64,000 nt of DNA, taken from an uncultured Bacillota bacterium (lineage in GTDB: Bacteria > Bacillota > Clostridia > Christensenellales > Pumilibacteraceae). Position 1 is the stretch's first letter. Every line of letters begins with the position of its first letter. Of this stretch, positions 1 through 64,000 are shown piece by piece. The notes beneath the pieces are model-generated. The model saw only the letters and a list, made by a program, of their open reading frames with translations. It did no database searches and was not told the DNA's origin. The stretch spans positions 1 to 64,000 of the forward strand of contig CASFJH010000031.1 of NCBI GenBank assembly GCA_949294845.1, read 5' to 3'. The translations under genes were made by a program, and so were the position numbers.

Positions 1-516
1 AAAAGCAGGCCTTACTATGACCGGATAACCTATCGTCCCGGCAAAAGACAGCGCGTCCTCGACCGTGTTGACCACTTTTGACGGGATACAGGGCTGCCCG
101 ATCGCTTCCATCGTTTCCTTGAACAGCTCCCTGTCCTCGGCACGGTCGATTGTGTCGACTTTCATGCCGAGCAGACGGACTCCGCGCTTATCCAAAAATC
201 CCGATTTTGCCAGCTGCATGGACAGCGTGAGTCCGGTTTGTCCGCCGAGGCTGGGCAGAATACTGTCAGGTTTTTCAAGATCGATTATACGTTCGAGCGT
301 GGTGAGCGTAAGGGGTTCGATATATATCGCGTCGGCCATCGCTTTGTCGGTCATAATCGTTGCCGGATTGGAGTTGACCAGCACGACGCTTATCTTTTCC
401 GCTTTAAGCGTGCGGCAGGCCTGTGTGCCTGCGTAGTCGAATTCGGCCGCCTGCCCTATGGTGATGGGGCCCGAACCTATAACGAGAACTTTCTTAATAT
501 CTTTATTCTTAGGCAT
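1..516 (-). CDS. carB: Carbamoyl-phosphate synthase large subunit, N-terminal part (cut by window edge)
   Basis: CarB uses the ammonia released by CarA, with two ATP and bicarbonate, to make carbamoyl phosphate for arginine and pyrimidine synthesis. Only the first 172 codons are in the window; the frame runs off the left edge without a stop. The N-terminus shows the pre-ATP-grasp Rossmann segment ([20 protein letters not shown]) followed by SNPATIMTD and [11 protein letters not shown], all standard CarB motifs. The ATG at 516 follows an AAGGAG ribosome site and lies 16 bases after the carA stop, so the two subunits are co-transcribed. Identity is certain; nothing can be said about the missing C-terminal halves. 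Confidence 0.96.
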
Positions 517-532
517 AGCGCTCTTCTCCTTC

Positions 533-1597
533 TTACCGCCGCATCATCTCGACGAAACGATCGAACAAATATTCGGTATCATGCGGGCCGCCGTGCGATT
601 CCGGATGAAACTGCACCGAAAACGCGGGCTTGTCCAGATAATCAATTCCCTCGCAAGTGCGGTCGTTTGCGTTAATATATCGCAGTACGGCCGTTTCGGG
701 CAGGCTTTTGGGTATTACGGCGTAACCGTGGTTCTGGCTTGTTATAAACGTGCGCTTTTCCTCAAGATCCGTTACCGGCTGATTGGCGCCGCGATGGCCG
801 TATTTGAGCTTTTTCGTCCGCGCTCCGGACGCCAGTGCAAGAAGCTGATGACCGAGACAGATCCCGAAAGTCGGTATCCCGAGCTCCTCCAGCTTCTTCA
901 GTTCGGTTATTATGCCGACGTTGTCGGCAGGATCGCCGCCGCCGTTGGACAGCATAATCCCGTCGGGGCGCAGCGCTAATATCTGCTCAGCCGTACATCC
1001 GGCCGGAACGATCGTTACGGTGCAGTCGCGCCTTAAAAGCTCGCGTTCTATATTGCCTTTGGCGCCGAAATCCCACAGCACTACGCGGTATTTGCCGTTT
1101 CCGTGAGTTACCGGAGCGCTTGTCGTGGTATGCTCAACCGCGTTTTTAACCCTATACGCTCTTATGCGCTTCAACGCGGTTTCCATATTGCGCGGCATAG
1201 CCGAGGTTATCATGGCGTTCATAACGCCGTGCTCGCGGAGCTTGCGAGTCAGCTCTCTTACATCTATGCCTTCAATCCCGACAACGCCGTTAGCTTTAAG
1301 GTATTCGTCGAGATCGTATTCGCGGCGGAAATTGCTTCCGCGCTTTATAAGCTCGCGCACTATATAACCTTTGAGCGCCGGTTTTTCGCTCTCGCTGTCG
1401 GCGGTGATAGCTCCGTAATTTCCTATAAGCGGAAACGTCTGCGCAACTATCTGCCCGTAATAGCTGGGATCGGTGAGCGTTTCCATATAACCGACCATGG
1501 CCGTGGTAAATACAGCTTCGCCTATGGTTTCACCCTCCGCCCCGATCGACGAGCCGTCGTAAACGGTGCCGTCGGCTAAAATCAAGTATGCTTTCAT
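533..1597 (-). CDS. carA: Carbamoyl-phosphate synthase small subunit
   Basis: This is the glutamine amidotransferase subunit that hydrolyses glutamine and channels ammonia to CarB. The protein is 354 residues, normal for the family. Residues 1-150 form the CarA-specific N-terminal domain. The class I amidotransferase domain follows, with nucleophile Cys247 in GICLGH and the His331/Glu333 pair in [11 protein letters not shown]. The ATG at 1597 has a strong AGGAGG site. It lies 20 bases downstream of purF and just upstream of carB. A glutamine-using enzyme thus follows another one (PurF) in a transcript headed by an ANTAR regulator. Confidence 0.97.
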
Positions 1598-1617
1598 CGT
1601 GCTTGTTCCTCCTGTCG

Positions 1618-3027
1618 TCAGTCGTCGAATTTATCTTTGCCGGTTGCTTCGACCTTTATGGGATATTCGCCCGTGAAACAGCCTCTGCAATAATCGATGT
1701 CGCTGTCGCCGCGTATTTTTAGCAATTCGCCGATATCCAGGTAAACGAGGCTGTCGGCGCCGATTTTCTCGCAGATTTTGCCAAGAGGCATTTTGTTCGC
1801 TATCAGATTGTCGGGACTGTCGACGTCGGTTCCGAAGTAGCACGGAAACCTGAACGGCGGGCTCGACACCCTCACATGGACTTCCTTTGCTCCGGCGTTG
1901 CGAAGCGACTGAATGATGCGCGCGCTGGTAGTGCCGCGCACTATCGAATCGTCTACCAGGATTATGCGCTTGCCTTTGACCGACGCGCGGAGCGGATTAA
2001 GCTTGACGTTTACGGTTTTTTCCCGCGCTATCTGCGACGGAACGATAAAACTTCTTCCGACATATTTGTTCTTGACGAATGCCGCGCCATAAGGAATACC
2101 CGATTCGAGGCTGTAGCCGTAAGCCGATTCCAGTCCGCTGTCGGGAACGCCGCAAACCATGTCCGCTTCGGTAGGAAGCTGTCGCGCGAGCGCGCGCCCC
2201 ATGGCGACGCGCGCGTCGTAAACGCTCAGCCCGTCTATAACGCTGTCGGGCCGCGCGAAATAAATATATTCAAAAACGCACAGTCCGCGCTTGTATCCTT
2301 TAGTCGGCGTCTGTACCGAACGGACTTCGCCGTCAAGACCGACGCTTACTATCTCGCCCGGAGCGACGTCGCGGACGAAATCGGCGCCCAGAGCGTCCAG
2401 AGCGCACGTTTCGGACGAGAATATCGTCATGCCGTCTTTTACGCCCATGCACAGCGGTCTGAAGCCGTTACGGTCGCGCACGGCTATAAGCCTGTCTTTT
2501 GTGGCGATAAGTATACAAAACGCGCCCTCGATTATATCGGTAAGCGCATATACCGCTTTCTCCAGATCGTTGCATTTAATCATCTGCTCGATGAGGAGCA
2601 TATTTATTATTTCCGAATCGTTGGTGGTATGAAAGACTTTTCCGCTCTCGTTTACCATCTTGCCCCTTATGTAAGCGGCGTTTGTAATATTCCCGTTATG
2701 AGCTATAGCGCAGGTAAGCCGCGAATGTATCGTTTCTATAGGCTGCGTGTTTTCCGAATTGTTCGAGCCGGTAGTCGAATAGCGCGTATGCCCGATCGCA
2801 ACATGGGTATCGGGGACGTATTCGAGATAATCCGAGTTGAATACTTCGCTTACCAGCCCGACGTTCTTACGGCATTTGAGACGTCCGTCGATGAAAGTTG
2901 CAATACCGGCGCCCTCCTGTCCGCGGTGCTGCAACGCCATAAGCGCCGTAGCGGTGTAACCTACCGTCTGCACGGGTTTTGGGCTGATTATGCCGAATAC
3001 GCCGCATTCTTCGTTCAGTTTTCTCAT
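1618..3027 (-). CDS. purF: Amidophosphoribosyltransferase
   Basis: PurF catalyses the first committed purine step, glutamine plus PRPP to phosphoribosylamine. The 469-residue protein starts MRKLNEECGVFGI, so the Ntn nucleophile Cys8 would be exposed after removal of a seven-residue propeptide. The PRPP motif ILVDDSIVRGTTS is intact. The C-terminal CRGC pair, with CVFEY and PCYFG upstream, matches the cysteines that hold a [4Fe-4S] cluster in Bacillus-type PurF. The ribosome site AGAGGAAG precedes the ATG. It sits 27 bases after an ANTAR regulator and is not next to other purine genes, which is unusual; carAB follows. Confidence 0.97.
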   Translation of the reverse strand: MRKLNEECGVFGIISPKPVQTVGYTATALMALQHRGQEGAGIATFIDGRLKCRKNVGLVSEVFNSDYLEYVPDTHVAIGHTRYSTTGSNNSENTQPIETIHSRLTCAIAHNGNITNAAYIRGKMVNESGKVFHTTNDSEIINMLLIEQMIKCNDLEKAVYALTDIIEGAFCILIATKDRLIAVRDRNGFRPLCMGVKDGMTIFSSETCALDALGADFVRDVAPGEIVSVGLDGEVRSVQTPTKGYKRGLCVFEYIYFARPDSVIDGLSVYDARVAMGRALARQLPTEADMVCGVPDSGLESAYGYSLESGIPYGAAFVKNKYVGRSFIVPSQIAREKTVNVKLNPLRASVKGKRIILVDDSIVRGTTSARIIQSLRNAGAKEVHVRVSSPPFRFPCYFGTDVDSPDNLIANKMPLGKICEKIGADSLVYLDIGELLKIRGDSDIDYCRGCFTGEYPIKVEATGKDKFDD

Positions 3028-3054
3028 ATAACAGCTACTTCCTCTAAGATGAAA

Positions 3055-3612
3055 TCAGTTTTCGTAAGTGCGCAGAATATCGCTTGCGACCGACCTTACG
3101 GAAACGCGCGTATCCATTGCCTTTTTTTCTATATACCTGTGCGCCTGAGCTTCGGTATAGCCGAGAGTCTCCATAAGAACGAGCTTCGCTCTGCCTACAA
3201 GTCGCATATCTTCTATACGCCGGCTGAGGTCAATGTTTGCGTGGCGCAGTCCGGCGATACGCACGTTGGCCGCATAAACCGTGCGCACGGCGACCGTCAG
3301 CTCTTTTTCGGAAATAGGCCGCTCGATTACGGCAACTCCGCGGTTTTCAAAAACTGCGCGCAAGTCGTCCTGCAGCTGCTTGGCGACCACTATCACGCCG
3401 CACTCGAAGCTTGCCGACAGCTCGGACGCCGCTTTAAACCATTCTCCGCTCTTGACCTCCAGAACGGCGAGATCGAAATGCCGTGACGCGGCTATTTTAA
3501 GCGCCGCCTCGGGCGACGGAGCCGTCACTATATCGAATTTTTCGGTGCGGCGCACCGCCTCTGCTACGGCTGTGCGTACAGCGGCCGAAGCCGCGGCAAC
3601 AAGCGCGCTCAT
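3055..3612 (-). CDS. ANTAR-domain antiterminator with a degenerate receiver domain
   Basis: ANTAR proteins bind paired RNA hairpins and prevent transcription termination, often for nitrogen genes. The C-terminal part of this 185-residue protein (roughly residues 120-185) is a three-helix ANTAR domain with the typical LVGRAKLVLMETLGYTEAQA stretch. The N-terminal part has the receiver fold pattern but lacks its active residues. There is no acidic pair at the start (ALVAAASAAV), Glu replaces the acceptor Asp (FDLAVLEVKSG), and Arg replaces the switch Lys (VIERPIS). Phosphorylation control is therefore unlikely. The start at 3612 is chosen for the AGGAAAGGAG site; a longer reading to 3663 would begin at the transcription start. 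It heads the purF-carA-carB run. Confidence 0.87.
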   Translation of the reverse strand: MSALVAAASAAVRTAVAEAVRRTEKFDIVTAPSPEAALKIAASRHFDLAVLEVKSGEWFKAASELSASFECGVIVVAKQLQDDLRAVFENRGVAVIERPISEKELTVAVRTVYAANVRIAGLRHANIDLSRRIEDMRLVGRAKLVLMETLGYTEAQAHRYIEKKAMDTRVSVRSVASDILRTYEN

Positions 3613-3671
3613 GGCGGCTCCTTTCCTGCTCGGCGAGCTTACGTCCGGTTTGCGGAAATCCATACTTTATA

Positions 3672-3700
3672 ATAATACAATAATCACGCCAATTTGTCAA
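3672..3700 (-). promoter_or_regulatory. Sigma-A promoter of the ANTAR-purF-carAB operon
   Basis: On the minus strand TTGACA (3700-3695), a 17-base spacer and TATTAT (3677-3672) form a near-consensus promoter. The predicted start near 3665 leaves a leader of about 53 bases. I found no paired hexaloop hairpins of the ANTAR target type in that leader. Confidence 0.8.
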
Positions 3701-3741
3701 CTTCCGCCGCCCTCTTGCTCCGAAAATCTTGAGCGTTTTCT

Positions 3742-3773
3742 AAAAGCCCGAAAGCAAAGCATTGCTCCCGAGC
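3742..3773 (-). terminator. Intrinsic terminator after the phosphoglucomutase gene
   Basis: A 12-pair stem (3773-3762 with 3757-3746, including G-U pairs) and a four-base loop are followed on the minus strand by TTTT. It lies 12 bases past the stop codon. Confidence 0.6.
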
Positions 3774-3784
3774 CTTTGAGAATA

Positions 3785-5443
3785 TCATACGAACGTTTTA
3801 TCCAGCCAATCGATTACCGACGCTATAATTACGGCGTTTTCGTCGGGTGTGCGGCTGGCGGTAATATAAAATTTTATGAGCGGCTCCGTTCCCGACGGAC
3901 GCACGATAAGCCGGACTCCCGATTCAGTCCTGAACGACAGAACGTTGGATCTGGGAAGATCCACTTTATCCTGCGTAAGATAGTCGACAACTTCGGTAAC
4001 CGGAGATCCGGCCAGCGAGTCGGGAATGTTTTTGCGCAGATTTTCCAATAGAGTCTGCATTTTGGTATGCCCTTCCGCTCCGGGGAACTCCTTAGACACG
4101 AGTTTATGCTGATAGGTGCCGAACAGATCGTACAGCTCGTTTATTCTGTCCACAAGCGTTTTGCCTGCGCGTTTATAGTATGCCGCCATACCGGCGACAA
4201 GCATGGACGCAACTATAGCGTCCTTATCGCGGACATACGTTCCGGCAAGGCAGCCGTAGCTTTCTTCAAAACCGAACACGAAACGTCCGGCCTCGCCCTT
4301 TTTTTCAAGCTTGCCTATAACGTCGCCGATATATTTGAAACCGGTAAGCACGTCGTATGTCTCGGGATTGTACTTTTCCGTCACTTTGAAGCCGAGCTCC
4401 GTGGTAACGATAGTCTTGACCAGTACGGGTTTTTCTGGCAGCGTGCCGTTCTGCGCTCTGCGCGCGAAGATATAGTCGGTCAGCAAAACGCCCGTTTCGT
4501 TTCCCGTCAACAGCCTGTAACCGCCGTCTGTTTTTGCGGCTATTCCTATTCTGTCGGCGTCCGGATCGGTCGCTATCAGTATATCCGCGCCGCGCTGTTT
4601 TGCAAGCTCAAGTCCGAGCTTAAGCGCTTCGGGCTTTTCCGGATTGGGATAAGGACAGGTGGGAAAATTACCGTCCGGCCGGCACTGTTCGTCCACTTTT
4701 ATGACCTCGGAAACGCCCGTTTCCTCGAGTATGCGCGGAACAAGCTTGTACCCCGTTCCGTTAAGCGCGGTATACACCGCTTTTACTCCCTCAGCCGAAT
4801 CAAGGCACTGTTCCTTAACCGCGGCGATGTAACGGTCGATAAGCGCGTCGTCTATATAGCGCACACTACCCTCTTTCAGGCACTCTGCGAGCGGTCTGAC
4901 CCGCACATCGAAAGGATCAACCGCGTCGATATAACCTGTCATTTCGGTTGCGCGAGCGTCAGTCAGCTGACAGCCGTCCGATCCGTACACCTTGTAACCG
5001 TTATATTTGGAAGGGTTGTGGCTTGCGGTTATCATAACGCCGATGTCTGCGCCCAGCTCGCGCGTCATAAAGGAAAGAAACGGAGTGGGCATAAGCTCTT
5101 TCGTGATATACGCCGTAATGCCGTTAACCGCGAACACTTCAGCCGCCGTATCGGCAAAGAGGTCGGAGTTTATGCGGCTGTCGCGGCTAACCGCCACTTT
5201 GCCGTAACCGTATTTTTTCATGCAGTCGGCTATACCCTGCGTGACCTTGCGTATGGTATAAATATTAAGACAGTTCGTACCTGCGCCCAGCTCGCCGCGA
5301 AGACCGCCGGTGCCGAATTCCAGTTCCTTATAAAACGCGTTGACAATCGCTTTGTCGTCGCCGCGCATTTTTTCCAACTGCGCTTTTACGGCCTTGTCGG
5401 TCACGCGCTCGCACCAAAGAGCGTACTTTTCGTATTCCTTCAT
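3785..5443 (-). CDS. Phosphoglucomutase/phosphomannomutase (PgcA type)
   Basis: The enzyme interconverts hexose 1- and 6-phosphates, most likely glucose phosphates for cell-envelope precursors. The 552-residue length fits the long PgcA-type phosphohexomutases. The phosphoserine loop ITASHNPSKYNGYK is present, with the metal loop DPDADR and the sugar loop FGFEESYG. The C-terminal phosphate-binding loop RPSGTEP is intact. I start it at 5443 because GGAGGG lies directly upstream; an upstream in-frame ATG at 5473 would overlap the ABC transporter gene. A terminator follows. A second, different phosphohexomutase lies at 61468-62970, so the two probably have separate substrates. Confidence 0.92.
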   Translation of the reverse strand: MKEYEKYALWCERVTDKAVKAQLEKMRGDDKAIVNAFYKELEFGTGGLRGELGAGTNCLNIYTIRKVTQGIADCMKKYGYGKVAVSRDSRINSDLFADTAAEVFAVNGITAYITKELMPTPFLSFMTRELGADIGVMITASHNPSKYNGYKVYGSDGCQLTDARATEMTGYIDAVDPFDVRVRPLAECLKEGSVRYIDDALIDRYIAAVKEQCLDSAEGVKAVYTALNGTGYKLVPRILEETGVSEVIKVDEQCRPDGNFPTCPYPNPEKPEALKLGLELAKQRGADILIATDPDADRIGIAAKTDGGYRLLTGNETGVLLTDYIFARRAQNGTLPEKPVLVKTIVTTELGFKVTEKYNPETYDVLTGFKYIGDVIGKLEKKGEAGRFVFGFEESYGCLAGTYVRDKDAIVASMLVAGMAAYYKRAGKTLVDRINELYDLFGTYQHKLVSKEFPGAEGHTKMQTLLENLRKNIPDSLAGSPVTEVVDYLTQDKVDLPRSNVLSFRTESGVRLIVRPSGTEPLIKFYITASRTPDENAVIIASVIDWLDKTFV

Positions 5444-5463
5444 AATACCCTCCACTTTTATAT

Positions 5464-7200
5464 TTATTTGCACGCATACGCGCCGTAAAGCGACGCATAC
5501 ACCCCTCCGGCGGCCATTAGCTGATCGTGAGTGCCGCTTTCGGTTATGCCTTTTTCCGTAATCACGAAAATACGGTCGGCATTTCTTACGGTAGTTAGCC
5601 TGTGCGCGATAGTTACGGAGGTCCGTCCTTCGGCAAGGCTGTCAAGAGACCGCTGAACTAGCTGCTCGCTTTCGTTATCCAACGCGCTCGTTGCTTCGTC
5701 AAGAATGATTATGGGCGGATTCTTGAGAAAAACTCTCGAAATGGCGATACGCTGTTTCTGTCCGCCCGACAGCTTGACGCCCTTGTCTCCGCAATAGGTA
5801 TCGTAGCCCTGCGGCAAAGCTCTTATAAACTCGTCCGCGCCCGCGCGGACGGCCGCTTCCACCACTTCGGCAAAAGTAGCGTCGGGACGTCCGTAAAGTA
5901 TGTTCTCTCTGACGGTGCCGCCGAACAGATACACGTTCTGCTGCACGACTCCTATGTTCCGCCTCAGCTCGGACAGCTTTATCTGACGGATATCGGTGCC
6001 GCCTACGGTTATTTTTCCGCCGATCACATCGTAAAACCTGGGGATAAGGTTCGCAATAGTCGTTTTGCCTGCGCCCGACGGTCCGACAAAAGCGACAGCC
6101 GCCCCTGCCGGAACGGTAAAGCTCATGCCGCTCAGCACCGTTGCGGTATCCGCTTCATACTTAAACGACACGTTGTCGAAAACTATGTCTCCCGAAAAAT
6201 CCGCCGATGACGGCGAAGGCGGATCCTCTATGGTGACCGGTTCGTCCATGATTTCGGCAAACCTGCTGAATCCGGACATACCCGACTGAAACTGCTCCGT
6301 ATAGTTCATTATGACTTCCACCGTGGTAAGAAGAGTGCTTACATACAGCAGATAAGTCATAAGATCCACGGTCGTTATGCGCGAGTAATTTATAAACAAG
6401 GCGCCGGCCGTAACGGTTACTATATACAATATTCCGCTGTACAGCGTAATTATGCTGTGAAAGGCGCCGAGATTGGCATACGAGCGGCGTTTTACGTTTA
6501 CGAACGCCTTGTTCTGCTCCGAAAATCTGGCTTTTTCCACACGCTCGTTGGCAAACGATTTTACTACGCTTATGCCGCTGAGCGAATCTTCGAGGTGCGA
6601 GTTTATCTCGCCCACTTTGCGGCGCGTGGCTCTGAACGTGTCCCGCAGCCTCAGGTTGAACACCGCGGCCACTATTGTCATAAGAGGCAGCGCGGCGAAG
6701 ATAATCAGCGTAAGCCAAACGTTGATAGTCGCAAGATATGCGAAAATGCCCACAAGCTTAACGGCCGCGATAAAAATTTCTTCGGGACAGTGATGGGAAA
6801 ATTCTGTTATCTCGAAAAGATCGTTATTGACGCGGCTCATCAGATCGCCCACTTTATGGTTATCGTAAAACGAGCTGTTCATCATGAGCAGTTTGTCGTA
6901 AAGCGTGTACCGCATATCCGACTCAAGCTTTGCGCCCATAACGTGGCCGACGGTAACCATGAAATATCTGCAGGCGGTCTCTATAAGCTTCATAGCGAGC
7001 ATTACCGCCCCGACTGTAAATATCGGCGCAAGCTCGACTGTTTGCGCCGAAAGACAGTTATTGAGCAGATATCTGACAAGTATCGGAAAAGCCAGTCCCG
7101 ACAGAGCGTATACGAGCGCGCACAGAAGATCGAGAAAAAGCGTCCCGACGTAGGGGCGGTAAAACGGTAGAAATCTTTTTATCAGTCCGCGCTTTGCCAT
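5464..7200 (-). CDS. ABC exporter, fused membrane and ATPase domains
   Basis: A half-size exporter of 578 residues expected to work as a homodimer or heterodimer in the membrane. The N-terminal six-helix domain occupies about residues 1-310. The ATPase domain has Walker A GPSGAGKTT, signature LSGGQKQR and Walker B IIILDEATSALD, so it looks catalytically competent. The substrate cannot be told from sequence; lipids, peptides and drugs are all possible. It follows a MATE exporter gene but has its own promoter. No Shine-Dalgarno sequence precedes the ATG, and the predicted leader is only about seven bases. Confidence 0.92.
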   Translation of the reverse strand: MAKRGLIKRFLPFYRPYVGTLFLDLLCALVYALSGLAFPILVRYLLNNCLSAQTVELAPIFTVGAVMLAMKLIETACRYFMVTVGHVMGAKLESDMRYTLYDKLLMMNSSFYDNHKVGDLMSRVNNDLFEITEFSHHCPEEIFIAAVKLVGIFAYLATINVWLTLIIFAALPLMTIVAAVFNLRLRDTFRATRRKVGEINSHLEDSLSGISVVKSFANERVEKARFSEQNKAFVNVKRRSYANLGAFHSIITLYSGILYIVTVTAGALFINYSRITTVDLMTYLLYVSTLLTTVEVIMNYTEQFQSGMSGFSRFAEIMDEPVTIEDPPSPSSADFSGDIVFDNVSFKYEADTATVLSGMSFTVPAGAAVAFVGPSGAGKTTIANLIPRFYDVIGGKITVGGTDIRQIKLSELRRNIGVVQQNVYLFGGTVRENILYGRPDATFAEVVEAAVRAGADEFIRALPQGYDTYCGDKGVKLSGGQKQRIAISRVFLKNPPIIILDEATSALDNESEQLVQRSLDSLAEGRTSVTIAHRLTTVRNADRIFVITEKGITESGTHDQLMAAGGVYASLYGAYACK

Positions 7201-7213
7201 TTAATACGTTCAG

Positions 7214-7242
7214 ATTATACCACATTTCGGCTCGGCTGTCAA
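7214..7242 (-). promoter_or_regulatory. Consensus promoter of the ABC exporter, very short leader
   Basis: TTGACA (7242-7237), 17 bases, TATAAT (7219-7214). The -10 ends only 13 bases before the ATG at 7200, so the predicted leader is about seven bases and carries no ribosome site. The -35 overlaps the end of the MATE gene. Confidence 0.85.
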
Positions 7243-8588
7243 ACGTCGGCATTGCGGTCGACGCCTAATTTTCCTTTCCAGCGGCCGCGCTTGAAAAAGA
7301 ACAGCGACAGCAGCATACCCGGCAACCAGCCTATCGGGTACGCCAGTCCGACTGCAAGGAATCCCAATGCCGGAGCCAGCGCGAACGACAGCGCAACCCT
7401 TATGATAAGATCGGAAAACGTGGTTATCATAAAAGAGGTCATGTCTCCCGCCCCGCGCAGCACCCCGTCGAGAATGACCTTAGCCATGACGAAGGGATAG
7501 CCTGCCGACACGCACCACAAAAATATCTGCCCCGTTTCGATAACTTTTGCGCTGTCCTCGCCGTTGACGAACAGCCTTGTTATGTAGTTTCCGACGCTCG
7601 AGTACGCCGCTATGAATATCGCCGCGGTTATAAATCCCAATGTAAGCGCGCTCTTTACCCCGGGGCTTATCCGTTCGGTTCGTCCGGCTCCGAGGTTCTG
7701 TCCCGTATAGCTCGATACGGCCGTTCCGACGGTGGTGAAGCACGAGACGGCAAACAGGCTGACCTTAAGGCTTGCCGAGTATCCGGCCACAACGTCCGGG
7801 CCGTATCTGTTTACCACGCTCTGAACGAAAAGATTGCCTACCGAAACGAAGGACTGCTGTAAAACGGACGGGATCGCAACGCCGATAATGTTAACGAAAA
7901 GTCTGCGGTCGAACATTTTAAAATTGCCTTCCAGCTTTCTCAGCCGCAAAAGCAGTATCAAGCTCGCCAGAACGGCGGCAAGTCCCTGAGCTATGAACGT
8001 CGCCCATGCCACTCCTGCCACGCCCATTTTAAAGGCCGTGACGAAAACTATATCGAGCGCGATGTTTAAAAGCGACGAAAAGATAAGCATATAAAGCGGA
8101 GTGCGCGAGTCGCCCATCGCCGTGCTTATCGAGTTGACGCTGTTGTATACGAAAAGAAACTCGAGTCCCCAGACGTAAATGAGCATATACTTTATAGCGT
8201 CGTCGATAATCTCCTGCGGGGTGTCCAGCAGTTTGAGTATCGGCTCGCATACGAACGTGCCCGCAACGGTCAAAACAGCCGCCAGCACTATAACCGAAAC
8301 GGTAGAAGTGCAGACGGCCGTTTTCAGTCTTCCGTACTGTTTAAGTCCGAACAGCTGAGAAACTATAACGTTGATGCCTATGCCGAAGCCGAGCGCAAAC
8401 GCCATAAACAGCATAGTCACCGGATACGACGCTCCTACCGCAGCAAGCGCGTTCTTGCCGATAAACTGACCGGCAACCACGCTGTCCACTATGTTGTACA
8501 TCTGCTGAAAAGCTACGCTCAGCAGCATGGGCAATGCAAAGAATGCGATTACTTTAAAGGGCTTTCCTTCTGTAAGATCTCTGTTCAC
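7239..8588 (-). CDS. MATE-family multidrug/cation efflux transporter
   Basis: A 449-residue, twelve-helix antiporter of the MATE family (DinF/NorM-like). The N-terminus NRDLTEGKPFKVIAFFALP is the usual opening, with FQQMYNIVDSVVAGQFIG just after it. The GTG at 8588 gives exactly this N-terminus. A longer reading to 8624 would place the start inside the promoter. The GTG lies seven bases after the -10 box and has no Shine-Dalgarno sequence, so the mRNA is probably leaderless. The exported compound is unknown. The ABC exporter next to it has a separate promoter. Confidence 0.92.
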   Translation of the reverse strand: MNRDLTEGKPFKVIAFFALPMLLSVAFQQMYNIVDSVVAGQFIGKNALAAVGASYPVTMLFMAFALGFGIGINVIVSQLFGLKQYGRLKTAVCTSTVSVIVLAAVLTVAGTFVCEPILKLLDTPQEIIDDAIKYMLIYVWGLEFLFVYNSVNSISTAMGDSRTPLYMLIFSSLLNIALDIVFVTAFKMGVAGVAWATFIAQGLAAVLASLILLLRLRKLEGNFKMFDRRLFVNIIGVAIPSVLQQSFVSVGNLFVQSVVNRYGPDVVAGYSASLKVSLFAVSCFTTVGTAVSSYTGQNLGAGRTERISPGVKSALTLGFITAAIFIAAYSSVGNYITRLFVNGEDSAKVIETGQIFLWCVSAGYPFVMAKVILDGVLRGAGDMTSFMITTFSDLIIRVALSFALAPALGFLAVGLAYPIGWLPGMLLSLFFFKRGRWKGKLGVDRNADV

Positions 8589-8595
8589 GCGTTTA

Positions 8596-8624
8596 ATTAT
8601 ATGAGCAATTTTTTGAATTGTCAA
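8596..8624 (-). promoter_or_regulatory. Perfect consensus promoter abutting the MATE start codon
   Basis: TTGACA (8624-8619), 17 bases, TATAAT (8601-8596): a full match to the sigma-A consensus. Seven bases separate the -10 from the GTG start at 8588, so transcription should begin at or within a base or two of the start codon. Confidence 0.88.
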
Positions 8625-8673
8625 TCGTATATGCTGAAAAACAGCACATTTCAGATAATAAATTTCAGCCCGT

Positions 8674-9444
8674 TTACTCCGTAAGCGCCAACGCGTAAGC
8701 TACCTTGCAAAGCGCAATGTAATCATTGAAATCGATAAGAGTCGCGCCCGTCGAAACGCCGTTTACCGTCCAGACCCTGTCCTCGCCCTTTAACGTCAGC
8801 CCTTCGTCGTCAAAACCCTTAGACGCGACGTAATCGCATACCTTTTTGATATTGGCTTTCCAGCCGAGTCCCGAGCTGCCTTCAGGCCAGTACCCGTTCT
8901 TCGATTTGAGCCACCTGTCACCCAACCCGAGCGCCCCGGCCGCCGTATCCTTGAAAGTATTGTAAACACCCGTGCCGTCCGATTGCGCCACGCCGTAATT
9001 GCCGAGCTTCATCTGTTCGACGTACCATTTGGCGTTGAGCGAATCCTTCAGCCAGTTTTCCAGCGTTACCCCGTTGTTGACCTGCGTTAGACGGTAATCG
9101 GGATAGCCGTCGGCCTCCGGACTTACGGCGTCGAATATCTTGTCGCCTATTACTATCTTTTTGCCGAATCCTCCGGCCGTGAAAGCGTCTTCGTCGCCGT
9201 CGTAATCCTTAAAAGACGACTTAGCCGCCCAGTTGTAAGGCGTCTGCATTTCGTCGATGCTCACCGACGCTATCTTTCCGTCGGCGTCGACTTTGACAGT
9301 AGCCATGCCCACATAATGATTATGGACCAGTCCGTAAGCGGTAGCTTCTCCGCGCATATCCCTGCTCTCGTCGCAGGAAATCGCGCTTATAAGCATAACC
9401 GCGGCCGTCATAACGGCAAATGCGCCCAAAAAAAACTTTTTCAT
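8674..9444 (-). CDS. Lipoprotein with a TGAT flavinylation motif, last gene of the rnf operon
   Basis: A 256-residue exported lipoprotein. The signal peptide ends in the lipobox AISC, so Cys24 should be lipidated. Near the C-terminus, NGVSTGATLIDF (TGAT at 232-235) matches the motif on which ApbE attaches FMN to RnfG and to PplA-type lipoproteins. The rest (KVDADGKIASVSIDEMQTPYN early on) resembles FMN-binding domains weakly. The GGGAGGACGCTTT site sets the start at 9444; an in-frame ATG at 9549 would overlap rnfB. It lies 67 bases after rnfB. I infer a surface electron carrier working with Rnf. The exact family is not recognised. Confidence 0.8.
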   Translation of the reverse strand: MKKFFLGAFAVMTAAVMLISAISCDESRDMRGEATAYGLVHNHYVGMATVKVDADGKIASVSIDEMQTPYNWAAKSSFKDYDGDEDAFTAGGFGKKIVIGDKIFDAVSPEADGYPDYRLTQVNNGVTLENWLKDSLNAKWYVEQMKLGNYGVAQSDGTGVYNTFKDTAAGALGLGDRWLKSKNGYWPEGSSGLGWKANIKKVCDYVASKGFDDEGLTLKGEDRVWTVNGVSTGATLIDFNDYIALCKVAYALALTE

Positions 9445-9511
9445 AAAGCGTCCTCCCGTAAAGTAATTACAGTATTTGTAAAACAATACGGTTTTATCCC
9501 AGAACGGGATA

Positions 9512-10378
9512 TCAGGCGCCTTTTTTGAGTTCCGCGCTCTTATCCGCACTCCTCCCGCGACGGACGTGCGCTTCGAAATTAAACGGTATTATGCATTTTC
9601 TGGGGCAAACTTCGGCGCATTTCATACAGCCGATACACTTATCGTAATCGATAACGGCAAGGCTGTTCGACAGTTGAATCGCGCCGGTCGGACAGTTTTT
9701 TTCGCATCTTCCGCAGGCGATGCAGCCCTTTTTGCAAACGTCCGCCACCGCCTTGCCCTTATTGGTATTGGAACACCCCACATAGACCTTTGCGTCTTTG
9801 GGGATACGTCCTATTATTTTTTTCGGACAAGCCGCTACGCACGCTCCGCAGCTTGTGCAATGCGTATAGTCCACTTCGCTGACTGCGGTGTCCTTGTTGA
9901 CCGATATGGCCGAATATTTACACGCGTCGGCGCAGGTTCCCAGTCCCATACAGCCGGTAATACAAGCCTTGTTGCCCCCGGCCAGCAGTTCGGCCGATTC
10001 GCAGTCGCCGAACCCCTGATACGAATACTTGTTGCGGCAGGCGTTTCCGCCTATGCAATGCACTACTGCGACGGTCTCGCGGCTCTTTTCCTCGCTCATG
10101 CCCAGAATACGCGCTATATTCTTTTTGTTGGCGGCCGAAGTGGGATTGCACGAGGACAGTTTGGCCTCGCCTTTAAACAAAGCTTCGGCGAACGCGTCGC
10201 AGCCGGCATATCCGCATCCGCCGCAGTTGGCTCCCGAAAGATTGCGCACTATCTCGTCGATACGCGCGTCGCGGTCGACGGCCATTTTCTCGCCGAGAAA
10301 CGCCAGGCTGAACGCGACGACCGCTCCTATCGCCGTAACCACAAGCACAGGCACTACGAACGTCATGAAAATTTCCAT
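9512..10378 (-). CDS. rnfB: Rnf complex subunit RnfB (iron-sulfur protein)
   Basis: RnfB passes electrons from reduced ferredoxin into the Rnf complex. After one N-terminal membrane helix, the 288-residue protein has the GANCGGCGYAGCDAF cluster domain. Two cysteine-rich stretches and two classical ferredoxin motifs follow (CTSCGACVAACP, CIACGRCEKNCP), and CIGCMKCAEVCP closes the series. That is at least three [4Fe-4S] clusters plus the N-terminal one. The start lies one base after rnfA. Length and motif order are as in clostridial RnfB. Confidence 0.96.
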   Translation of the reverse strand: MEIFMTFVVPVLVVTAIGAVVAFSLAFLGEKMAVDRDARIDEIVRNLSGANCGGCGYAGCDAFAEALFKGEAKLSSCNPTSAANKKNIARILGMSEEKSRETVAVVHCIGGNACRNKYSYQGFGDCESAELLAGGNKACITGCMGLGTCADACKYSAISVNKDTAVSEVDYTHCTSCGACVAACPKKIIGRIPKDAKVYVGCSNTNKGKAVADVCKKGCIACGRCEKNCPTGAIQLSNSLAVIDYDKCIGCMKCAEVCPRKCIIPFNFEAHVRRGRSADKSAELKKGA

Positions 10379-10379
10379 A

Positions 10380-10973
10380 TCACCCTCCGAAACTGAGTCC
10401 CGTAAAACCGGTAAAAGCCAGCGACATAATACCGGCTATGATAAGCGCGATCGGAAACCCGCGGAACAGCTTGGGGATGTCCGCACGCTCCAGTCTTTCC
10501 CTTATGCCGGCCATGAGTATCAGCGCGAGCGTAAAGCCCAGTCCGACGCACACCGCATTGACGAAAGTATACAGCAGATCGTATTGCTGAGTTATGCCGT
10601 AATTGGCGGTAAACAATACGGCGCAATTAGTCGTTATAAGAGCGAGATATACGCCCAGGGACGTATACAGCGCCGGACTGGTTTTTTTAAGCACTATATC
10701 CAGCAGCTGAACGAGCGAAGCTATAATGAGAATAAACGTTATCGTCTGCAGGTACTCCATGCCGAGCGGTACCAGAATATAGTGGTAGATGAAAAAACAC
10801 ACTACGGCCGATACGGCCAGCACGAAAGTTACCGCCATTCCCATACCGACGCTTGAGTTTATCTTTTTAGAAACGCCGAGAAACGGACATATTCCTATCG
10901 ACTGATTGAGCACTATATTGTTGGTCAGTATTCCTGCCACTATTATGGTGATTATTTCTCCGGCCATTTTCAC
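10380..10973 (-). CDS. rnfA: Rnf complex membrane subunit RnfA
   Basis: A 197-residue, six-helix integral membrane subunit homologous to NqrE and RnfE. It contains the family stretch NNIVLNQSIGICPFLGVSKK near the N-terminus, including one of the conserved cysteines thought to help bind the membrane iron centre with RnfE. The ATG overlaps the end of rnfE by four bases. It works inside the Rnf complex coupling ferredoxin oxidation to ion translocation and NAD reduction. Confidence 0.96.
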   Translation of the reverse strand: MKMAGEIITIIVAGILTNNIVLNQSIGICPFLGVSKKINSSVGMGMAVTFVLAVSAVVCFFIYHYILVPLGMEYLQTITFILIIASLVQLLDIVLKKTSPALYTSLGVYLALITTNCAVLFTANYGITQQYDLLYTFVNAVCVGLGFTLALILMAGIRERLERADIPKLFRGFPIALIIAGIMSLAFTGFTGLSFGG

Positions 10974-11572
10974 GCCTCCCTCTTCAGCGCGCGCAGCTTG
11001 CCGTTACGGTATTCCTTATATCTGCCGAGCAATGCGTTGAACAGCGCCATCATAAACCCTAAAACTATAAAACCGCCGGCCGTTTTGGTAAACACGGTCA
11101 GTCCCGCCGCGCCCAAAGCCTGCCTGATCGCGCCGAGCAGGACTATCGAAAGCACAAAACCCAGTCCCATGCTCAGTCCGTCCACGGTAGCCGACAGCAC
11201 GTCGTTTTTTGAGGCGAAAGCTTCCGCGCGGCCTAAAATTATACAGTTGACGACGATAAGCGGTATAAACGCGCCTATGCTGTCGTTAAGTGAAGGCAGA
11301 AATGAAGTGATAAACATCTGCACCAGCGTGACGAACGTCGCGATTATCACTATATAAGCCGGAAGTCTCACTTTGTCGGGAATAACCTTTCTGAGCAGCG
11401 AAATGAACAGATTGGAGAACACCAGCACGAACGCCGTGGCAAGCCCCAGTCCCAGCGCATTGGTCACAGACGTAGACTGCGATATCGTAGGACACATTCC
11501 CAGCACCAACACAAACACCGGATTGTTCAGAATACCGCTTAGCGCGGCGCTCTTCAGTTTTCCTGCGTCCAT
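10970..11572 (-). CDS. rnfE: Rnf complex membrane subunit RnfE
   Basis: A 200-residue, six-helix partner of RnfA. NNPVFVLVLGMCPTISQSTS near the N-terminus contains the conserved Cys of the pair that binds the intramembrane iron-sulfur centre. The start overlaps the 3' end of rnfG by 19 bases and the stop overlaps rnfA by four. The order rnfC-D-G-E-A-B matches the usual clostridial operon. Confidence 0.95.
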   Translation of the reverse strand: MDAGKLKSAALSGILNNPVFVLVLGMCPTISQSTSVTNALGLGLATAFVLVFSNLFISLLRKVIPDKVRLPAYIVIIATFVTLVQMFITSFLPSLNDSIGAFIPLIVVNCIILGRAEAFASKNDVLSATVDGLSMGLGFVLSIVLLGAIRQALGAAGLTVFTKTAGGFIVLGFMMALFNALLGRYKEYRNGKLRALKREA

Positions 11573-12699
11573 ACGTTTACCTCCCCGAATCCGCCGACGT
11601 ATTCGGCAGCCTGCGGATAAAATTCAAGCGCGTTTTCCACCGCATGTTTTATAGCCGGTCCGGTCGCTCTGAGCGTGGCTCCGGTAGTGCCTGTCAGCAC
11701 GTTGTCGGTCGCTTTTATCTGCTCCAGAGTCATACCCGACAGTATCGACGTCAGATTGGCGCCGGTAAGCTCGAAATCCTTAGCGGGTTTGCCGTCCGGT
11801 ATGTCGGATAGCGCTTCGTTTTCTTCCGCGACAGCAACCGCCTCTATCGCGCCGTCTTTTACCGTAACTATAAGTCCCAGAACAGCTCCCTGCCAGCCCG
11901 AACCTTTACCTGCGACTATAATCTCGCCCGCGTCCGAAACATAAATTCCGTATACGGCGTTCTTACTTTCCGACGGAACGGGATAGGACGTGAAGCGCTC
12001 TCCGGCCGAGACCGACTTGAGCGCGGCTATAAGAGCCGCGTCGGTAACCGCCTCCGGCGCGGCTTCGGGAATTCCGCCGCCGTAAAATTCGGCAATGTAA
12101 GCAGCCGCAATATTGACGGCGTTAGACAATCCGTTTACCGACGCCTTGTTGGTAGCGCCCGTCGCCGCCAGAATATCGCCGGCCGAAACCGCGGTCTTTC
12201 CTCCGGCATATTCGAGAAACGCGGCAAAATAGTCTGCGTTGAAAATATTGTTTGGCCCGGTTGGATTCTCTCTCTGCTGTTTTACCGAAGCGGATATGAT
12301 CTTGTTTTCCTTGTCGAAAGACGTGAGAACGATTATGACGGGATTGCCGCCGTAACCCTGCGCCTGCGATTCGACCACCCGTATACCTGTTTTTTCACCT
12401 TTTGCGATAAAATACGAGACCAGAACTTTATTATTTCCGTCAACGCCGTTTTCGTCGTTGAACTTCTGAAGTGCCTCGGCGTCAGCGTCGTCCATGGTAA
12501 TATATCCGCCCGAGTACGCTTCGTCTCCGGACACCTCCAGTCCGACCAGATCGGCGATCATTCCCGCCGTTTCGCTGTCGAGGCTGGCCTTGTATTCGGG
12601 GAAAAATGCATTCGCCAAAGCAAGCAAGGCTACGGCCACAGCGGATATAACAGCCATTACCGCGACTGAGCGGAGAGTGTTTTTCATGGATTTTGTCAT
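11554..12699 (-). CDS. rnfG: Rnf subunit RnfG with a duplicated FMN-binding domain
   Basis: RnfG carries covalent FMN on the outer face of the membrane and passes electrons through the Rnf complex. At 381 residues this protein is nearly twice the usual size. After one N-terminal helix (about 10-32) it has a first FMN-binding domain with TGAT at 180-183. A second domain (about 215-370, including KGSGWQGAVLGLIVTV) ends in TGAT at 339-342. Both Thr residues would be ApbE targets. The gene overlaps rnfD by four bases and rnfE by 19. The assignment is secure from context; use of both sites is inferred. Confidence 0.92.
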   Translation of the reverse strand: MTKSMKNTLRSVAVMAVISAVAVALLALANAFFPEYKASLDSETAGMIADLVGLEVSGDEAYSGGYITMDDADAEALQKFNDENGVDGNNKVLVSYFIAKGEKTGIRVVESQAQGYGGNPVIIVLTSFDKENKIISASVKQQRENPTGPNNIFNADYFAAFLEYAGGKTAVSAGDILAATGATNKASVNGLSNAVNIAAAYIAEFYGGGIPEAAPEAVTDAALIAALKSVSAGERFTSYPVPSESKNAVYGIYVSDAGEIIVAGKGSGWQGAVLGLIVTVKDGAIEAVAVAEENEALSDIPDGKPAKDFELTGANLTSILSGMTLEQIKATDNVLTGTTGATLRATGPAIKHAVENALEFYPQAAEYVGGFGEVNVWTQEN

Positions 12700-13799
12700 C
12701 TCAGCTCCTCCGCCTTTTTAATTTTCTTTTTCTTTTCCCTGACATATCCGAAAGGTTTGGGTACAATGAATTTATCTATGAGCGGCGAAGCTATATTCAT
12801 TATAACTATGGCGAAGCTCATGCCTTCCGGATAGCCGGCAAAGACTCTTATAAGCATGGTAATGAGCGCTATGCCCACTGCGAATACCGCGCTGCCGGCG
12901 AATGTGTTCGGGCTGGTCGAATAATCGGTCGCCATATACACCGCGCCGAAAATCAATCCTCCCGACAGGATATGCGCAAACATATTGTTCATCAGTCTGG
13001 CACCCGACAGGTTCATCGAGATCAGTCCGTCGAAAACGAGCGCGAAAAGTCCTGCGGAAGCGACTAAAATGAGCGGAATTCTCCAGTCTATGACCTTGCG
13101 GACAGACAGATAAACGTAGCCTATGAGAATGGCGATCACGCACGTCTCGCCCACCGCCGCCGATCCCGTGTTGCCGGTAAACAGCTGCATGAACAGGCTG
13201 CCGGCGTTTGTCGCTTTATCGCCCGACAGCCAAGTGGCGCCGGTTGAAACCTCGCCTATTATGCCTATTGTCTGAACGGCCGCAAGCGGCGCGAACGCAA
13301 ACAGGAAAATACGTCCCATCGCCGCCGGATTGGCAAAATTCTTGCCTATTCCGCCGAACATCATTTTCACGATAACTATCGCGAACACCGATCCCAAAAG
13401 GCACAGTATCACCGTATCGAAGCTGAACGCTATGTTGTCGGCTATATGCTCGGAGCCTTTAAAGTATATGTTCAGATCCCATGCGTCCATTTTGATTTTA
13501 GCCGGAAGGTTGAGCGTAAGGATCACGGCAGTAACCACCGCGGAAAAATCGAATATGCTCGAACCCGCTATACCTTCACGGTTCCACTTGCCGCTTCGGA
13601 TAAGATTGAAAAGCAGCTCCGAACCTACGCAGCCGATGACGCAAACGACCAGATTTATCGCCACATGATATCCGAAATAAAGTATTGCCGCAACCACGCA
13701 CGGCAAAAGAGCAATAAGCACGTCAAACATTACGCCGGCGGTGGTATTATCGGGTTTCGTTATGTGCGGAGAAGCCGATACAGTATAAAGTTCGCTCAT
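12696..13799 (-). CDS. rnfD: Rnf complex membrane subunit RnfD (flavoprotein)
   Basis: A 367-residue integral subunit homologous to NqrB. The flavinylation motif STGATWL (TGAT at 186-189) stands where most RnfD proteins have SGATPL, directly before the GNTGSAAVGETC and VIDWRIPL landmarks. HILSGGLIFGAVYMATD downstream is also typical. ApbE should attach FMN to Thr189. Start and stop overlap rnfC and rnfG by four bases each. The C-terminus is short and lysine-rich (EKKKKIKKAE), as expected for the cytoplasmic end. Confidence 0.95.
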   Translation of the reverse strand: MSELYTVSASPHITKPDNTTAGVMFDVLIALLPCVVAAILYFGYHVAINLVVCVIGCVGSELLFNLIRSGKWNREGIAGSSIFDFSAVVTAVILTLNLPAKIKMDAWDLNIYFKGSEHIADNIAFSFDTVILCLLGSVFAIVIVKMMFGGIGKNFANPAAMGRIFLFAFAPLAAVQTIGIIGEVSTGATWLSGDKATNAGSLFMQLFTGNTGSAAVGETCVIAILIGYVYLSVRKVIDWRIPLILVASAGLFALVFDGLISMNLSGARLMNNMFAHILSGGLIFGAVYMATDYSTSPNTFAGSAVFAVGIALITMLIRVFAGYPEGMSFAIVIMNIASPLIDKFIVPKPFGYVREKKKKIKKAEELR

Positions 13800-15088
13800 T
13801 TTCCGGCCTCCTTGATTTTCTTTTTAGCAAGACGTATTGACTGGACAAGAGGACGTTTTGCCGGACACACATAAGCGCAGCAGCCGCACTCGATACAATT
13901 TTTTGCGCCGTACTTTATCGCGCCCTGAACGTCTCCGTGCAAAATACAGCCGTCTATATACATAGGCATCAGCCGCATAGGGCAGGCTTTGGCGCATTTT
14001 GCGCAGTTTATGCAAGGTCCGGGCGCGCCCACAAATGCGGATTCGGCCGTCATAAGCAAAAGTCCGCTCGTGGTTTTTGTGACGGATATATCCGCTGAGG
14101 CGGCGGTGATTCCCATCATGGGACCGCCGCTGATAAGCTTCACGGTATCGTCTTTCGCGCCGCCGCAGAACTCTATCACGTCCGAGTACAGCGTTCCCAC
14201 GGCGACGTTCAGGTTGGCAGGCTCGGCTATTCCGTCGCCGGAAACCGTCATACAGCGCTCGTACAGCGGCTGTCCCTTTCTGACGGCCAGATGCGCGGCA
14301 TACGCAGTCTGCACATTGCTCACTATACAGCCGACCGAAGCGGGTAGCTTTCCGGGCGGCACCTTTCTTCCTGAAACGGCGTAAATGAGCTGTTTCTCCG
14401 CTCCCTGAGGATATTTCGTCTTTACGACGACAACTTCGGCGTTCAGTTTGCCGGAAGCTATCTTTGCGGATATGAGATCGGCCGCGTCCTTTTTGTTCGC
14501 CTCCAAGGCGATGGTAGCGTGGCGTACTCCCGTCGCTTCGGCAAGCAACAGCGCGCCGTCGAGAAATTCGTCGGCCTTTTCGAGCATGACGCGGTAATCG
14601 CACGTCAAATACGGCTCACATTCCGCGCCGTTTATTATAAAGGTATCGACCGACGTCTTATGATCGAGCTTTACAACAGTCGGAAATCCGGCTCCGCCCA
14701 TGCCCACTATACCGCAATCGGCTACGCGCGAGAGAATGTCCTGACGCGACGGGTTGTCAAGCGCGGCGAACGAGACCGTATCGTACTTGTAATCGTTTTC
14801 GATTACGATATGTCTGCATTTGCCGGTAAGAGTCGCGCGGTCTTCGACCGCTTTGACGCACCCCGAAACAGACGCGAATATATCAGCGCTTACGGCGCCG
14901 GCGGCGGCCGCTATCTTTTGTCCGCGGCGCACACAGTCGCCCGGATTGACCAGCGGAACAGCCGGTTTGCCCAGATGCTGAGCTACCGGTATATATACCG
15001 TGGCGGGCGGCGGCATTATGCGGATCGATCTGTCGGCGGCAAAGAATTTCTGCGCTTTCGGATGTATTCCGTGCCTGAAAGTATTCAA
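13796..15088 (-). CDS. rnfC: Rnf complex subunit RnfC (NADH-binding, iron-sulfur)
   Basis: RnfC is the peripheral subunit that binds NAD(H) and FMN. The 430-residue protein has the N-terminal RnfC barrel with PPPATVYIPVAQHLGKPA. A flavin/NADH domain follows with GMGGAGFPTVVKL. Two C-terminal [4Fe-4S] motifs are present: CINCAKCAKACP and CIECGCCAYVCP. It starts with TTG at 15088 behind a strong GGAGG site. As the first gene of the operon it follows a good promoter at 15127-15155. Confidence 0.96.
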   Translation of the reverse strand: MNTFRHGIHPKAQKFFAADRSIRIMPPPATVYIPVAQHLGKPAVPLVNPGDCVRRGQKIAAAAGAVSADIFASVSGCVKAVEDRATLTGKCRHIVIENDYKYDTVSFAALDNPSRQDILSRVADCGIVGMGGAGFPTVVKLDHKTSVDTFIINGAECEPYLTCDYRVMLEKADEFLDGALLLAEATGVRHATIALEANKKDAADLISAKIASGKLNAEVVVVKTKYPQGAEKQLIYAVSGRKVPPGKLPASVGCIVSNVQTAYAAHLAVRKGQPLYERCMTVSGDGIAEPANLNVAVGTLYSDVIEFCGGAKDDTVKLISGGPMMGITAASADISVTKTTSGLLLMTAESAFVGAPGPCINCAKCAKACPMRLMPMYIDGCILHGDVQGAIKYGAKNCIECGCCAYVCPAKRPLVQSIRLAKKKIKEAGK

Positions 15089-15126
15089 GTATTACCTCCG
15101 GTTTGATTAAATATGGTAACTTAACT

Positions 15127-15155
15127 ATTGTAACAATTTTTCATAAAATTGTAAA
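15127..15155 (-). promoter_or_regulatory. Promoter of the rnf operon
   Basis: On the minus strand TTTACA (15155-15150), 17 bases and TACAAT (15132-15127), one mismatch from consensus in each box. It would give a leader of about 32 bases before the TTG of rnfC. Confidence 0.75.
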
Positions 15156-15164
15156 GTGTTTTAC

Positions 15165-15566
15165 TCACTTATCGGCCTGACGGCGCTTTTTGTTTTCCTT
15201 GATCTTGCCGTAAATTATGCTTGCGAGCTGATATAAACCGAGAATGATGAGAAATATGCCGAAATACATCGAAAGATCAACCCCTTTTACCCGGCGCGAA
15301 ACGTAAGCCGCAAGTATGCTCATCGCCGTCGCCGGAACTGCCGTCCACGCGAAAGCCTTGAAATCCACCAGTTTGTTTTTAAGATGTATTGCCAGCGCAA
15401 CTACAGACATGGGAACGAACGCGATAAGATTTATCGACTGCGCCGTGTGCTGCTCAATGTCCGTAAACAGCGTTATCAGCGGAATCAGCAGAGTGCCTCC
15501 TCCCATACCCATTCCGCCTATAACGCCGCCGGCAAGCCCTACCGCAACGAGAATAAATATTTTCAT
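15165..15566 (-). CDS. TauE/SafE-family membrane protein, half-size (second of a pair)
   Basis: A 133-residue protein with about four membrane helices. It opens with the family's glycine-rich stretch (GGVIGGMGMGGGTLLIPLI). Full-length TauE/SafE proteins of about 250 residues are internal duplications of such a half. Here the neighbour upstream supplies another half, so a heterodimer is likely. The family is linked to export of sulfite and other organic or sulfur anions; the substrate here is unknown. The gene starts 10 bases after its partner. Confidence 0.8.
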   Translation of the reverse strand: MKIFILVAVGLAGGVIGGMGMGGGTLLIPLITLFTDIEQHTAQSINLIAFVPMSVVALAIHLKNKLVDFKAFAWTAVPATAMSILAAYVSRRVKGVDLSMYFGIFLIILGLYQLASIIYGKIKENKKRRQADK

Positions 15567-15576
15567 GCGTTGCCTC

Positions 15577-15942
15577 TCAGAAAAAAGTAAGCTTTACGCC
15601 GGCCGACAGCATCAGCAGAGAAAACAGCACGCCCACTACGGTAGGATTAAGTTTTTTGAGCAGCAACGCTCCGGCTGCGCCGCCGGCTACCACCCCGGCC
15701 GATATCCATCCGGCGGCCGGCCAGTCTGCATAGCCGTAAATAATGTAGGTTACGGCGCTTGCCACGGATATAGGCAGAATGATGAAAAGCGCGGTGGCGT
15801 GCGCGCGTTTGGTCTCGTATCCGAGCGCCTTTTCCAGAAGCGGAACGAGCAACATTCCGCCTCCTCCGCCGAAAAAACCGTTGACAAACCCAACGGCAGC
15901 GCCTCCGAACGTTCTTACAATTTTTTCCGTTATCTTTTTCAT
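15577..15942 (-). CDS. TauE/SafE-family membrane protein, half-size (first of a pair)
   Basis: A 121-residue half of the TauE/SafE fold with the motif GFVNGFFGGGGGMLLVPLLE followed by about three more helices. I place the start at the ATG at 15942 (MKKITEK), which gives the usual short cytoplasmic N-terminus. An in-frame ATG at 16002 would add 20 polar residues. Neither start has a clear ribosome site. It is divergent from the large surface-protein gene at 16148. Partner at 15165-15566. Confidence 0.76.
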   Translation of the reverse strand: MKKITEKIVRTFGGAAVGFVNGFFGGGGGMLLVPLLEKALGYETKRAHATALFIILPISVASAVTYIIYGYADWPAAGWISAGVVAGGAAGALLLKKLNPTVVGVLFSLLMLSAGVKLTFF

Positions 15943-16036
15943 ACTTAAATAGTTTTGCTCATTATCGGACAAATTACCCATAGGCGCAGTCAAAAACGTC
16001 ATAGTAAAAATTTTTCCGAATTCCGCTTTTATTTGA

Positions 16037-16065
16037 TTGCAAAATTTGCCCGAATAATATATAAT
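16037..16065 (+). promoter_or_regulatory. Promoter of the large surface-protein gene
   Basis: TTGCAA (16037-16042), a 17-base spacer and TATAAT (16060-16065). A second TATAAT begins seven bases further on, at 16067. The leader to the ATG at 16148 is about 75 bases and ends in AAGGTGA. Confidence 0.75.
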
Positions 16066-16147
16066 TGTATAATGTGTACGGTATGCCGTGCTTTATGCTC
16101 GAAGCTGCCGTCTATTTACGGAAAATCTTTTAAGACAAGGTGACAAA

Positions 16148-19100
16148 ATGGTAAAGGCAACAAAATTCAAACGATTGACTCTGTGCGTGACTTCGGCCGT
16201 CATATGCTTTTTACTTGCGTTCGGCTTTTTAAACGGCATCTCCGCGGCGCGCGCAGCTGACGATAGCGATCCTTTCACCGATTACCCCAACACCGCAGTA
16301 AGCGTGAGCAACCCGCAGTTTTCGGACAAGGGCAGCGGTTCGCCCGCTTCTCCGTCCAACTGGACTGCTGACGGCAACGCCGGTAATTCGGTAAGCGGCA
16401 TAATCAGTTTGAACGCTTCCGATTACGGCGCCAACCGCGACGACTACAAATTGGATATCTATCCCGAATACTCCGGATCAACTTATCCGACGACTCCTTT
16501 CGGCGGCAGCAAGTATCCCAATACCAATCAAAACGTTCTCCTTATCAACACCAACAGAGACGCGACCGTTTACGGCTATACGTCCTCCACCTTCACACTG
16601 GAAGCCAACAGATATTATTCTGTGTCCGTGTACGTTAAAACGGGCGACTTCGCGGAAGGCACCGGCGCCAGCATCCGCGTCGGCGGCGTCGACACCGGAA
16701 AGGGCGAAGAAAACGAGCTCGTGTTCCGCAACATCGACACTGTAGATAAAGTAGGCAAAGATACCGTACTCAGCGAGTCAAACGATTACGGCTTCGTCAG
16801 ATACACTTTCTATATCGGCACTTCGTTCGTAAGCTCCACCGCTTCGGTCAATCTTTCGGTAGGCGCTAAAAATTCGGACGAGGACAAGGAGATCAATTAT
16901 TTCGATCCGGCAAACGGCTATGCGTTCTTCGCCAATCTCGAAGTATTCGAGCTGTCTCCGATGACTTTCCGCAGTCTGACCGAAAAAGTTGCGTCGGACA
17001 CCGTTATGGTAAAGGATCTCAATGCCGGCCTTACCTATCTTACCGGTCAGCCGCTTGCGCTGGACGATTTTTCAAAAATCGAGAACACCGAAGACTCCGA
17101 GCTTTCTACCGGCAACGCTTTCGCGTTCGTATATAACGCAAATACCTACGAACCTACCGACAGTTACAACTTTACGACCGATCCGGTCTCCCCTAACGGC
17201 AAATCGGGCAACAGCAACATCTTCGGACTGAGCACCTACAATACGCGCGACGACGCTTACGACTCGGCCACGATAGGTTTCAGAACCAAAGCGACTTATA
17301 CCGTGCGCCGCAATTCCTATGTCCGTTTCAGCGTATGGGCGAAAACGCAGGACTTAAGCGGCAGCGCTTATATTAAGCTTAATACCGACGACGAAGTGCT
17401 CAACGGCAGCGACGACGGCAAGCTTACGGCCAACTCGGCAACCGTTTCCTCGTCCGAGGGCGCCGCGGCGCGCTACGGCTGGACCGAGTACGCTCTGTAT
17501 GTCAAGGGCAGCTCGTTACGGGACTATGAAGTTTATATCGAACTCTGGCTCGGCACCGACGCCTCTACGACGGCTCAGGGCATCGCCATGTTCTCGGAGA
17601 TCAGAGCGGAAGAGATAACTTATACTCAGTACACCGACAATAACGCAAACGGCACGGCTGTTACGTTCGATCCCACCGTCGCCGATACCGGAGTTACCAA
17701 CGGTCGCTTCTACGAAGTAGGCGATTACGACGAATACAAATATCCTCTCGCCCCGTCCGGATGGACTTACTACACTCCCGACACCGTCACTACGACCGGC
17801 TTTTCGACGGAAAAGCTGGACAATAGCGACGACGTCATTTCCGGTATAATCCCCTACGACATCGCTTCGGTCCCCGAAGAAAACAAAAATTATCCCATTG
17901 CCTATAACCCGGCTTATTACACCGCTTCCGGCAACCTGCTCATGATACACTACGGCGGCAACGACGGCACTGCTGCCGGATATGCTTCCAGTTCGCTTAC
18001 TCTTACGGCCAACACGCAGTATATCATAAAAGCCAATCTGATGACATACGGTATATCCGGTTACGGCGCAAACCTTGTGCTCAAAAACTCGGATAATACG
18101 GTCATCTCCTCCATCGAGCGCATCTCGGCTGACGAATTTACCGATTATACTTTCTATGTGCAGGGCGGTTCAGTCGATTCCACCGTCACTCTCGAGATCT
18201 GGCTCGGCCTTAACGATCGCACCGACAACAAGCAGAAACTTGCTTCCGGAACGGTGTTCGTCAACTCCGTTTCCATGTCAAGCGTGGATTCGTCCTCCGA
18301 AGACGACGTAGCCGCCTTCGAATCGGCGTACAACTCTTACTTCGCGGCGCTTAAGAACGGATCCGCTTCAAAACTCGGCTACGCCGCTTACACCTTCGCC
18401 TCCGAAACGTTCGACGCTTACGATGTATACGATACCGGCGCCGTCAAGACCGCGTACAACTGGAAGCTGACCGCCGGCGACGACGTGACGTTCGGAATTA
18501 TCAAAACGTCCAACAGAGAAAGCACCTCTCTTATTCCCGGTTACTTCGAACTGGGCGATACCGAAAATCTCAGCTCGGGAATACTGTTTATACGCAATAA
18601 TTCCGCAACTTACTCGAGAGTCGAGCTTACTAACAAATATTCGCTCGCGGAAAACACTTATCACAAACTGACTCTAAGGCTCAAAGTTGATTTTGAGAAC
18701 TTTAACAGCTCGGATACGGCGATCGGCGCCGGTATAGAGCTGACCGGTACCGACTACCTCTTCGAAGACGTCAAATCCACCGCTTTGGTAAAGGACGCCA
18801 CCACCGATACCGAATATTACAGAGAATTCACTTTCTATATCCATGCCGAAGCCGCGGCTGAAGTGGGCGTTGCTTTCACTCTCGGCGGTAACGAATTTAC
18901 CAACCAAAACGCGCGCGGAATTATCTACGTCACCAATATCGATATTCAGGAAATCGGCAATACCGATTACGAACAGAGCGTCACCGCAATCGAAGACTAT
19001 AAAGACAAGAACGACGCCGACGATCCTTACAACATTGCCGCCGAAATAAAAGCTTCCGACAGCGGCTCGGACACCGAAACGGATACCGATACCGAAACGG

Positions 19101-19669
19101 ATACCGATACGACTCAGCCGTCCGGCACAAGCTGGTGGCTCATTCCTTCTATACTCTTCGCCGTTGCGATAGTGATAGCCATCGTCGGATTCTCTATCAG
19201 GAAGTTTGCCGAAAAACGCGCAAAGCGCAAGACCACGCACAAAACGGCCAATTACGACCGCCGCGTAACGCTCAACAGACAACAGACCGCTCAGAAAACG
19301 TCGGGCGGTAGCAGAGTAGTTACCGACACGAAGGACGTATTCGAGACCTTTGACGACAACGCGCCTACCCCTGCCGAATCAGCTAAAACAGCAGATACGC
19401 AGCCTAAGGATTTATTCGAGACTTTCGACGACAACGTTTCCTCCTCTGATACGGCCGGCTCTCAAACTCCTTCTGCCGACGCAACCGCCGACGCTGCGGA
19501 GAAAGCGGCCGCGGCGACATCGGACGCGCCTGCCGAAAAGAAGGAAGAAACCGCGGCTTCGGACGCCGAGCCAAAAAACTCCGCGAAGCCCGATGCCGAA
19601 AAAGCTGCAGCGACCGGAAAAGCTCCGGTCGTAAAGCCCGACGCTTACACAGATGAGTTTGAGGACTGA
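16148..19669 (+). CDS. Large modular cell-surface protein with C-terminal membrane anchor and cytoplasmic tail
   Basis: I do not recognise the family. The 1173-residue protein has a signal peptide (cleavage likely after Ala36, ARA). Four related beta-rich modules follow at about 40-270, 275-497, 510-715 and 735-940. Modules 1 and 3 share an opening of the type YP-x-x-P-x-x-WT, and the modules share a central YSVSVYVKTG-like strand and a closing aromatic FYI/YVKG-like strand. This pattern resembles carbohydrate-binding or adhesion jelly-roll domains. A Glu-Thr-Asp repeat spacer (about 974-989) leads to one membrane helix (about 995-1018). A basic stop-transfer segment and a 150-residue acidic/alanine tail follow. 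The tail repeats KDVFETFDDN and KDLFETFDDN and ends YTDEFED. The start is set by AAGGTGA before 16148. No enzymatic motif was seen. Confidence 0.85.
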   Translation: MVKATKFKRLTLCVTSAVICFLLAFGFLNGISAARAADDSDPFTDYPNTAVSVSNPQFSDKGSGSPASPSNWTADGNAGNSVSGIISLNASDYGANRDDYKLDIYPEYSGSTYPTTPFGGSKYPNTNQNVLLINTNRDATVYGYTSSTFTLEANRYYSVSVYVKTGDFAEGTGASIRVGGVDTGKGEENELVFRNIDTVDKVGKDTVLSESNDYGFVRYTFYIGTSFVSSTASVNLSVGAKNSDEDKEINYFDPANGYAFFANLEVFELSPMTFRSLTEKVASDTVMVKDLNAGLTYLTGQPLALDDFSKIENTEDSELSTGNAFAFVYNANTYEPTDSYNFTTDPVSPNGKSGNSNIFGLSTYNTRDDAYDSATIGFRTKATYTVRRNSYVRFSVWAKTQDLSGSAYIKLNTDDEVLNGSDDGKLTANSATVSSSEGAAARYGWTEYALYVKGSSLRDYEVYIELWLGTDASTTAQGIAMFSEIRAEEITYTQYTDNNANGTAVTFDPTVADTGVTNGRFYEVGDYDEYKYPLAPSGWTYYTPDTVTTTGFSTEKLDNSDDVISGIIPYDIASVPEENKNYPIAYNPAYYTASGNLLMIHYGGNDGTAAGYASSSLTLTANTQYIIKANLMTYGISGYGANLVLKNSDNTVISSIERISADEFTDYTFYVQGGSVDSTVTLEIWLGLNDRTDNKQKLASGTVFVNSVSMSSVDSSSEDDVAAFESAYNSYFAALKNGSASKLGYAAYTFASETFDAYDVYDTGAVKTAYNWKLTAGDDVTFGIIKTSNRESTSLIPGYFELGDTENLSSGILFIRNNSATYSRVELTNKYSLAENTYHKLTLRLKVDFENFNSSDTAIGAGIELTGTDYLFEDVKSTALVKDATTDTEYYREFTFYIHAEAAAEVGVAFTLGGNEFTNQNARGIIYVTNIDIQEIGNTDYEQSVTAIEDYKDKNDADDPYNIAAEIKASDSGSDTETDTDTETDTDTTQPSGTSWWLIPSILFAVAIVIAIVGFSIRKFAEKRAKRKTTHKTANYDRRVTLNRQQTAQKTSGGSRVVTDTKDVFETFDDNAPTPAESAKTADTQPKDLFETFDDNVSSSDTAGSQTPSADATADAAEKAAAATSDAPAEKKEETAASDAEPKNSAKPDAEKAAATGKAPVVKPDAYTDEFED

Positions 19670-19690
19670 TTAAAGCAACAAAAATAAAAG

Positions 19691-19725
19691 AGGTTCCTCT
19701 CGTATAGCGAGCGGAACCTTTTTTT
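19691..19725 (+). terminator. Intrinsic terminator of the surface-protein gene
   Basis: AGGTTCC pairs with GGAACCT around an inner CTCG/CGAG stem, followed by a run of seven T. It lies 22 bases after the stop codon. Confidence 0.9.
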
Positions 19726-20045
19726 ATATGCTCTTACGCCACGTTTAATATGCCATATCCCCCACGCCGCTCGTTCCTGCCGTTTTTCCCTGCCCCCGCA
19801 ATTTCTTGAGAGCGCCGCTTTTACATACTCCCCGACCGTAAAAAGAGTTGCCGGCAATGACAATGTACGGTAACGCAATAAATCTGTCATATTTACAGGT
19901 TAATTCGCGCAGTACAGCCCTCTTGCCGTGACAAGCGCTGCCGCAACGCTTAAAGATTAAAAGCAAAACTGAATACAGCGTAAAAAACTCTCTTTAAGCT
20001 TCGTGACGGTCGCCATGCTTCGATATAAAAGACAAGATCAGCAAA
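19726..20045. other. Gene-poor gap between two convergent genes
   Basis: About 320 bases lie between the terminator of the surface-protein gene and that of the SDR gene. Two short minus-strand frames (73 and 81 residues) exist. Neither has a ribosome site, a recognisable family or a promoter, so I do not call them. No tRNA-like fold or repeat was seen. Confidence 0.5.
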
Positions 20046-20069
20046 AAAGACGTTTTTAAAAACGTCTTT
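20046..20069 (-). terminator. Terminator of the tsaE-to-SDR gene run
   Basis: A perfect 24-base palindrome (AAAGACGTTTTT and its complement) is followed on the minus strand by TTT, extending the T-run to six. It sits 50 bases after the SDR stop and may act in both directions. Confidence 0.8.
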
Positions 20070-20119
20070 CCGTTTGTTTTTCCGGTAAACCGATTGGATT
20101 ATCAATTAACTTTTCCGCG

Positions 20120-20854
20120 TTATACTTTCCAACCGCCGTTGACGGAAAACACCTGTCCGGTGACATACGAATCGCGCTTTGTCAGGACGGACACTATATC
20201 TGCGATTTCCTGCGGCTTGCCGAAACGCCCCAAAGGAATTTCGGCCTCGGTCGCAACTCTGTCCTCAGGCGACAGATCTGCGGTCATATCCGTATCGACC
20301 GCGCCGGGAGATACTGCGTTTACGGTAACGCCGCAAGGCGCAACCTCTTTAGCCAGAGCTTTGGTCATGCCGATAACAGCCGCTTTCGACATCGAATAAA
20401 CCACCTCGGCAGAGCCGCCGATTTCGCCCCATATTGAAGCGATATTTACGATACGGCCGAAGCGCGCAGAGAGCATATCGGGCAAAAAAGCGCGCGTCAC
20501 TTTAAAAAGAGCCCTCGCGTTTACGCCCATTACATAGTCGTATTCTTCGTCGGTAACGTCCTGAAAAAGCTTAGTAAGTGAAACGCCTGCATTATTTATA
20601 AGAGTGTCCGGTCTGCCGAACGAATCGCATACCGTTTTCAGCGTTTTTAAATCGCCGTCGTCTGTCAGATCCGCGCGGACGGCCAGCGCTCTGACGCGCG
20701 AAGCTTTAAGCTTGTCCGCGAGCGCAAGCGCCTGCTCCTCGGAATTGCGGTAATGTAAAATAATATCGAAGCCTTCGGCTGCAAGGGACTCGGCTACGGC
20801 TCTTCCTATTCCCTTAGCCGCCCCTGTCACTAACGCGCACCGCCCTGAACGCAT
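20120..20854 (-). CDS. Short-chain dehydrogenase/reductase (FabG-like)
   Basis: A 244-residue NAD(P)H-dependent oxidoreductase. The cofactor motif TGAAKGIG is at the N-terminus, NNAG follows, and the catalytic Ser (NIASIWG) and YSMSK are present. The classic FabG ending (VTGQVFSVNGGW) is intact. It may be 3-oxoacyl-ACP reductase, or the related EF-P-modifying reductase found singly in Firmicutes. The absence of other fatty-acid genes nearby makes a housekeeping FabG less certain. AGGAGG precedes the ATG, 14 bases after the MurF-like gene. Confidence 0.85.
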   Translation of the reverse strand: MRSGRCALVTGAAKGIGRAVAESLAAEGFDIILHYRNSEEQALALADKLKASRVRALAVRADLTDDGDLKTLKTVCDSFGRPDTLINNAGVSLTKLFQDVTDEEYDYVMGVNARALFKVTRAFLPDMLSARFGRIVNIASIWGEIGGSAEVVYSMSKAAVIGMTKALAKEVAPCGVTVNAVSPGAVDTDMTADLSPEDRVATEAEIPLGRFGKPQEIADIVSVLTKRDSYVTGQVFSVNGGWKV

Positions 20855-20868
20855 AACGGCGTAACCTC

Positions 20869-22458
20869 CTAATAGTTGTCCGGAAGGTCGTTCTCAAAGA
20901 GAACGGCTTTATCTCCGGGAAGCTTTCTGAGAACCGCAACGCCCGAATACAAGTCGTCAGCGCAGAAAATATTCTCTTTCGGCATTCCTGACGATAGGGC
21001 GCCGTCTCTCAAAACCGCGGCGAGCGGACCGACAAATATTCCGTAATCGCAGACTTTGCCCACCTCGCTGCCCAGCTTGAAGTTCATTTCGTTCTCTTCG
21101 CTGCCCAGTTCCACAAGTCCGGGGGTAACTATGATACGGCTCCTGTCGAATGCGCCGAGTATCGCGAGAGCGTTTACTGCGCCTTCTATATTAGAATTGT
21201 ATGCGTCGTCGATTATTATCATGCCGCCGGCGCCTTCTATAAGTTCAAGGCGATGCGGCACCGGTTCGATACCGGCTACGGCGGCCGCCGCTTCATCTGC
21301 GCTTACGCCCAGCTGTATGCCTAAAGCCACTGCCGTCGTTATAAGCCCTGGAATATGCTTGCCCAGCAGCCGCGTTTTAAAATGCGTATTACTGCCCTTG
21401 TAACAAAAATCGAACTCTGTGCCTTCAACGCCCACTTTAACGTTATCATAACACGCCGAAGCGCCTTTAAGACCGGCTTCGCCGGTCAGTATTTTTGCGC
21501 ACGAAGTTTTGTCATACAGCTCTATGTTGTCTTTACTGTCGCCGTTAAACAGCGCGAGCCCGGCCGGCGCAAGATTTTCTATTAGTTCGTATTTAGTATT
21601 TTTTATATTCTCTCTTGTGCCGAACGTTTCAAGATGCTGGTTCCCTATGGTGGTGATAATACCGAAGTTGGGTTTGACTATCTGCGCAAGCTCTTTAATA
21701 TCGCCCACGTTGCGCGCGCCCATCTCCGCTATAAATATATTGTCACTGTCAGTAAGATCGTTATTTACGACTTTGGCTATCCCCATCGGCGTATTATAAC
21801 TCAGCTTTGACGCGCATACTTTGAATTTTACGGAAAGGACGGCGGAAAGTATTGCCTTTTCGGTCGTTTTCCCGTAGCTGCCCGTTATCCCCACTCTTAT
21901 AAGACCGGGATGATCGTCCAGCTTGCGCATCGCCTTAACTTTATAGCCGTGATTGTTAAGCTTTTCGACCGGCTTCATCAGAAAATTAACAAGCAGCGCA
22001 TTGTACGGTACCAGCGCCGGAAGTATGCCCAGCAACGAGTAGCCTGCGAAACACAGCGATCCGAGCCACATCAGAAGAAAGGATTCTATCGCGTAAAATA
22101 TCGCCAGTATCAGGCGGAGACGGATAATGCGTGCGGTGTTTTTAAGCGGAACCTTCTGCCTCTCGTGAAGATTGAGCGCAAAAAACAGAATACAGAAGCC
22201 GACCATGAACAGATATCCGAAATATCGTGCAGCCGGATATTCGCCGAAGCACGCGATATACACGAGCATTGCGGCGACCGAAAAAAAGCCGGCGCCGAAA
22301 TATCTCAGCAGGTAATCGCCTTTAGTCAGGCGTATCCAGTTCATAACGCCGTGGCATTTATAGCCGGAAAGCTGAAGCATATGCAAAATTTTGCCGCTGA
22401 TAAGACTCAGCAGCACCGTAGAAAGCAATGTGAATACGATTGTAAAGGCTATTTGCAT
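20869..22458 (-). CDS. MurF-like Mur ligase with an N-terminal membrane domain
   Basis: The C-terminal 350 residues are a Mur ligase most like MurF, which adds D-Ala-D-Ala to UDP-MurNAc-tripeptide. The P-loop GSYGKTT is at 193-199, with EMGARNVGDIKELAQ, the TTIGNQHLETFG stretch and IIDDAYNSN following. The first 160 residues are unusual: about five membrane helices replace the soluble uridine-binding domain of ordinary MurF. At 529 residues it is correspondingly long. It overlaps the hydrolase gene upstream by 10 bases and precedes the SDR gene. It could act on a lipid-linked or membrane-delivered substrate. Whether it is the cell's only MurF cannot be told here. Confidence 0.82.
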   Translation of the reverse strand: MQIAFTIVFTLLSTVLLSLISGKILHMLQLSGYKCHGVMNWIRLTKGDYLLRYFGAGFFSVAAMLVYIACFGEYPAARYFGYLFMVGFCILFFALNLHERQKVPLKNTARIIRLRLILAIFYAIESFLLMWLGSLCFAGYSLLGILPALVPYNALLVNFLMKPVEKLNNHGYKVKAMRKLDDHPGLIRVGITGSYGKTTEKAILSAVLSVKFKVCASKLSYNTPMGIAKVVNNDLTDSDNIFIAEMGARNVGDIKELAQIVKPNFGIITTIGNQHLETFGTRENIKNTKYELIENLAPAGLALFNGDSKDNIELYDKTSCAKILTGEAGLKGASACYDNVKVGVEGTEFDFCYKGSNTHFKTRLLGKHIPGLITTAVALGIQLGVSADEAAAAVAGIEPVPHRLELIEGAGGMIIIDDAYNSNIEGAVNALAILGAFDRSRIIVTPGLVELGSEENEMNFKLGSEVGKVCDYGIFVGPLAAVLRDGALSSGMPKENIFCADDLYSGVAVLRKLPGDKAVLFENDLPDNY

Positions 22459-23183
22459 ACGGTTCTTTCCGTCTCATCCGCGAACGCGGTCAATATTGCA
22501 TAATATGCCGCTGCGGAATCGATATATGAATAATGTCCTCCGGCAAGAAATATCACCGCGCTGTCGGCAATCCCTTTTTCTAACCTTCTCGCCATATACG
22601 GCGGCGTGTCCTTATCGTCCTTGCCCCACACAATCAGCGTCGGACACCGCACTGACGGCAGTTCCTTTTCTAGATGCGTATTTACGATTCTGGTAAACAC
22701 GCGCCGCATATCCGCGTCAAGCGCCCTGTAGTCGGCAGATCCGCCTTCAGTCTTGAGCCCCAGCCGCTTTGCAGCCTTGTAAGCTCCTACTTTAAGATAG
22801 TACCCGACGCCGCGTCTAGGACGCATTCCGGCGCTGTCGGTAAGCACAATGCCTGCGGTAAAAGGCAGTTTGCCCAGAATGATTGCGACCCGACCCCCGA
22901 AGCTGTGTCCGACAAGCAGCACGCGTTTATACCCCAAAGAGTCTATTAGTTCCGCAGTAACGAATGCATAGTCGTATATGCCCCAGTCCTTGCCGGGCGG
23001 CGACGATCTGCCGAATCCTGGAAAGTCTATGTTCACAGCCGCACGTCCGTCGCTTTTCAGACGGTTGAAAACGCCTTCAAAACTCACATGACTGCCGCCC
23101 CATCCGTGCATCAGGATTATCGGGACGCCGCTGCCTTCGCATTTCTCGTAATAAATTTCGGTTCCCGAAACTACAGTCGTCAA
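22449..23183 (-). CDS. Alpha/beta-fold hydrolase
   Basis: A 244-residue soluble hydrolase. HGWGG (26-30) forms the oxyanion site, the nucleophile elbow GHSFGG places Ser94, and GGHYSYID near the C-terminus supplies the likely catalytic His. WGKDDKDTPP contains the acid. The natural substrate is unknown; esters or lactones are possible. It lies three bases after rimI and overlaps the MurF-like gene, so it is part of the tsaE-tsaB-rimI transcript. Confidence 0.85.
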   Translation of the reverse strand: MTTVVSGTEIYYEKCEGSGVPIILMHGWGGSHVSFEGVFNRLKSDGRAAVNIDFPGFGRSSPPGKDWGIYDYAFVTAELIDSLGYKRVLLVGHSFGGRVAIILGKLPFTAGIVLTDSAGMRPRRGVGYYLKVGAYKAAKRLGLKTEGGSADYRALDADMRRVFTRIVNTHLEKELPSVRCPTLIVWGKDDKDTPPYMARRLEKGIADSAVIFLAGGHYSYIDSAAAYYAILTAFADETERTVCK

Positions 23184-23186
23184 AGT

Positions 23187-23615
23187 TCACCTCGAAAGTT
23201 TCATTACATATGCGCTTTTTTCGCCGTAATATCTCTTTCTTTTGTAAACTTCAGTAAATCCAAGCGACGAATACAGTCCGATTGCGGCGGTATTATCCTC
23301 CGCCACTTCCAGATATACAGACGTCGCTCCGCTCGAAAAGACGCGTTGCAGCAGAGCCTCCATAAGACCGCGGCCTATCCCGCGCCGCCTGAACGCCGGT
23401 TTTACTGCGACGTTACATATCTCCGCCGTATCGAGCACGAGTCTCATTCCGGCATACCCGGCAAACTCGTTGCCGTATTCGGCTTTTACAAACGTGTAGT
23501 CGGACGATGCAAGCGCGGCCGAGATATCTTTCTCGCTCCATGCGCACTCGATACATTCCTTTTCAAGGAGGCATATATCGCCGGCGTCGGAGACAGTGCA
23601 GTCAGTCACGCGCAT
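23187..23615 (-). CDS. rimI: Ribosomal protein S18 alanine N-acetyltransferase
   Basis: A GNAT enzyme of 142 residues. Its acetyl-CoA site is ICNVAVKPAFRRRGIGRGLM. The segment SVYLEVAEDNTAAIGLYSSLGF and YYGEKSAYVMKL near the end are typical of RimI. Direct proximity to tsaB and tsaE supports the call, because tsaE-tsaB-rimI clusters are common. I start it at the ATG at 23615, overlapping tsaB by 14 bases; in-frame ATGs at 23642 and 23672 lie inside tsaB. The ribosome site is weak, consistent with translational coupling. Confidence 0.88.
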   Translation of the reverse strand: MRVTDCTVSDAGDICLLEKECIECAWSEKDISAALASSDYTFVKAEYGNEFAGYAGMRLVLDTAEICNVAVKPAFRRRGIGRGLMEALLQRVFSSGATSVYLEVAEDNTAAIGLYSSLGFTEVYKRKRYYGEKSAYVMKLSR

Positions 23616-24234
23616 TTTCTTCAGCCTGCGACTTGCGCACATATTGCGGAAGCAGCTGTCCGTACCCGACAAACGCTCCCGTTAAAGCGCGGGCGCGCAC
23701 CGCCGCCGCGAGGCCGAACTCCTGTCCGACCGTACCGAATCGGCGCATTTTAGTATCGGTGCTGACAGCAAAAGGCTCGTCGATTTCGGAAAGAAACGCC
23801 TGCACCTCATTCTCTTTTACGCACCGCGGCGCAAGAAGCTCGTGCATCGTGGGGTTTTCGTATGCGGCCAGATAAGCGAAGCCGTTTCCCGCGTCCCACA
23901 CCGATATGATACTGTCAGCGTCTGTCAGAATATTATATGCGAGAACTTCACCCATGTTGACTGCAATCGCCGGTTTTCCCAAAGCGAAACAGAACGCGCG
24001 CACGGCGGACAATCCGATACGTATCCCCGTAAAAGAGCCGGGGCCGACACATACCGCAAAAGCATCTGCGTCGCGCACCGTAAACCCTGCGTCGCGGAAC
24101 AGTCTGTCCGCCACAGGCATCAGTTCGGCAGACGCCTGACGGAATCTGTCATCCCTGTAGTCGAAAGTCCTGTCGCCGTCGATAAGCGCTATTTCCGTAG
24201 CGAGCCCGGCTGTATTTACCGCAAGTATTCTCAC
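23602..24234 (-). CDS. tsaB: tRNA threonylcarbamoyladenosine biosynthesis protein TsaB
   Basis: TsaB is a partner of TsaD in making t6A at position 37 of ANN-decoding tRNAs. The 210-residue protein opens with the ASKHA fold (RILAVNTAGLATEIALIDG) and has the diagnostic GPGSFTGIRIGLSAVRAF stretch. The GTG at 24234 overlaps the yhbY stop in GTGA, which fixes the start; in-frame ATGs upstream lie inside yhbY. TsaE is encoded two genes upstream. TsaD and TsaC are not in the window. Confidence 0.93.
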   Translation of the reverse strand: MRILAVNTAGLATEIALIDGDRTFDYRDDRFRQASAELMPVADRLFRDAGFTVRDADAFAVCVGPGSFTGIRIGLSAVRAFCFALGKPAIAVNMGEVLAYNILTDADSIISVWDAGNGFAYLAAYENPTMHELLAPRCVKENEVQAFLSEIDEPFAVSTDTKMRRFGTVGQEFGLAAAVRARALTGAFVGYGQLLPQYVRKSQAEENARD

Positions 24235-24524
24235 AGCCGTATATGCTCCGCGACGTTTTCGGAGTACCTGTACATAACGATACGGCTGCCTATCGCGCAT
24301 ACCGGCTGAGCGGACAGCTTTCCGGCAAGCTCGCTCAGAGCCTCCGACGGGGACAAAGGACAGCTTTTAAGTACCGAAAGTTTGATCAGCTCTCTGGCGT
24401 TAAGCGCGTCGGACGCGGCCTTTACCAGATTATCGTTTATACCGCCTTTTCCTATCTGGAAAAGAACTTCGCATTTCCCTGCGACAGATTTAAGCGTGGC
24501 ACGCTGTTTGCTTGTCAAATACAT
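24231..24524 (-). CDS. yhbY: YhbY-type RNA-binding protein (CRM domain)
   Basis: A 97-residue CRM-domain protein linked to pre-50S ribosomal particles. TSKQRATLKSVA opens the domain, followed by FQIGKGGINDNLVKAASDAL with the conserved GKGG loop. It overlaps tsaE by 35 bases and tsaB by four. Insertion of a ribosome-assembly factor between tsaE and tsaB is uncommon, but other ribosome factors (rsfS, obgE, which are often yhbY neighbours) lie a few kilobases away. Confidence 0.88.
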   Translation of the reverse strand: MYLTSKQRATLKSVAGKCEVLFQIGKGGINDNLVKAASDALNARELIKLSVLKSCPLSPSEALSELAGKLSAQPVCAIGSRIVMYRYSENVAEHIRL

Positions 24525-24924
24525 TGATCTCCCTCTCGTTCTCGCCGGTAATAGTTATTTCCACCGTAAAAGTCGTCAGCCGGCTGAATTCTTCTCCCAG
24601 ATTATCCGCCCATTCGACTGCGCACACGCAATCGGGACGGCCGAAATATTCGGTAAGTCCGGCCTCTTCGGCTTCGGCGAAGCTGCCCAGTCTGTAAGCG
24701 TCGTAATGACATAACGTCAGCTTGCGCCCGTTATGCATTTCCATAAGCGTGAACGTGGGACTCGTCACGTTTTCGGCGATGCCCAGTCCGCGCGCCAGAC
24801 CTTTCACAAATACCGTTTTGCCGGCGCCCAGCTCGCCGCGGAGAGCGATAACCTCTCCTCCGTGCAGCGACCGGGCAAAGTCGGACGCAAACCCGAGCAT
24901 TTGGTCTGCGGAAGAAATTCTCAT
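24490..24924 (-). CDS. tsaE: tRNA threonylcarbamoyladenosine biosynthesis ATPase TsaE
   Basis: TsaE is the small ATPase that resets the TsaBD complex in t6A synthesis. The 144-residue protein has Walker A GELGAGKT, VTSPTFTLMEMH and the HYDAYRLGSFAEAEEAGLTEY stretch of the family. The ATG at 24924 is six bases after a -10 box and lacks a Shine-Dalgarno site, pointing to a leaderless message. It is the first gene of a run that ends with the SDR gene. The last 35 bases overlap yhbY. Confidence 0.94.
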   Translation of the reverse strand: MRISSADQMLGFASDFARSLHGGEVIALRGELGAGKTVFVKGLARGLGIAENVTSPTFTLMEMHNGRKLTLCHYDAYRLGSFAEAEEAGLTEYFGRPDCVCAVEWADNLGEEFSRLTTFTVEITITGENEREINVFDKQTACHA

Positions 24925-24930
24925 AGGGAT

Positions 24931-24959
24931 ATTATACTATATTCTTAAGATTTTATCAA
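24931..24959 (-). promoter_or_regulatory. Promoter abutting the tsaE start codon
   Basis: TTGATA (24959-24954), 17 bases, TATAAT (24936-24931). Only six bases (ATCCCT) separate the -10 from the ATG, so transcription should begin at the start codon. The -35 lies in the last codons of ribU. Confidence 0.82.
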
Positions 24960-25633
24960 CCGTTATGATTATGTATTGTCTGTTCGGCACGATTTTTTTT
25001 GCGCGGCATAATGCGGTCAAAAGCTCTCTCAAGCGATTTGTACAGCAGAAAAGTCACTATCGCGCTTATTATTCCGCGCAGCAGATTGAAAGGCAGTACC
25101 GACAGCGGAAGATAATACGCGTAAAACGTGTTTGCCGTAATTGAGGGAAAAAGCGGCCGCATCATATTAAGCAGTATCTCCCAATTGCCGTTGAACATCA
25201 GCTTCATATAAGCCGGAATAAGAATAATCCGATTGACTAAAACTGCCGCGGCCGTGCTCGTTACGATACCGACAGCAAGCCCTGCTACGGCGCCCTTAAG
25301 CGTTCTGTGGCGTTTGTATATAAACGCAGCCGGAAGCACCAGCGCCATGCCAATGATAATATCCCCCAGCTCGCCCACGCACGCGGTGGAAGTAAACGGA
25401 ATCTTGAACAGACATTTGATGAGTATGACGGCGGCGCCTGCCGACGGTCCGAGCATGAACCCGGCAAGCAAAGCCGGTACGTCCGATATCTGCATATCAA
25501 GAAACCCCGGAAAGCCCGGCAGAGGAAACTTCACGAACATATAGAGAACGTAGCTGAGAGCGGTAAACACCGAAAGCATGACTATGTATCTTGCGGTAAG
25601 AAAGCCGCGTTCTTCCCCGACTTCCGATTTCAT
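24956..25633 (-). CDS. ribU: Riboflavin ECF transporter substrate-binding subunit RibU
   Basis: An S component of an energy-coupling-factor importer, 225 residues with about six helices. It takes up riboflavin together with the shared EcfA/EcfT module, which is encoded elsewhere. FPGFLDMQISDVPALLAGFM is typical of RibU. The FMN riboswitch directly upstream settles the substrate. The ATG lies just after an AAGGAGG site that is locked into a hairpin. Riboflavin supply ties this gene to the flavin-rich Rnf and ApbE systems in the window. Confidence 0.93.
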   Translation of the reverse strand: MKSEVGEERGFLTARYIVMLSVFTALSYVLYMFVKFPLPGFPGFLDMQISDVPALLAGFMLGPSAGAAVILIKCLFKIPFTSTACVGELGDIIIGMALVLPAAFIYKRHRTLKGAVAGLAVGIVTSTAAAVLVNRIILIPAYMKLMFNGNWEILLNMMRPLFPSITANTFYAYYLPLSVLPFNLLRGIISAIVTFLLYKSLERAFDRIMPRKKNRAEQTIHNHNG

Positions 25634-25634
25634 T

Positions 25635-25664
25635 AAAAAACGCCTCCTTAAAATAAGGGGCGTT
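25635..25664 (-). terminator. Expression platform of the FMN riboswitch (terminator that also hides the ribosome site)
   Basis: AACGCC-x-CCTTA pairs with TAAGG-x-GGCGTT (25664-25639) and is followed by six T up to two bases before the ATG. The 3' arm contains the AAGGAGG ribosome site of ribU, so this hairpin could stop both transcription and translation. Confidence 0.8.
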
Positions 25665-25683
25665 GCAAAATATACACTATTTT

Positions 25684-25798
25684 CAACTTATAACATCCGG
25701 ACTGTAACCGTCGGTTCGGGAATTGCACCCGATCGGGCGACTTGCGTCGCTTAGCGGACTATACCGCCGGTGGGGACTTGCACCCCGCCCCTAAGTTG
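25684..25798 (-). promoter_or_regulatory. FMN riboswitch (RFN element)
   Basis: On the minus strand the aptamer shows GGGGCGGGGTGCAAGTCCCC, then ACCGGCGGT, AGTCCGC, GGGTGCAATTCCCG, ACCGACGGT and AGTCCGGATG in the canonical order. It is closed by CAACTTA pairing with TAAGTTG. It binds FMN and represses ribU when flavin is plentiful. Confidence 0.97.
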
Positions 25799-25808
25799 TT
25801 ATACATAG

Positions 25809-25837
25809 ATTTTACACCATTTCATAAGTAAAATCAA
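25809..25837 (-). promoter_or_regulatory. Promoter of the riboswitch-ribU transcript
   Basis: TTGATT (25837-25832), 17 bases, TAAAAT (25814-25809). The predicted start is within about ten bases of the aptamer's first stem. Confidence 0.75.
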
Positions 25838-25855
25838 GCGAATACGCGGCAGTTT

Positions 25856-26737
25856 TTAAATTTTGACCAGCTTAAACACCAGAGGCGCTCCCAGCGAAGC
25901 CCACGCCGCCACGATGAAATACCGCAGATAGCCGTGCAGAAAAGCGACCGATTCGGGAAAAGCGTATTTCAGTCCCTCTTTCAGCGCGAGCGTTACGGCC
26001 AGACCGACTACGCATCTGAGAAAGTATTTCCACAGCGTCTTCGTCCTGACTTCATAGCGGACGAACCGTTTTTCCACAAAATATCCGGTCGTAACCGCTC
26101 CGTACGCTCCGAGCACCTTCATTACGTCGGGAACCTGCCGCGCGGCGCCGGTAAATACCAGAATCAAACACACCGCCAGCGTCAGCGGGAGGACTCCCGC
26201 AAAAATCAGGTGTTCCCTGTCGCCCAGCAGATCGAACAGCCGTGAAAAGCACAGCGCCGACAGTATGCCTGCCGCGCATCCGGCTATTACGTCGGTAAGG
26301 TAATGCTGTCCGAGGTAAACCCTCGAAAACATAACGGCGAGCGTAGCGTAAACGCCGACCGGCAGCAAAACCGCTCCGACTCCGGTGTTTTTATACTTGC
26401 GGTTAAGCTGAACGGACACGTTGGAAATACTCTGCGAATGTCCGCTCGGCATACTGTAGCCGCCCGTAGGCTCTCCTATAGAACGTATTTCATCGGGATG
26501 AGCGACGTAAGGGCGCGGCCGTCTTATAAGAGTTTTTAATCCTTCGTTAAGAGAAACGCCGAGAATATAAACGTTGATAAACTTAAAAGCGAACTTTTTG
26601 TCTATACACCAATAGAGAAATACCGCAACCGCCAGAAACAGTATTTCGGTGCCGAGCTGCGTTATTCCTATAAAAAGATAGTCAAGAAAAGCATTGCTGA
26701 TTTTCTGCAGTTGTACGACAATAAAAGCGTCCGTCAT
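25856..26737 (-). CDS. PAP2-family membrane phosphatase
   Basis: A 293-residue membrane protein with about seven helices. It carries the three phosphatase motifs: KTLIRRPRP, YSMPSGHS and SRVYLGQHYLTD. Likely substrates are lipid phosphates such as undecaprenyl pyrophosphate or phosphatidic acid; the sequence does not decide. The C-terminal third, with several further helices, is longer than in minimal PAP2 proteins. The ATG lies eight bases after rsfS. Confidence 0.9.
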   Translation of the reverse strand: MTDAFIVVQLQKISNAFLDYLFIGITQLGTEILFLAVAVFLYWCIDKKFAFKFINVYILGVSLNEGLKTLIRRPRPYVAHPDEIRSIGEPTGGYSMPSGHSQSISNVSVQLNRKYKNTGVGAVLLPVGVYATLAVMFSRVYLGQHYLTDVIAGCAAGILSALCFSRLFDLLGDREHLIFAGVLPLTLAVCLILVFTGAARQVPDVMKVLGAYGAVTTGYFVEKRFVRYEVRTKTLWKYFLRCVVGLAVTLALKEGLKYAFPESVAFLHGYLRYFIVAAWASLGAPLVFKLVKI

Positions 26738-26745
26738 AAGGATAC

Positions 26746-27129
26746 TCAGGCCTTGCGCGTATTCGTTCCGTCAGACCACAGCCTTTCAAGCTGGTAAAAC
26801 TCGCGCATCTCCTCATAGAATATATGCACGATTACCGATCCGTAGTCTACGGCAATCCATTTTTTATCGCTGTCGCGGTGCAGCGGTTCTATGCCGAAAC
26901 CGACGGATAATTTTTCGTCGACGTAATCGGCAAGCGCCTTGACCTGAGTGGTGGACGTCGCCGAAGCTATAACGAAATAATCGGCTATAATCGACCGAGC
27001 GGAAATATCTATGACCGTTATGTCGCGGCCCTTCTTTTCTCCGAGAAACTGCGCGACGGCGTCGGCAAGCTTATCGGGAGTGCTTACGTCCTTTACTGCG
27101 GCTGTCTTTTCCGAAACCTTTTTTGTCAT
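26746..27129 (-). CDS. rsfS: Ribosome silencing factor RsfS
   Basis: RsfS binds ribosomal protein L14 and blocks subunit joining when nutrients are low. The 127-residue protein has the family core DITVIDISARSIIADYFVIASATSTTQ (shown as two parts: ITVIDIS and ADYFVIASATS) and ends with WIAVDYGSVIVHIF and FYQLERLW. The start at 27129 is chosen for GAGGT just upstream and lies two bases after nadD-yqeK; in-frame readings upstream overlap that gene. The nadD-yqeK-rsfS order is classic in Firmicutes. Confidence 0.94.
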   Translation of the reverse strand: MTKKVSEKTAAVKDVSTPDKLADAVAQFLGEKKGRDITVIDISARSIIADYFVIASATSTTQVKALADYVDEKLSVGFGIEPLHRDSDKKWIAVDYGSVIVHIFYEEMREFYQLERLWSDGTNTRKA

Positions 27130-27131
27130 GG

Positions 27132-30902
<3,771 letters not shown>

Positions 30903-30904
30903 AA

Positions 30905-31735
30905 TTATTCCTTCTCTCCGGTAAGCATACAAACGTGTCTGCGCTCTTCCGAGCGGTAGACTTTTCCGCGATTAATCGCTTCGTTCCAATCAATGAGATG
31001 TCCGTCGAACTCGGGACCGTGCACGCAGGCGTATTTGGTTTCACCGCCTACGGTGAGACGGCAGCCTCCGCACATTCCGGTACCGTCGACCATTATCGTG
31101 TTCATGCTGACAATTGTCTTTATGCCGTAAGGCCGCGTCATCTCGGCAACGGCGCGCATCATCGGCATGGGACCTACGGCAAAAACGCAATCGTAATTCT
31201 TACCGGAATCGAGCAGTTCCTTAAGCACGTCGGTAACGAATCCTTTACGGACGTAACTGCCGTCGTCCGTAGTCAGATATAGATTTTTCGCCGCGGCTCT
31301 GAACTCGTCCTCGTACATTATAAGCGACTTGTTTCTTGCGCCTATAATGACGTCGGCCGGCCTGCCTTCCGCCTTGAGGTGTTTAGCCTGAGGATATATT
31401 ACGGCAGTGCCTATCCCTCCGCCTATAAGCGCCACGTTGCCGTATCCGTCCAGCTCGGTGGCGTTCCCCAAAGGCCCGACGAAGTCGGAAATGCTGCCGC
31501 CTTGGGGAATCGCGGCAAGCTTCATCGTCGTATAGCCGACTTCCTGGACAAGCACGGTAACCGTTCCGCGGTCGCGGTCGTAGTCGCAAATGGTCAGCGG
31601 TATGCGCTCGCCTTCCTCGTCGGGACGAAGTATGATAAACTGCCCCGGGCGCGCGTGCTTCGCAACGGCCGGCGCTTCGATAACGTACTCGTTGACCTTT
31701 TCGCACAGCGTTCTCTTTTTAAGTATTTTGTACAT
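30905..31735 (-). CDS. NfnA-type ferredoxin:NADP oxidoreductase alpha subunit
   Basis: A 276-residue flavoprotein of the dihydroorotate dehydrogenase electron-transfer-subunit type. It holds FAD, NAD and a [2Fe-2S] cluster. RPGQFIILRPDEEGERIPLTI is the FAD site, ALIGGGIGTAVIYPQAK the NAD site, and the GMCGGCRLTV...YACVHGPEF cysteines near the C-terminus hold the cluster. It pairs with the NfnB-like subunit. The pair links Rnf-made NADH, ferredoxin and NADPH pools. The start at 31735 follows GGAGAG and overlaps nth by 17 bases; the frame upstream lies inside nth. Confidence 0.9.
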   Translation of the reverse strand: MYKILKKRTLCEKVNEYVIEAPAVAKHARPGQFIILRPDEEGERIPLTICDYDRDRGTVTVLVQEVGYTTMKLAAIPQGGSISDFVGPLGNATELDGYGNVALIGGGIGTAVIYPQAKHLKAEGRPADVIIGARNKSLIMYEDEFRAAAKNLYLTTDDGSYVRKGFVTDVLKELLDSGKNYDCVFAVGPMPMMRAVAEMTRPYGIKTIVSMNTIMVDGTGMCGGCRLTVGGETKYACVHGPEFDGHLIDWNEAINRGKVYRSEERRHVCMLTGEKE

Positions 31736-32351
31736 TTTTCTCTCCGTAATTACAGTATTCTTTGACAGGACATCTCCAACAGGCCGGCGACTGCGATTTA
31801 CAGCAGTATCTGCCGTGGAAAATGAGCAAATGGTGCATTCTTGTTTTTTCATCCGGCTTAAGCAGCGCGTCAAGATCTTTTTCGACGTCGTAAGGCGTTT
31901 TGCCGTCGGACAATCCCAAGCGGTGGCTAAGTCGGAACACATGAGTATCGACGGCAATGGCAGGCTCGTGAAAAGCCACGCTCATCATAACGTTAGCGGT
32001 TTTTCGCCCTACGCCTCTGAGCGTGATAAGCTCGTCGAACGTATGCGGCACCTCTCCGCCGAATCGCGTTATTATATCCAACGACGCCGATAAAATGGAC
32101 GCCGCTTTAGAATGATAGAAGCCGCAGGAATAAATAAGCTTTTCAAGCTCCGCCGGCTTAAGCTTGACCATGTCGTAAACCGTAGGCGCAACAGCAAACA
32201 GGTCTTTTGTGACAATGTTCACGCGCTTATCGGTACACTGCGCGCTGAGAATTACCGAAACGAGCAGCTGATACGTCGTCCCGTATTCCAGCTCGCAATG
32301 CGCGTCGGGATATTCCGCTTCCAGCTTGGATATAATTTCTTCCGTTTTCAT
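31719..32351 (-). CDS. nth: Endonuclease III
   Basis: A DNA glycosylase/AP lyase that removes oxidised pyrimidines. The 210-residue protein has the helix-hairpin-helix ITLRGVGRKTANVMMS with catalytic Lys, the catalytic Asp in AVDTHVFRLSHRL, and the C-terminal [4Fe-4S] pattern C-x6-C-x2-C-x5-C (CCKSQSPACWRCPVKEYC). The ATG is seven bases after the -10 box with no Shine-Dalgarno site, so its mRNA is predicted to be leaderless. It is the first gene of the nth-nfnA-nfnB-obgE run. Confidence 0.96.
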   Translation of the reverse strand: MKTEEIISKLEAEYPDAHCELEYGTTYQLLVSVILSAQCTDKRVNIVTKDLFAVAPTVYDMVKLKPAELEKLIYSCGFYHSKAASILSASLDIITRFGGEVPHTFDELITLRGVGRKTANVMMSVAFHEPAIAVDTHVFRLSHRLGLSDGKTPYDVEKDLDALLKPDEKTRMHHLLIFHGRYCCKSQSPACWRCPVKEYCNYGEKNVQNT

Positions 32352-32358
32352 CGTACAA

Positions 32359-32388
32359 ATTATATCATATAACGGCAGCTCAAGTCAA
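32359..32388 (-). promoter_or_regulatory. Promoter abutting the nth start codon
   Basis: TTGACT (32388-32383), 18 bases, TATAAT (32364-32359). Exactly seven bases (TTGTACG) separate the -10 from the ATG at 32351, the same distance as at the MATE gene. Confidence 0.85.
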
Positions 32389-32426
32389 CTTCCGGACGCT
32401 GTATCGGCTATTTAACGCGATAAATT

Positions 32427-33788
32427 TCAATCGGCCGGTAAATTATTTTGCTCCTTGTCGCATGAATCCGGCTCCTCTGCCGGCACGGTTTCCGCCGGAC
32501 GCGCGTTACCGTGGCGCACGAACGACATAGTAACAAAAGCGAGCGCCGCAAAAGTAAGCGCGTAAGGCAAAAGAGCGCGCGGCGTGATGTAGTCCATACA
32601 CAGACCGGCAAAAAACGGCGTCGTTGCCTGAGCGCCCATGGCGAACGCATAGTACAGTCCCGTATACGCGCCCGTAGTTTCCTCGGTGGCGAGCTCCACG
32701 CTCATTACGAACGAATGGACGTTTATGGTCGCCCAACCGGCGCCCACGAATATGAACACGGGATACATCGCCGCTTTGATAACCGCAGTCTGAGTCGTGG
32801 AGAAAATGAGCACGGTGCCGAACGCCAGACCTATTACCATAAGCACGACTCCTATAAGCACCGTAAACTTACGGCCGATCCTTTTGCCTAAAAACACAGA
32901 CGGAATAAACATACACGCCGCGGAAACCTGCGCCACGATAAGCGGAAGCTCGAAGTCCATTCCGAGTATTTCCTGCGAAAATACCGAAAAGTGAGTTGTA
33001 AGGCTGTTGTAGGCCATATACCACAGAAAAACCGACGCGAGAATGAGGAAAAGACTTGTAAGCTGCCCGCGCGAAAGCGTTCTGAGCACGGCGCGCGTCG
33101 ATACTTTTTCCTTTACTTCGTCGTTTTCGTCCTCGTCGATCCCCAGCCGGCGCAGCAGCTCGGCTTTTTCTTCGGCCATCTTGTTTTCGTCCACCTTTAC
33201 GGCCATAATAACAGACGAAGCGACCATTAAAAAAACTATTATGGAAAAGAGTATCCAGTTATCCGCTTTGCCGCGGAGAAACATACTCAGTATAAGAAAT
33301 ATCAGTCCGCCGACAAGTCCCATTATATTTATGACCGCATTCGCAGGACTGCGTATCGGTTTGGGCGTTACGTCGGGCATGAGCGCTACTGCAGGAGTGC
33401 GGTAAAGGCACATAAAAACCAGAACGAAAGCGGTCATGGATATCATCAGCGCAAAATTGCGCTGGCTGTGTCCCAAGTTCAGCAGCATGAAAGTAACTGC
33501 GGCAAGTATCGACCCGCATACGATAAACGGTATGCGTCGCCCGAATTTATTGCGCCATTTCATAGGAAACCTGTCGGACAATATCCCCATGAACGGCAGC
33601 AGCACCAGAGCGAGGACGTTATCCATTATCATTACTATGCTGTACTGCGAATAATTCAGGCCGAAATCGGTCAGGTACAGAGGCATCAGAGTATCGTAAG
33701 CCTGCCAGAAAATAGAGATCGTGAAAAAAGCAAGTCCCACCAATATAGTGCGCGGGATATTAAGCTTAAGCTTGGCTTCCGCAGCCAT
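32427..33788 (-). CDS. MFS transporter (SLC45/sugar-cation symporter-like)
   Basis: A 453-residue, twelve-helix major facilitator. FWQAYDTLMPLYL near the start and the loop YRTPAVALMPDVTPKPIRSPANA resemble SLC45/GPH-type sugar carriers. A charged cytoplasmic loop (about residues 205-235) rich in Glu and Lys separates the two halves. The substrate cannot be deduced; sugars are the best guess. GGAGGT precedes the ATG, and a -10-like TATAAT lies at 33823-33818 with a poor -35. Neighbours give no functional clue. Confidence 0.85.
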   Translation of the reverse strand: MAAEAKLKLNIPRTILVGLAFFTISIFWQAYDTLMPLYLTDFGLNYSQYSIVMIMDNVLALVLLPFMGILSDRFPMKWRNKFGRRIPFIVCGSILAAVTFMLLNLGHSQRNFALMISMTAFVLVFMCLYRTPAVALMPDVTPKPIRSPANAVINIMGLVGGLIFLILSMFLRGKADNWILFSIIVFLMVASSVIMAVKVDENKMAEEKAELLRRLGIDEDENDEVKEKVSTRAVLRTLSRGQLTSLFLILASVFLWYMAYNSLTTHFSVFSQEILGMDFELPLIVAQVSAACMFIPSVFLGKRIGRKFTVLIGVVLMVIGLAFGTVLIFSTTQTAVIKAAMYPVFIFVGAGWATINVHSFVMSVELATEETTGAYTGLYYAFAMGAQATTPFFAGLCMDYITPRALLPYALTFAALAFVTMSFVRHGNARPAETVPAEEPDSCDKEQNNLPAD

Positions 33789-33875
33789 CAGGTTTACCTC
33801 CGTATTTTACTGTCTTTATTATAGCATACCGATATAACGGAAGTAAATACGTTTTATGAAAAAACTTGAAATATT

Positions 33876-34127
33876 TTACAGCTCTCTGCCCGTTATTTCT
33901 CCGCGCACGTTGACCGAATAAACGCCGGCAAACCTTTCGCTGCGGAACGTTCCGAGCACGCGTCTTGCCGCTTCGAAATTGTTCTGCTCCACTCTGACGC
34001 TCAGACCGCAGCCGAGACCGAGCTCGCGCGGAGTGTTGACTATTGTGCCTCTGACTCCCTCGCGCCGCAAAACGTCGTAAAAATTCATCGCCGCGCTGCG
34101 TGAGCGAAAAGAAAAAATGTAACGCAT
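33876..34127 (-). CDS. DUF3343 small protein (putative Se/S carrier-like)
   Basis: An 83-residue protein with the DUF3343 pattern: a beta strand and helix opening (YIFSFRSRSAAMNFYDVL) and the loop ELGLGCGLSVRV with its conserved Cys. Families of this kind are proposed to carry reactive sulfur or selenium. The divergent neighbour is a cysteine-desulfurase-like enzyme, which fits. A perfect palindrome lies between the two genes. The biochemical role is unproven. Confidence 0.8.
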   Translation of the reverse strand: MRYIFSFRSRSAAMNFYDVLRREGVRGTIVNTPRELGLGCGLSVRVEQNNFEAARRVLGTFRSERFAGVYSVNVRGEITGREL

Positions 34128-34182
34128 ATGTCCTCTTCCTTTGAATATATTTTGTCGAATCGGTGTCTTTTCAGACGCTTTC

Positions 34183-34201
34183 TGTAATATTATATATTAC
34201 A
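34183..34201. promoter_or_regulatory. Palindrome between the DUF3343 and desulfurase genes (candidate operator)
   Basis: TGTAATAT and ATATTACA are perfect inverted arms separated by TAT. The site lies in the 98-base divergent region, 25 bases before the GTG of the desulfurase and 56 bases before the DUF3343 start, where one repressor could control both genes. Confidence 0.5.
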
Positions 34202-34225
34202 TTATATTTCCGAGAGGTAACGGCA

Positions 34226-35350
34226 GTGATATATTTCGACAATTCGGCGACCACCCGCTTTAAACCCGAATGCGTTATAAACGCAATGGTAAACGCAATG
34301 AAGTTTCTCAGCGCAAACCCAGGCAGAAGCGGCCATTCCGCAAGCGTCAAAGCGAGTCTGCTGGTTCACCGCGCACGCTGCAGAGTCGCCGGTTTAGTCA
34401 ATGCCGATCCTTCGAGAGTGATTTTTACCCTCAATTGTTCGGACGCGCTCAATATGGCAGTTCTCGGCACCGCAAAAAAAGGCGGCCACGTCATAACCAG
34501 TATGTGCGAGCATAACTCGGTGCTCAGACCGCTGTTCGAGCTCAGGCGCGAAGGCGTAATTGAGCTTACTGTTTTAAAACCGTGCTCGTCGGGACACGTT
34601 TCGGCGGAGGACGCGGAACGCGCGATAAGAAAGAATACTTATATGATCGCTATAGGCAGTATGTCCAACGTTACCGGAAGCGTGGCGCCGGTTCACGACC
34701 TCGGACGGATATGCCGCAAAAACGGACTGCTCTATCTGTGCGACGCTGCGCAAAGCGGCGGTTATACCGATATTAATATGCGTGAAAGCAACATCGATAT
34801 GCTCGCTCTCGCTCCGCATAAAGGCCTGCACGCCCCTATGGGCGTCGGCGTGCTCGCGCTCAGCGAACGCGTTTCGCCCAATCCGATACGTTTCGGCGGA
34901 ACCGGCACCATGTCCGAAAGCGTCTATCAGCCGATGGATATACCCGAAGGCTTTGAAACGGGAACGCTGCCTCTTCCGGCTATAGCCGGGCTTACAGCCG
35001 GCATTTCCTGGGTAGAAGCAAACGCGCACGACTTCAGACCGAAGCTGTCGTCGCTGTCCGACTATCTGCTGTCCCGTCTTAAAAAAATATCGGGCGTCAC
35101 CGTTTATACTCCGTCGGCGCACGGCGCAATAGCCGCTTTCAATATCCGCGACTATAAGTCTGAGCACGTTGCCGACATACTCAGCTCCGAATATGACATT
35201 GCGGTAAGAAGCGGACTTCACTGCGCGCCGAAGATGCACGAATTTCTCGGCACGACGGCTCAGGGCATCGTGCGCGCATCGTTAGGCTGCGATAACACGA
35301 AAGAACAGTGCGATTTTCTGCTGCAGGCAGTTTCGGAAATTGCCGACTGA
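34226..35350 (+). CDS. Cysteine desulfurase-like PLP enzyme (class V aminotransferase family)
   Basis: A 374-residue PLP enzyme of the family typified by Enterococcus EF2568. FDNSATTRFKP opens the fold, the PLP Lys is in LALAPHKGLHAPMG, and the reactive Cys is in RSGLHCAPKMH. It would release sulfur or selenium from cysteine or selenocysteine. The GTG at 34226, behind GAGAGG, gives the normal N-terminus; the longer frame to 34163 runs through the promoter region. A DUF3343 gene is divergent. SelD and molybdenum-hydroxylase maturation genes, common companions of this family, are not in the window. Confidence 0.87.
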   Translation: MIYFDNSATTRFKPECVINAMVNAMKFLSANPGRSGHSASVKASLLVHRARCRVAGLVNADPSRVIFTLNCSDALNMAVLGTAKKGGHVITSMCEHNSVLRPLFELRREGVIELTVLKPCSSGHVSAEDAERAIRKNTYMIAIGSMSNVTGSVAPVHDLGRICRKNGLLYLCDAAQSGGYTDINMRESNIDMLALAPHKGLHAPMGVGVLALSERVSPNPIRFGGTGTMSESVYQPMDIPEGFETGTLPLPAIAGLTAGISWVEANAHDFRPKLSSLSDYLLSRLKKISGVTVYTPSAHGAIAAFNIRDYKSEHVADILSSEYDIAVRSGLHCAPKMHEFLGTTAQGIVRASLGCDNTKEQCDFLLQAVSEIAD

Positions 35351-36394
35351 TCACACTCCGAACGATTCGTATATATTTTGACGGAACAGTTCCGCGCTTA
35401 TAATTCCCGCGCCGCATACATTTGCGCCGCAGCCGGCTACGCGTTCGCACGAGTTTACGATAATCTCTTTTACCTTGTCCGGAACAACGTCAGGCGCCAC
35501 CTCGTACACGAGCGCGGCAAGCGCTGCGATCTGCGGCGCCGACATACTTGTGCCGCTGTTGCATCCGTAACGTTCCGACGACGCCGAAAGCACGTTTTCA
35601 GCAGGCGCAAGCATATCCGGCTTATTGCAGTTCGCCGCCGGTCCGCGCGACGAAAATTCAGCTACGTTATCGCCCTTTGAGCCGCCGACGGCGATTACGT
35701 CGGGACTGGCGGCCGGCGATAAAACTGTTCCGCCCTTAGGCCCCAGATTGCCTGCGCTTGCGACTACCGTTATACCGCTTTTCCACAGCGCTTCCGCGCC
35801 CAGCATAAGCGGATCGTTTTCGCCCGACGGCAACGCCCCGAACGACATATTTACCACGCGGATGTTGTATTTCTTTCTGTTGGAAAATATCCACTGCATC
35901 CCTTCCAGAATATTGAGCGCGTTGCCCTCTCCCTTTGCGTCAACGGCTTTTATTACCGCCAGTCCGGCCTTGTATGCCGCCGCCCGCACCGTTCCGCAGC
36001 TCATCGCGCCGTTACCGGCTATTATTCCGCACACCGCAGTGCCGTGTCCATTGTCATCGTAAGGCGTCTCGTAACCGTTTATAAAATCCCTGAACGCCAC
36101 TATACGATTGCGCATAAGCATAAAATCCAGGTGCGGCGAAATGCCGGTATCTATCACCGCTACGGTAACGTTCTTTCCCGTAAAAGGTAAAACGTATGCG
36201 CGTTCTGCCGGCAAAGCGCAGGAAACATCGGCAAAAACCGGCGCGCATCTGAACGCTTTAATTCCGCGCGCCGAAACAAACGGAAGCGCGCACGGCTCTA
36301 TTTCCGCGCCTGTACGGCAAATGAACGGATAGCTGTATACGCGTCCGAAAATTCTTTCAGGCGGACGTCCGCCTTCGAATATGTAGCTTTCCAA
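35351..36394 (-). CDS. Subtilisin-like serine protease (S8), no signal peptide
   Basis: A 347-residue peptidase with the full triad: Asp in VAVIDTGIS, His in DDNGHGTAVCGI and Ser in NSGTSMSAPQIAAL. The oxyanion Asn is in VASAGNLGPKGG. There is no secretion signal, so it probably acts inside the cell like AprX-type enzymes. The first 70 residues (several Cys, Pro and Arg) are not a standard inhibitor propeptide. It lies three bases after a small unknown gene and is probably expressed with it. Its 3' end meets the desulfurase gene tail to tail with no spacer. Confidence 0.9.
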   Translation of the reverse strand: MESYIFEGGRPPERIFGRVYSYPFICRTGAEIEPCALPFVSARGIKAFRCAPVFADVSCALPAERAYVLPFTGKNVTVAVIDTGISPHLDFMLMRNRIVAFRDFINGYETPYDDNGHGTAVCGIIAGNGAMSCGTVRAAAYKAGLAVIKAVDAKGEGNALNILEGMQWIFSNRKKYNIRVVNMSFGALPSGENDPLMLGAEALWKSGITVVASAGNLGPKGGTVLSPAASPDVIAVGGSKGDNVAEFSSRGPAANCNKPDMLAPAENVLSASSERYGCNSGTSMSAPQIAALAALVYEVAPDVVPDKVKEIIVNSCERVAGCGANVCGAGIISAELFRQNIYESFGV

Positions 36395-36397
36395 CCG

Positions 36398-36661
36398 TTA
36401 TTCGCTGCCTAACAGATTGATGAGGTTATTCATTCTCTCGCGCTGGCTGTCAGACAGGTAAGGCGCCATCATCGACGCAAACCGTATCAGTTCTTCGGGA
36501 TTGAAGGTTCCGTCCTTTTTCGATTTTTCAACCGATTCGGTAAGCTTTGCGACCAACTCGTCCTCGTTGAGAGATCCGTATTTGGCCATAGCTTCTTTGG
36601 CGAGTTTTTCGGGGTCTGTCGTTCCGCACGAGCTTTTTTTGAAATTTTTCAGCTGCCGCAT
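36398..36661 (-). CDS. Small unknown protein upstream of the S8 protease
   Basis: I do not recognise this 87-residue helical, charged protein. It starts MRQLKNFKKSSC and ends with a helix (RFASMMAPYLSDSQRERMNN) that resembles short regulatory or structural proteins of spore formers without a firm match. GAGGT six bases before the ATG at 36661 sets the start; the frame upstream to 36706 runs into the palindrome. It is coupled to the protease gene (three-base gap), so it may be a chaperone, inhibitor or substrate. Confidence 0.7.
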   Translation of the reverse strand: MRQLKNFKKSSCGTTDPEKLAKEAMAKYGSLNEDELVAKLTESVEKSKKDGTFNPEELIRFASMMAPYLSDSQRERMNNLINLLGSE

Positions 36662-36692
36662 ATGCGCACCTCGTAATTTGAGTCTACTGTAA

Positions 36693-36710
36693 TTATATGC
36701 CGGCATATAA
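36693..36710. promoter_or_regulatory. Perfect 18-base palindrome in a divergent promoter region
   Basis: TTATATGCC followed by GGCATATAA. It lies 31 bases from the start of the minus-strand small gene and 25 bases from the plus-strand small gene. On the minus strand it contains TATAAT extending out of the arm, so a bound protein would cover the -10 region. Confidence 0.55.
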
Positions 36711-36735
36711 ATAATAGTGTAAGGAAGGTGAAATT

Positions 36736-36960
36736 ATGGACTTATCAGCAATTCTGCCGCTGCTGCTGAGATCCGGCGGCGACCGATCCGATCTTCTCGC
36801 TTCTCTGCTGCCAGAGAACGATAAAACCGCCGAAATGATGAAACTCGTTTCGGTAATGAACGAAGGAAAAAAGAAACCCGTCGGACTTAAACCCATAAGG
36901 ACGATAGCTCCCGACGATATACTGGGCGCAATGATAAAATATTTTGAAAGGCCGGCATAA
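36736..36960 (+). CDS. Small unknown protein divergent from the protease operon
   Basis: A 74-residue protein I do not recognise. A hydrophobic leucine-rich N-terminal helix (MDLSAILPLLL) is followed by a short charged part and a C-terminal segment with APDDILGAMIKYFE. AAGGAAGGTG precedes the ATG, which supports real translation. The hydrophobic stretch is too short and interrupted for a clear membrane helix. It shares an 18-base palindrome with the divergent small gene/protease pair. Confidence 0.65.
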   Translation: MDLSAILPLLLRSGGDRSDLLASLLPENDKTAEMMKLVSVMNEGKKKPVGLKPIRTIAPDDILGAMIKYFERPA

Positions 36961-37051
36961 AAAGCCGGCCCGGGTTAAGCCTGTCATAATAACAGCTCAT
37001 GACATATCCCGACGTTAGACGAATATTTTAACGGCCGGCGCGATAAGAAAA

Positions 37052-37077
37052 GCCGGACAGCTCATATGCCGTCCGGC
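37052..37077 (-). terminator. Terminator of the malic enzyme gene
   Basis: GCCGGAC and GTCCGGC form a seven-pair stem, followed on the minus strand by TTTTCTT. It lies 17 bases past the stop codon. Confidence 0.75.
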
Positions 37078-37093
37078 GAAAATTGAAAGCGTT

Positions 37094-38245
37094 TTAACGG
37101 GCGGCCGATTTAACCGCCTGCGCAACGCGCATTGCAACCGTTTTATCTAAAGCGTTAGGTATGATATTGTCTGTCCTCAGTTCCCCCTCGGGAATCATAT
37201 CGGCAAGCGCGCGGGCCGCCGCAATCTTCATCCCGTCCGTTATTTTTCTCACTCTCGCGTCGAGCGCGCCGCGGAAAATTCCCGGAAAAGCCAGTACGTT
37301 GTTTATCTGATTCTTGCAGTCGCTCCGGCCGCTTCCGGCAATATACGCTCCGGCTTCAAGCGCGACTTCCGGAGTTATTTCCGGATCGGGGTTTGCCATG
37401 GCAAAGACTATCGCTTTGTCGGCCATACTTTTTACCATATCTCCGGAAACGATGCCTTTTGCCGAAACGCCTATGAAAACATCGGCGCCGCGCATCGCTT
37501 CGGCAAGACCGCCGCGCAGTCCGCGCGGATTGGTAACGGACGCAAGCTCGCGCTTAGCCCAATCGAGCCCCTCCTTTTCAGGGTAAAGTATGCCGTTGTA
37601 GTCCACCGCGGTGAGATCCTTAACGCCTGCCGTCATGAGCAGTTTCGCTATGGCGGTGCCGGCGGCTCCCGGACCCGACAGGCACACCCGTATCCGCGTT
37701 ATGTCCTTGCCGACAAGCTTCAGTGCGTTGTACAGCGCTCCGAGCACAACGACCGCCGTTCCGTGCTGGTCGTCGTGAAACACCGGAATATCCAAAGCTT
37801 CAGTCAGGCGACGTTCTATTTCGAAACAGCGCGGAGCGGAAATATCTTCCAGATTTATTCCGCCGAAAGAGGGCGATATGGCCTTAATCGTCTCTACGAT
37901 TTCGTCAGTGTCCTGCACGTTAAGCACTATGGGAAAAGCGTCGACGGCGCCGAAAGCCTTAAAGAGAGCGCATTTTCCCTCCATAACCGGCATACCGGCC
38001 AGACCGCCTATATTGCCCAACCCGAGCACTGCGCTGCCGTCGGAAATTACCGCCACGAGATTGCCTCTGCGAGTGTATAAGTAAGATTTGTCGGGATCAT
38101 CGCGTATTTCGAGACAGGGCTGAGCGACGCCGGGAGTGTAAGCTACAGACAGGTCGTCGCGCGTCTTAAGCTCGCAGCGCGGCACTACCTCTATCTTGCC
38201 TTTCCATTGCGCGTGTTTTAAAAGACTTTTCTTTTTGTAATCCAT
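37094..38245 (-). CDS. NAD(P)-dependent malic enzyme
   Basis: A 383-residue short-form malic enzyme that converts malate to pyruvate and CO2. The N-terminus SLLKHAQWKGKIEVVPR and the AYTPGVAQPC stretch are standard; FHDDQHGTAVV holds the metal ligands and LSGPGAAGTAIAKLL the dinucleotide site. AMANPDPEITPE is also typical. The start at 38245 follows GGAGGACAGA; a longer frame extends 18 codons upstream into structured DNA. It follows a PucR-type regulator gene on the same strand. Confidence 0.93.
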   Translation of the reverse strand: MDYKKKSLLKHAQWKGKIEVVPRCELKTRDDLSVAYTPGVAQPCLEIRDDPDKSYLYTRRGNLVAVISDGSAVLGLGNIGGLAGMPVMEGKCALFKAFGAVDAFPIVLNVQDTDEIVETIKAISPSFGGINLEDISAPRCFEIERRLTEALDIPVFHDDQHGTAVVVLGALYNALKLVGKDITRIRVCLSGPGAAGTAIAKLLMTAGVKDLTAVDYNGILYPEKEGLDWAKRELASVTNPRGLRGGLAEAMRGADVFIGVSAKGIVSGDMVKSMADKAIVFAMANPDPEITPEVALEAGAYIAGSGRSDCKNQINNVLAFPGIFRGALDARVRKITDGMKIAAARALADMIPEGELRTDNIIPNALDKTVAMRVAQAVKSAAR

Positions 38246-38350
38246 TCTGTCCTCCGTAACCGCCGAAGCGATACCTAACGGCCGCTTTTTATGCCGCACG
38301 GAAAAGACCGGCGGCAGCGTGACGGCGCGCCGTTTTCCGTCCGCCCCGCG

Positions 38351-39394
38351 TTACTTCTTATCCGACGAAAGCTTGTGTATGAGCGTAAGCATACGGAACG
38401 TGAAAGCGTCGTTAAAATTGCGTATATTAAGCCCTGTGGCTTTTTCTATCTTGTCCAGCCTGTAGATAAGCGTATTTCTATGCATATACATAAGACGGCT
38501 GGTCTCGCTCACGTTAAGCGAATTTTTCATGAACATTTCCGCCGTCGACATAAGCTCGGCGTCTTTAAGCACTTCTTCAAAGCCCTTGTCCAGCAGCATA
38601 GAACGGTACCGTGTCAGTTTCTCTCTTGGAAGCTCCGACAGAAGTTTTATGAGAACATAGTCCTTATAAGAATATACCGACGCGGCCGGATCTATCAGCT
38701 TGCCGTATCTGCAAGCGAACATGGCGTGAGAAAACGACGGTTCGAAATCTTCGAACTTGCGGACGACCTCGCCTATACATATTTTCACTTCAAACGGAAG
38801 CTCTTCCGAAAGGTTATCCTGCAGCACGGTAGCGAACTCGTTTGCCGACTGATACTCGTCGTCCGCTCCGCAAGCGCGCGCGTAGGCTATTGTACCGTCG
38901 TCTATTCTTACGAGTATGTCGCCGTTCTCCTTAAAAGTCCGCATGAAAGCGAGCAGACTGACCTGCTTGTTCTGCGGGCAGACGAGCGCGAACATATAGT
39001 AATTGAGCGGCTCGGCGAAATTGGCCTTTAACGAAACTATCTGAGTCTCATTCGCCGCGCCCGATAGCAGCAGCCGCATCCGCTCGTTGAAATCGGGCAG
39101 ACTGAGCGTAGCCAGTTCGTTCTCGACGATGCGCTTTATCATTACCGCATAGTTGCGGTGCTCTTTACCCGACCCGGAAATAACTCCGAGAACCTTATGC
39201 CTTTCCCCTGCCAGAAAATATGTGTTTCCGGCTTTAGCGTCCGACCTGACGCCTTCTGAAAACTCATCCGGCCGCAGACTCGCATATGCCAGATCGGCGC
39301 CGGTGCTGCCTTCAAGCTCGCCGTCGAGCGTATAAAGACTGATATCTATTCCCGTCTCCCTTTTTATCGGAGCCAGTATAAAATCCAGTCTCAT
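38351..39394 (-). CDS. PucR/CdaR-type transcriptional regulator
   Basis: A 347-residue regulator ending in the PucR helix-turn-helix (SLNVSETSRLMYMHRNTLIY, then RLDKIEKATGLNIRN and FRMLTLIHKL). The central part (about residues 130-280) resembles the GGDEF-like domain of CdaR proteins. The N-terminal part is probably a ligand sensor. The ATG shares one base with the metY stop (TGATG). Family members sense purine breakdown products, diacids or amino acids. Malic enzyme downstream and metY upstream are possible targets, but this is inference. Confidence 0.85.
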   Translation of the reverse strand: MRLDFILAPIKRETGIDISLYTLDGELEGSTGADLAYASLRPDEFSEGVRSDAKAGNTYFLAGERHKVLGVISGSGKEHRNYAVMIKRIVENELATLSLPDFNERMRLLLSGAANETQIVSLKANFAEPLNYYMFALVCPQNKQVSLLAFMRTFKENGDILVRIDDGTIAYARACGADDEYQSANEFATVLQDNLSEELPFEVKICIGEVVRKFEDFEPSFSHAMFACRYGKLIDPAASVYSYKDYVLIKLLSELPREKLTRYRSMLLDKGFEEVLKDAELMSTAEMFMKNSLNVSETSRLMYMHRNTLIYRLDKIEKATGLNIRNFNDAFTFRMLTLIHKLSSDKK

Positions 39395-40659
39395 CAATCG
39401 GCCGCCTTTAACGCCTGTTTAAGATCGGCAATGATATCTTCGGCATTTTCTATCCCCACCGAAAGTCTTATGGTGCCTGGATGTATTCCCGCCTCTATAA
39501 GCTGGCGGTCCGTAAGCTGCCTGTGCGTGCTTGACGCAGGATGCAGAACGCCGGTGCGCACGTCGGCGACGTGCACAACGATTTTTGCCAGCTTGAGGGC
39601 GTTCATGAAAGCTATGGCTTTTTCGCGCGAAGCGAGCTCGAAGGTTATGACTCCGCTGCCCTTTCCGCCGAGATATTTTGCGGCGCGGTCGTAATCGGCG
39701 TCGCCTTCGAGCGCCGGGTATTTGATAGAAACAACGCTTTTTTCCGCCTTGAGAAACCGCGCGACGCGCAAGGCGTTTTCGCAATGACGTTCCATTCTAA
39801 GATGCAGCGTTTCCATTCCCAGATTGGTCAGGAACGCGTTCATAGGCGCGGGAGCCGATCCGAGATCGCGCATCAGCTGCACTCTGGCTTTGACTATGAA
39901 CGCCGCTTTGCCGAACACTTCGGTATAAGACAGTCCGTGATAGCTCTCGTCAGGCTCGGACAGACCTTTGTAACCGTTGGCTTTCCAGTCGAACGTGCCG
40001 CCGTCTACGATTATTCCGCCGAGAGCGACGGCGTGTCCGTCCGAATACTTGGACGTCGAGTGAACCACTATGTCGGCGCCCCATTCGATCGGCCTGCATA
40101 TGACCGGCGTGGCAAAAGTATTGTCTATAATGAGCGGTATGCCGTGGTCGTGAGCTATAGCCGCGATCTTTTCTATATCGGCTACGGTAAGCGCCGGATT
40201 GGCTATAGTCTCAGCAAAAACGGCTTTCGTGCCTGGCACGATAGCTTTTTCGAGAGCCGCAAAATTGTTTATGTCGACAAAATCGACGTCTATGCCCAAT
40301 TTTCTGAGCGTCACGTTGAACAGATTGAGCGTGCCGCCGTAAATGTTTGCCGAAGAAACTATCCTGTCCCCGGCCGAAGCCAGATTGAGAACGGCAAAGA
40401 GCGAAGCCGCCTGTCCGGACGACGTGTAAAGTGCGCCTACGCCGCCTTCAAGCGCCGCCATTTTGTTTTCGAGCGCCGCGCAGGTCGGGTTGGCAAGCCG
40501 GGTATAGAAATAGCCGTCGGTTTTAAGATCGAAAAGATCGCCCACCTCCTCTACGGACGAATATTTGTAGGTAGTGCTCTGTATTACCGGCACAACGCGG
40601 GGCTCGCCGTTTGCCGGCTCGTACCCCGCCTGAACGCATTTTGTTTCAAGCTGCGACAT
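39394..40659 (-). CDS. metY: O-acetylhomoserine sulfhydrylase
   Basis: A 421-residue PLP enzyme of the Cys/Met metabolism family that makes homocysteine from O-acetylhomoserine and sulfide. CVQAGYEPANGEPRVVPVIQ opens the protein; YSSGQ-type YTSSGQAASLFAV and the PLP lysine in VVHSTSKYSDGH are present. The MetY-specific insert SEPDESYHGLSYTEVF and the C-terminal SSTHRQLTDRQL confirm MetY rather than MetB/MetC. It lies eight bases from ilvE. Confidence 0.94.
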   Translation of the reverse strand: MSQLETKCVQAGYEPANGEPRVVPVIQSTTYKYSSVEEVGDLFDLKTDGYFYTRLANPTCAALENKMAALEGGVGALYTSSGQAASLFAVLNLASAGDRIVSSANIYGGTLNLFNVTLRKLGIDVDFVDINNFAALEKAIVPGTKAVFAETIANPALTVADIEKIAAIAHDHGIPLIIDNTFATPVICRPIEWGADIVVHSTSKYSDGHAVALGGIIVDGGTFDWKANGYKGLSEPDESYHGLSYTEVFGKAAFIVKARVQLMRDLGSAPAPMNAFLTNLGMETLHLRMERHCENALRVARFLKAEKSVVSIKYPALEGDADYDRAAKYLGGKGSGVITFELASREKAIAFMNALKLAKIVVHVADVRTGVLHPASSTHRQLTDRQLIEAGIHPGTIRLSVGIENAEDIIADLKQALKAAD

Positions 40660-40667
40660 AAAAACTC

Positions 40668-41726
40668 CTATTTGATACGAATCGACCAGCCGTGAGTATC
40701 TGGTATCTTACCCGTCTGGATACCGGTAAGCTCGTCGTACAACATCTTGGATATTGTTCCCATTTTTCCGCCGTTTACTACATAGTCTTTGCCTTTGTAG
40801 CCGAAATCTCCGACCGGAGAAATGACGGCGGCGGTGCCGGAACCGAAAATCTCCGTGAGCTTTCCGTTTTCGGCGCCCTCAACTATCTCGGCCACCGCGA
40901 TCTCTCTCTCTTCGACGGGAATACCGTGGCCTTTGGCAAGCTCTATTACGCTCCTGCGCGTAATGCCGGGAAGAATACTTCCCATAAGCGCCGGCGTAAT
41001 CAGTTTTCCGTCCAGAACGAAGAATATGTTCATGGAACCGACTTCTTCAACGTACTTGTGCTCTTTTGCGTCAAGCCACATGACCTGATCGTAACCGAGT
41101 TTCTCTGCTTTTTCCGCCGCGAGAAGAGAAGCGGCGTAATTGCCCACCACTTTGTGGTGTCCCGTGCCTCCGCGCGCCGCGCGGACGTAATTCTCTTCGA
41201 CGTACAGTCTGACGGGTTCAAGCCCATGAGCGTAATACGCGCCCGACGGGCTGAGAATTATAAAAAACAGATAATTATGCGCGGCGTGCACGCCGAGCGC
41301 CGTCTCCGTAGCTATAACGGTAGGCCTGATATACAGCGACGTTCCCTCGTCTGTCGGTATCCATTTCTCCTCCAGCAGGATGAGCTGCTTTAGCGCGTCG
41401 AGCACGAAATCAACCGGTATCTCCGGAATACATATACGCGCGCATGAATCGTTCATGCGAAGCAGATTGTCGCGCGGACGAAACAAACGTATCTCCCCGG
41501 CTTTGTTCTTATAGGCTTTCGTGCCCTCGAACACGGCCTGTCCGTAATGAAATACGGACGTCGACGGATCAAGCGTGAAAGGAGCATACGGCTGTATTCT
41601 CGCCTTGCCCCATTCGCCGCCGGCATATTCCATAACGAACATATGGTCGGTAAAGTGTTTGCCGAATCCGAGAGGTCCTTCGGGGAGCTTGCCCGGTTTC
41701 TCTTTTTTGATGATTTCGAGTTTCAT
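40668..41726 (-). CDS. ilvE: Branched-chain amino acid aminotransferase
   Basis: A fold-type IV PLP transaminase of 352 residues that forms or degrades leucine, isoleucine and valine. The PLP Lys is in TGHHKVVGNYAASL, and QAVFEGTKAYKN, PYAPFTLDPS and FGSGTAAVISPVG are family landmarks. The length and N-terminus match the longer BcaT type. GAGGT lies 11 bases before the ATG. It is the first of three genes, followed by metY and the PucR regulator. Confidence 0.95.
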   Translation of the reverse strand: MKLEIIKKEKPGKLPEGPLGFGKHFTDHMFVMEYAGGEWGKARIQPYAPFTLDPSTSVFHYGQAVFEGTKAYKNKAGEIRLFRPRDNLLRMNDSCARICIPEIPVDFVLDALKQLILLEEKWIPTDEGTSLYIRPTVIATETALGVHAAHNYLFFIILSPSGAYYAHGLEPVRLYVEENYVRAARGGTGHHKVVGNYAASLLAAEKAEKLGYDQVMWLDAKEHKYVEEVGSMNIFFVLDGKLITPALMGSILPGITRRSVIELAKGHGIPVEEREIAVAEIVEGAENGKLTEIFGSGTAAVISPVGDFGYKGKDYVVNGGKMGTISKMLYDELTGIQTGKIPDTHGWSIRIK

Positions 41727-41752
41727 GATATATGTACCTCTATACGATTAGA

Positions 41753-42364
41753 TTACGTTTTAACAAACCGCTTTTCGATCGGCTTTATCCGCGCCCTGCC
41801 CTGAGTGCGCTCGGTAACAGTTTCGGCCGTATGACCTGAGATATCGGCGACCTCCGCCACTATGAGACTATTATACTCCGTTTTCAGAATTTTGCATAGC
41901 GATTGCGGCAGATTTTTGATAATTTTATTGTAAACCGCAAAGTCGGTCTCAACGCTCAGCACGTCGCACAACAGATAGGTTTCTTTATCCGCAGCCGCCA
42001 CTCCCGCCGCCGCGCAACCGGCATATGCTCTCGTCAGTCCGCCTGCGCCCAGCTTGATACCTCCGAAGTACCGCACCACGGCCACAAGACTCTTACTGTA
42101 TCCGCCGCTTCTTATGACTTCGAGAATGGGCGCGCCCGCAGTCCCCGACGGCTCTCCGTCGTCCGAAAATTTCACCGAGTTTCCGCTGACATCAGCCACA
42201 TATGCGTAACAGACGTGCGTGGCGTCGTAATGCTTTTTCCTCAGCGCGTTTATTTTCGCCGCGGCGTCCTCCTCGCCGTCTATACCGAACACATATGTGA
42301 TGAACCTCGATCTGCTGATAACGGTTTCGCACACGGCGTCGGTAAGCGCTTTGTATCCCGTCAT
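41753..42364 (-). CDS. YigZ/IMPACT-family protein
   Basis: A 203-residue protein of the UPF0029/IMPACT family. RSRFITYVF and the segment [14 protein letters not shown] followed by [18 protein letters not shown] are diagnostic. The C-terminal part resembles a ferredoxin-like domain (DUF1949). Its cellular role in bacteria is poorly known; links to stalled translation have been proposed for eukaryotic IMPACT. It overlaps tyrS by four bases. Confidence 0.93.
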
Positions 42365-43572
42365 TTAAGAATTATCCTGACGTGCATTTTCTTGCCTTTA
42401 TGCAGTACGAATTCGGACGAAACGCCCAAACCTGCAGGAGTATCTGCCGGATCGGCGACCTTTACGTCGTTCAGCTTTACTCCGCCTCCCTCTATCAGCC
42501 TTCTCGCGTCGCTGCGGCTTACTGCGGCTTTGGCCGCGACCATTATTTCGGGTACGGGCGTATCCGCCGTGAGCCCGAGCCGGACGCAGGGCATATCTTC
42601 GGCGTTGCCGGAAAACGCCGCCGCAGCCTGTCTGGCGGCTTTTTCGGCCTCTTCCTCGCCGTGAACAAGCTTGGTTACCTCGTAAGCCAGACGCTTCTTT
42701 GCCTCGTTTATGCGTTCGTCGCCGTATTTCGTGAGCTCCTTTATCTCGTCGAGATTCATAAACGTGAGAAGTTTCATGCACTCGGCGACCTTTACGTCCT
42801 CCACGTTGCGGAAATACTGATAAAATTCGTAAGGAGTCGTTTTGGCAGGGTCGAGCCACAGCGCGCCTTTTGCCGTCTTGCCCATCTTGCGACCGTCGGA
42901 AGTCTCGAGCAGCGAGAACGTCATTGCGAAGGCGTCCGTATGCTCCTTGCGGCGTATCAGATCCGCTCCGGCCAGTATATTGCTCCACTGATCGTTACCG
43001 CCGCATTCCAGTCTGCAGCCGTACTTTTTGTACAGTACCAGAAAATCGTATGCCTGCATAAGCATATAGTTGAACTCAAGGAACGTCAGTCCTTTTTCCA
43101 TACGCGTTTTGTAGCAGTCGGCGGTAAGCATCTTGTTTACCGAAAACAGAGCGCCTATATCCCTGAGAAAATCTATATAATTAAGATCGAGCAGCCAGTC
43201 GGCGTTGTTGACCATTATCGCCGCATTTTCGCCTTCAAAACGAATAAAGCGCTGCATCTGCTTTTTGAAAGCAGCGCAATTGTGCTCGACGGTCTCGCGC
43301 GTCATCATGTTGCGCATATCCGTTCTGCCCGAAGGATCGCCTATCATGCCCGTTCCGCCGCCGATCAGCGCTATCGGCTTATGGCCGGCGCGCTGCAGAT
43401 GCGCCATTGCCATAATGGGAATGTAATGCCCTATATGCAGGCTGTCGGCGGTAGGATCGAATCCCACATAAAAAGGAACGCTCTCATTGTCCAGCAATTT
43501 TCTGAGATCTTCCTCGTAAACCGTCTGTTTTATAAAGCCTCTTTCGTACAAAATATCCAATGCGTTTTTCAT
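42361..43572 (-). CDS. tyrS: Tyrosyl-tRNA synthetase
   Basis: A 403-residue class I synthetase that charges tRNA-Tyr. The HIGH motif is [10 protein letters not shown] and the KMSKS motif [26 protein letters not shown] and [12 protein letters not shown] bind tyrosine. The S4 RNA-binding domain is at the C-terminus ([15 protein letters not shown]). AGGAGA precedes the ATG. The 36 bases upstream leave no room for a T-box leader. It follows an aminotransferase gene and precedes yigZ. Confidence 0.97.
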
Positions 43573-43608
43573 TGCCGTCTCCTGATCGTAAGTATTGCCT
43601 AAGACACC

Positions 43609-44802
43609 TCAGTATCTTCCGGCCAGTTTTTCCTTGAACAACTCTCCCAGCGCTTTGATTCCGCTTTCTATCTGCTCGGGAGCCGCGTTCGAATAGTTAA
43701 GCCTTATCGTATTGCGTCCGCTGCCGTCCGCATAGAACACCTGCCCCTGAATATACGCGACGTTTCTTTCTATCGCTTCGGGCAGCAGTCTTACGGTGTC
43801 TATCGTTTCGGGCAGTTCGCCCCATATAAACAGGCCGCCGTCCGGATCAGTATGCGAAAACTCTTCGGGCATATATTTTTCTATCGCGCTTATCATTGCG
43901 CTCTTGCGCTCCAGATATACGGGCAGACTCTTTTCAACGTTAGGCATCAGATACCCTTTCTCCAGATACTTGGCGACGATCATCTGCGCATAGTTGGAAG
44001 TATGAAGATCGGTACCCTGCTTTCCTACTGTCATATACCTGATAACGGAAGGATCGCCCACTGCCGCGCCCACTCTCAGCCCGGGAGAGATGATCTTTGA
44101 AAAGCTCGTAACGTACACGACGTTTCCGGCGCTGTCAAACGATTTGAGCGGAGGAACCGCCGTACCGGAAAAGCGCAGCAGCGAATAGGGATCGTCCTCT
44201 AAAACCATCACGCCGTATCTTGCGGTTAAGGACGCGATCTCTTTTCTGTTAGCCGTGGTATATGTGCGCCCGGTGGGATTGGAAAACGTAGGAACGCAAT
44301 ACAGCATTTTGGGCTTATACTGAATTATTTTGTTCTCGAGGTCTTCCAGATCGAGCCCGTCCTCGCATGACTTTACGCCTACGGCTTTGCCCTCGTATGT
44401 ATTGAGTATCTGCAGCACCGCAAGATACGTCGGATCTTCGACCAGCACGACGTCGCCCTTGTCGATGAAAGTCTTGAACATAAGGTCGATCCCCTGCTGT
44501 CCGCCGCTCACCACCATAAGATTGCTGTCCGCAATCGCCGGTAAGCCGCGGCCTGTCAGATATTCGAGCAGCTGATGCCTGAGGACGGGAAAACCTTCCG
44601 TCGTTCCGTACTGCAGCACCGGCACGATATCTCCGGAATTTATCTCGGCGGTTATCTCGCGCACTTCTTTTACGGGCAGACATTCGGTAGCGGGCAGCCC
44701 TCCTGCGAAAGAAACTATCTCCGGTCTGGACAGCAGCTTGAATATTTCGCGCGTTGCGGTTCCGTTCATGTCGGCGGTTCTCGTAGAAAACTTGAAATTC
44801 AT
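43609..44802 (-). CDS. PLP-dependent aminotransferase (ARO8/LysN-like)
   Basis: A fold-type I transaminase of 397 residues in the family of 2-aminoadipate and aromatic aminotransferases. SFAGGLPATECLP is the usual opening; VPTFSNPTGRTYT, LEDDPYSLLRF and the PLP Lys in TSFSKIISPGLRVG are present. Substrate specificity is not resolved; the tyrS gene downstream hints at aromatic amino acids. It begins five bases after the Gx-transporter gene. Confidence 0.88.
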   Translation of the reverse strand: MNFKFSTRTADMNGTATREIFKLLSRPEIVSFAGGLPATECLPVKEVREITAEINSGDIVPVLQYGTTEGFPVLRHQLLEYLTGRGLPAIADSNLMVVSGGQQGIDLMFKTFIDKGDVVLVEDPTYLAVLQILNTYEGKAVGVKSCEDGLDLEDLENKIIQYKPKMLYCVPTFSNPTGRTYTTANRKEIASLTARYGVMVLEDDPYSLLRFSGTAVPPLKSFDSAGNVVYVTSFSKIISPGLRVGAAVGDPSVIRYMTVGKQGTDLHTSNYAQMIVAKYLEKGYLMPNVEKSLPVYLERKSAMISAIEKYMPEEFSHTDPDGGLFIWGELPETIDTVRLLPEAIERNVAYIQGQVFYADGSGRNTIRLNYSNAAPEQIESGIKALGELFKEKLAGRY

Positions 44803-44807
44803 ACAAA

Positions 44808-45317
44808 CTACCTCATATAAAATAAAATTTTTGTCGGTAAATATCTTACGGTCAGCCAGCAGATGAGGCCGACCGTCAGTCCTGCTATGACGCCGGCCAC
44901 AAGCATGACCGGCAAAACCGTCATAAGATTTACTCCGGCGATCAGACTGGCTATCCCGAGCTGCACGATATTGAACACTACGGCGGAAAAAAGAGAAATG
45001 CTCGGTATCCCTATTCTGTCAAACGCAAACCTGTACAAAAGCGCCGTAACGGCAAAAGACGCTATTCCGGCCGGAGCGCTGTACATCAGAGCCGATATCT
45101 GTCCGGTGAAAATTGAGCCGAACGTAAGTTTTACGATAAGTACGGAAAACGCGTCGGCATATCCCAAAAGTATAACCGCAAGAAAAATCACCGCGTTGCT
45201 TAATCCGAGCTTGGCTCCCGGAGCAAACGCGAAAAGCGGAGGAAACGCGTTCTCCACCATAAAAATTATGAGCGCGACGGCTCCGAAAAGCGCCGTTCTT
45301 GTCAGTCTTTTTGCCAT
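44808..45317 (-). CDS. Gx-transporter / HepS-component-I-like membrane protein
   Basis: A 169-residue membrane protein with about five helices of the family annotated as Gx transporter or heptaprenyl diphosphate synthase component I. GAVALIIFMVENAFPPLFAFAPGAKLGLSN (as two parts: FMVENAFPPLF and APGAKLGLSN) is diagnostic. The fold resembles ECF S components. With the NusG-II protein and ApbE encoded just upstream, it resembles the EetA/EetB partners of flavin-based extracellular electron transfer. The ATG shares a base with the stop of the NusG-II gene. Confidence 0.83.
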   Translation of the reverse strand: MAKRLTRTALFGAVALIIFMVENAFPPLFAFAPGAKLGLSNAVIFLAVILLGYADAFSVLIVKLTFGSIFTGQISALMYSAPAGIASFAVTALLYRFAFDRIGIPSISLFSAVVFNIVQLGIASLIAGVNLMTVLPVMLVAGVIAGLTVGLICWLTVRYLPTKILFYMR

Positions 45318-45697
45318 TATTGCTGTCCCGTGCTTGCCGTTATCTCCGAATCTGTTATCCTTATAACTATATTGCCGGGAAGACAGACTATAGTCTGATT
45401 TCCGTATGCTATCTTTCCTGTCTTTTCACAAAGCTTATCAGGACACTCGGCGTCCTCCACCCATACTTTCCCATCGCTTATCACTACCTTAAGCGCTCCT
45501 GCGTCTATTACCCTGTCCTCGTGAAGCGAATATACGAAGCGCTTGCCGTCGACAGAAATTTCCACCGCCTCGCCCGGCCTGCCGTATGAAGCCACCAGCA
45601 CCGCGACGGTAATTACGAGAGCGAAAACATAAACGACGATATCCGCGATTTTAAAAGGCTTGCCGGCGCGCGCCTTCTCAAGCTTTTCTCTGTTCAT
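45317..45697 (-). CDS. NusG domain II-containing membrane-anchored protein
   Basis: A 126-residue protein with one N-terminal membrane helix (about 18-38: DIVVYVFALVITVAVLVASY) and a small extracytoplasmic beta domain of the NusG-II type. It contains VISDGKVWVEDAECPDKLC and QTIVCLPGNIVIRI; the cysteine pair before CLP is typical. Proteins of this type accompany Gx transporters and ApbE in flavin-based electron-transfer loci. It overlaps apbE by four bases. Confidence 0.83.
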   Translation of the reverse strand: MNREKLEKARAGKPFKIADIVVYVFALVITVAVLVASYGRPGEAVEISVDGKRFVYSLHEDRVIDAGALKVVISDGKVWVEDAECPDKLCEKTGKIAYGNQTIVCLPGNIVIRITDSEITASTGQQ

Positions 45698-46842
45698 ACC
45701 TGCTCGTACTTACGGTAGCCGTCGTAAGTATCGGTATTACACGGCGTGACGTCTCCGACGATTTTCATTGATCCGTCCGAAGCGAAAAGCACTGCGTCGC
45801 ACCCCTTCTCTCTCAGAAACTCCGCGCCTGCCTCCAGCCCCATAACGCACGCCGCGGTGGCGTATGCGTCGCACAGCATCGAACAATCGCCCAGTACCGT
45901 AGCCGATATAACGTGCATTTTGCTCATATAGGTTCCGTCGGCGGCCCTGTACAGACCTATCGGTATACCGTCGGTTCCTATAATATGAGTTACGCGTATG
46001 TTGTCGCGGTTTTCATATCTGTAATAATAGTACCGCTCGTAATCACCGCTTGTTACGATACTCACGTTGCCGACGGTGCTGAATGCCATAACGTAATACC
46101 TGAACAAGAGATCGGCCGGGCGGGGATCGTTTATGCCCACCGTCCAGTCTACAAAAGCGCCTTTGTTTTCGTCGTAATAGCCGTTGACAAGCGCAAGATT
46201 TCCGCTCAGGTCGAGCTTGGCGGACTTGATCCCGTATCGCTCGGCTATTTCGACGCAGCGGTCTATCGCCCACCCCTTAGCCAAGCCTCCGAAATCGAAC
46301 ATGACGGGGGCGCTCTTGACTATCGTGCCCATTTCCCCGTCAACGGTAAGCGTAAACGACTGCGGATTTGCATACTGCATAAGCTCGGCTATTGCGTCGG
46401 CGTCGGGCAGCGTTTGGGGCGAAGATCCCTGAGGATCCAACGCCGTAGGAGTATAATTCGCAATGGTTTCGGCGTCGACTCCCCAAAGCTCCGACAGAGG
46501 CTGCAGAAATATATTGAACGCGCCGTCCGTCTCGTAATACAGTTCGACCGCTTTCTGCGTGAGCTCGCAGAATATTCCGTCGACCGTCACCGCTTCGCCC
46601 GTTTCCGCAGCGTTAACCTTTGAAACCGTGCTTGACGGATTTGTTGTATCGGCCGACTCGGCCAGTCTGTCCATCACGCCGAGCATTTCGGAATACGCGC
46701 TTTTCGCATCGTCGCCGTAAAGCCGCGCGGAAAACATGAGTTCCGAATCGAACACGGCGTCGTCGGCGTTATAAACTCGCATACAGGCTACGGCCATGAA
46801 TCCGAATATCATACTGATTAAGACTGCCGCAACCTTTTTCAT
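45694..46842 (-). CDS. apbE: FAD:protein FMN transferase, lipoprotein
   Basis: ApbE moves FMN from FAD onto Thr in TGAT-type motifs of RnfG, RnfD and similar proteins. The 382-residue protein has a lipoprotein signal ending AVAC (Cys20), placing it outside the membrane. Family motifs are DFGGLAKGWAIDRC, SIVTSGDYERYYY, HIIGTDGIPIG and DAYATAACVMG. The usual GGN/GGD site reads SGNLALVNG. Probable clients in this window are RnfD, RnfG (two sites) and the 8674-9444 lipoprotein. GAGGTGTT precedes the ATG, and a good promoter lies at 46907-46935. Confidence 0.94.
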   Translation of the reverse strand: MKKVAAVLISMIFGFMAVACMRVYNADDAVFDSELMFSARLYGDDAKSAYSEMLGVMDRLAESADTTNPSSTVSKVNAAETGEAVTVDGIFCELTQKAVELYYETDGAFNIFLQPLSELWGVDAETIANYTPTALDPQGSSPQTLPDADAIAELMQYANPQSFTLTVDGEMGTIVKSAPVMFDFGGLAKGWAIDRCVEIAERYGIKSAKLDLSGNLALVNGYYDENKGAFVDWTVGINDPRPADLLFRYYVMAFSTVGNVSIVTSGDYERYYYYRYENRDNIRVTHIIGTDGIPIGLYRAADGTYMSKMHVISATVLGDCSMLCDAYATAACVMGLEAGAEFLREKGCDAVLFASDGSMKIVGDVTPCNTDTYDGYRKYEQV

Positions 46843-46906
46843 AACACCTCTGCCGACTGCCGTAATTAACGTAAATTATGCCCACTTACAGCCGGATATA
46901 TCCCCA

Positions 46907-46935
46907 ATTATACAATATTACAGCTCAAAAAGCAA
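46907..46935 (-). promoter_or_regulatory. Promoter of the apbE operon
   Basis: TTGCTT (46935-46930), 17 bases, TATAAT (46912-46907), giving a leader of about 58 bases. It directly follows the terminator of ku. Confidence 0.75.
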
Positions 46936-46937
46936 GT

Positions 46938-46966
46938 AAAAACCGCTTCTTTAAACAAAGAAGCGG
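46938..46966 (-). terminator. Terminator of the ku gene
   Basis: CCGCTTCTTT and AAAGAAGCGG form a ten-pair stem with a four-base loop, followed on the minus strand by TTTTT. Confidence 0.9.
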
Positions 46967-46986
46967 CTGTTTGCCGGACAGTCTGT

Positions 46987-47784
46987 TCACCGCTGTCTTG
47001 CGGCTTTTACGCCCGATCTGCGCCTGCCTCCCGAAGCGTCGCTGCGCTCGACGCTCTTCTTAAGCGCGTCCATAAGATCGGTAACGGTCACCTGCTTTTT
47101 GCCGCGCGGCTGTTTTATCTGCATACCGGCGGCTTTTTTAGCCACGGCGTCCTCCAGACGTTTGCGGTATTCGTTTTTGAATTTTTCCGGTCTGAACGGT
47201 TCGCTCATATTTGAAATGAGCTTCTTTGCCAGCTCGAATTCGGCTTCGGAACCGGCGTCGCGCGGAGCCGGAACGACGCCTTGAACGATCTCGTCGGCGT
47301 AATGCATTGCCGTAAGATACATTCTGCCGCCGGCTGCGCGCAGAAGAGCCGGCGATTCGCGCTTGCCTATAGTTGCCGTCGCCAGTCCGCCTTTTCCCGT
47401 TTCTGCCATAGCCGCGAGCAGCAGCGCAAACGCTTTTTCTCCGCCCGACGGCTGAACGTAATAAGTTTTTTCGTAATAGACCGGATCCACTTCGGATACG
47501 TCCACAAAAGAAGATATGACTATCTGCCGGTCTTGGGGCGCGCGCAGTTTTTCCAGATCCTTATCGTCGAAAACGACGTATTTTCCCTTCTCGTATTCAT
47601 AGCCCTTGACTATGTCCTCGTTTTTTACTTCGCCCACTCCTTCGGCGGTCTTTACATACTTTATCCTTCCGCCGGTTTTCCTGTGCAGCAGATTGAAACC
47701 CGTTTCGGCCGGTTTTGCCGCCGCGGTAAGCGTAACCGGAATATACACCAGCCCGAAAGCGATCGATCCTTTAAATGACGGCAT
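46987..47784 (-). CDS. ku: Ku protein for non-homologous end joining
   Basis: A 265-residue bacterial Ku that would encircle broken DNA ends. FKGSIAFGLVYIPV opens the beta-barrel; VFDDKDLEKLRAP, DPVYYEKTYYVQP and the AMHYADEI stretch are typical. The C-terminus is basic, as in Ku proteins that recruit a ligase. LigD is not in the window. GGGGGAAG precedes the ATG, and a perfect 18-base palindrome lies 16 bases upstream of the start. In spore formers Ku often serves repair during germination. Confidence 0.93.
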   Translation of the reverse strand: MPSFKGSIAFGLVYIPVTLTAAAKPAETGFNLLHRKTGGRIKYVKTAEGVGEVKNEDIVKGYEYEKGKYVVFDDKDLEKLRAPQDRQIVISSFVDVSEVDPVYYEKTYYVQPSGGEKAFALLLAAMAETGKGGLATATIGKRESPALLRAAGGRMYLTAMHYADEIVQGVVPAPRDAGSEAEFELAKKLISNMSEPFRPEKFKNEYRKRLEDAVAKKAAGMQIKQPRGKKQVTVTDLMDALKKSVERSDASGGRRRSGVKAARQR

Positions 47785-47800
47785 AAACTTCCCCCATGCA

Positions 47801-47818
47801 TTAAGTATGCATACTTAA
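47801..47818. promoter_or_regulatory. Perfect 18-base palindrome before ku (candidate operator)
   Basis: TTAAGTATG followed by its complement CATACTTAA, just downstream of a -10-like CATAATA on the minus strand and just upstream of the ku ribosome site. It does not match the Firmicutes LexA box. Confidence 0.55.
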
Positions 47819-47846
47819 GACTGTTATTATGCCGCGCTGTGTAATT

Positions 47847-48554
47847 TCAGACGGTTACAAACCGCACCCGTCCGCCCATGACGTTAAGCAATCCTGCCGA
47901 AGAAAGCTCGTTATGCAGTCTGTCTACTATTCCTTTATTGCCGTCGTAAACGCGTACTCCGGCTCCGTAATAATCTTTTATCAGCCGCGCGATATGCACA
48001 TAATGCGTACACCCCAGCACTACGGCGTCGGGAACAGAATAACGCGAAAGCAACGCATAAACTTCGTTTCGCACAGCTTCGGTATTGTCTATATGCTTTT
48101 CGATGGACGATGCCAGACCTTCAGCCGGTACGACCGTTATGTTTTTGTCCGGATACGCGTGAACAAGGCGTAAAAATCTGTCCTGTACGGCGGTGAGCGG
48201 AGTGACCAGCACGAGTATGTTTTTCGCGCCCGACTTACAGGCCGGCTTTATGGCCGGCTCCGCCCCGATAATTATTGCGCCGTAAGCCTTTCTCAGCGCG
48301 TCAACGGCAACTGCGGTCGCCGTATTGCACGCCACAACAACGGCCTTTGCTCCGTCCGATATCAGCTTTCCTGTACAGAACATGGCGCGGCCGAGTATTT
48401 CATCGCTGCCGCGACAGCCGTAAGGCGCGTGCGAGCAATCGGCCAGATAAACGTAATCTTCATGCGGCATCGCTTCCATCGCCGTATCCAGAACGGTTAT
48501 GCCTCCCACGCCGCTGTCATAAAAACCTATAGGACTCGATTTATCGGTAATCAT
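47847..48554 (-). CDS. murI: Glutamate racemase
   Basis: MurI makes D-glutamate for peptidoglycan. The 235-residue protein has both catalytic cysteines, in VVACNTATAVA and VVLGCTHYVH, and opens with IGFYDSGVGGITVLD. I take the ATG at 48554; an upstream ATG at 48584 would add ten residues including an imperfect ATATGC/GCATAT repeat. Neither start has a good ribosome site, and a TATATT box lies six bases before the chosen ATG. It follows gpr on the same strand. Confidence 0.93.
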   Translation of the reverse strand: MITDKSSPIGFYDSGVGGITVLDTAMEAMPHEDYVYLADCSHAPYGCRGSDEILGRAMFCTGKLISDGAKAVVVACNTATAVAVDALRKAYGAIIIGAEPAIKPACKSGAKNILVLVTPLTAVQDRFLRLVHAYPDKNITVVPAEGLASSIEKHIDNTEAVRNEVYALLSRYSVPDAVVLGCTHYVHIARLIKDYYGAGVRVYDGNKGIVDRLHNELSSAGLLNVMGGRVRFVTV

Positions 48555-48627
48555 CACACTAATATATGCAAAGCGCATATTCAAGGTTACCGATCGGCTT
48601 TCCCGTATGCAGCAAAAATGGCGGTCG

Positions 48628-49401
48628 TTAAGCTTTTACTCCTGCGGTAACGGAATTGACCGCTTCTGCAATGACGTAGGCGCAGTCATCTACGAACACG
48701 TCTATATCCTTGGGCGTAACCACCAGTCCGCGCGCGGTTGCCGTCGGATCGCCGCCGGCTTCCTCAATAATGGTGGACGCATACACGACCAACGGCACGC
48801 CTATGCCCACTACCGGAACCCCCAGCGTCCCGCTGTCGAGGCGCATTCTGTGATTTTCCAGACCGCTGCCCGGCGTGATGCCTGTATCGGTAAGCTGAAA
48901 CGCGGCGGCAAGCCGTTCTGTCGCGGCGGACGCAAGACTGTCTATAATTATTACGGCGTCCGGCCTTACGCACTTTACCGCGCCTATAACTATCTCGGCG
49001 CTCTCGATACCGGTAGAGCCGAGCACATTGGGCGTAACGATACTGACTTCGCGGCAGTCGCTGAGCTTAAGATGTCTGGTCGCCGTTATCTTTGCGGCGC
49101 ATCGCGATCCCAAAGCGTCGGCAGTCATTGCCGGATTCCCCAGCGCCGCCACCAGAAAGCTGCCCGAGTCGGGCAGTAATTCTTCTATCGCGCCGGCAAC
49201 GGCGCGCGACAAACGCGGCAGAATATTCCTGTCGCCCTTTGTTACGGCGTCGCTTTCCACGGTAATGTATTTTCCCGGCGCGCGGCGCAGCTTTGCCGCG
49301 CTTTGCTCGTCAAGTATTATATCTGTACGTTTTATACGCTCGTCAATTTTGCGGCCGCGCGGTTTAGGCGCAAACTCCACGGCCATATCGGTCTGTTTCA
49401 T
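48628..49401 (-). CDS. gpr: Spore germination protease Gpr
   Basis: Gpr degrades small acid-soluble proteins when spores germinate, so this gene shows the organism forms endospores or did so recently. The 257-residue protein is shorter than Bacillus Gpr (about 370), as in many Clostridia. ALGNPAMTADALGSRCA, GITPGSGLENHRMRL and LGVPVVGIGVPLVV match the conserved core. AGGAGGG sets the start at 49401; the frame extends upstream to 49479 without a better site. It is divergent from rpsT, the common arrangement in Firmicutes. Confidence 0.94.
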   Translation of the reverse strand: MKQTDMAVEFAPKPRGRKIDERIKRTDIILDEQSAAKLRRAPGKYITVESDAVTKGDRNILPRLSRAVAGAIEELLPDSGSFLVAALGNPAMTADALGSRCAAKITATRHLKLSDCREVSIVTPNVLGSTGIESAEIVIGAVKCVRPDAVIIIDSLASAATERLAAAFQLTDTGITPGSGLENHRMRLDSGTLGVPVVGIGVPLVVYASTIIEEAGGDPTATARGLVVTPKDIDVFVDDCAYVIAEAVNSVTAGVKA

Positions 49402-49466
49402 TGTTCCCTCCTGTTTAAATTTTGCGCAAATATATCCTATTTTACAGAAAAACCGCTGTGATTTAC

Positions 49467-49495
49467 TTGATTTTCGCAAAAACTTATGCTAAACT
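49467..49495 (+). promoter_or_regulatory. Promoter of rpsT
   Basis: TTGATT (49467-49472), 17 bases, TAAACT (49490-49495). The predicted leader is about 34 bases and carries GAAGGAG before the GTG. Confidence 0.7.
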
Positions 49496-49534
49496 AATGT
49501 AGTTACAAATTGTAGGAAAAGAAGGAGAAATACT

Positions 49535-50101
49535 GTGCCTAACATCAAGTCTGCAAAAAAGCGTGTGCTGATAATACAAAAGAAAAATCTGGAAAACAGA
49601 ATCGTTCGTTCCCAGATGAATAATGCTATTCGCAATTTCAACAACGCTATCGACACCCTTAACCTCGAAGAAGCCGAAAAAATGCTTCCTTCCGTCGTAT
49701 CCGTTATCGATAAGGCGGTTACCAAGGGCGTTATCCATAAAAACAATGCCGCAAACAAGAAATCCGCGCTCTGCAAGCGCCTGTCCGACGTCAAATCCGG
49801 CAAGCTTGTAATAAGCATAAAGAAAGACAATAAGACGATCGCCGCAGAAAAGGCCCGCGCCGCTCAGGAAGCGAGAGAAGCCGTAAAGGCCGAAAACGCC
49901 CGTAAAGCCGCCGAACGCGAGGCTGCCAGAATTGAGGCCGAGAAAGCCCGCGCCGCCGCCGAGAAACCGGCAAAAGCCAAAAAAGCGGATAAAGCCGATA
50001 AGGCTGAAAAACCCGCTAAAGCAAAGGCTGCCAAAGAAGAAAAACCGGCAAAAAAAGCCAAAAAGGAAGAGCCTGAAAAAGCGGCGGAAGTTAAAGAATA
50101 A
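49535..50101 (+). CDS. rpsT: Ribosomal protein S20 with a long Lys/Ala/Glu-rich C-terminal tail
   Basis: Residues 1-86 are a normal S20 of the 30S subunit (PNIKSAKKR, AIDTLNLEEAEKMLPSVVSVIDKAVTKG split by a turn, GVIHKNNAANKKSALCKRL). About 100 more residues follow, built from Ala, Lys, Glu and Pro (KAKKADKADKAEKPAKAK, KPAKKAKKEEPEKAAEVKE). Usual S20 is 85-95 residues. The frame is intact to a stop and then a terminator, so the tail is translated. The gene starts with GTG. The tail could be a disordered or helical RNA-binding extension. Confidence 0.93.
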   Translation: MPNIKSAKKRVLIIQKKNLENRIVRSQMNNAIRNFNNAIDTLNLEEAEKMLPSVVSVIDKAVTKGVIHKNNAANKKSALCKRLSDVKSGKLVISIKKDNKTIAAEKARAAQEAREAVKAENARKAAEREAARIEAEKARAAAEKPAKAKKADKADKAEKPAKAKAAKEEKPAKKAKKEEPEKAAEVKE

Positions 50102-50114
50102 TTCGTCTGCATTT

Positions 50115-50147
50115 AATCCCTCCGTAGTCGCGGAGGGATTTTGTTTT
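50115..50147 (+). terminator. Terminator of rpsT
   Basis: ATCCCTCCG and CGGAGGGAT form a nine-pair stem with a six-base loop, followed by TTTTGTTTT, 14 bases past the stop. Confidence 0.9.
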
Positions 50148-50238
50148 ATCTTACCTCTTCGGTTAACAGATTACAGACGTCATATTATTAACGCATCGTC
50201 CCTGTAAAGGTAACGACGCTACTGAAGGAGTTGCAGTT

Positions 50239-50592
50239 ATGAAAACAAACGCGCTTCAACTTGATAAAAAACGCACATTTACCGACAGACGGCTGATACG
50301 CGTTTCAACTGCGTGCGGAATAATCGCGACGGCTGCGTGCGTAATCGTATTTGCCGCGCACGGTGCGGACAGCCGCGCGGCGGCCGTTTCATTCTCAATA
50401 CTTATTTACCCCGTCGCCGCTCTTATAATTTCGGGGCTCTGGCTGGCCTCAGCCGAGCTTTTGCGCAACAGATACCCGAGCGCAGTCATAGCTTTTTGTC
50501 TTCATATTGCGGCCGTAATACTCTATATTGCTTATATCGTCATGCAGGCGGTTACAGACGGCGGCGTACTCGTCTTCCCTTTCTTCCTGTAA
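50239..50592 (+). CDS. Small membrane protein of unknown function
   Basis: A 117-residue protein with about three to four hydrophobic helices (from about 22-40, 50-70 and 83-105) after a basic N-terminus (DKKRTFTDRRLIR). No family is recognised. GAAGGAG lies eight bases before the ATG. It is separated from rpsT by a terminator, so it probably has its own promoter. Confidence 0.7.
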   Translation: MKTNALQLDKKRTFTDRRLIRVSTACGIIATAACVIVFAAHGADSRAAAVSFSILIYPVAALIISGLWLASAELLRNRYPSAVIAFCLHIAAVILYIAYIVMQAVTDGGVLVFPFFL

Positions 50593-50889
50593 AATAATCG
50601 CCGATAACAGTTTATATTATAAGTACCGTTATCTGTTTAAAACCGCTTCTTTACTGTTCGACTTAACGCTTACCGCCGCATTACGCGCGTATGACTACCC
50701 GCGCCGTCAGCTTAAAATGTACGGCGTCAGCGACTCTTAGGTTTTTTGCCGCTTTGTTACCTTTTCGTAGCGCCGATATATAATGCTGCGGCGGTTTTAA
50801 GCGACAGATAAACGGAGTTTCCGCAGCGGTCTGCTTGATCTTTAAGCGATTGCGCGGCTGTATTTGCTTTCTTTATTTACGCTGCATAT
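50593..50889. other. Gap before the sugar-ABC ATPase terminator
   Basis: About 300 bases without a convincing gene. A weak stem (GATAAC/GTTATC, 50603-50632) follows the small membrane gene. A -10-like TATAAT on the plus strand (50779-50784) lies about 130 bases before the bidirectional terminator, which would allow a short RNA, but no good -35 accompanies it. Confidence 0.4.
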
Positions 50890-50920
50890 AAAAAAGCGCT
50901 TCACTCGGAAGCGCTTTTTT
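50890..50920. terminator. Bidirectional terminator after the sugar-ABC ATPase gene
   Basis: AAAAAAGCGCTTC is mirrored by GGAAGCGCTTTTTT around ACTC, giving A- and T-runs on both sides. It ends the minus-strand transcript 20 bases past its stop codon. Confidence 0.88.
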
Positions 50921-50939
50921 ATATCTGCTTTAAGTCAGA

Positions 50940-53006
50940 TTATTTCTTGGCGGTTTTCTTGGCCGCAGGTTTCTTGGCGGGTTTCTTTTCAGGCGCCGGC
51001 TCTTCGTCGGCGGCAGCGGTAGACTCGTAAACGGTACTGTCGCCCTTTTCGGGATCGAGGTTTTCAGGCAGAGGCATTACGGGTTCGTTTGCCTTGGCGC
51101 TGATAACTTCTTCTACCGAAGGATTGCTGCCGGCGTTGATTCCGTCGGGATCGATGACCATCTTTACCTTATCGCCTATGTTGTAAGTAGGCGCGCCCTT
51201 GATCTGCGCGGTAAAGTACGGCTCGAATCCGTCAACCTTGAAGTAAACCAACGTATAGTCTCCGAGGGTATCGGCGTCGATTACGGAACCTACCATCGTC
51301 ATCTTGGGCGATTTCTGTATAGCTTCCTTGCCGACGGTCACTGCCTTAGGCGCAATGTTGATATCGTACTCGCCCTCTTCCCTTATCTTCTCGTCGCCGG
51401 CAATCACGAACTTGGTGCGGCCGAATGAGATCGTGGTAACGTTCTCTTTCTTGGCGACGGTAGCGCGCACGCTGTTGGACGAAACGGGTTTGTAGGCGAT
51501 AAGTTTCTCGTCGGTGTTGATGTCGTACAGCTGAATAGCCGAAGGAGAAACATACGACTTGATGACATCGCCGTCCTTTACGGCAGAGTCGATCGGGAAC
51601 TTGGAAACAATGAACCCTTTCTTGCCTTTTACGGCCGAATAAGCGGCTATATAGCGCGGATAGTTTTCGGTAAAGTCTACCTTGGACTCGATAACGAAAT
51701 CGCCTTCCTCTCCTTCCGGCTTAAGATCGGCGGGAGCAATGCCGAGTTTGACGGGTCCGTTTATTACCGAGCAGTCGACCAGACGGTCGGAAACCGACTT
51801 GGGAAGAACGTACCTAGTATTGCCGAACGATACGCTCAGCTCATCGCCCTCAGCCTTAAGAATTGCCGGTATCATGTTGACGCGAGGTACGCCCATGATT
51901 GTCAGTTCGGTCTCGGGATCGAAGAAGTGTATGTGCTGCGTGTCAACGGCGAGCTTGAGCACTTCGCCCTGCTGGGCCGTGCAGCGCGCGTCGATACGGG
52001 CGATGGTATAATCTTCCTTTCCGTCGACTTTCATATAAAGTATGGTCTCGTTACCGAGTTTTTCGATAACGTCTATTTCGGCGGTTATCGTAGCTTCGGG
52101 ATTGGCCTTGATGAATATTTCTTCGTCGTGTATATCTTCTGGTCTTACGCCGAGAATGATATCCTTGCCGATAAAGCTCTCGTCAATGAGACGCTTTGCT
52201 CTTGAAGGCGGAACCTTAATCTTATTTACGCCGAACTCTGCAAACAGGCCGTCTTTCTCGCGCACGAGTTTCGCGTTGAAGAAGTTCATCTGCGGCGAGC
52301 CGAGGAACGAAGCGACGAAAAGATTATCGGGATAATCGTACAGGCAGGTAGGCGTATCGACCTGCTGGATAACGCCGTCCTTCATAACGACTATACGGGT
52401 GCCCATCGTCATAGCTTCGGTCTGATCGTGGGTAACGTAAATAAACGTAGTGGCCAGCTTGTTGTGGAGCTTGGTGATCTCGGTTCTCATCTGAACGCGG
52501 AGCTTTGCGTCCAGGTTGGACAGAGGTTCGTCAAGCAGGAAGACCTTAGGCTCGCGGACTATTGCGCGTCCCAGCGCGACACGCTGACGCTGACCGCCGG
52601 ACAACGCCTTAGGTTTACGGGACAGCAACGGTTCTATACCGAGGATTGCCGCCGCTTCCTTCACACGGGAGTCGATCTCCTGACTGTTCATTTTGCGGAG
52701 CCTTAAACCGAACGCCATATTGTCGTAAACGGTCATGTGAGGATACAGAGCGTAGTTCTGGAAAACCATCGCTATATCTCTGTCCTTAGGCTCGACGTCG
52801 TTGACAAGTTTACCGTCGATGTATAATTCTCCGGCTGAAATCTCTTCCAGTCCGGCGACCATACGAAGCGTAGTCGATTTGCCGCAGCCGGAAGGTCCGA
52901 CGAATACGATAAATTCCTTGTCATCGATTTCAAGGTTGAAGTCGCTTACTGCGCGCACGCCACCCTGATAGATTTTGTAGATGTGCCGTAATGATAAGCT
53001 TGCCAT
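50940..53006 (-). CDS. Sugar ABC transporter ATPase (MsmK/UgpC type) with three TOBE-like repeats and a Lys/Ala tail
   Basis: Residues 1-235 are a standard MalK-family ATPase: Walker A GPSGCGKSTT, signature LSGGQRQR and Walker B VFLLDEPLSNLD, with Asp-loop and His switch (YVTHDQTEAM). Normal family members end at about 370 residues after one TOBE region; this one has 688. The region 255-370 (GVRPEDIHDEE) is followed by two related copies at about 388-500 (GIAPADLKPEG) and 523-625 (NIAPKAVTVGKE). Each begins with a FG-x-x-K/R strand. The last 25 residues are KKPAKKPAAKKTAKK-like. No permease or binding protein is adjacent, so it may serve several sugar importers. CAGGAGAGG precedes the ATG. 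Confidence 0.9.
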   Translation of the reverse strand: MASLSLRHIYKIYQGGVRAVSDFNLEIDDKEFIVFVGPSGCGKSTTLRMVAGLEEISAGELYIDGKLVNDVEPKDRDIAMVFQNYALYPHMTVYDNMAFGLRLRKMNSQEIDSRVKEAAAILGIEPLLSRKPKALSGGQRQRVALGRAIVREPKVFLLDEPLSNLDAKLRVQMRTEITKLHNKLATTFIYVTHDQTEAMTMGTRIVVMKDGVIQQVDTPTCLYDYPDNLFVASFLGSPQMNFFNAKLVREKDGLFAEFGVNKIKVPPSRAKRLIDESFIGKDIILGVRPEDIHDEEIFIKANPEATITAEIDVIEKLGNETILYMKVDGKEDYTIARIDARCTAQQGEVLKLAVDTQHIHFFDPETELTIMGVPRVNMIPAILKAEGDELSVSFGNTRYVLPKSVSDRLVDCSVINGPVKLGIAPADLKPEGEEGDFVIESKVDFTENYPRYIAAYSAVKGKKGFIVSKFPIDSAVKDGDVIKSYVSPSAIQLYDINTDEKLIAYKPVSSNSVRATVAKKENVTTISFGRTKFVIAGDEKIREEGEYDINIAPKAVTVGKEAIQKSPKMTMVGSVIDADTLGDYTLVYFKVDGFEPYFTAQIKGAPTYNIGDKVKMVIDPDGINAGSNPSVEEVISAKANEPVMPLPENLDPEKGDSTVYESTAAADEEPAPEKKPAKKPAAKKTAKK

Positions 53007-53053
53007 AATCCCTCTCCTGTTGAAAAATTTTAGAATCTATTTTCTATGGTTCT

Positions 53054-53083
53054 ATTATACATCAATCCGCGGGCGCTTATCAA
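53054..53083 (-). promoter_or_regulatory. Promoter of the sugar-ABC ATPase gene
   Basis: TTGATA (53083-53078), 18 bases, TATAAT (53059-53054), leader about 41 bases. Confidence 0.75.
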
Positions 53084-53175
53084 TAAAATTATGCCTAAAT
53101 AATTTCGCGGCATGATATACATTTTGCACAACGCCGGAGCCGCCGCATATCCCCCGACGGCGGCAAATAAAATTT

Positions 53176-53228
53176 TTATGCATAATTGCAGCTATTTGCT
53201 TGCATAATTATACAAAATCATGTATAAT
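53176..53228 (+). promoter_or_regulatory. arg operon promoter with ARG-box-like repeats
   Basis: TTGCAT (53200-53205), 17 bases, TATAAT (53223-53228). ARG-box-like imperfect palindromes overlap it: TTATGCATAATTGCAG (53176-53191), TTGCATAATTATACAA (53200-53215) and TTATACA/TGTATAA (53208-53226). An ArgR dimer or hexamer bound here would block the polymerase. ArgR itself is not in the window. Confidence 0.6.
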
Positions 53229-53262
53229 GCGCTTGTAATATCGCATACGAGGTCTTAATACG

Positions 53263-54273
53263 ATGATCAAAGCAGGAATTATCGGCGCAAACGGATATAC
53301 CGGTTTCGAGTTGCTTCGCATACTCGGGAGACACGGAGAGGCGAAAGTTACGGCGGCGGCTTCGAGATCCAACGCCGGCACTCCCGTCGCCGACCTTTAC
53401 CCTGCGCTAAAGAGCACTTACGGCGATATGCTTTTCTGCGACGCGAACATATCGCTGTTTACTGACTGCGACGTCTGTTTTACCGCGCTGCCTCACGCGG
53501 CAAGCGCGGAAATAGGCGGAATACTCCATGACGCCGGCGTTAAAGTCATCGATCTGTCGGCGGATTTCAGATACGATTCGCTCCGTCTGTACGAGCAGAC
53601 TTACGGCGTAAATCATCCGCGTCCCGAGCTTAACGAAAAAGCCGTTTACGGTTTGCCCGAGCTGTTCCGCGACAAAATCGCCGGCGCGGATATCGTCGGA
53701 AATCCCGGCTGTTATACCACGGCCTCCATTCTCGCGCTTTATCCTCTTATAAAGGAGAACGTTATCGGGCGCAACGGAATCATTATAGACGCCAAAAGCG
53801 GCGTGACCGGAGCCGGCCGCAAAGCCGACGTCGGTTACAGCTATTGCGAAACGGCGGATAACTTCAAGGCATACGGCGTGACCACCCACCGGCACACTTC
53901 CGAAATAGAAGAAAAACTGGGCGTTACGCTGTCGTTCACTCCCCACCTGCTGCCCGTAAAACGCGGAATCCTCGCCACCGTCTACGCCGACTGCTCTTCA
54001 GACGCCGACGCTGTGCAGGCAGCTTACGACAAGTATTATTCGGGCGAGCCTTTCGTTTCGGCGTCCACCGCTCTGCCCGAGCTGAAATGGGTGCGCGGGA
54101 GCAATTGCTGCCGCATAGGCTATAAGCTTGACAAACGACTGGGAAAGATTATAATTATATCGGTTATAGACAATCTCATAAAAGGCGCCAGCGGTCAGGC
54201 CGTGCAGAATATGAATATTATGTTCGGACTGGACGAGACTCAAGGGCTCGAGCCGATCGGCGAATATCTGTAA
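53263..54273 (+). CDS. argC: N-acetyl-gamma-glutamyl-phosphate reductase
   Basis: The third step of arginine synthesis, reducing acetylglutamyl phosphate with NADPH. The 336-residue protein has the NADP site GIIGANGYTGFELLRIL, the catalytic Cys in VGNPGCYTTASIL and the histidine in THRHTSEIEE. GAGGT lies nine bases before the ATG. It is the first gene of argC-argB-argD-argF-GNAT. The usual next gene, argJ, is absent. Confidence 0.96.
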   Translation: MIKAGIIGANGYTGFELLRILGRHGEAKVTAAASRSNAGTPVADLYPALKSTYGDMLFCDANISLFTDCDVCFTALPHAASAEIGGILHDAGVKVIDLSADFRYDSLRLYEQTYGVNHPRPELNEKAVYGLPELFRDKIAGADIVGNPGCYTTASILALYPLIKENVIGRNGIIIDAKSGVTGAGRKADVGYSYCETADNFKAYGVTTHRHTSEIEEKLGVTLSFTPHLLPVKRGILATVYADCSSDADAVQAAYDKYYSGEPFVSASTALPELKWVRGSNCCRIGYKLDKRLGKIIIISVIDNLIKGASGQAVQNMNIMFGLDETQGLEPIGEYL

Positions 54274-54288
54274 CCCGGGAGACCGCAT

Positions 54289-55164
54289 ATGGAATTTCAA
54301 TTGGATAAAATTATCGAGCGCGCAAACATTCTCGTTGAAGCGCTGCCTTATATAAACCGCTATGCCGGAAAGACTATCATTATAAAATACGGCGGAAACG
54401 CGATGAACGATCCGGGCATCATGCGCACCGTGCTGCAGGACGTAGCCGCTCTTAAAATAGTCGGCGTCCGGCCCGTTATAGTGCACGGCGGCGGACCTGA
54501 AATCAACAGTATGCTCAACAAGCTGAACATACCTTCGAGATTTGAAAACGGACTGCGAGTAACTGACGCTCAGGCAATGGAAGTCGTACAGATGGTGCTT
54601 GCCGGCAAGGTCAACAAAAACCTCGTTTCCACGCTCAACACAATGGGCGTAAGCGCAGTAGGACTGTGCGGCAAAGACGGCAACCTGATTAAGGTTGAAC
54701 GTATGCCCGTTCAGGGCGGAGTCGATCTCGGCTACGTCGGACGGATCACTTCCGTAAACACTTCGATCATAGACGCGGTCGGCAAAGATTTTATTCCGGT
54801 TATCGCTTCGGTAGGCGTCGATTCTTTCGGCGAGGGCTACAACGTAAACGCCGATACTGCAGCCGGCGCTATAGGCGGCGCGCTCAAGGCTGAAAAGCTT
54901 ATGTTCCTTACCGATATCGACGGTATACGGGCAGACGAGAAGCGCCCCGAAACGCTCATCAAAAACATCACCGTGTCGGAAATACTGTCCATGATACGCG
55001 ACGGACGCATATACGGAGGAATGATTCCCAAAGTCAAAAGCTGCATAGACGCCATCGAGAAAGGCATCTCCAACGTGCTTATTATAAACGGCACTGTTCC
55101 CCACTCGATTCTGCTCGAGCTGTTCACCGACAGCGGCATAGGCACAATGGTAACGGACGGCTGA
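54289..55164 (+). CDS. argB: Acetylglutamate kinase
   Basis: Phosphorylates N-acetylglutamate. The 291-residue protein has IIKYGGNAM, VHGGGPEIN, the GLCGKDGNL stretch and INADTAAGAIG-like VNADTAAGAIGGAL. The N-terminal helix (FQLDKIIERANILVEALPYI) is of the type seen in arginine-inhibited hexameric enzymes, so feedback control by arginine is plausible. GGGAGA precedes the ATG, 15 bases after argC. Confidence 0.96.
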   Translation: MEFQLDKIIERANILVEALPYINRYAGKTIIIKYGGNAMNDPGIMRTVLQDVAALKIVGVRPVIVHGGGPEINSMLNKLNIPSRFENGLRVTDAQAMEVVQMVLAGKVNKNLVSTLNTMGVSAVGLCGKDGNLIKVERMPVQGGVDLGYVGRITSVNTSIIDAVGKDFIPVIASVGVDSFGEGYNVNADTAAGAIGGALKAEKLMFLTDIDGIRADEKRPETLIKNITVSEILSMIRDGRIYGGMIPKVKSCIDAIEKGISNVLIINGTVPHSILLELFTDSGIGTMVTDG

Positions 55165-55181
55165 AGTCAAAGGATACTATA

Positions 55182-56378
55182 ATGGAATTTTCAAAAATAA
55201 AAGAACTCGATTCTCGCAATTACATGACGGTATTCAACCGCCAGAATTTATGCTTCACTCACGGAAAAGGGTGCAAATTATACGACGTCGCCGGCAAAGA
55301 GTATACCGATTTCGTTGCCGGAATAGCGGTAAACGTACTGGGACATTGCCACCCCGCGCTTACGGAAGCGATAAAAGCGCAGGCCGACAAGTTTCTGCAT
55401 ATTTCCAACCTCTATTACGGCGCCGAACAGTCCGCAATGTGCGAAAAACTGCTTGACGGCACGATTTTTGACCGGGTTTTTCTCTGCAACAGCGGCGCGG
55501 AAGCCAACGAAGGCGCCCTGAAGCTTATACGCAAATATTATTATAACCGCGGAGAGCGCAGACCCAAGATACTGTCCGCCCTTCAATCGTTCCACGGGCG
55601 GACGCTTGCCACCGCCACGCTTACCGGTCAGAGCAAGTATTCCGCGCCCTACGCGCCTCTGCCCGAAGGTATCGTTCATATCCCTTATAACGATTTCGAG
55701 GCTTTTAAAGCGGCTGTCGACGACAGCGTCGGAGCGGTTTTCCTCGAGACAATTCAGGGCGAAAGCGGCGTTGTGCCGGCCGATTACGAATATCTGGTGA
55801 ACGTTTACGCGTTCTGCCGTTCAAAGGGTATTCTCCTCGCCGTCGATGAAGTTCAGACCGGTATGGGACGCACGGGAAAATTCTTCGGGTTTGAAAATTA
55901 CGGTATTCAGCCCGACATCGTAACGTTGGCCAAAGGGCTTGCCGGCGGCGTGCCTATCGGAGCGGTTCTTGCGCGCGGCGAAGCGGCTGACGCTTTCAGA
56001 CCGGGCGACCACGGTTCCACTTTCGGCGGCAATCCCCTCGCCTGCGCGGCCGCGTCGGCGGTACTCGACGTCGTTAAAGACGAAGCGTTTCTCGCCGATG
56101 TGAGAAAGAAGGGCGAACATTTTAAAGCCGGGCTCGCGCCGCTCAGCAAGCATAACTTCGTTAAGGATATACGCGGCACCGGACTCATGGTCGGGCTCGA
56201 ACTGGCGCCCGAGCTTCCCGGCGCGCAGGTCGTAGGTAAAATGGCCTCCGCGGGATTTTTGCTTAACTGCGCCGGCCGCAATACCCTGAGATTCGTGCCG
56301 CCGCTTATAATAAGCGAGGCGGAAATCGACGATATGTGCGGAAATCTGGCCGAACTGTTTGCCAAAACTAATATTTAG
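55182..56378 (+). CDS. argD: Acetylornithine aminotransferase
   Basis: A class III PLP transaminase of 398 residues that makes N-acetylornithine. FCNSGAEANEGALKL, SFHGRTLATATLTGQ, the PLP site DIVTLAKGLAGGVPIG and STFGGNPLACAAA are intact. AAAGGA precedes the ATG 17 bases after argB. The product still has its acetyl group, so ArgE- or ArgJ-type deacetylation must occur through a gene outside the window. Confidence 0.95.
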   Translation: MEFSKIKELDSRNYMTVFNRQNLCFTHGKGCKLYDVAGKEYTDFVAGIAVNVLGHCHPALTEAIKAQADKFLHISNLYYGAEQSAMCEKLLDGTIFDRVFLCNSGAEANEGALKLIRKYYYNRGERRPKILSALQSFHGRTLATATLTGQSKYSAPYAPLPEGIVHIPYNDFEAFKAAVDDSVGAVFLETIQGESGVVPADYEYLVNVYAFCRSKGILLAVDEVQTGMGRTGKFFGFENYGIQPDIVTLAKGLAGGVPIGAVLARGEAADAFRPGDHGSTFGGNPLACAAASAVLDVVKDEAFLADVRKKGEHFKAGLAPLSKHNFVKDIRGTGLMVGLELAPELPGAQVVGKMASAGFLLNCAGRNTLRFVPPLIISEAEIDDMCGNLAELFAKTNI

Positions 56379-56423
56379 TGATATAATAATTAAGTTACAT
56401 TCGCATTATTCGGGAGGAAATCC

Positions 56424-57365
56424 ATGGATTTATCCGCTTACAAACCCAAAGGAAAACTTTTCAACCGTCACCTGCTTACGCTGCTTGATTATTCGGTTAA
56501 CGAAATATATGAAATTCTTTCCTGCGCTCTGAAATTCAAGGATATGCAGCGGCGCGGCAAAAAGCACGCTTACTTAAAAGGAAAGACGCTAGCCATGATC
56601 TTTTCCAAATCGTCGACGAGAACGCGCGTCTCTTTCGAACAGGGCATACGTCAACTCGGCGGCACACCTCTTTTTCTGTCGGCTAACGACATACAGCTCG
56701 GCCGCGGAGAAACCATTCACGACACGGTAAAGGTTCTGTCGAGATACAATATCGACGGTATTATGATCCGTACTTTCAAGCAAAGCGACGTGGAGGAACT
56801 CGCCAAATACGGAAATATGCCCGTCATAAACGGCTTGACCGACGATTTTCATCCTTGTCAGGCTCTCGCCGACCTCATGACGATATTCGAAGCTTTCGGA
56901 CGTCTCGAGGGCAAAAAACTTGCCGACTTCGGCGACGGCAACAATATGGCTCATTCGCTTATGATAGCCGGCGCAAAAACGGGAATGAAAGTCGCCGTTT
57001 GCTCGCCCGAAGGTTATCAGCCCCGCCCCGACATTACCGAAGCCGCAAAGAAATTCGGCGACGTCACCGTGACGGACAATATCGACGAGGCAATTGCCGG
57101 CGCCGACGCGGTATATACGGACGTTTTCTTTTCGATGGGACAGGAAAAAGACCCCGCGAAAGAAAAAGCGCTTATGCCCTATCAGGTAAACTCGGCGCTT
57201 ATGGAAAAAGCCAATAAGGACGCCATTTTCCTCCACTGTCTGCCGGCGCACCGCGGCGAAGAGGTTACCTCTGACGTTATCGATTCGGCAAGGTCGGTCA
57301 TCTTTGAAGAAGCGGAAAACCGTCTGCACGCGCAGAAAGCCGTTATGTATCTGCTCATGAAATAA
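56424..57365 (+). CDS. argF: Ornithine carbamoyltransferase
   Basis: Joins ornithine and carbamoyl phosphate to give citrulline. The 313-residue protein has the carbamoyl-phosphate loop KSSTRTRVSFEQG, the HPCQALADL site and HCLPAHRGEEV. The ornithine loop reads FFSMGQEKD, the expected SMG. Its carbamoyl phosphate would come from CarAB, encoded at the left end of the window. GGGAGGA precedes the ATG, 45 bases after argD. Confidence 0.96.
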   Translation: MDLSAYKPKGKLFNRHLLTLLDYSVNEIYEILSCALKFKDMQRRGKKHAYLKGKTLAMIFSKSSTRTRVSFEQGIRQLGGTPLFLSANDIQLGRGETIHDTVKVLSRYNIDGIMIRTFKQSDVEELAKYGNMPVINGLTDDFHPCQALADLMTIFEAFGRLEGKKLADFGDGNNMAHSLMIAGAKTGMKVAVCSPEGYQPRPDITEAAKKFGDVTVTDNIDEAIAGADAVYTDVFFSMGQEKDPAKEKALMPYQVNSALMEKANKDAIFLHCLPAHRGEEVTSDVIDSARSVIFEEAENRLHAQKAVMYLLMK

Positions 57366-57368
57366 ACT

Positions 57369-57872
57369 ATGAATATCAGAGCTGCCGTACCGTCCGATTC
57401 CGCCGGAATACTCAAAGTCACAAGAGAAGCTTTCACTCTGTACCACGACGAACTGCACGCCGATTACGTTGTAGGCGGACTGGTGGAAACCGAAGAGGAC
57501 ATTCTGTCCGATATAATGAATCATCACGTTTACGTCGCCGAATCGGACGGAGAGATCGTAGGCTCGATAAGATTTACAGAACTTACTCCCGATCTCGCCT
57601 ATATTTACCGTTTCGGTGTTTCGCCGGCCATCAATAATACCGGCATCGGTTCGCATCTGCTTTCAACAGTCATAGACGAGTGCCGCAAATCTAATTTCAA
57701 AGCGATCGCTCTGCACACCAACGCCAGGTATTACAAGCTGGCAAGATACTATTACGGAAAGCATTTCTACGTTCACTCCACATCAACCGATAAAGGGTAT
57801 ATCCGCGCTTTGTTCGTGCTTGAGCTTACCGGCGACACCGATTACGACATCACTCCCGCCTTTTCCAAATAA
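57369..57872 (+). CDS. GNAT acetyltransferase at the end of the arg operon (candidate N-acetylglutamate synthase)
   Basis: A 167-residue GNAT protein. The acetyl-CoA loop is NNTGIGSHLL after the strand AYIYRFGVSP, and a Tyr-rich segment (ARYYKLARYYYGKHFY) follows. It starts three bases after argF without its own ribosome site, so it is translationally coupled to the arg genes. With argJ and argA both missing from the operon, it is a good candidate for making N-acetylglutamate. It is not obviously ArgA-like, and it could also acetylate something unrelated. The family is not recognised. Confidence 0.72.
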   Translation: MNIRAAVPSDSAGILKVTREAFTLYHDELHADYVVGGLVETEEDILSDIMNHHVYVAESDGEIVGSIRFTELTPDLAYIYRFGVSPAINNTGIGSHLLSTVIDECRKSNFKAIALHTNARYYKLARYYYGKHFYVHSTSTDKGYIRALFVLELTGDTDYDITPAFSK

Positions 57873-57934
57873 GACTTTTACTATAAAAAGCCTGTTGGGC
57901 GGCAAAAATATACTTATATAGCACGTTCGACTGC

Positions 57935-58055
57935 CCGAAGCTTAACTTGCTTAAAAGAAAGCCGGATTCGGCTCTCCGGACTTGACCTGCTTAAATGAAA
58001 CCGACTGCTTTAAGCTTGGTTTGCATAAAAAGCTGCAGTCGGACTTGCAGCAGAA
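57935..58055. repeat. Imperfect tandem repeats with small hairpins
   Basis: Three related units of about 35-40 bases share an ACTTG-x-CTTAAA-like core, then GAAA-CCG (CTTGCTTAAAAGAAAGCCGG, CCTGCTTAAATGAAACCGAC, TTTGCATAAAAAGCTGCAG). Unit boundaries contain CCGG and GTCGG inverted repeats. No coding frame fits. It lies between convergent genes. Confidence 0.4.
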
Positions 58056-58079
58056 ACGTTTTATCATCATCGAACGTAA

Positions 58080-58118
58080 AGCGCCCCGAAAATCGTCAAA
58101 ACTTTCGGGGCGCTGTTT
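58080..58118. terminator. Bidirectional terminator between the GNAT and sipW genes
   Basis: AGCGCCCCGAAA and TTTCGGGGCGCT form a twelve-pair stem. TTTT follows on the plus strand; on the minus strand the flank is TTTACG. Confidence 0.85.
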
Positions 58119-58140
58119 TAAATTGATTATACTCAGGACT

Positions 58141-58758
58141 TTATTCCTTGCCGTTTCCCGAAATGCCGGTGCGCGAGTCGTCCTTCGTCTCGGATGATGC
58201 TGCGGCGCATTGTTCTTTGGTCTCGCCGCGCAGATCGGGCGACGCGCCGTTATCCTGCGGTCCGGCGACGCTCTTATTTTTCTTTCCGGTTTTATCTAAC
58301 ACAATTATGCCGACGACAACCGCGACGCATAAAGCTATGCCGTATCCCGACTGAAAGAAATCGAAAACCGCGCCTATATAACGTACCTTACCTACGTTTT
58401 TACCGTACACCGCGGAAAAGGCTACTTTGTAATCGTCAGCTTCGTCAAGCGCGTCGCCCTTGGTATACACTCCGTCGTCGGTAACAGAACAAATACGGTG
58501 AGTGATTACCACGCCGTCGCCCCTTATATACGTTATAATATCGCCGACTTTAAGCTGAGACGCGTCCGTCTTTTTCACCAGCGTAAGATCGAACTTCCTG
58601 AGCTCGGGCTCCATACTCCCCGATCTGACGACGAAGAGCTGATAGCCCGCCACGCTGATCGGGCGGTTATTTATGCGGCAAACGATACCGTAAACGCAAA
58701 AGACCAAAAGTACCGCGATAAGAATATTCTGTATAAGGCCGAGCGCTTTACTCTTCAC
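58141..58758 (-). CDS. Signal peptidase I, SipW (ER) type
   Basis: A 205-residue membrane peptidase. The nucleophile Ser is in VVRSGSMEPEL and the general base is His in VVITHRIC, not the Lys of ordinary bacterial type I enzymes. Membrane helices flank the catalytic domain (about 8-28 and 140-160). The C-terminal 45 residues are charged and probably disordered. SipW enzymes process biofilm or spore proteins of the TasA/CotN type, none of which is encoded here. The GTG at 58758 overlaps the yfbR stop as GTGA; the frame further upstream lies inside yfbR. Confidence 0.88.
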   Translation of the reverse strand: MKSKALGLIQNILIAVLLVFCVYGIVCRINNRPISVAGYQLFVVRSGSMEPELRKFDLTLVKKTDASQLKVGDIITYIRGDGVVITHRICSVTDDGVYTKGDALDEADDYKVAFSAVYGKNVGKVRYIGAVFDFFQSGYGIALCVAVVVGIIVLDKTGKKNKSVAGPQDNGASPDLRGETKEQCAAASSETKDDSRTGISGNGKE

Positions 58759-59333
58759 AGTTTCATTTCGTCGAGCGTCTGGCTGTACGCACCTATGAAA
58801 TTGTCCATAAAGTATTTTACCGCCCGATTGTCGCACGTTTCAAGCTCACGTCCGATCGTTTCGTAAGCGCTTTTAAACTCCGCATTGGAAAATCTCAGCT
58901 CTTCGATACACTTGATATACGCCGAAAGTTTGTCGGCATACTTCACCAGCTTATATTCGGCGGAATTTTTATCCGGCGATACCATGGGCGCAAAATCATT
59001 TTTAAGCTCTTCCGGAAGCGCCGAAACGATACGTTTTTCGGCAGCGCTTTCGATATCCTTATAAGCGGCGTTTATTTCGTTGTTGTAATACTTGACGGGC
59101 GTCGGCAGGTCGCCGGTGATGACTTCGGCCGTTTCGTGATACAAAGCGAGCATACCTACTTTGTCGGGATCGGCCGAGCCGCCGAAAAATTTGCGGTCTA
59201 TAATCGCGAGAGCGTTGGCTATTATCGCCACTTCGGCGGTGTGCTCGAGAACGTTCTCGCTGACCGTATTACGCATAAGCCCCCAGCGCCGTATCAGCTT
59301 GAGACGGGACAGAAACGCAAAGAAACTGCTCAT
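58755..59333 (-). CDS. HD-domain 5'-deoxynucleotidase (YfbR family)
   Basis: A 192-residue HD hydrolase of the YfbR type, which dephosphorylates deoxyribonucleoside monophosphates. The metal ligands are in NVLEHTAEVA, LALYHETAEVITGDL and the later KYADKLSAY Asp. The N-terminus (FFAFLSRLKLIRRWGLMRNT) matches the family. The ATG overlaps the tkt stop as ATGA. Substrate identity is inferred from family only. Confidence 0.9.
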   Translation of the reverse strand: MSSFFAFLSRLKLIRRWGLMRNTVSENVLEHTAEVAIIANALAIIDRKFFGGSADPDKVGMLALYHETAEVITGDLPTPVKYYNNEINAAYKDIESAAEKRIVSALPEELKNDFAPMVSPDKNSAEYKLVKYADKLSAYIKCIEELRFSNAEFKSAYETIGRELETCDNRAVKYFMDNFIGAYSQTLDEMKL

Positions 59334-61315
59334 TTTTTTACCGATTTGAAAACTTTAGTCGCCGTTTTGGCCACATTTTCCGCAGTGAAGCCGTATATTT
59401 CGAAAAGCTGGCCGGCGGGCGCGCTCGAACCGAATGTATCAATAGTAACGCACGCGCCGTCAAGCCCTACATACTTGCCCCACGAATAAGATGATCCTGC
59501 CTCCACGGCGACTCTTGCGCGCACTTTGGACGGCAATACGGATTCCCTATATGCCTTGGACTGCTCGTCGAACACTTCCATGCACGGCATTGAAACCACT
59601 CTGGCGTCTATTCCGCTCTCCTTCAGTATGGCACGCGCGGCGACGGCCTGCTCAACTTCGGATCCGCTGGCTATTATAATAACGTCGGGAACTTCCTTAT
59701 CCGAATCGCAAAGCACATATCCGCCTTTAAGCGCGTTCTCTCCGCTGTTTTCGTAAAGCGGAAGCTTTTGCCTCGAGCATACGATGGCAGTAGGCGCATG
59801 CCCGGTCAGCGCGCTTATATACGCCGCAGCCGTCTCTCGGCCGTCGGCAGGACGGTACACCTTGAATCCGGGCACGGATCTGAGTCCGACAAGCTGCTCG
59901 ATCGGCTGGTGTGTGGGGCCGTCCTCTCCCACGCCTATGGAATCGTGCGTAAGAACGTATATGACGGGAAGCTTCATGAGCGCGCTCATGCGCATGGCAT
60001 TTTTCATATAATCGGAGAATACGAAGAACGTTGCGCAGAAGTTGACAAACCCGCCGTGCAGATAAAGTCCGTTGGAAATCGCCGCCATAGCGTGCTCGCG
60101 CACTCCGAAATGCAGATTGCGGCCCGTGCGGTCCTCTTTCGAGTAATCGCCCTTATCTTTAAGATACGTCATATTGGACGGAGCAAGGTCGGCGGAACCG
60201 CCCACGAGATTGGGCATCATTGCCGCCAGCTTGTTAAGAACAGCTCCCGACGTGTTGCGCGTCGAATCGGCTTTGTCAAACGAATACAGCGACCTGAGCT
60301 CCTCCTCTGACGGCAGTTTACCCGATCTGAACTGCTGGAACAGCTCGTATTCCTCGGGAAATGCCGCTTTGTAAGCCTTAAGCGTCTTGTTCCACTCCGC
60401 TTCCGAACGGTTAAGCCTTTCGGTTATCGCGGCGTAATGCGCGCGAACCTCCGAAGGAACCTCGAAAGGCTTCGCCTTCCAGCCGAGATTCTTTCTAAGC
60501 GCTTCGACGCCGTCCTCTCCAAGCGGAGCGCCGTGCGAAGCGGCCGAGCCGGCCTTAGGAGAACCGTATCCGATAGTGGTGCGCACCACTATCAGCGTGG
60601 GCTTGTTCTTTTCGTCCTTGGCAAGACGTATTGCCGCCGTTATCGCGTCCGTGTCCTCGCCGTCGCTTACGCGAAGCACCTGCCACCCCTGCGCTTCATG
60701 ACGCTTGGCCACGTCGTCGCGGAACGCGATATTGATATTGCCTTCTATGGAAATATCGTTGGAGTCGTATATGAGAATCAGTTTGCCCAGCCCCCATGTG
60801 CCGGCAAGCGACGCCGCCTCGTACTCTATGCCCTCCATCATGCAGCCGTCGCCGCACAGACAGTAAGTGTAGTGATCTACGATTTCATGCCCCGGCTTAT
60901 TGAACCGCGCGGCCAGCATGGACTCGGCAAGCGCAAAACCGACGGCATTGGCTACGCCCTGTCCCAAAGGTCCGGTAGAAGTCTCCACACCGACGGTATG
61001 CCCGTATTCGGGATGTCCCGGCGTTTTCGAGCGGAGCTGTCTGAACCCCATAAGATCTTCCTTGGTTATGCCGTATCCGAAAAGGTGCAGCAATGAGTAA
61101 AGAAGCATAGAGCCGTGACCGGCGCTTAAAATAAATCTGTCGCGGTTAAAAAACGAGGGGTTTTTAGGACAGTGATTCATGTTATCCGCCCATACCGCGT
61201 ATGCGATAGGCGCCGCGCCCAAAGGCAGGCCCGGATGACCGCTGTTGGCTTTCTGTACTCCTTCTGCCGACAATACGCGTATTGCGCTTATCGCGTCGCT
61301 GACTGTCTTATCCAT
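59330..61315 (-). CDS. tkt: Transketolase
   Basis: A 661-residue thiamine-diphosphate enzyme of the pentose phosphate pathway. KANSGHPGLPLGAAPIAY, GDGCMMEGIEYEAASLAG and DSIGVGEDGPTHQPIEQL are standard. VIDTFGSSAPAGQLFE near the end is typical. The protein is full length with no gap. AAGGAGACG precedes the ATG. In this operon it is followed by yfbR and sipW. It supplies erythrose 4-phosphate, the shikimate precursor; aroK and aroQ lie 2 kb away. Confidence 0.97.
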   Translation of the reverse strand: MDKTVSDAISAIRVLSAEGVQKANSGHPGLPLGAAPIAYAVWADNMNHCPKNPSFFNRDRFILSAGHGSMLLYSLLHLFGYGITKEDLMGFRQLRSKTPGHPEYGHTVGVETSTGPLGQGVANAVGFALAESMLAARFNKPGHEIVDHYTYCLCGDGCMMEGIEYEAASLAGTWGLGKLILIYDSNDISIEGNINIAFRDDVAKRHEAQGWQVLRVSDGEDTDAITAAIRLAKDEKNKPTLIVVRTTIGYGSPKAGSAASHGAPLGEDGVEALRKNLGWKAKPFEVPSEVRAHYAAITERLNRSEAEWNKTLKAYKAAFPEEYELFQQFRSGKLPSEEELRSLYSFDKADSTRNTSGAVLNKLAAMMPNLVGGSADLAPSNMTYLKDKGDYSKEDRTGRNLHFGVREHAMAAISNGLYLHGGFVNFCATFFVFSDYMKNAMRMSALMKLPVIYVLTHDSIGVGEDGPTHQPIEQLVGLRSVPGFKVYRPADGRETAAAYISALTGHAPTAIVCSRQKLPLYENSGENALKGGYVLCDSDKEVPDVIIIASGSEVEQAVAARAILKESGIDARVVSMPCMEVFDEQSKAYRESVLPSKVRARVAVEAGSSYSWGKYVGLDGACVTIDTFGSSAPAGQLFEIYGFTAENVAKTATKVFKSVKK

Positions 61316-61467
61316 ATCGTCTCCTTAAAAATAAAAATTTATTTGCTCAATCGTTTACGGCGCAACCGCAGGCAGGTATACAGGTTCGCCGGCAAGCGCG
61401 CCCGTAGCCGCAGTTTTCAAGGCTTCCGCAGCGTCCTTCCGCCGACGTTCTTCCGCGCCTTGAGGCT

Positions 61468-62970
61468 TTATTCGCCTATTACCCGAAGCGGCGACGCGTC
61501 AAGCTCGTTGAACTCCGACATAAACGCATATAAAAATGCCGCAAGTTTTGCCGTTCCGCCCTCAGAGTCAGACTCCATGTTTATGACCATAATCGGATCA
61601 TGCACGCTCATTCTGACCAAAAACCAGCCTTCGGCCGTCGAAAGATTGACGCGAATACCCTCATAATTGACCGGAGCCGGCCTGACTATCGCGCCTTTAA
61701 GCTTATCGCACGACATTTTCAGACTTTCGATGACGAAATCGCCGTAAGCTCTCCAGTCGGCGCATTTGAACGTAAGCCTTATCTCCTTTTCCTCTTTCGG
61801 CATCTTAAGGTCCGAAATAAGCGAACTGAGACCTAACCCCAGCTTTTTCAGCTGCGCCATCTTGATAATTATGCGGACGGCAAGATACGCGCCGTCGTCA
61901 AGATAGTAGTTTTCCTTAAGCGCAGCGTGTCCGCTCGTCTCTATCGCAAGCGGCGCGGCAACGCCCGACTTCTCCAGTCTGACCGCTTCGTCTATTACGT
62001 TACGGTAGCCGCGTTTGTAACGGTGATGAATTCCACCGTGGTTCTCTATAAAGCTTTTCAGCCCGTCGCTTGTAACGGAATCGGTGACTATAGCGCCGCC
62101 GGGACATTCGTCCAGCACTATCGCGGAAACCAGCGCGATAAGACGGTTACGGTTAATCTCCGTTCCGTCCGAAGAAACAAATGCGGCACGGTCCGCGTCC
62201 GTATCGAATATAACGCCGAGATCGGCATTGGAGTTTTTTACGCAGTCGGCTATCGACTTCATTGCTTCGGCGTTTTCGGGATTGGGAACATGATTGGGAA
62301 ATCTGCCGTCCGGCTGCAGAAACTGCGAAGCTGACACGTCGGCCCCGAGAGGCGCCAGAACGCGCTGAGCGAAAAATCCGCCCGCTCCGTTACCGGCGTC
62401 GACCGCAATCTTAAGCCCGGACAAAGGCTCGGCCTCGCCCCCGGCAGCGTCGATGAATTTCGATTTCAGATAATCGCAGTAAAGCCCGACAAAATCCTTG
62501 TTGAGCACAATAGCCTTGGTGCCGCCCGATATGTTGGCGCCTCCGCAGCCGAGCGAAATTATCTCGTCGAGCTGTTCTCCGTTAACGCCGCCCGACTTGA
62601 GAAAGAATTTCAGCCCGTTTTTATCGTAAGGGTGATGGCTGGCAGTAATCATGACTGAGCCGTCGCAATCGGTCGAAGGAAACTGAGTCATCATAAACAT
62701 GGCCGGCGTGGAGCAAAGTCCGCAACACATTATCTCGCAACCGGCGCGCTTGAGAACGGCAAGAACCGCGGAATACAGTCGCTCCGCGCTCAGCCGCGAA
62801 TCATGACCTACGGCGATTTTAAGCCTGCGGTTTTCCGTTCTTTTCCGCAGGTAAAGGACAAATCCGGCCGTAGCCGCGGCCGCCGCTTCGTCGGTAAGCG
62901 TAACGGGACTTTTTCCCGCGATAGCCACGCCTCTTAAATCCGTACCGCTTTTTAACGCTTTAAGATCCAT
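61468..62970 (-). CDS. Phosphomannomutase/phosphoglucomutase
   Basis: A 500-residue phosphohexomutase of the ManB/CpsG type. The phosphoserine loop reads ITASHHPYDKNGLKFF, with His where many families have Asn. The metal loop is FDTDADRAAF and the sugar loop AIETSGHAALKENYYL. The usual C-terminal phosphate-binding loop reads RVNLSTAEGWFLVRMSVHDP rather than RxSGTEP, a known variant in this subfamily. It probably makes mannose 1- or glucose 1-phosphate for envelope polysaccharides. GGAGG precedes the ATG. Confidence 0.9.
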   Translation of the reverse strand: MDLKALKSGTDLRGVAIAGKSPVTLTDEAAAAATAGFVLYLRKRTENRRLKIAVGHDSRLSAERLYSAVLAVLKRAGCEIMCCGLCSTPAMFMMTQFPSTDCDGSVMITASHHPYDKNGLKFFLKSGGVNGEQLDEIISLGCGGANISGGTKAIVLNKDFVGLYCDYLKSKFIDAAGGEAEPLSGLKIAVDAGNGAGGFFAQRVLAPLGADVSASQFLQPDGRFPNHVPNPENAEAMKSIADCVKNSNADLGVIFDTDADRAAFVSSDGTEINRNRLIALVSAIVLDECPGGAIVTDSVTSDGLKSFIENHGGIHHRYKRGYRNVIDEAVRLEKSGVAAPLAIETSGHAALKENYYLDDGAYLAVRIIIKMAQLKKLGLGLSSLISDLKMPKEEKEIRLTFKCADWRAYGDFVIESLKMSCDKLKGAIVRPAPVNYEGIRVNLSTAEGWFLVRMSVHDPIMVINMESDSEGGTAKLAAFLYAFMSEFNELDASPLRVIGE

Positions 62971-63003
62971 CGTTTATACCTCCGACCTCTCTTTCCGTAT
63001 CTG

Positions 63004-63032
63004 ATTATACCATATATATCCGAATATGTAAA
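63004..63032 (-). promoter_or_regulatory. Promoter of the phosphomannomutase gene
   Basis: TTTACA (63032-63027), 17 bases, TATAAT (63009-63004), with a leader of about 27 bases that contains GGAGG. Confidence 0.78.
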
Positions 63033-63113
63033 GAAAACTGCCGTCTGCCGGTAAATTTTGCGTGTATTTAAACGCCGTTTACCGCCAGAGCACATACAAT
63101 GCAGGTCCGCATA

Positions 63114-63644
63114 TTACCGAAACGTCCGGTCGCTTTTCAGCAGCTCGAGAATCTTTTCCGCGCAACGTTCAGGCGGATCGTTGTCCGTATCGACTGTGAT
63201 GTCCGCATACATCAGATAAAGCGCTTTTCTCTCTTCAAAAATCCGTATTATGTCAGACACACTATTGTTTTTCAATAGCGGCCGCTCATTGTTTTTGCAG
63301 GTTCTGGCATAAATAGTCTCCGGCGAAGCGGTAAGAAGCGCCACCTTGCCGAGTCTGCGCAGTTCGCGCATATTTTCACCGCGCAGCACGACTCCTCCTC
63401 CCGTGGAAATTATCGCCGGACAAACGGCCGACGCCTCCCTGACTATTTCCGTTTCCTTTTCTCTGAAAGCAGTCTCGCCCTTATCGGCGAACCAAGCCGA
63501 AATCGATCCGTACCGTGACCGAAAGACAGCGTCGGTATCAAAAGACGGTAGCCCCGTCATGCGCGACAACGCTGCGGCGACGGAGCTTTTTCCCGTACCC
63601 ATCATGCCGATAAGCACTATATTGTAATTGACGGACGCTTTCAC
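63114..63644 (-). CDS. aroK: Shikimate kinase
   Basis: Phosphorylates shikimate at the 3-position. The 176-residue protein has the P-loop GMMGTGKSSV, FDTDAVFRSRYG for shikimate binding, STGGGVVLRGENM and the lid ERPLLKNN. The GTG at 63644 overlaps the aroQ stop as GTGA. It is the end of an aromatic pathway run whose other genes lie beyond the right edge. Confidence 0.95.
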   Translation of the reverse strand: MKASVNYNIVLIGMMGTGKSSVAAALSRMTGLPSFDTDAVFRSRYGSISAWFADKGETAFREKETEIVREASAVCPAIISTGGGVVLRGENMRELRRLGKVALLTASPETIYARTCKNNERPLLKNNSVSDIIRIFEERKALYLMYADITVDTDNDPPERCAEKILELLKSDRTFR

Positions 63645-64000
63645 TTTGTCTCTTCGTACATTTTTTTAAGCGCCAACGCCGCGAGAATGTAGCTTTCCGC
63701 ACCGAAACCGCAAACCACTCCGACGCAGTTGGCGGCCAAAACGGAAGTATTTCTGAATTCCTCCCTCGTGTGGACGTTTGACATATGGACTTCGACCGTC
63801 TTTGCCTGAGTACACTTAAGCGCGTCTCTTATGGCATAGCTGTAATGAGTGTAAGCTCCGGCATTGAGAACAATGCCGAACGCATCGGCGGAATGTATCT
63901 TGTCTATGATCGCCCCTTCGCTGTTCGACTGAAAAAACTCAACGGAAATACCCTCTTCCTCCAGTCTTTCCTTAACGTAAGAATTGATCTCGTCCAAGGT
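63641..64000 (-). CDS. aroQ: 3-dehydroquinate dehydratase, type II (cut by window edge)
   Basis: Dehydrates 3-dehydroquinate in the shikimate pathway. The frame runs off the right edge; about 25 N-terminal residues are missing, including the catalytic Tyr loop. What remains shows VEFFQSNSEGAIIDKIH, the substrate site VLNAGAYTHYSYAIRDAL and EVHMSNVHTREEFR with the catalytic His. The nearest in-frame start codon inside the window (TTG at 63997) falls in the middle of the domain, so the true start is outside. Confidence 0.95.
   Translation of the reverse strand, partial: TLDEINSYVKERLEEEGISVEFFQSNSEGAIIDKIHSADAFGIVLNAGAYTHYSYAIRDALKCTQAKTVEVHMSNVHTREEFRNTSVLAANCVGVVCGFGAESYILAALALKKMYEETK

Follow-up and report, generated by a model that had tools for sequence, protein, structure and literature searches.

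What does a large surface protein do for its cell, and with which partners? One gene in the 64,000-nucleotide stretch analysed here (the window), from an uncultured bacterium of the family Pumilibacteraceae in the clostridial order Christensenellales, raises this question. An earlier note, made from the DNA letters, described its product as an unrecognised four-module surface protein whose cytoplasmic tail carries acidic motifs, and proposed a role in transmembrane signalling or in coupling a surface adhesin to a cytoplasmic partner. That interpretation as a whole is partly supported by the analysis reported here, which leads us to an additional candidate partner encoded next to the gene.

Gene structure and distribution of the surface protein

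Positions 16148 to 19669 of the plus strand translate to 1173 residues followed by a stop, and this translation confirms the signal peptide, acidic Thr-rich spacer, single helix, tail motifs and terminal YTDEFED that the earlier note had read. The open frame extends upstream to a GTG at 16088; because AAGGTG sits just ahead of the ATG at 16148, as it sits ahead of the start codon in 13 of 20 divergent regions examined in the own family, we take this ATG as the start. The gene, its product and its control signals have the following layout.

16037..16065, plus strand: promoter-like TTGCAA-17-TATAAT (motif scan; recurs upstream of own-family genes)
16148..19669, plus strand: surface protein coding sequence, 1173 amino acids, stop included (translation; matches in 74/74 own-family genomes)
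16148..16258, plus strand: signal peptide region, residues 1-37, approximate (basic N-terminus, then a hydrophobic stretch, read from the sequence)
16259..16972, plus strand: module M1, residues 38-275 (hhalign to M2, M3 and M4 with E of 3e-29, 2e-24 and 8e-20, respectively)
17000..17647, plus strand: module M2, residues 285-500 (hhalign)
17654..18313, plus strand: module M3, residues 503-722 (AlphaFold2 model similar to CBM4 and CBM16)
18350..18991, plus strand: module M4, residues 735-948 (hhalign)
19055..19117, plus strand: acidic Thr-rich spacer, about residues 970-990 (read from the sequence)
19139..19198, plus strand: single membrane helix (WWLIPS, after WW), about residues 998-1017 (sequence)
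19253..19261, plus strand: juxtamembrane YDR, residues 1036-1038 (at least 90% conserved in alignment A1; 38/41 own-family tails)
19331..19360, plus strand: KDVFETFDDN, residues 1062-1071 (sequence)
19406..19435, plus strand: KDLFETFDDN, residues 1087-1096 (sequence)
19652..19666, plus strand: C-terminal DEFED, residues 1169-1173, the protein ending YTDEFED (sequence, motif count)
19686..19724, plus strand: intrinsic terminator hairpin, then a T run (folding, -21.9 kcal/mol, z -6.1)

The promoter and terminator claimed for the gene are thus both present. The promoter type, written as TTGC[AT], 15-18 bases and TATAAT at most 320 bases upstream, precedes 19 of 23 own-family genes, against a shuffle mean of 0.07, and 5 of 37 other-family genes; the hairpin was found by folding and not picked up by the consensus scan. 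That the gene stands alone holds for its transcript and not for its locus, where divergent TauE neighbours, described below, are widely conserved.

The protein is indeed unrecognised: Pfam and NCBIfam give it no name and no CBM match at E up to 1, and a PDB search by sequence found no relative, the best profile match (E 0.0055, a phage depolymerase) being a weak hint. Pfam matches in single family members (one of 27 each, E 8e-4 to 6e-3) were taken as chance. PADLOC returned 0 matches for four proteins, and viral contigs compared with the surface-protein alignment gave no usable pattern. Single-sequence searches at E 1e-3 matched the surface protein in all 74 sampled own-family genomes (its own genome included) and in 28 of 77 sampled genomes outside the family, while a 27-member profile matched it in 204 of 297 genomes of the order. 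The gene is essentially single-copy, the matches listed being nearly all one gene, or its pieces, per genome. In a class-wide sample of 391 genomes, 27 matched at E 1e-6, of which 14 belong to the order; the 13 genomes outside it match over short, module-sized stretches only.

A predicted CBM4/9-type fold for the outer modules

M1-M4 are mutually homologous, every one of their six pairings giving a profile alignment (hhalign E from 3e-29 to 2e-15), which bears out the earlier description of four related modules. M3 was modelled with AlphaFold2 from an input alignment of eight modules, taken from the window protein and from stretch L031; the model has a mean pLDDT of 68 and a pTM of 0.72, with residues 111-180 at 85-91 and most of the first 90 low. 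The first four structures returned by Foldseek for this model were CBM4-2 (1k42), a porphyran-binding module (8xmz), a hyaluronan-binding module (4d0q) and CBM16 (2zey), with E values from 1.6e-6, for CBM4-2, to 3.4e-6. A second structure comparison gave Z 12.8 and an rmsd of 3.3 over 148 residues for the hyaluronan-binding module and Z 12.4 to 10.7 for CBM4 and CBM16 entries; cyanobacterial Stig cyclases tie with the CBMs in these Z scores, and MAM domains are close behind. M3 is therefore predicted to be a jelly-roll beta-sandwich of the CBM4/9 type, and M1, M2 and M4 would have the same fold by homology to M3. A full-length AlphaFold2 model built from two sequences (mean pLDDT 40, pTM 0.29) was used for strand and helix boundaries only; in this low-confidence model the membrane helix lies at residues 999-1025.

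Because non-lectins, Stig cyclases and MAM domains among them, share the fold, the match to CBMs alone gives no function. Moreover, the surface-protein family has 12 invariant residues, 8 of which are glycine, so that no sugar site was recognised in the modules. By sequence, the link to CBM_4_9 is indirect and runs via module relatives outside the order: PF02018 and PF22637 have no match in the surface protein (E up to 1) or in 27 family members (0.01), and a match to one or the other is present in some module relatives from other orders. Eight stretches were read from the 13 out-of-order genomes, and six proteins from four of these stretches were scanned; four of the six are protein O-mannosyltransferases, two with CBM_4_9-type matches just under the cut-off, and one is GT87-like. 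The sixth, of 244 residues and consisting of a module and a helix, has a PF02018 match above the cut-off. O-mannosylation of the spacer, a candidate prompted by the O-mannosyltransferase relatives, was rejected on finding no PF16192 match in the window genome.

The predicted fold of M3 and the CBM_4_9 matches of distant relatives favour the earlier suggestion that the outer part looks like ligand binding. As to whether the modules correspond to a known carbohydrate-binding family with an established role, the fold does match and no established role follows from it.

A split TauE/SafE pair adjoins the surface gene

On the other side of the divergent control region lie two half-size genes, followed by an rnf cluster.

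15577..16002, minus strand: tauC, half-size TauE/SafE gene, divergent neighbour (PF01925 profile 122-237, 87.4 bits, cut-off 32.6)
15165..15566, minus strand: tauN, half-size TauE/SafE gene (PF01925 profile 1-112, 72.5 bits, cut-off 32.6)
9512..15088, minus strand: rnfC, D, G-like, E, A and B, downstream of the TauE pair, a flank outside the conserved core (annotation)

tauC and tauN are back to back with the surface gene, the half matching the C-terminal part of the profile coming first. Both pass the curated PF01925 cut-off, which assigns them by sequence to TauE/SafE, and they are the only PF01925 matches in the window genome; the family was matched in 14 of 14 control genomes. This pair is the strongest fact at the locus and is absent from the earlier note.

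Among the order-wide matches listed, the surface gene was placed in at least 117 genomes, the half gene in at least 149 and both in at least 102. Among these listed matches, the half gene lies less than 3 kb upstream of the surface gene in 100 of the 102 genomes with both, from 12 families, in divergent orientation in 95 and co-directionally in 5. In the two exceptions, G139 and G167, the two genes are on different contigs; because the surface gene of G139 (stretch L059) lies away from the contig end, adjacency has been lost there or the genome is misassembled. In 41 stretches picked by the surface protein alone (L031-L071; 22 own-family and 19 other-family), the half gene was detected by HMM in 37, that is, in 20 of the 22 own-family stretches (missing in L048 and L050) and in 17 of the 19 others (missing in L059 and L070). 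By blastp, the 19 other-family stretches contain tauC 16 times, rnfC and rnfD 5 times each, TsaE twice and the SDR gene not at all; a number of own-family stretches are short, so that far genes are undercounted there. The adjacency also outlasts rearrangement, with tauC inverted in L041 and a co-directional order in L068 and L125, and stretches of families f15 and f20 that were fetched for the TauE pair carry the surface gene alongside. Because the surface gene is usually found beside the split transporter, the three proteins may work together, gene order being the only basis of this link.

In one alternative, the surface protein would be an envelope scaffold or adhesin, with modules that bind wall or foreign glycans and a tail anchored to an internal structure, and the TauE pair would be a neighbour kept by the shared divergent control region and not a partner. 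The conserved promoter type of 19 of 23 own-family genes agrees with such a scaffold, as does the fact that pair-less genomes can retain the surface gene, with the C-terminal tail motif in three of the six such proteins read. However, that promoter type precedes just 5 of 37 other-family genes, the rnf and SDR neighbours failed to persist, and adjacency in 100 of 102 genomes (among the matches listed), surviving changes of orientation, exceeds what passive neighbourhood would explain. We consider a scaffold or adhesin possible but rather unlikely.

A second alternative grants the pair a function in relation to the surface protein without making the latter a subunit: the TauE pair would supply or remove a small anion needed for the modification or assembly of its client, the surface protein, or of the glycan ligand. 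That the surface gene adjoins the pair is in line with this client relationship, but among the window neighbours followed no modifying enzyme is kept beside the three genes, and PF16192 (PMT_4TMC) has no match in the window genome. We regard it as very improbable.

The association has limits in both directions. The surface gene was listed without a half gene in 15 of 117 genomes, of which 7 do have a half gene and 8 gave no match at 1e-10; at E 1e-3, the half gene is absent from G006, G022, G024, G130, G281, G178 and G286, all of which have the surface gene. The pair, in turn, occurs with no recognised surface gene beside it in families f9, f11, f13, f22, f28 and f32 and in one f25 genome, the f7 and f27 contigs being too short to judge. 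These limits make it likely that the pair is of greater age and wider spread, with the coupling a property of a large clade. One genome, G101 (f29, listed as 100% complete), has neither the surface gene nor the TauE pair nor TsaE; we dropped this co-loss as evidence of coupling, since TsaE, a neighbourhood gene, is also missing and a missing stretch is the likelier cause.

Short motifs persist in a divergent tail

The tail comprises about 156 residues and has no recognised domain. Motifs were counted in 41 non-redundant own-family tails and in a bin of 41 others, the latter including the own-family L102, and the YDR-type motif was scored within the first 45 tail residues. Of the own-family tails, 38 of 41 have the YDR-type motif, against a shuffle mean of 1.23 and a shuffle maximum of 5. 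The C-terminal [DE]x[FYL]x[DE] is present in 36 (mean 0.30, maximum 3) and the inner [YF]xxFD[DE], which corresponds to FETFDD, in 22 (mean 0.14, maximum 3); the respective counts of the three motifs in the other-family bin are 16, 14 and 0. Because shared descent remains in the shuffle test, these counts speak for non-randomness and not for selection per se. They support short conserved motifs within an otherwise divergent tail, and the tail motifs expected in close homologues are found there. Elsewhere, tails are short and basic in many families, those of three f20 members having 9-13 residues, and the f29 members read have long, coiled-coil-like tails.

The earlier note had also proposed looking for its tail motif in other membrane proteins of the genome. 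In the window genome, which is about 90% complete, [DE][DE][FY]x[DE] followed by a stop has four DNA matches, and the surface gene is the only plausible gene end among them; of the remaining three, two are located opposite other ORFs, and the third carries TGG where the stop would be. The narrower [DE]F[DE][DE]-stop is matched by the surface gene alone. With this ending confined to one plausible gene, nothing points to a docking system common to several membrane proteins. The inner motif, as FxxFDD, has three more DNA matches in the window genome, one of them inside an ORF that is glycosyltransferase-like by eye.

Surface proteins from six pair-less genomes are informative about the partner of the tail: the C-terminal motif is kept in L048, L050 and L115 and absent in L070, L114 and L116. 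Because three of the six keep it, the tail does not serve the TauE pair alone; this rules out docking on the pair as its sole role, and its cytosolic partner is probably not the TauE pair.

We also considered a signalling receptor, in which a cytosolic partner would read ligand binding outside the cell via the FETFDDN-type docking motifs. A divergent tail that keeps its motifs and an outer fold predicted to be ligand-binding-like are what such a receptor would have. Yet the tail contains no recognised domain, none of the 41 tails in the other-family bin has the inner motif, and, among the relatives of window genes that were followed, the TauE halves are the only neighbours beside most other-family copies, which leaves room for a lineage-specific partner among the other genes there. 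A receptor of this kind appears improbable to us.

A proposed surface unit and its relation to known systems

Our best reading, held tentatively and with somewhat less than even confidence, is that the surface protein is a lectin-like extracytoplasmic subunit of a unit with the two-piece TauE/SafE transporter. The membrane part of this unit would be a TauE/SafE-type transporter, putatively with an anion as its cargo, built from two half-size proteins. The four CBM4/9-like modules would bind, on the outer side, a glycan ligand of the envelope or the surroundings, and the single helix would anchor the surface protein alongside the transporter in a physical complex. Inside, a largely disordered tail would place YDR at the membrane and expose acidic-aromatic peptides, and these, chiefly the C-terminal [DE]x[FYL]x[DE], may dock a cytosolic partner, which is probably not the transporter.

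Each part of this arrangement is of a known kind, and it is their combination that is new. The jelly-roll modules of CBM4/9 and CBM16 (PF02018, PF22637) resemble M3 in predicted fold, but the surface protein differs from them in having no Pfam match, four modules on a membrane anchor and no recognised catalytic domain. Clostridial protein O-mannosyltransferases have an N-terminal CBM-like part that is among the closest out-of-order relatives found; unlike them, the surface protein lacks a transferase part, and PF16192 is not matched in the window genome. TauE/SafE proteins (DUF81) are putative anion transporters, and both half genes pass the PF01925 cut-off; unlike the usual TauE/SafE, there are two genes here, with the C-terminal-part half first, beside a surface-protein gene.

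A precedent for the design is found in MamO and MamE of magnetotactic bacteria. Passages of two papers (PMC4287615, PMC4794232) describe these as a TauE domain fused to a protease-type domain, report that the TauE domain of MamO is required for MamE activation, and name sulfite or organic sulfonates as possible cargo of TauE proteins; a passage of the former (PMC4287615) adds that almost nothing was understood of the TauE family as of 2015. To judge from these passages, the likeness lies in an extracytoplasmic domain tied to a TauE membrane domain, and the difference in that MamO and MamE are each one polypeptide with a protease-type domain, whereas the surface protein and the two TauE halves are encoded in separate frames in the stretches read. 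It is by analogy with MamO and MamE that we propose the surface protein as the outer subunit of a split TauE unit. The literature searched, which mostly did not extend to subscription papers, yielded no description of the surface gene together with the split TauE/SafE pair.

A wider claim, which we put forward as unlikely in its full form, would be that of a new envelope complex, made of a heterodimeric half-TauE transporter and a dedicated single-span lectin subunit and present in much of a Clostridia order, in which the acidic-aromatic C-terminal peptide couples glycan contact outside either to a cytosolic partner or to the flux of an anion. The TauE/SafE family is very widespread, and a lectin-like gene neighbour kept across a lineage is a direct handle on these poorly understood proteins. 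At the same time, a large bacterial order now has one of its conserved surface proteins named, with small tail motifs that are open to mutation.

Genes divergent from the surface gene

On the strand opposite the surface gene lie a TauE/SafE pair and, downstream of it, Rnf electron-transport genes, with the following features in the window:

15165-16002 (-), TauE/SafE as two half-size genes, the first half matching the C-terminal part of the profile
9512-15088 (-), Rnf electron-transport genes
11554-12699 (-), RnfG-like protein of 381 residues, matched weakly by rnfG models
8674-9549 (-), 291-residue protein with blastp relatives in seven of the stretches read

NCBIfam and PADLOC searches with the 291-residue product gave no match. 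Half-size TauE/SafE genes were found repeatedly across the order, in some cases with no surface gene recognised beside them. In two of 22 stretches from the window genome's own family, tauN, the second half-gene, and rnfC, the first rnf gene downstream, share a single open frame with no intervening stop codon:

L032 5300-7240 (-), tauN and rnfC
L042 11494-13404 (+), tauN and rnfC

This common frame may reflect a fusion, coupling or an assembly error; in L032, AAGGAG and a TTG are retained ahead of the rnfC part despite the shared frame.

Variation in the surface protein and its modules

In family f29, whose genomes are small, the acidic tail is replaced by long, lysine- and glutamate-rich, coiled-coil-looking tails that retain the juxtamembrane YDR motif (L053, L054, L121, L122, L123). 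In the f29 genome G101, neither the surface gene nor the TauE pair gave a match, nor did TsaE from its neighbour genome, so that a stretch seems to be missing there despite a listed completeness of 100%. Clostridial protein O-mannosyltransferases (L145, L149, L150, L151) carry relatives of the window protein's modules at their N-termini, and a separate module-plus-helix gene adjoins one such transferase gene:

L149 3637-4371, module-plus-helix gene
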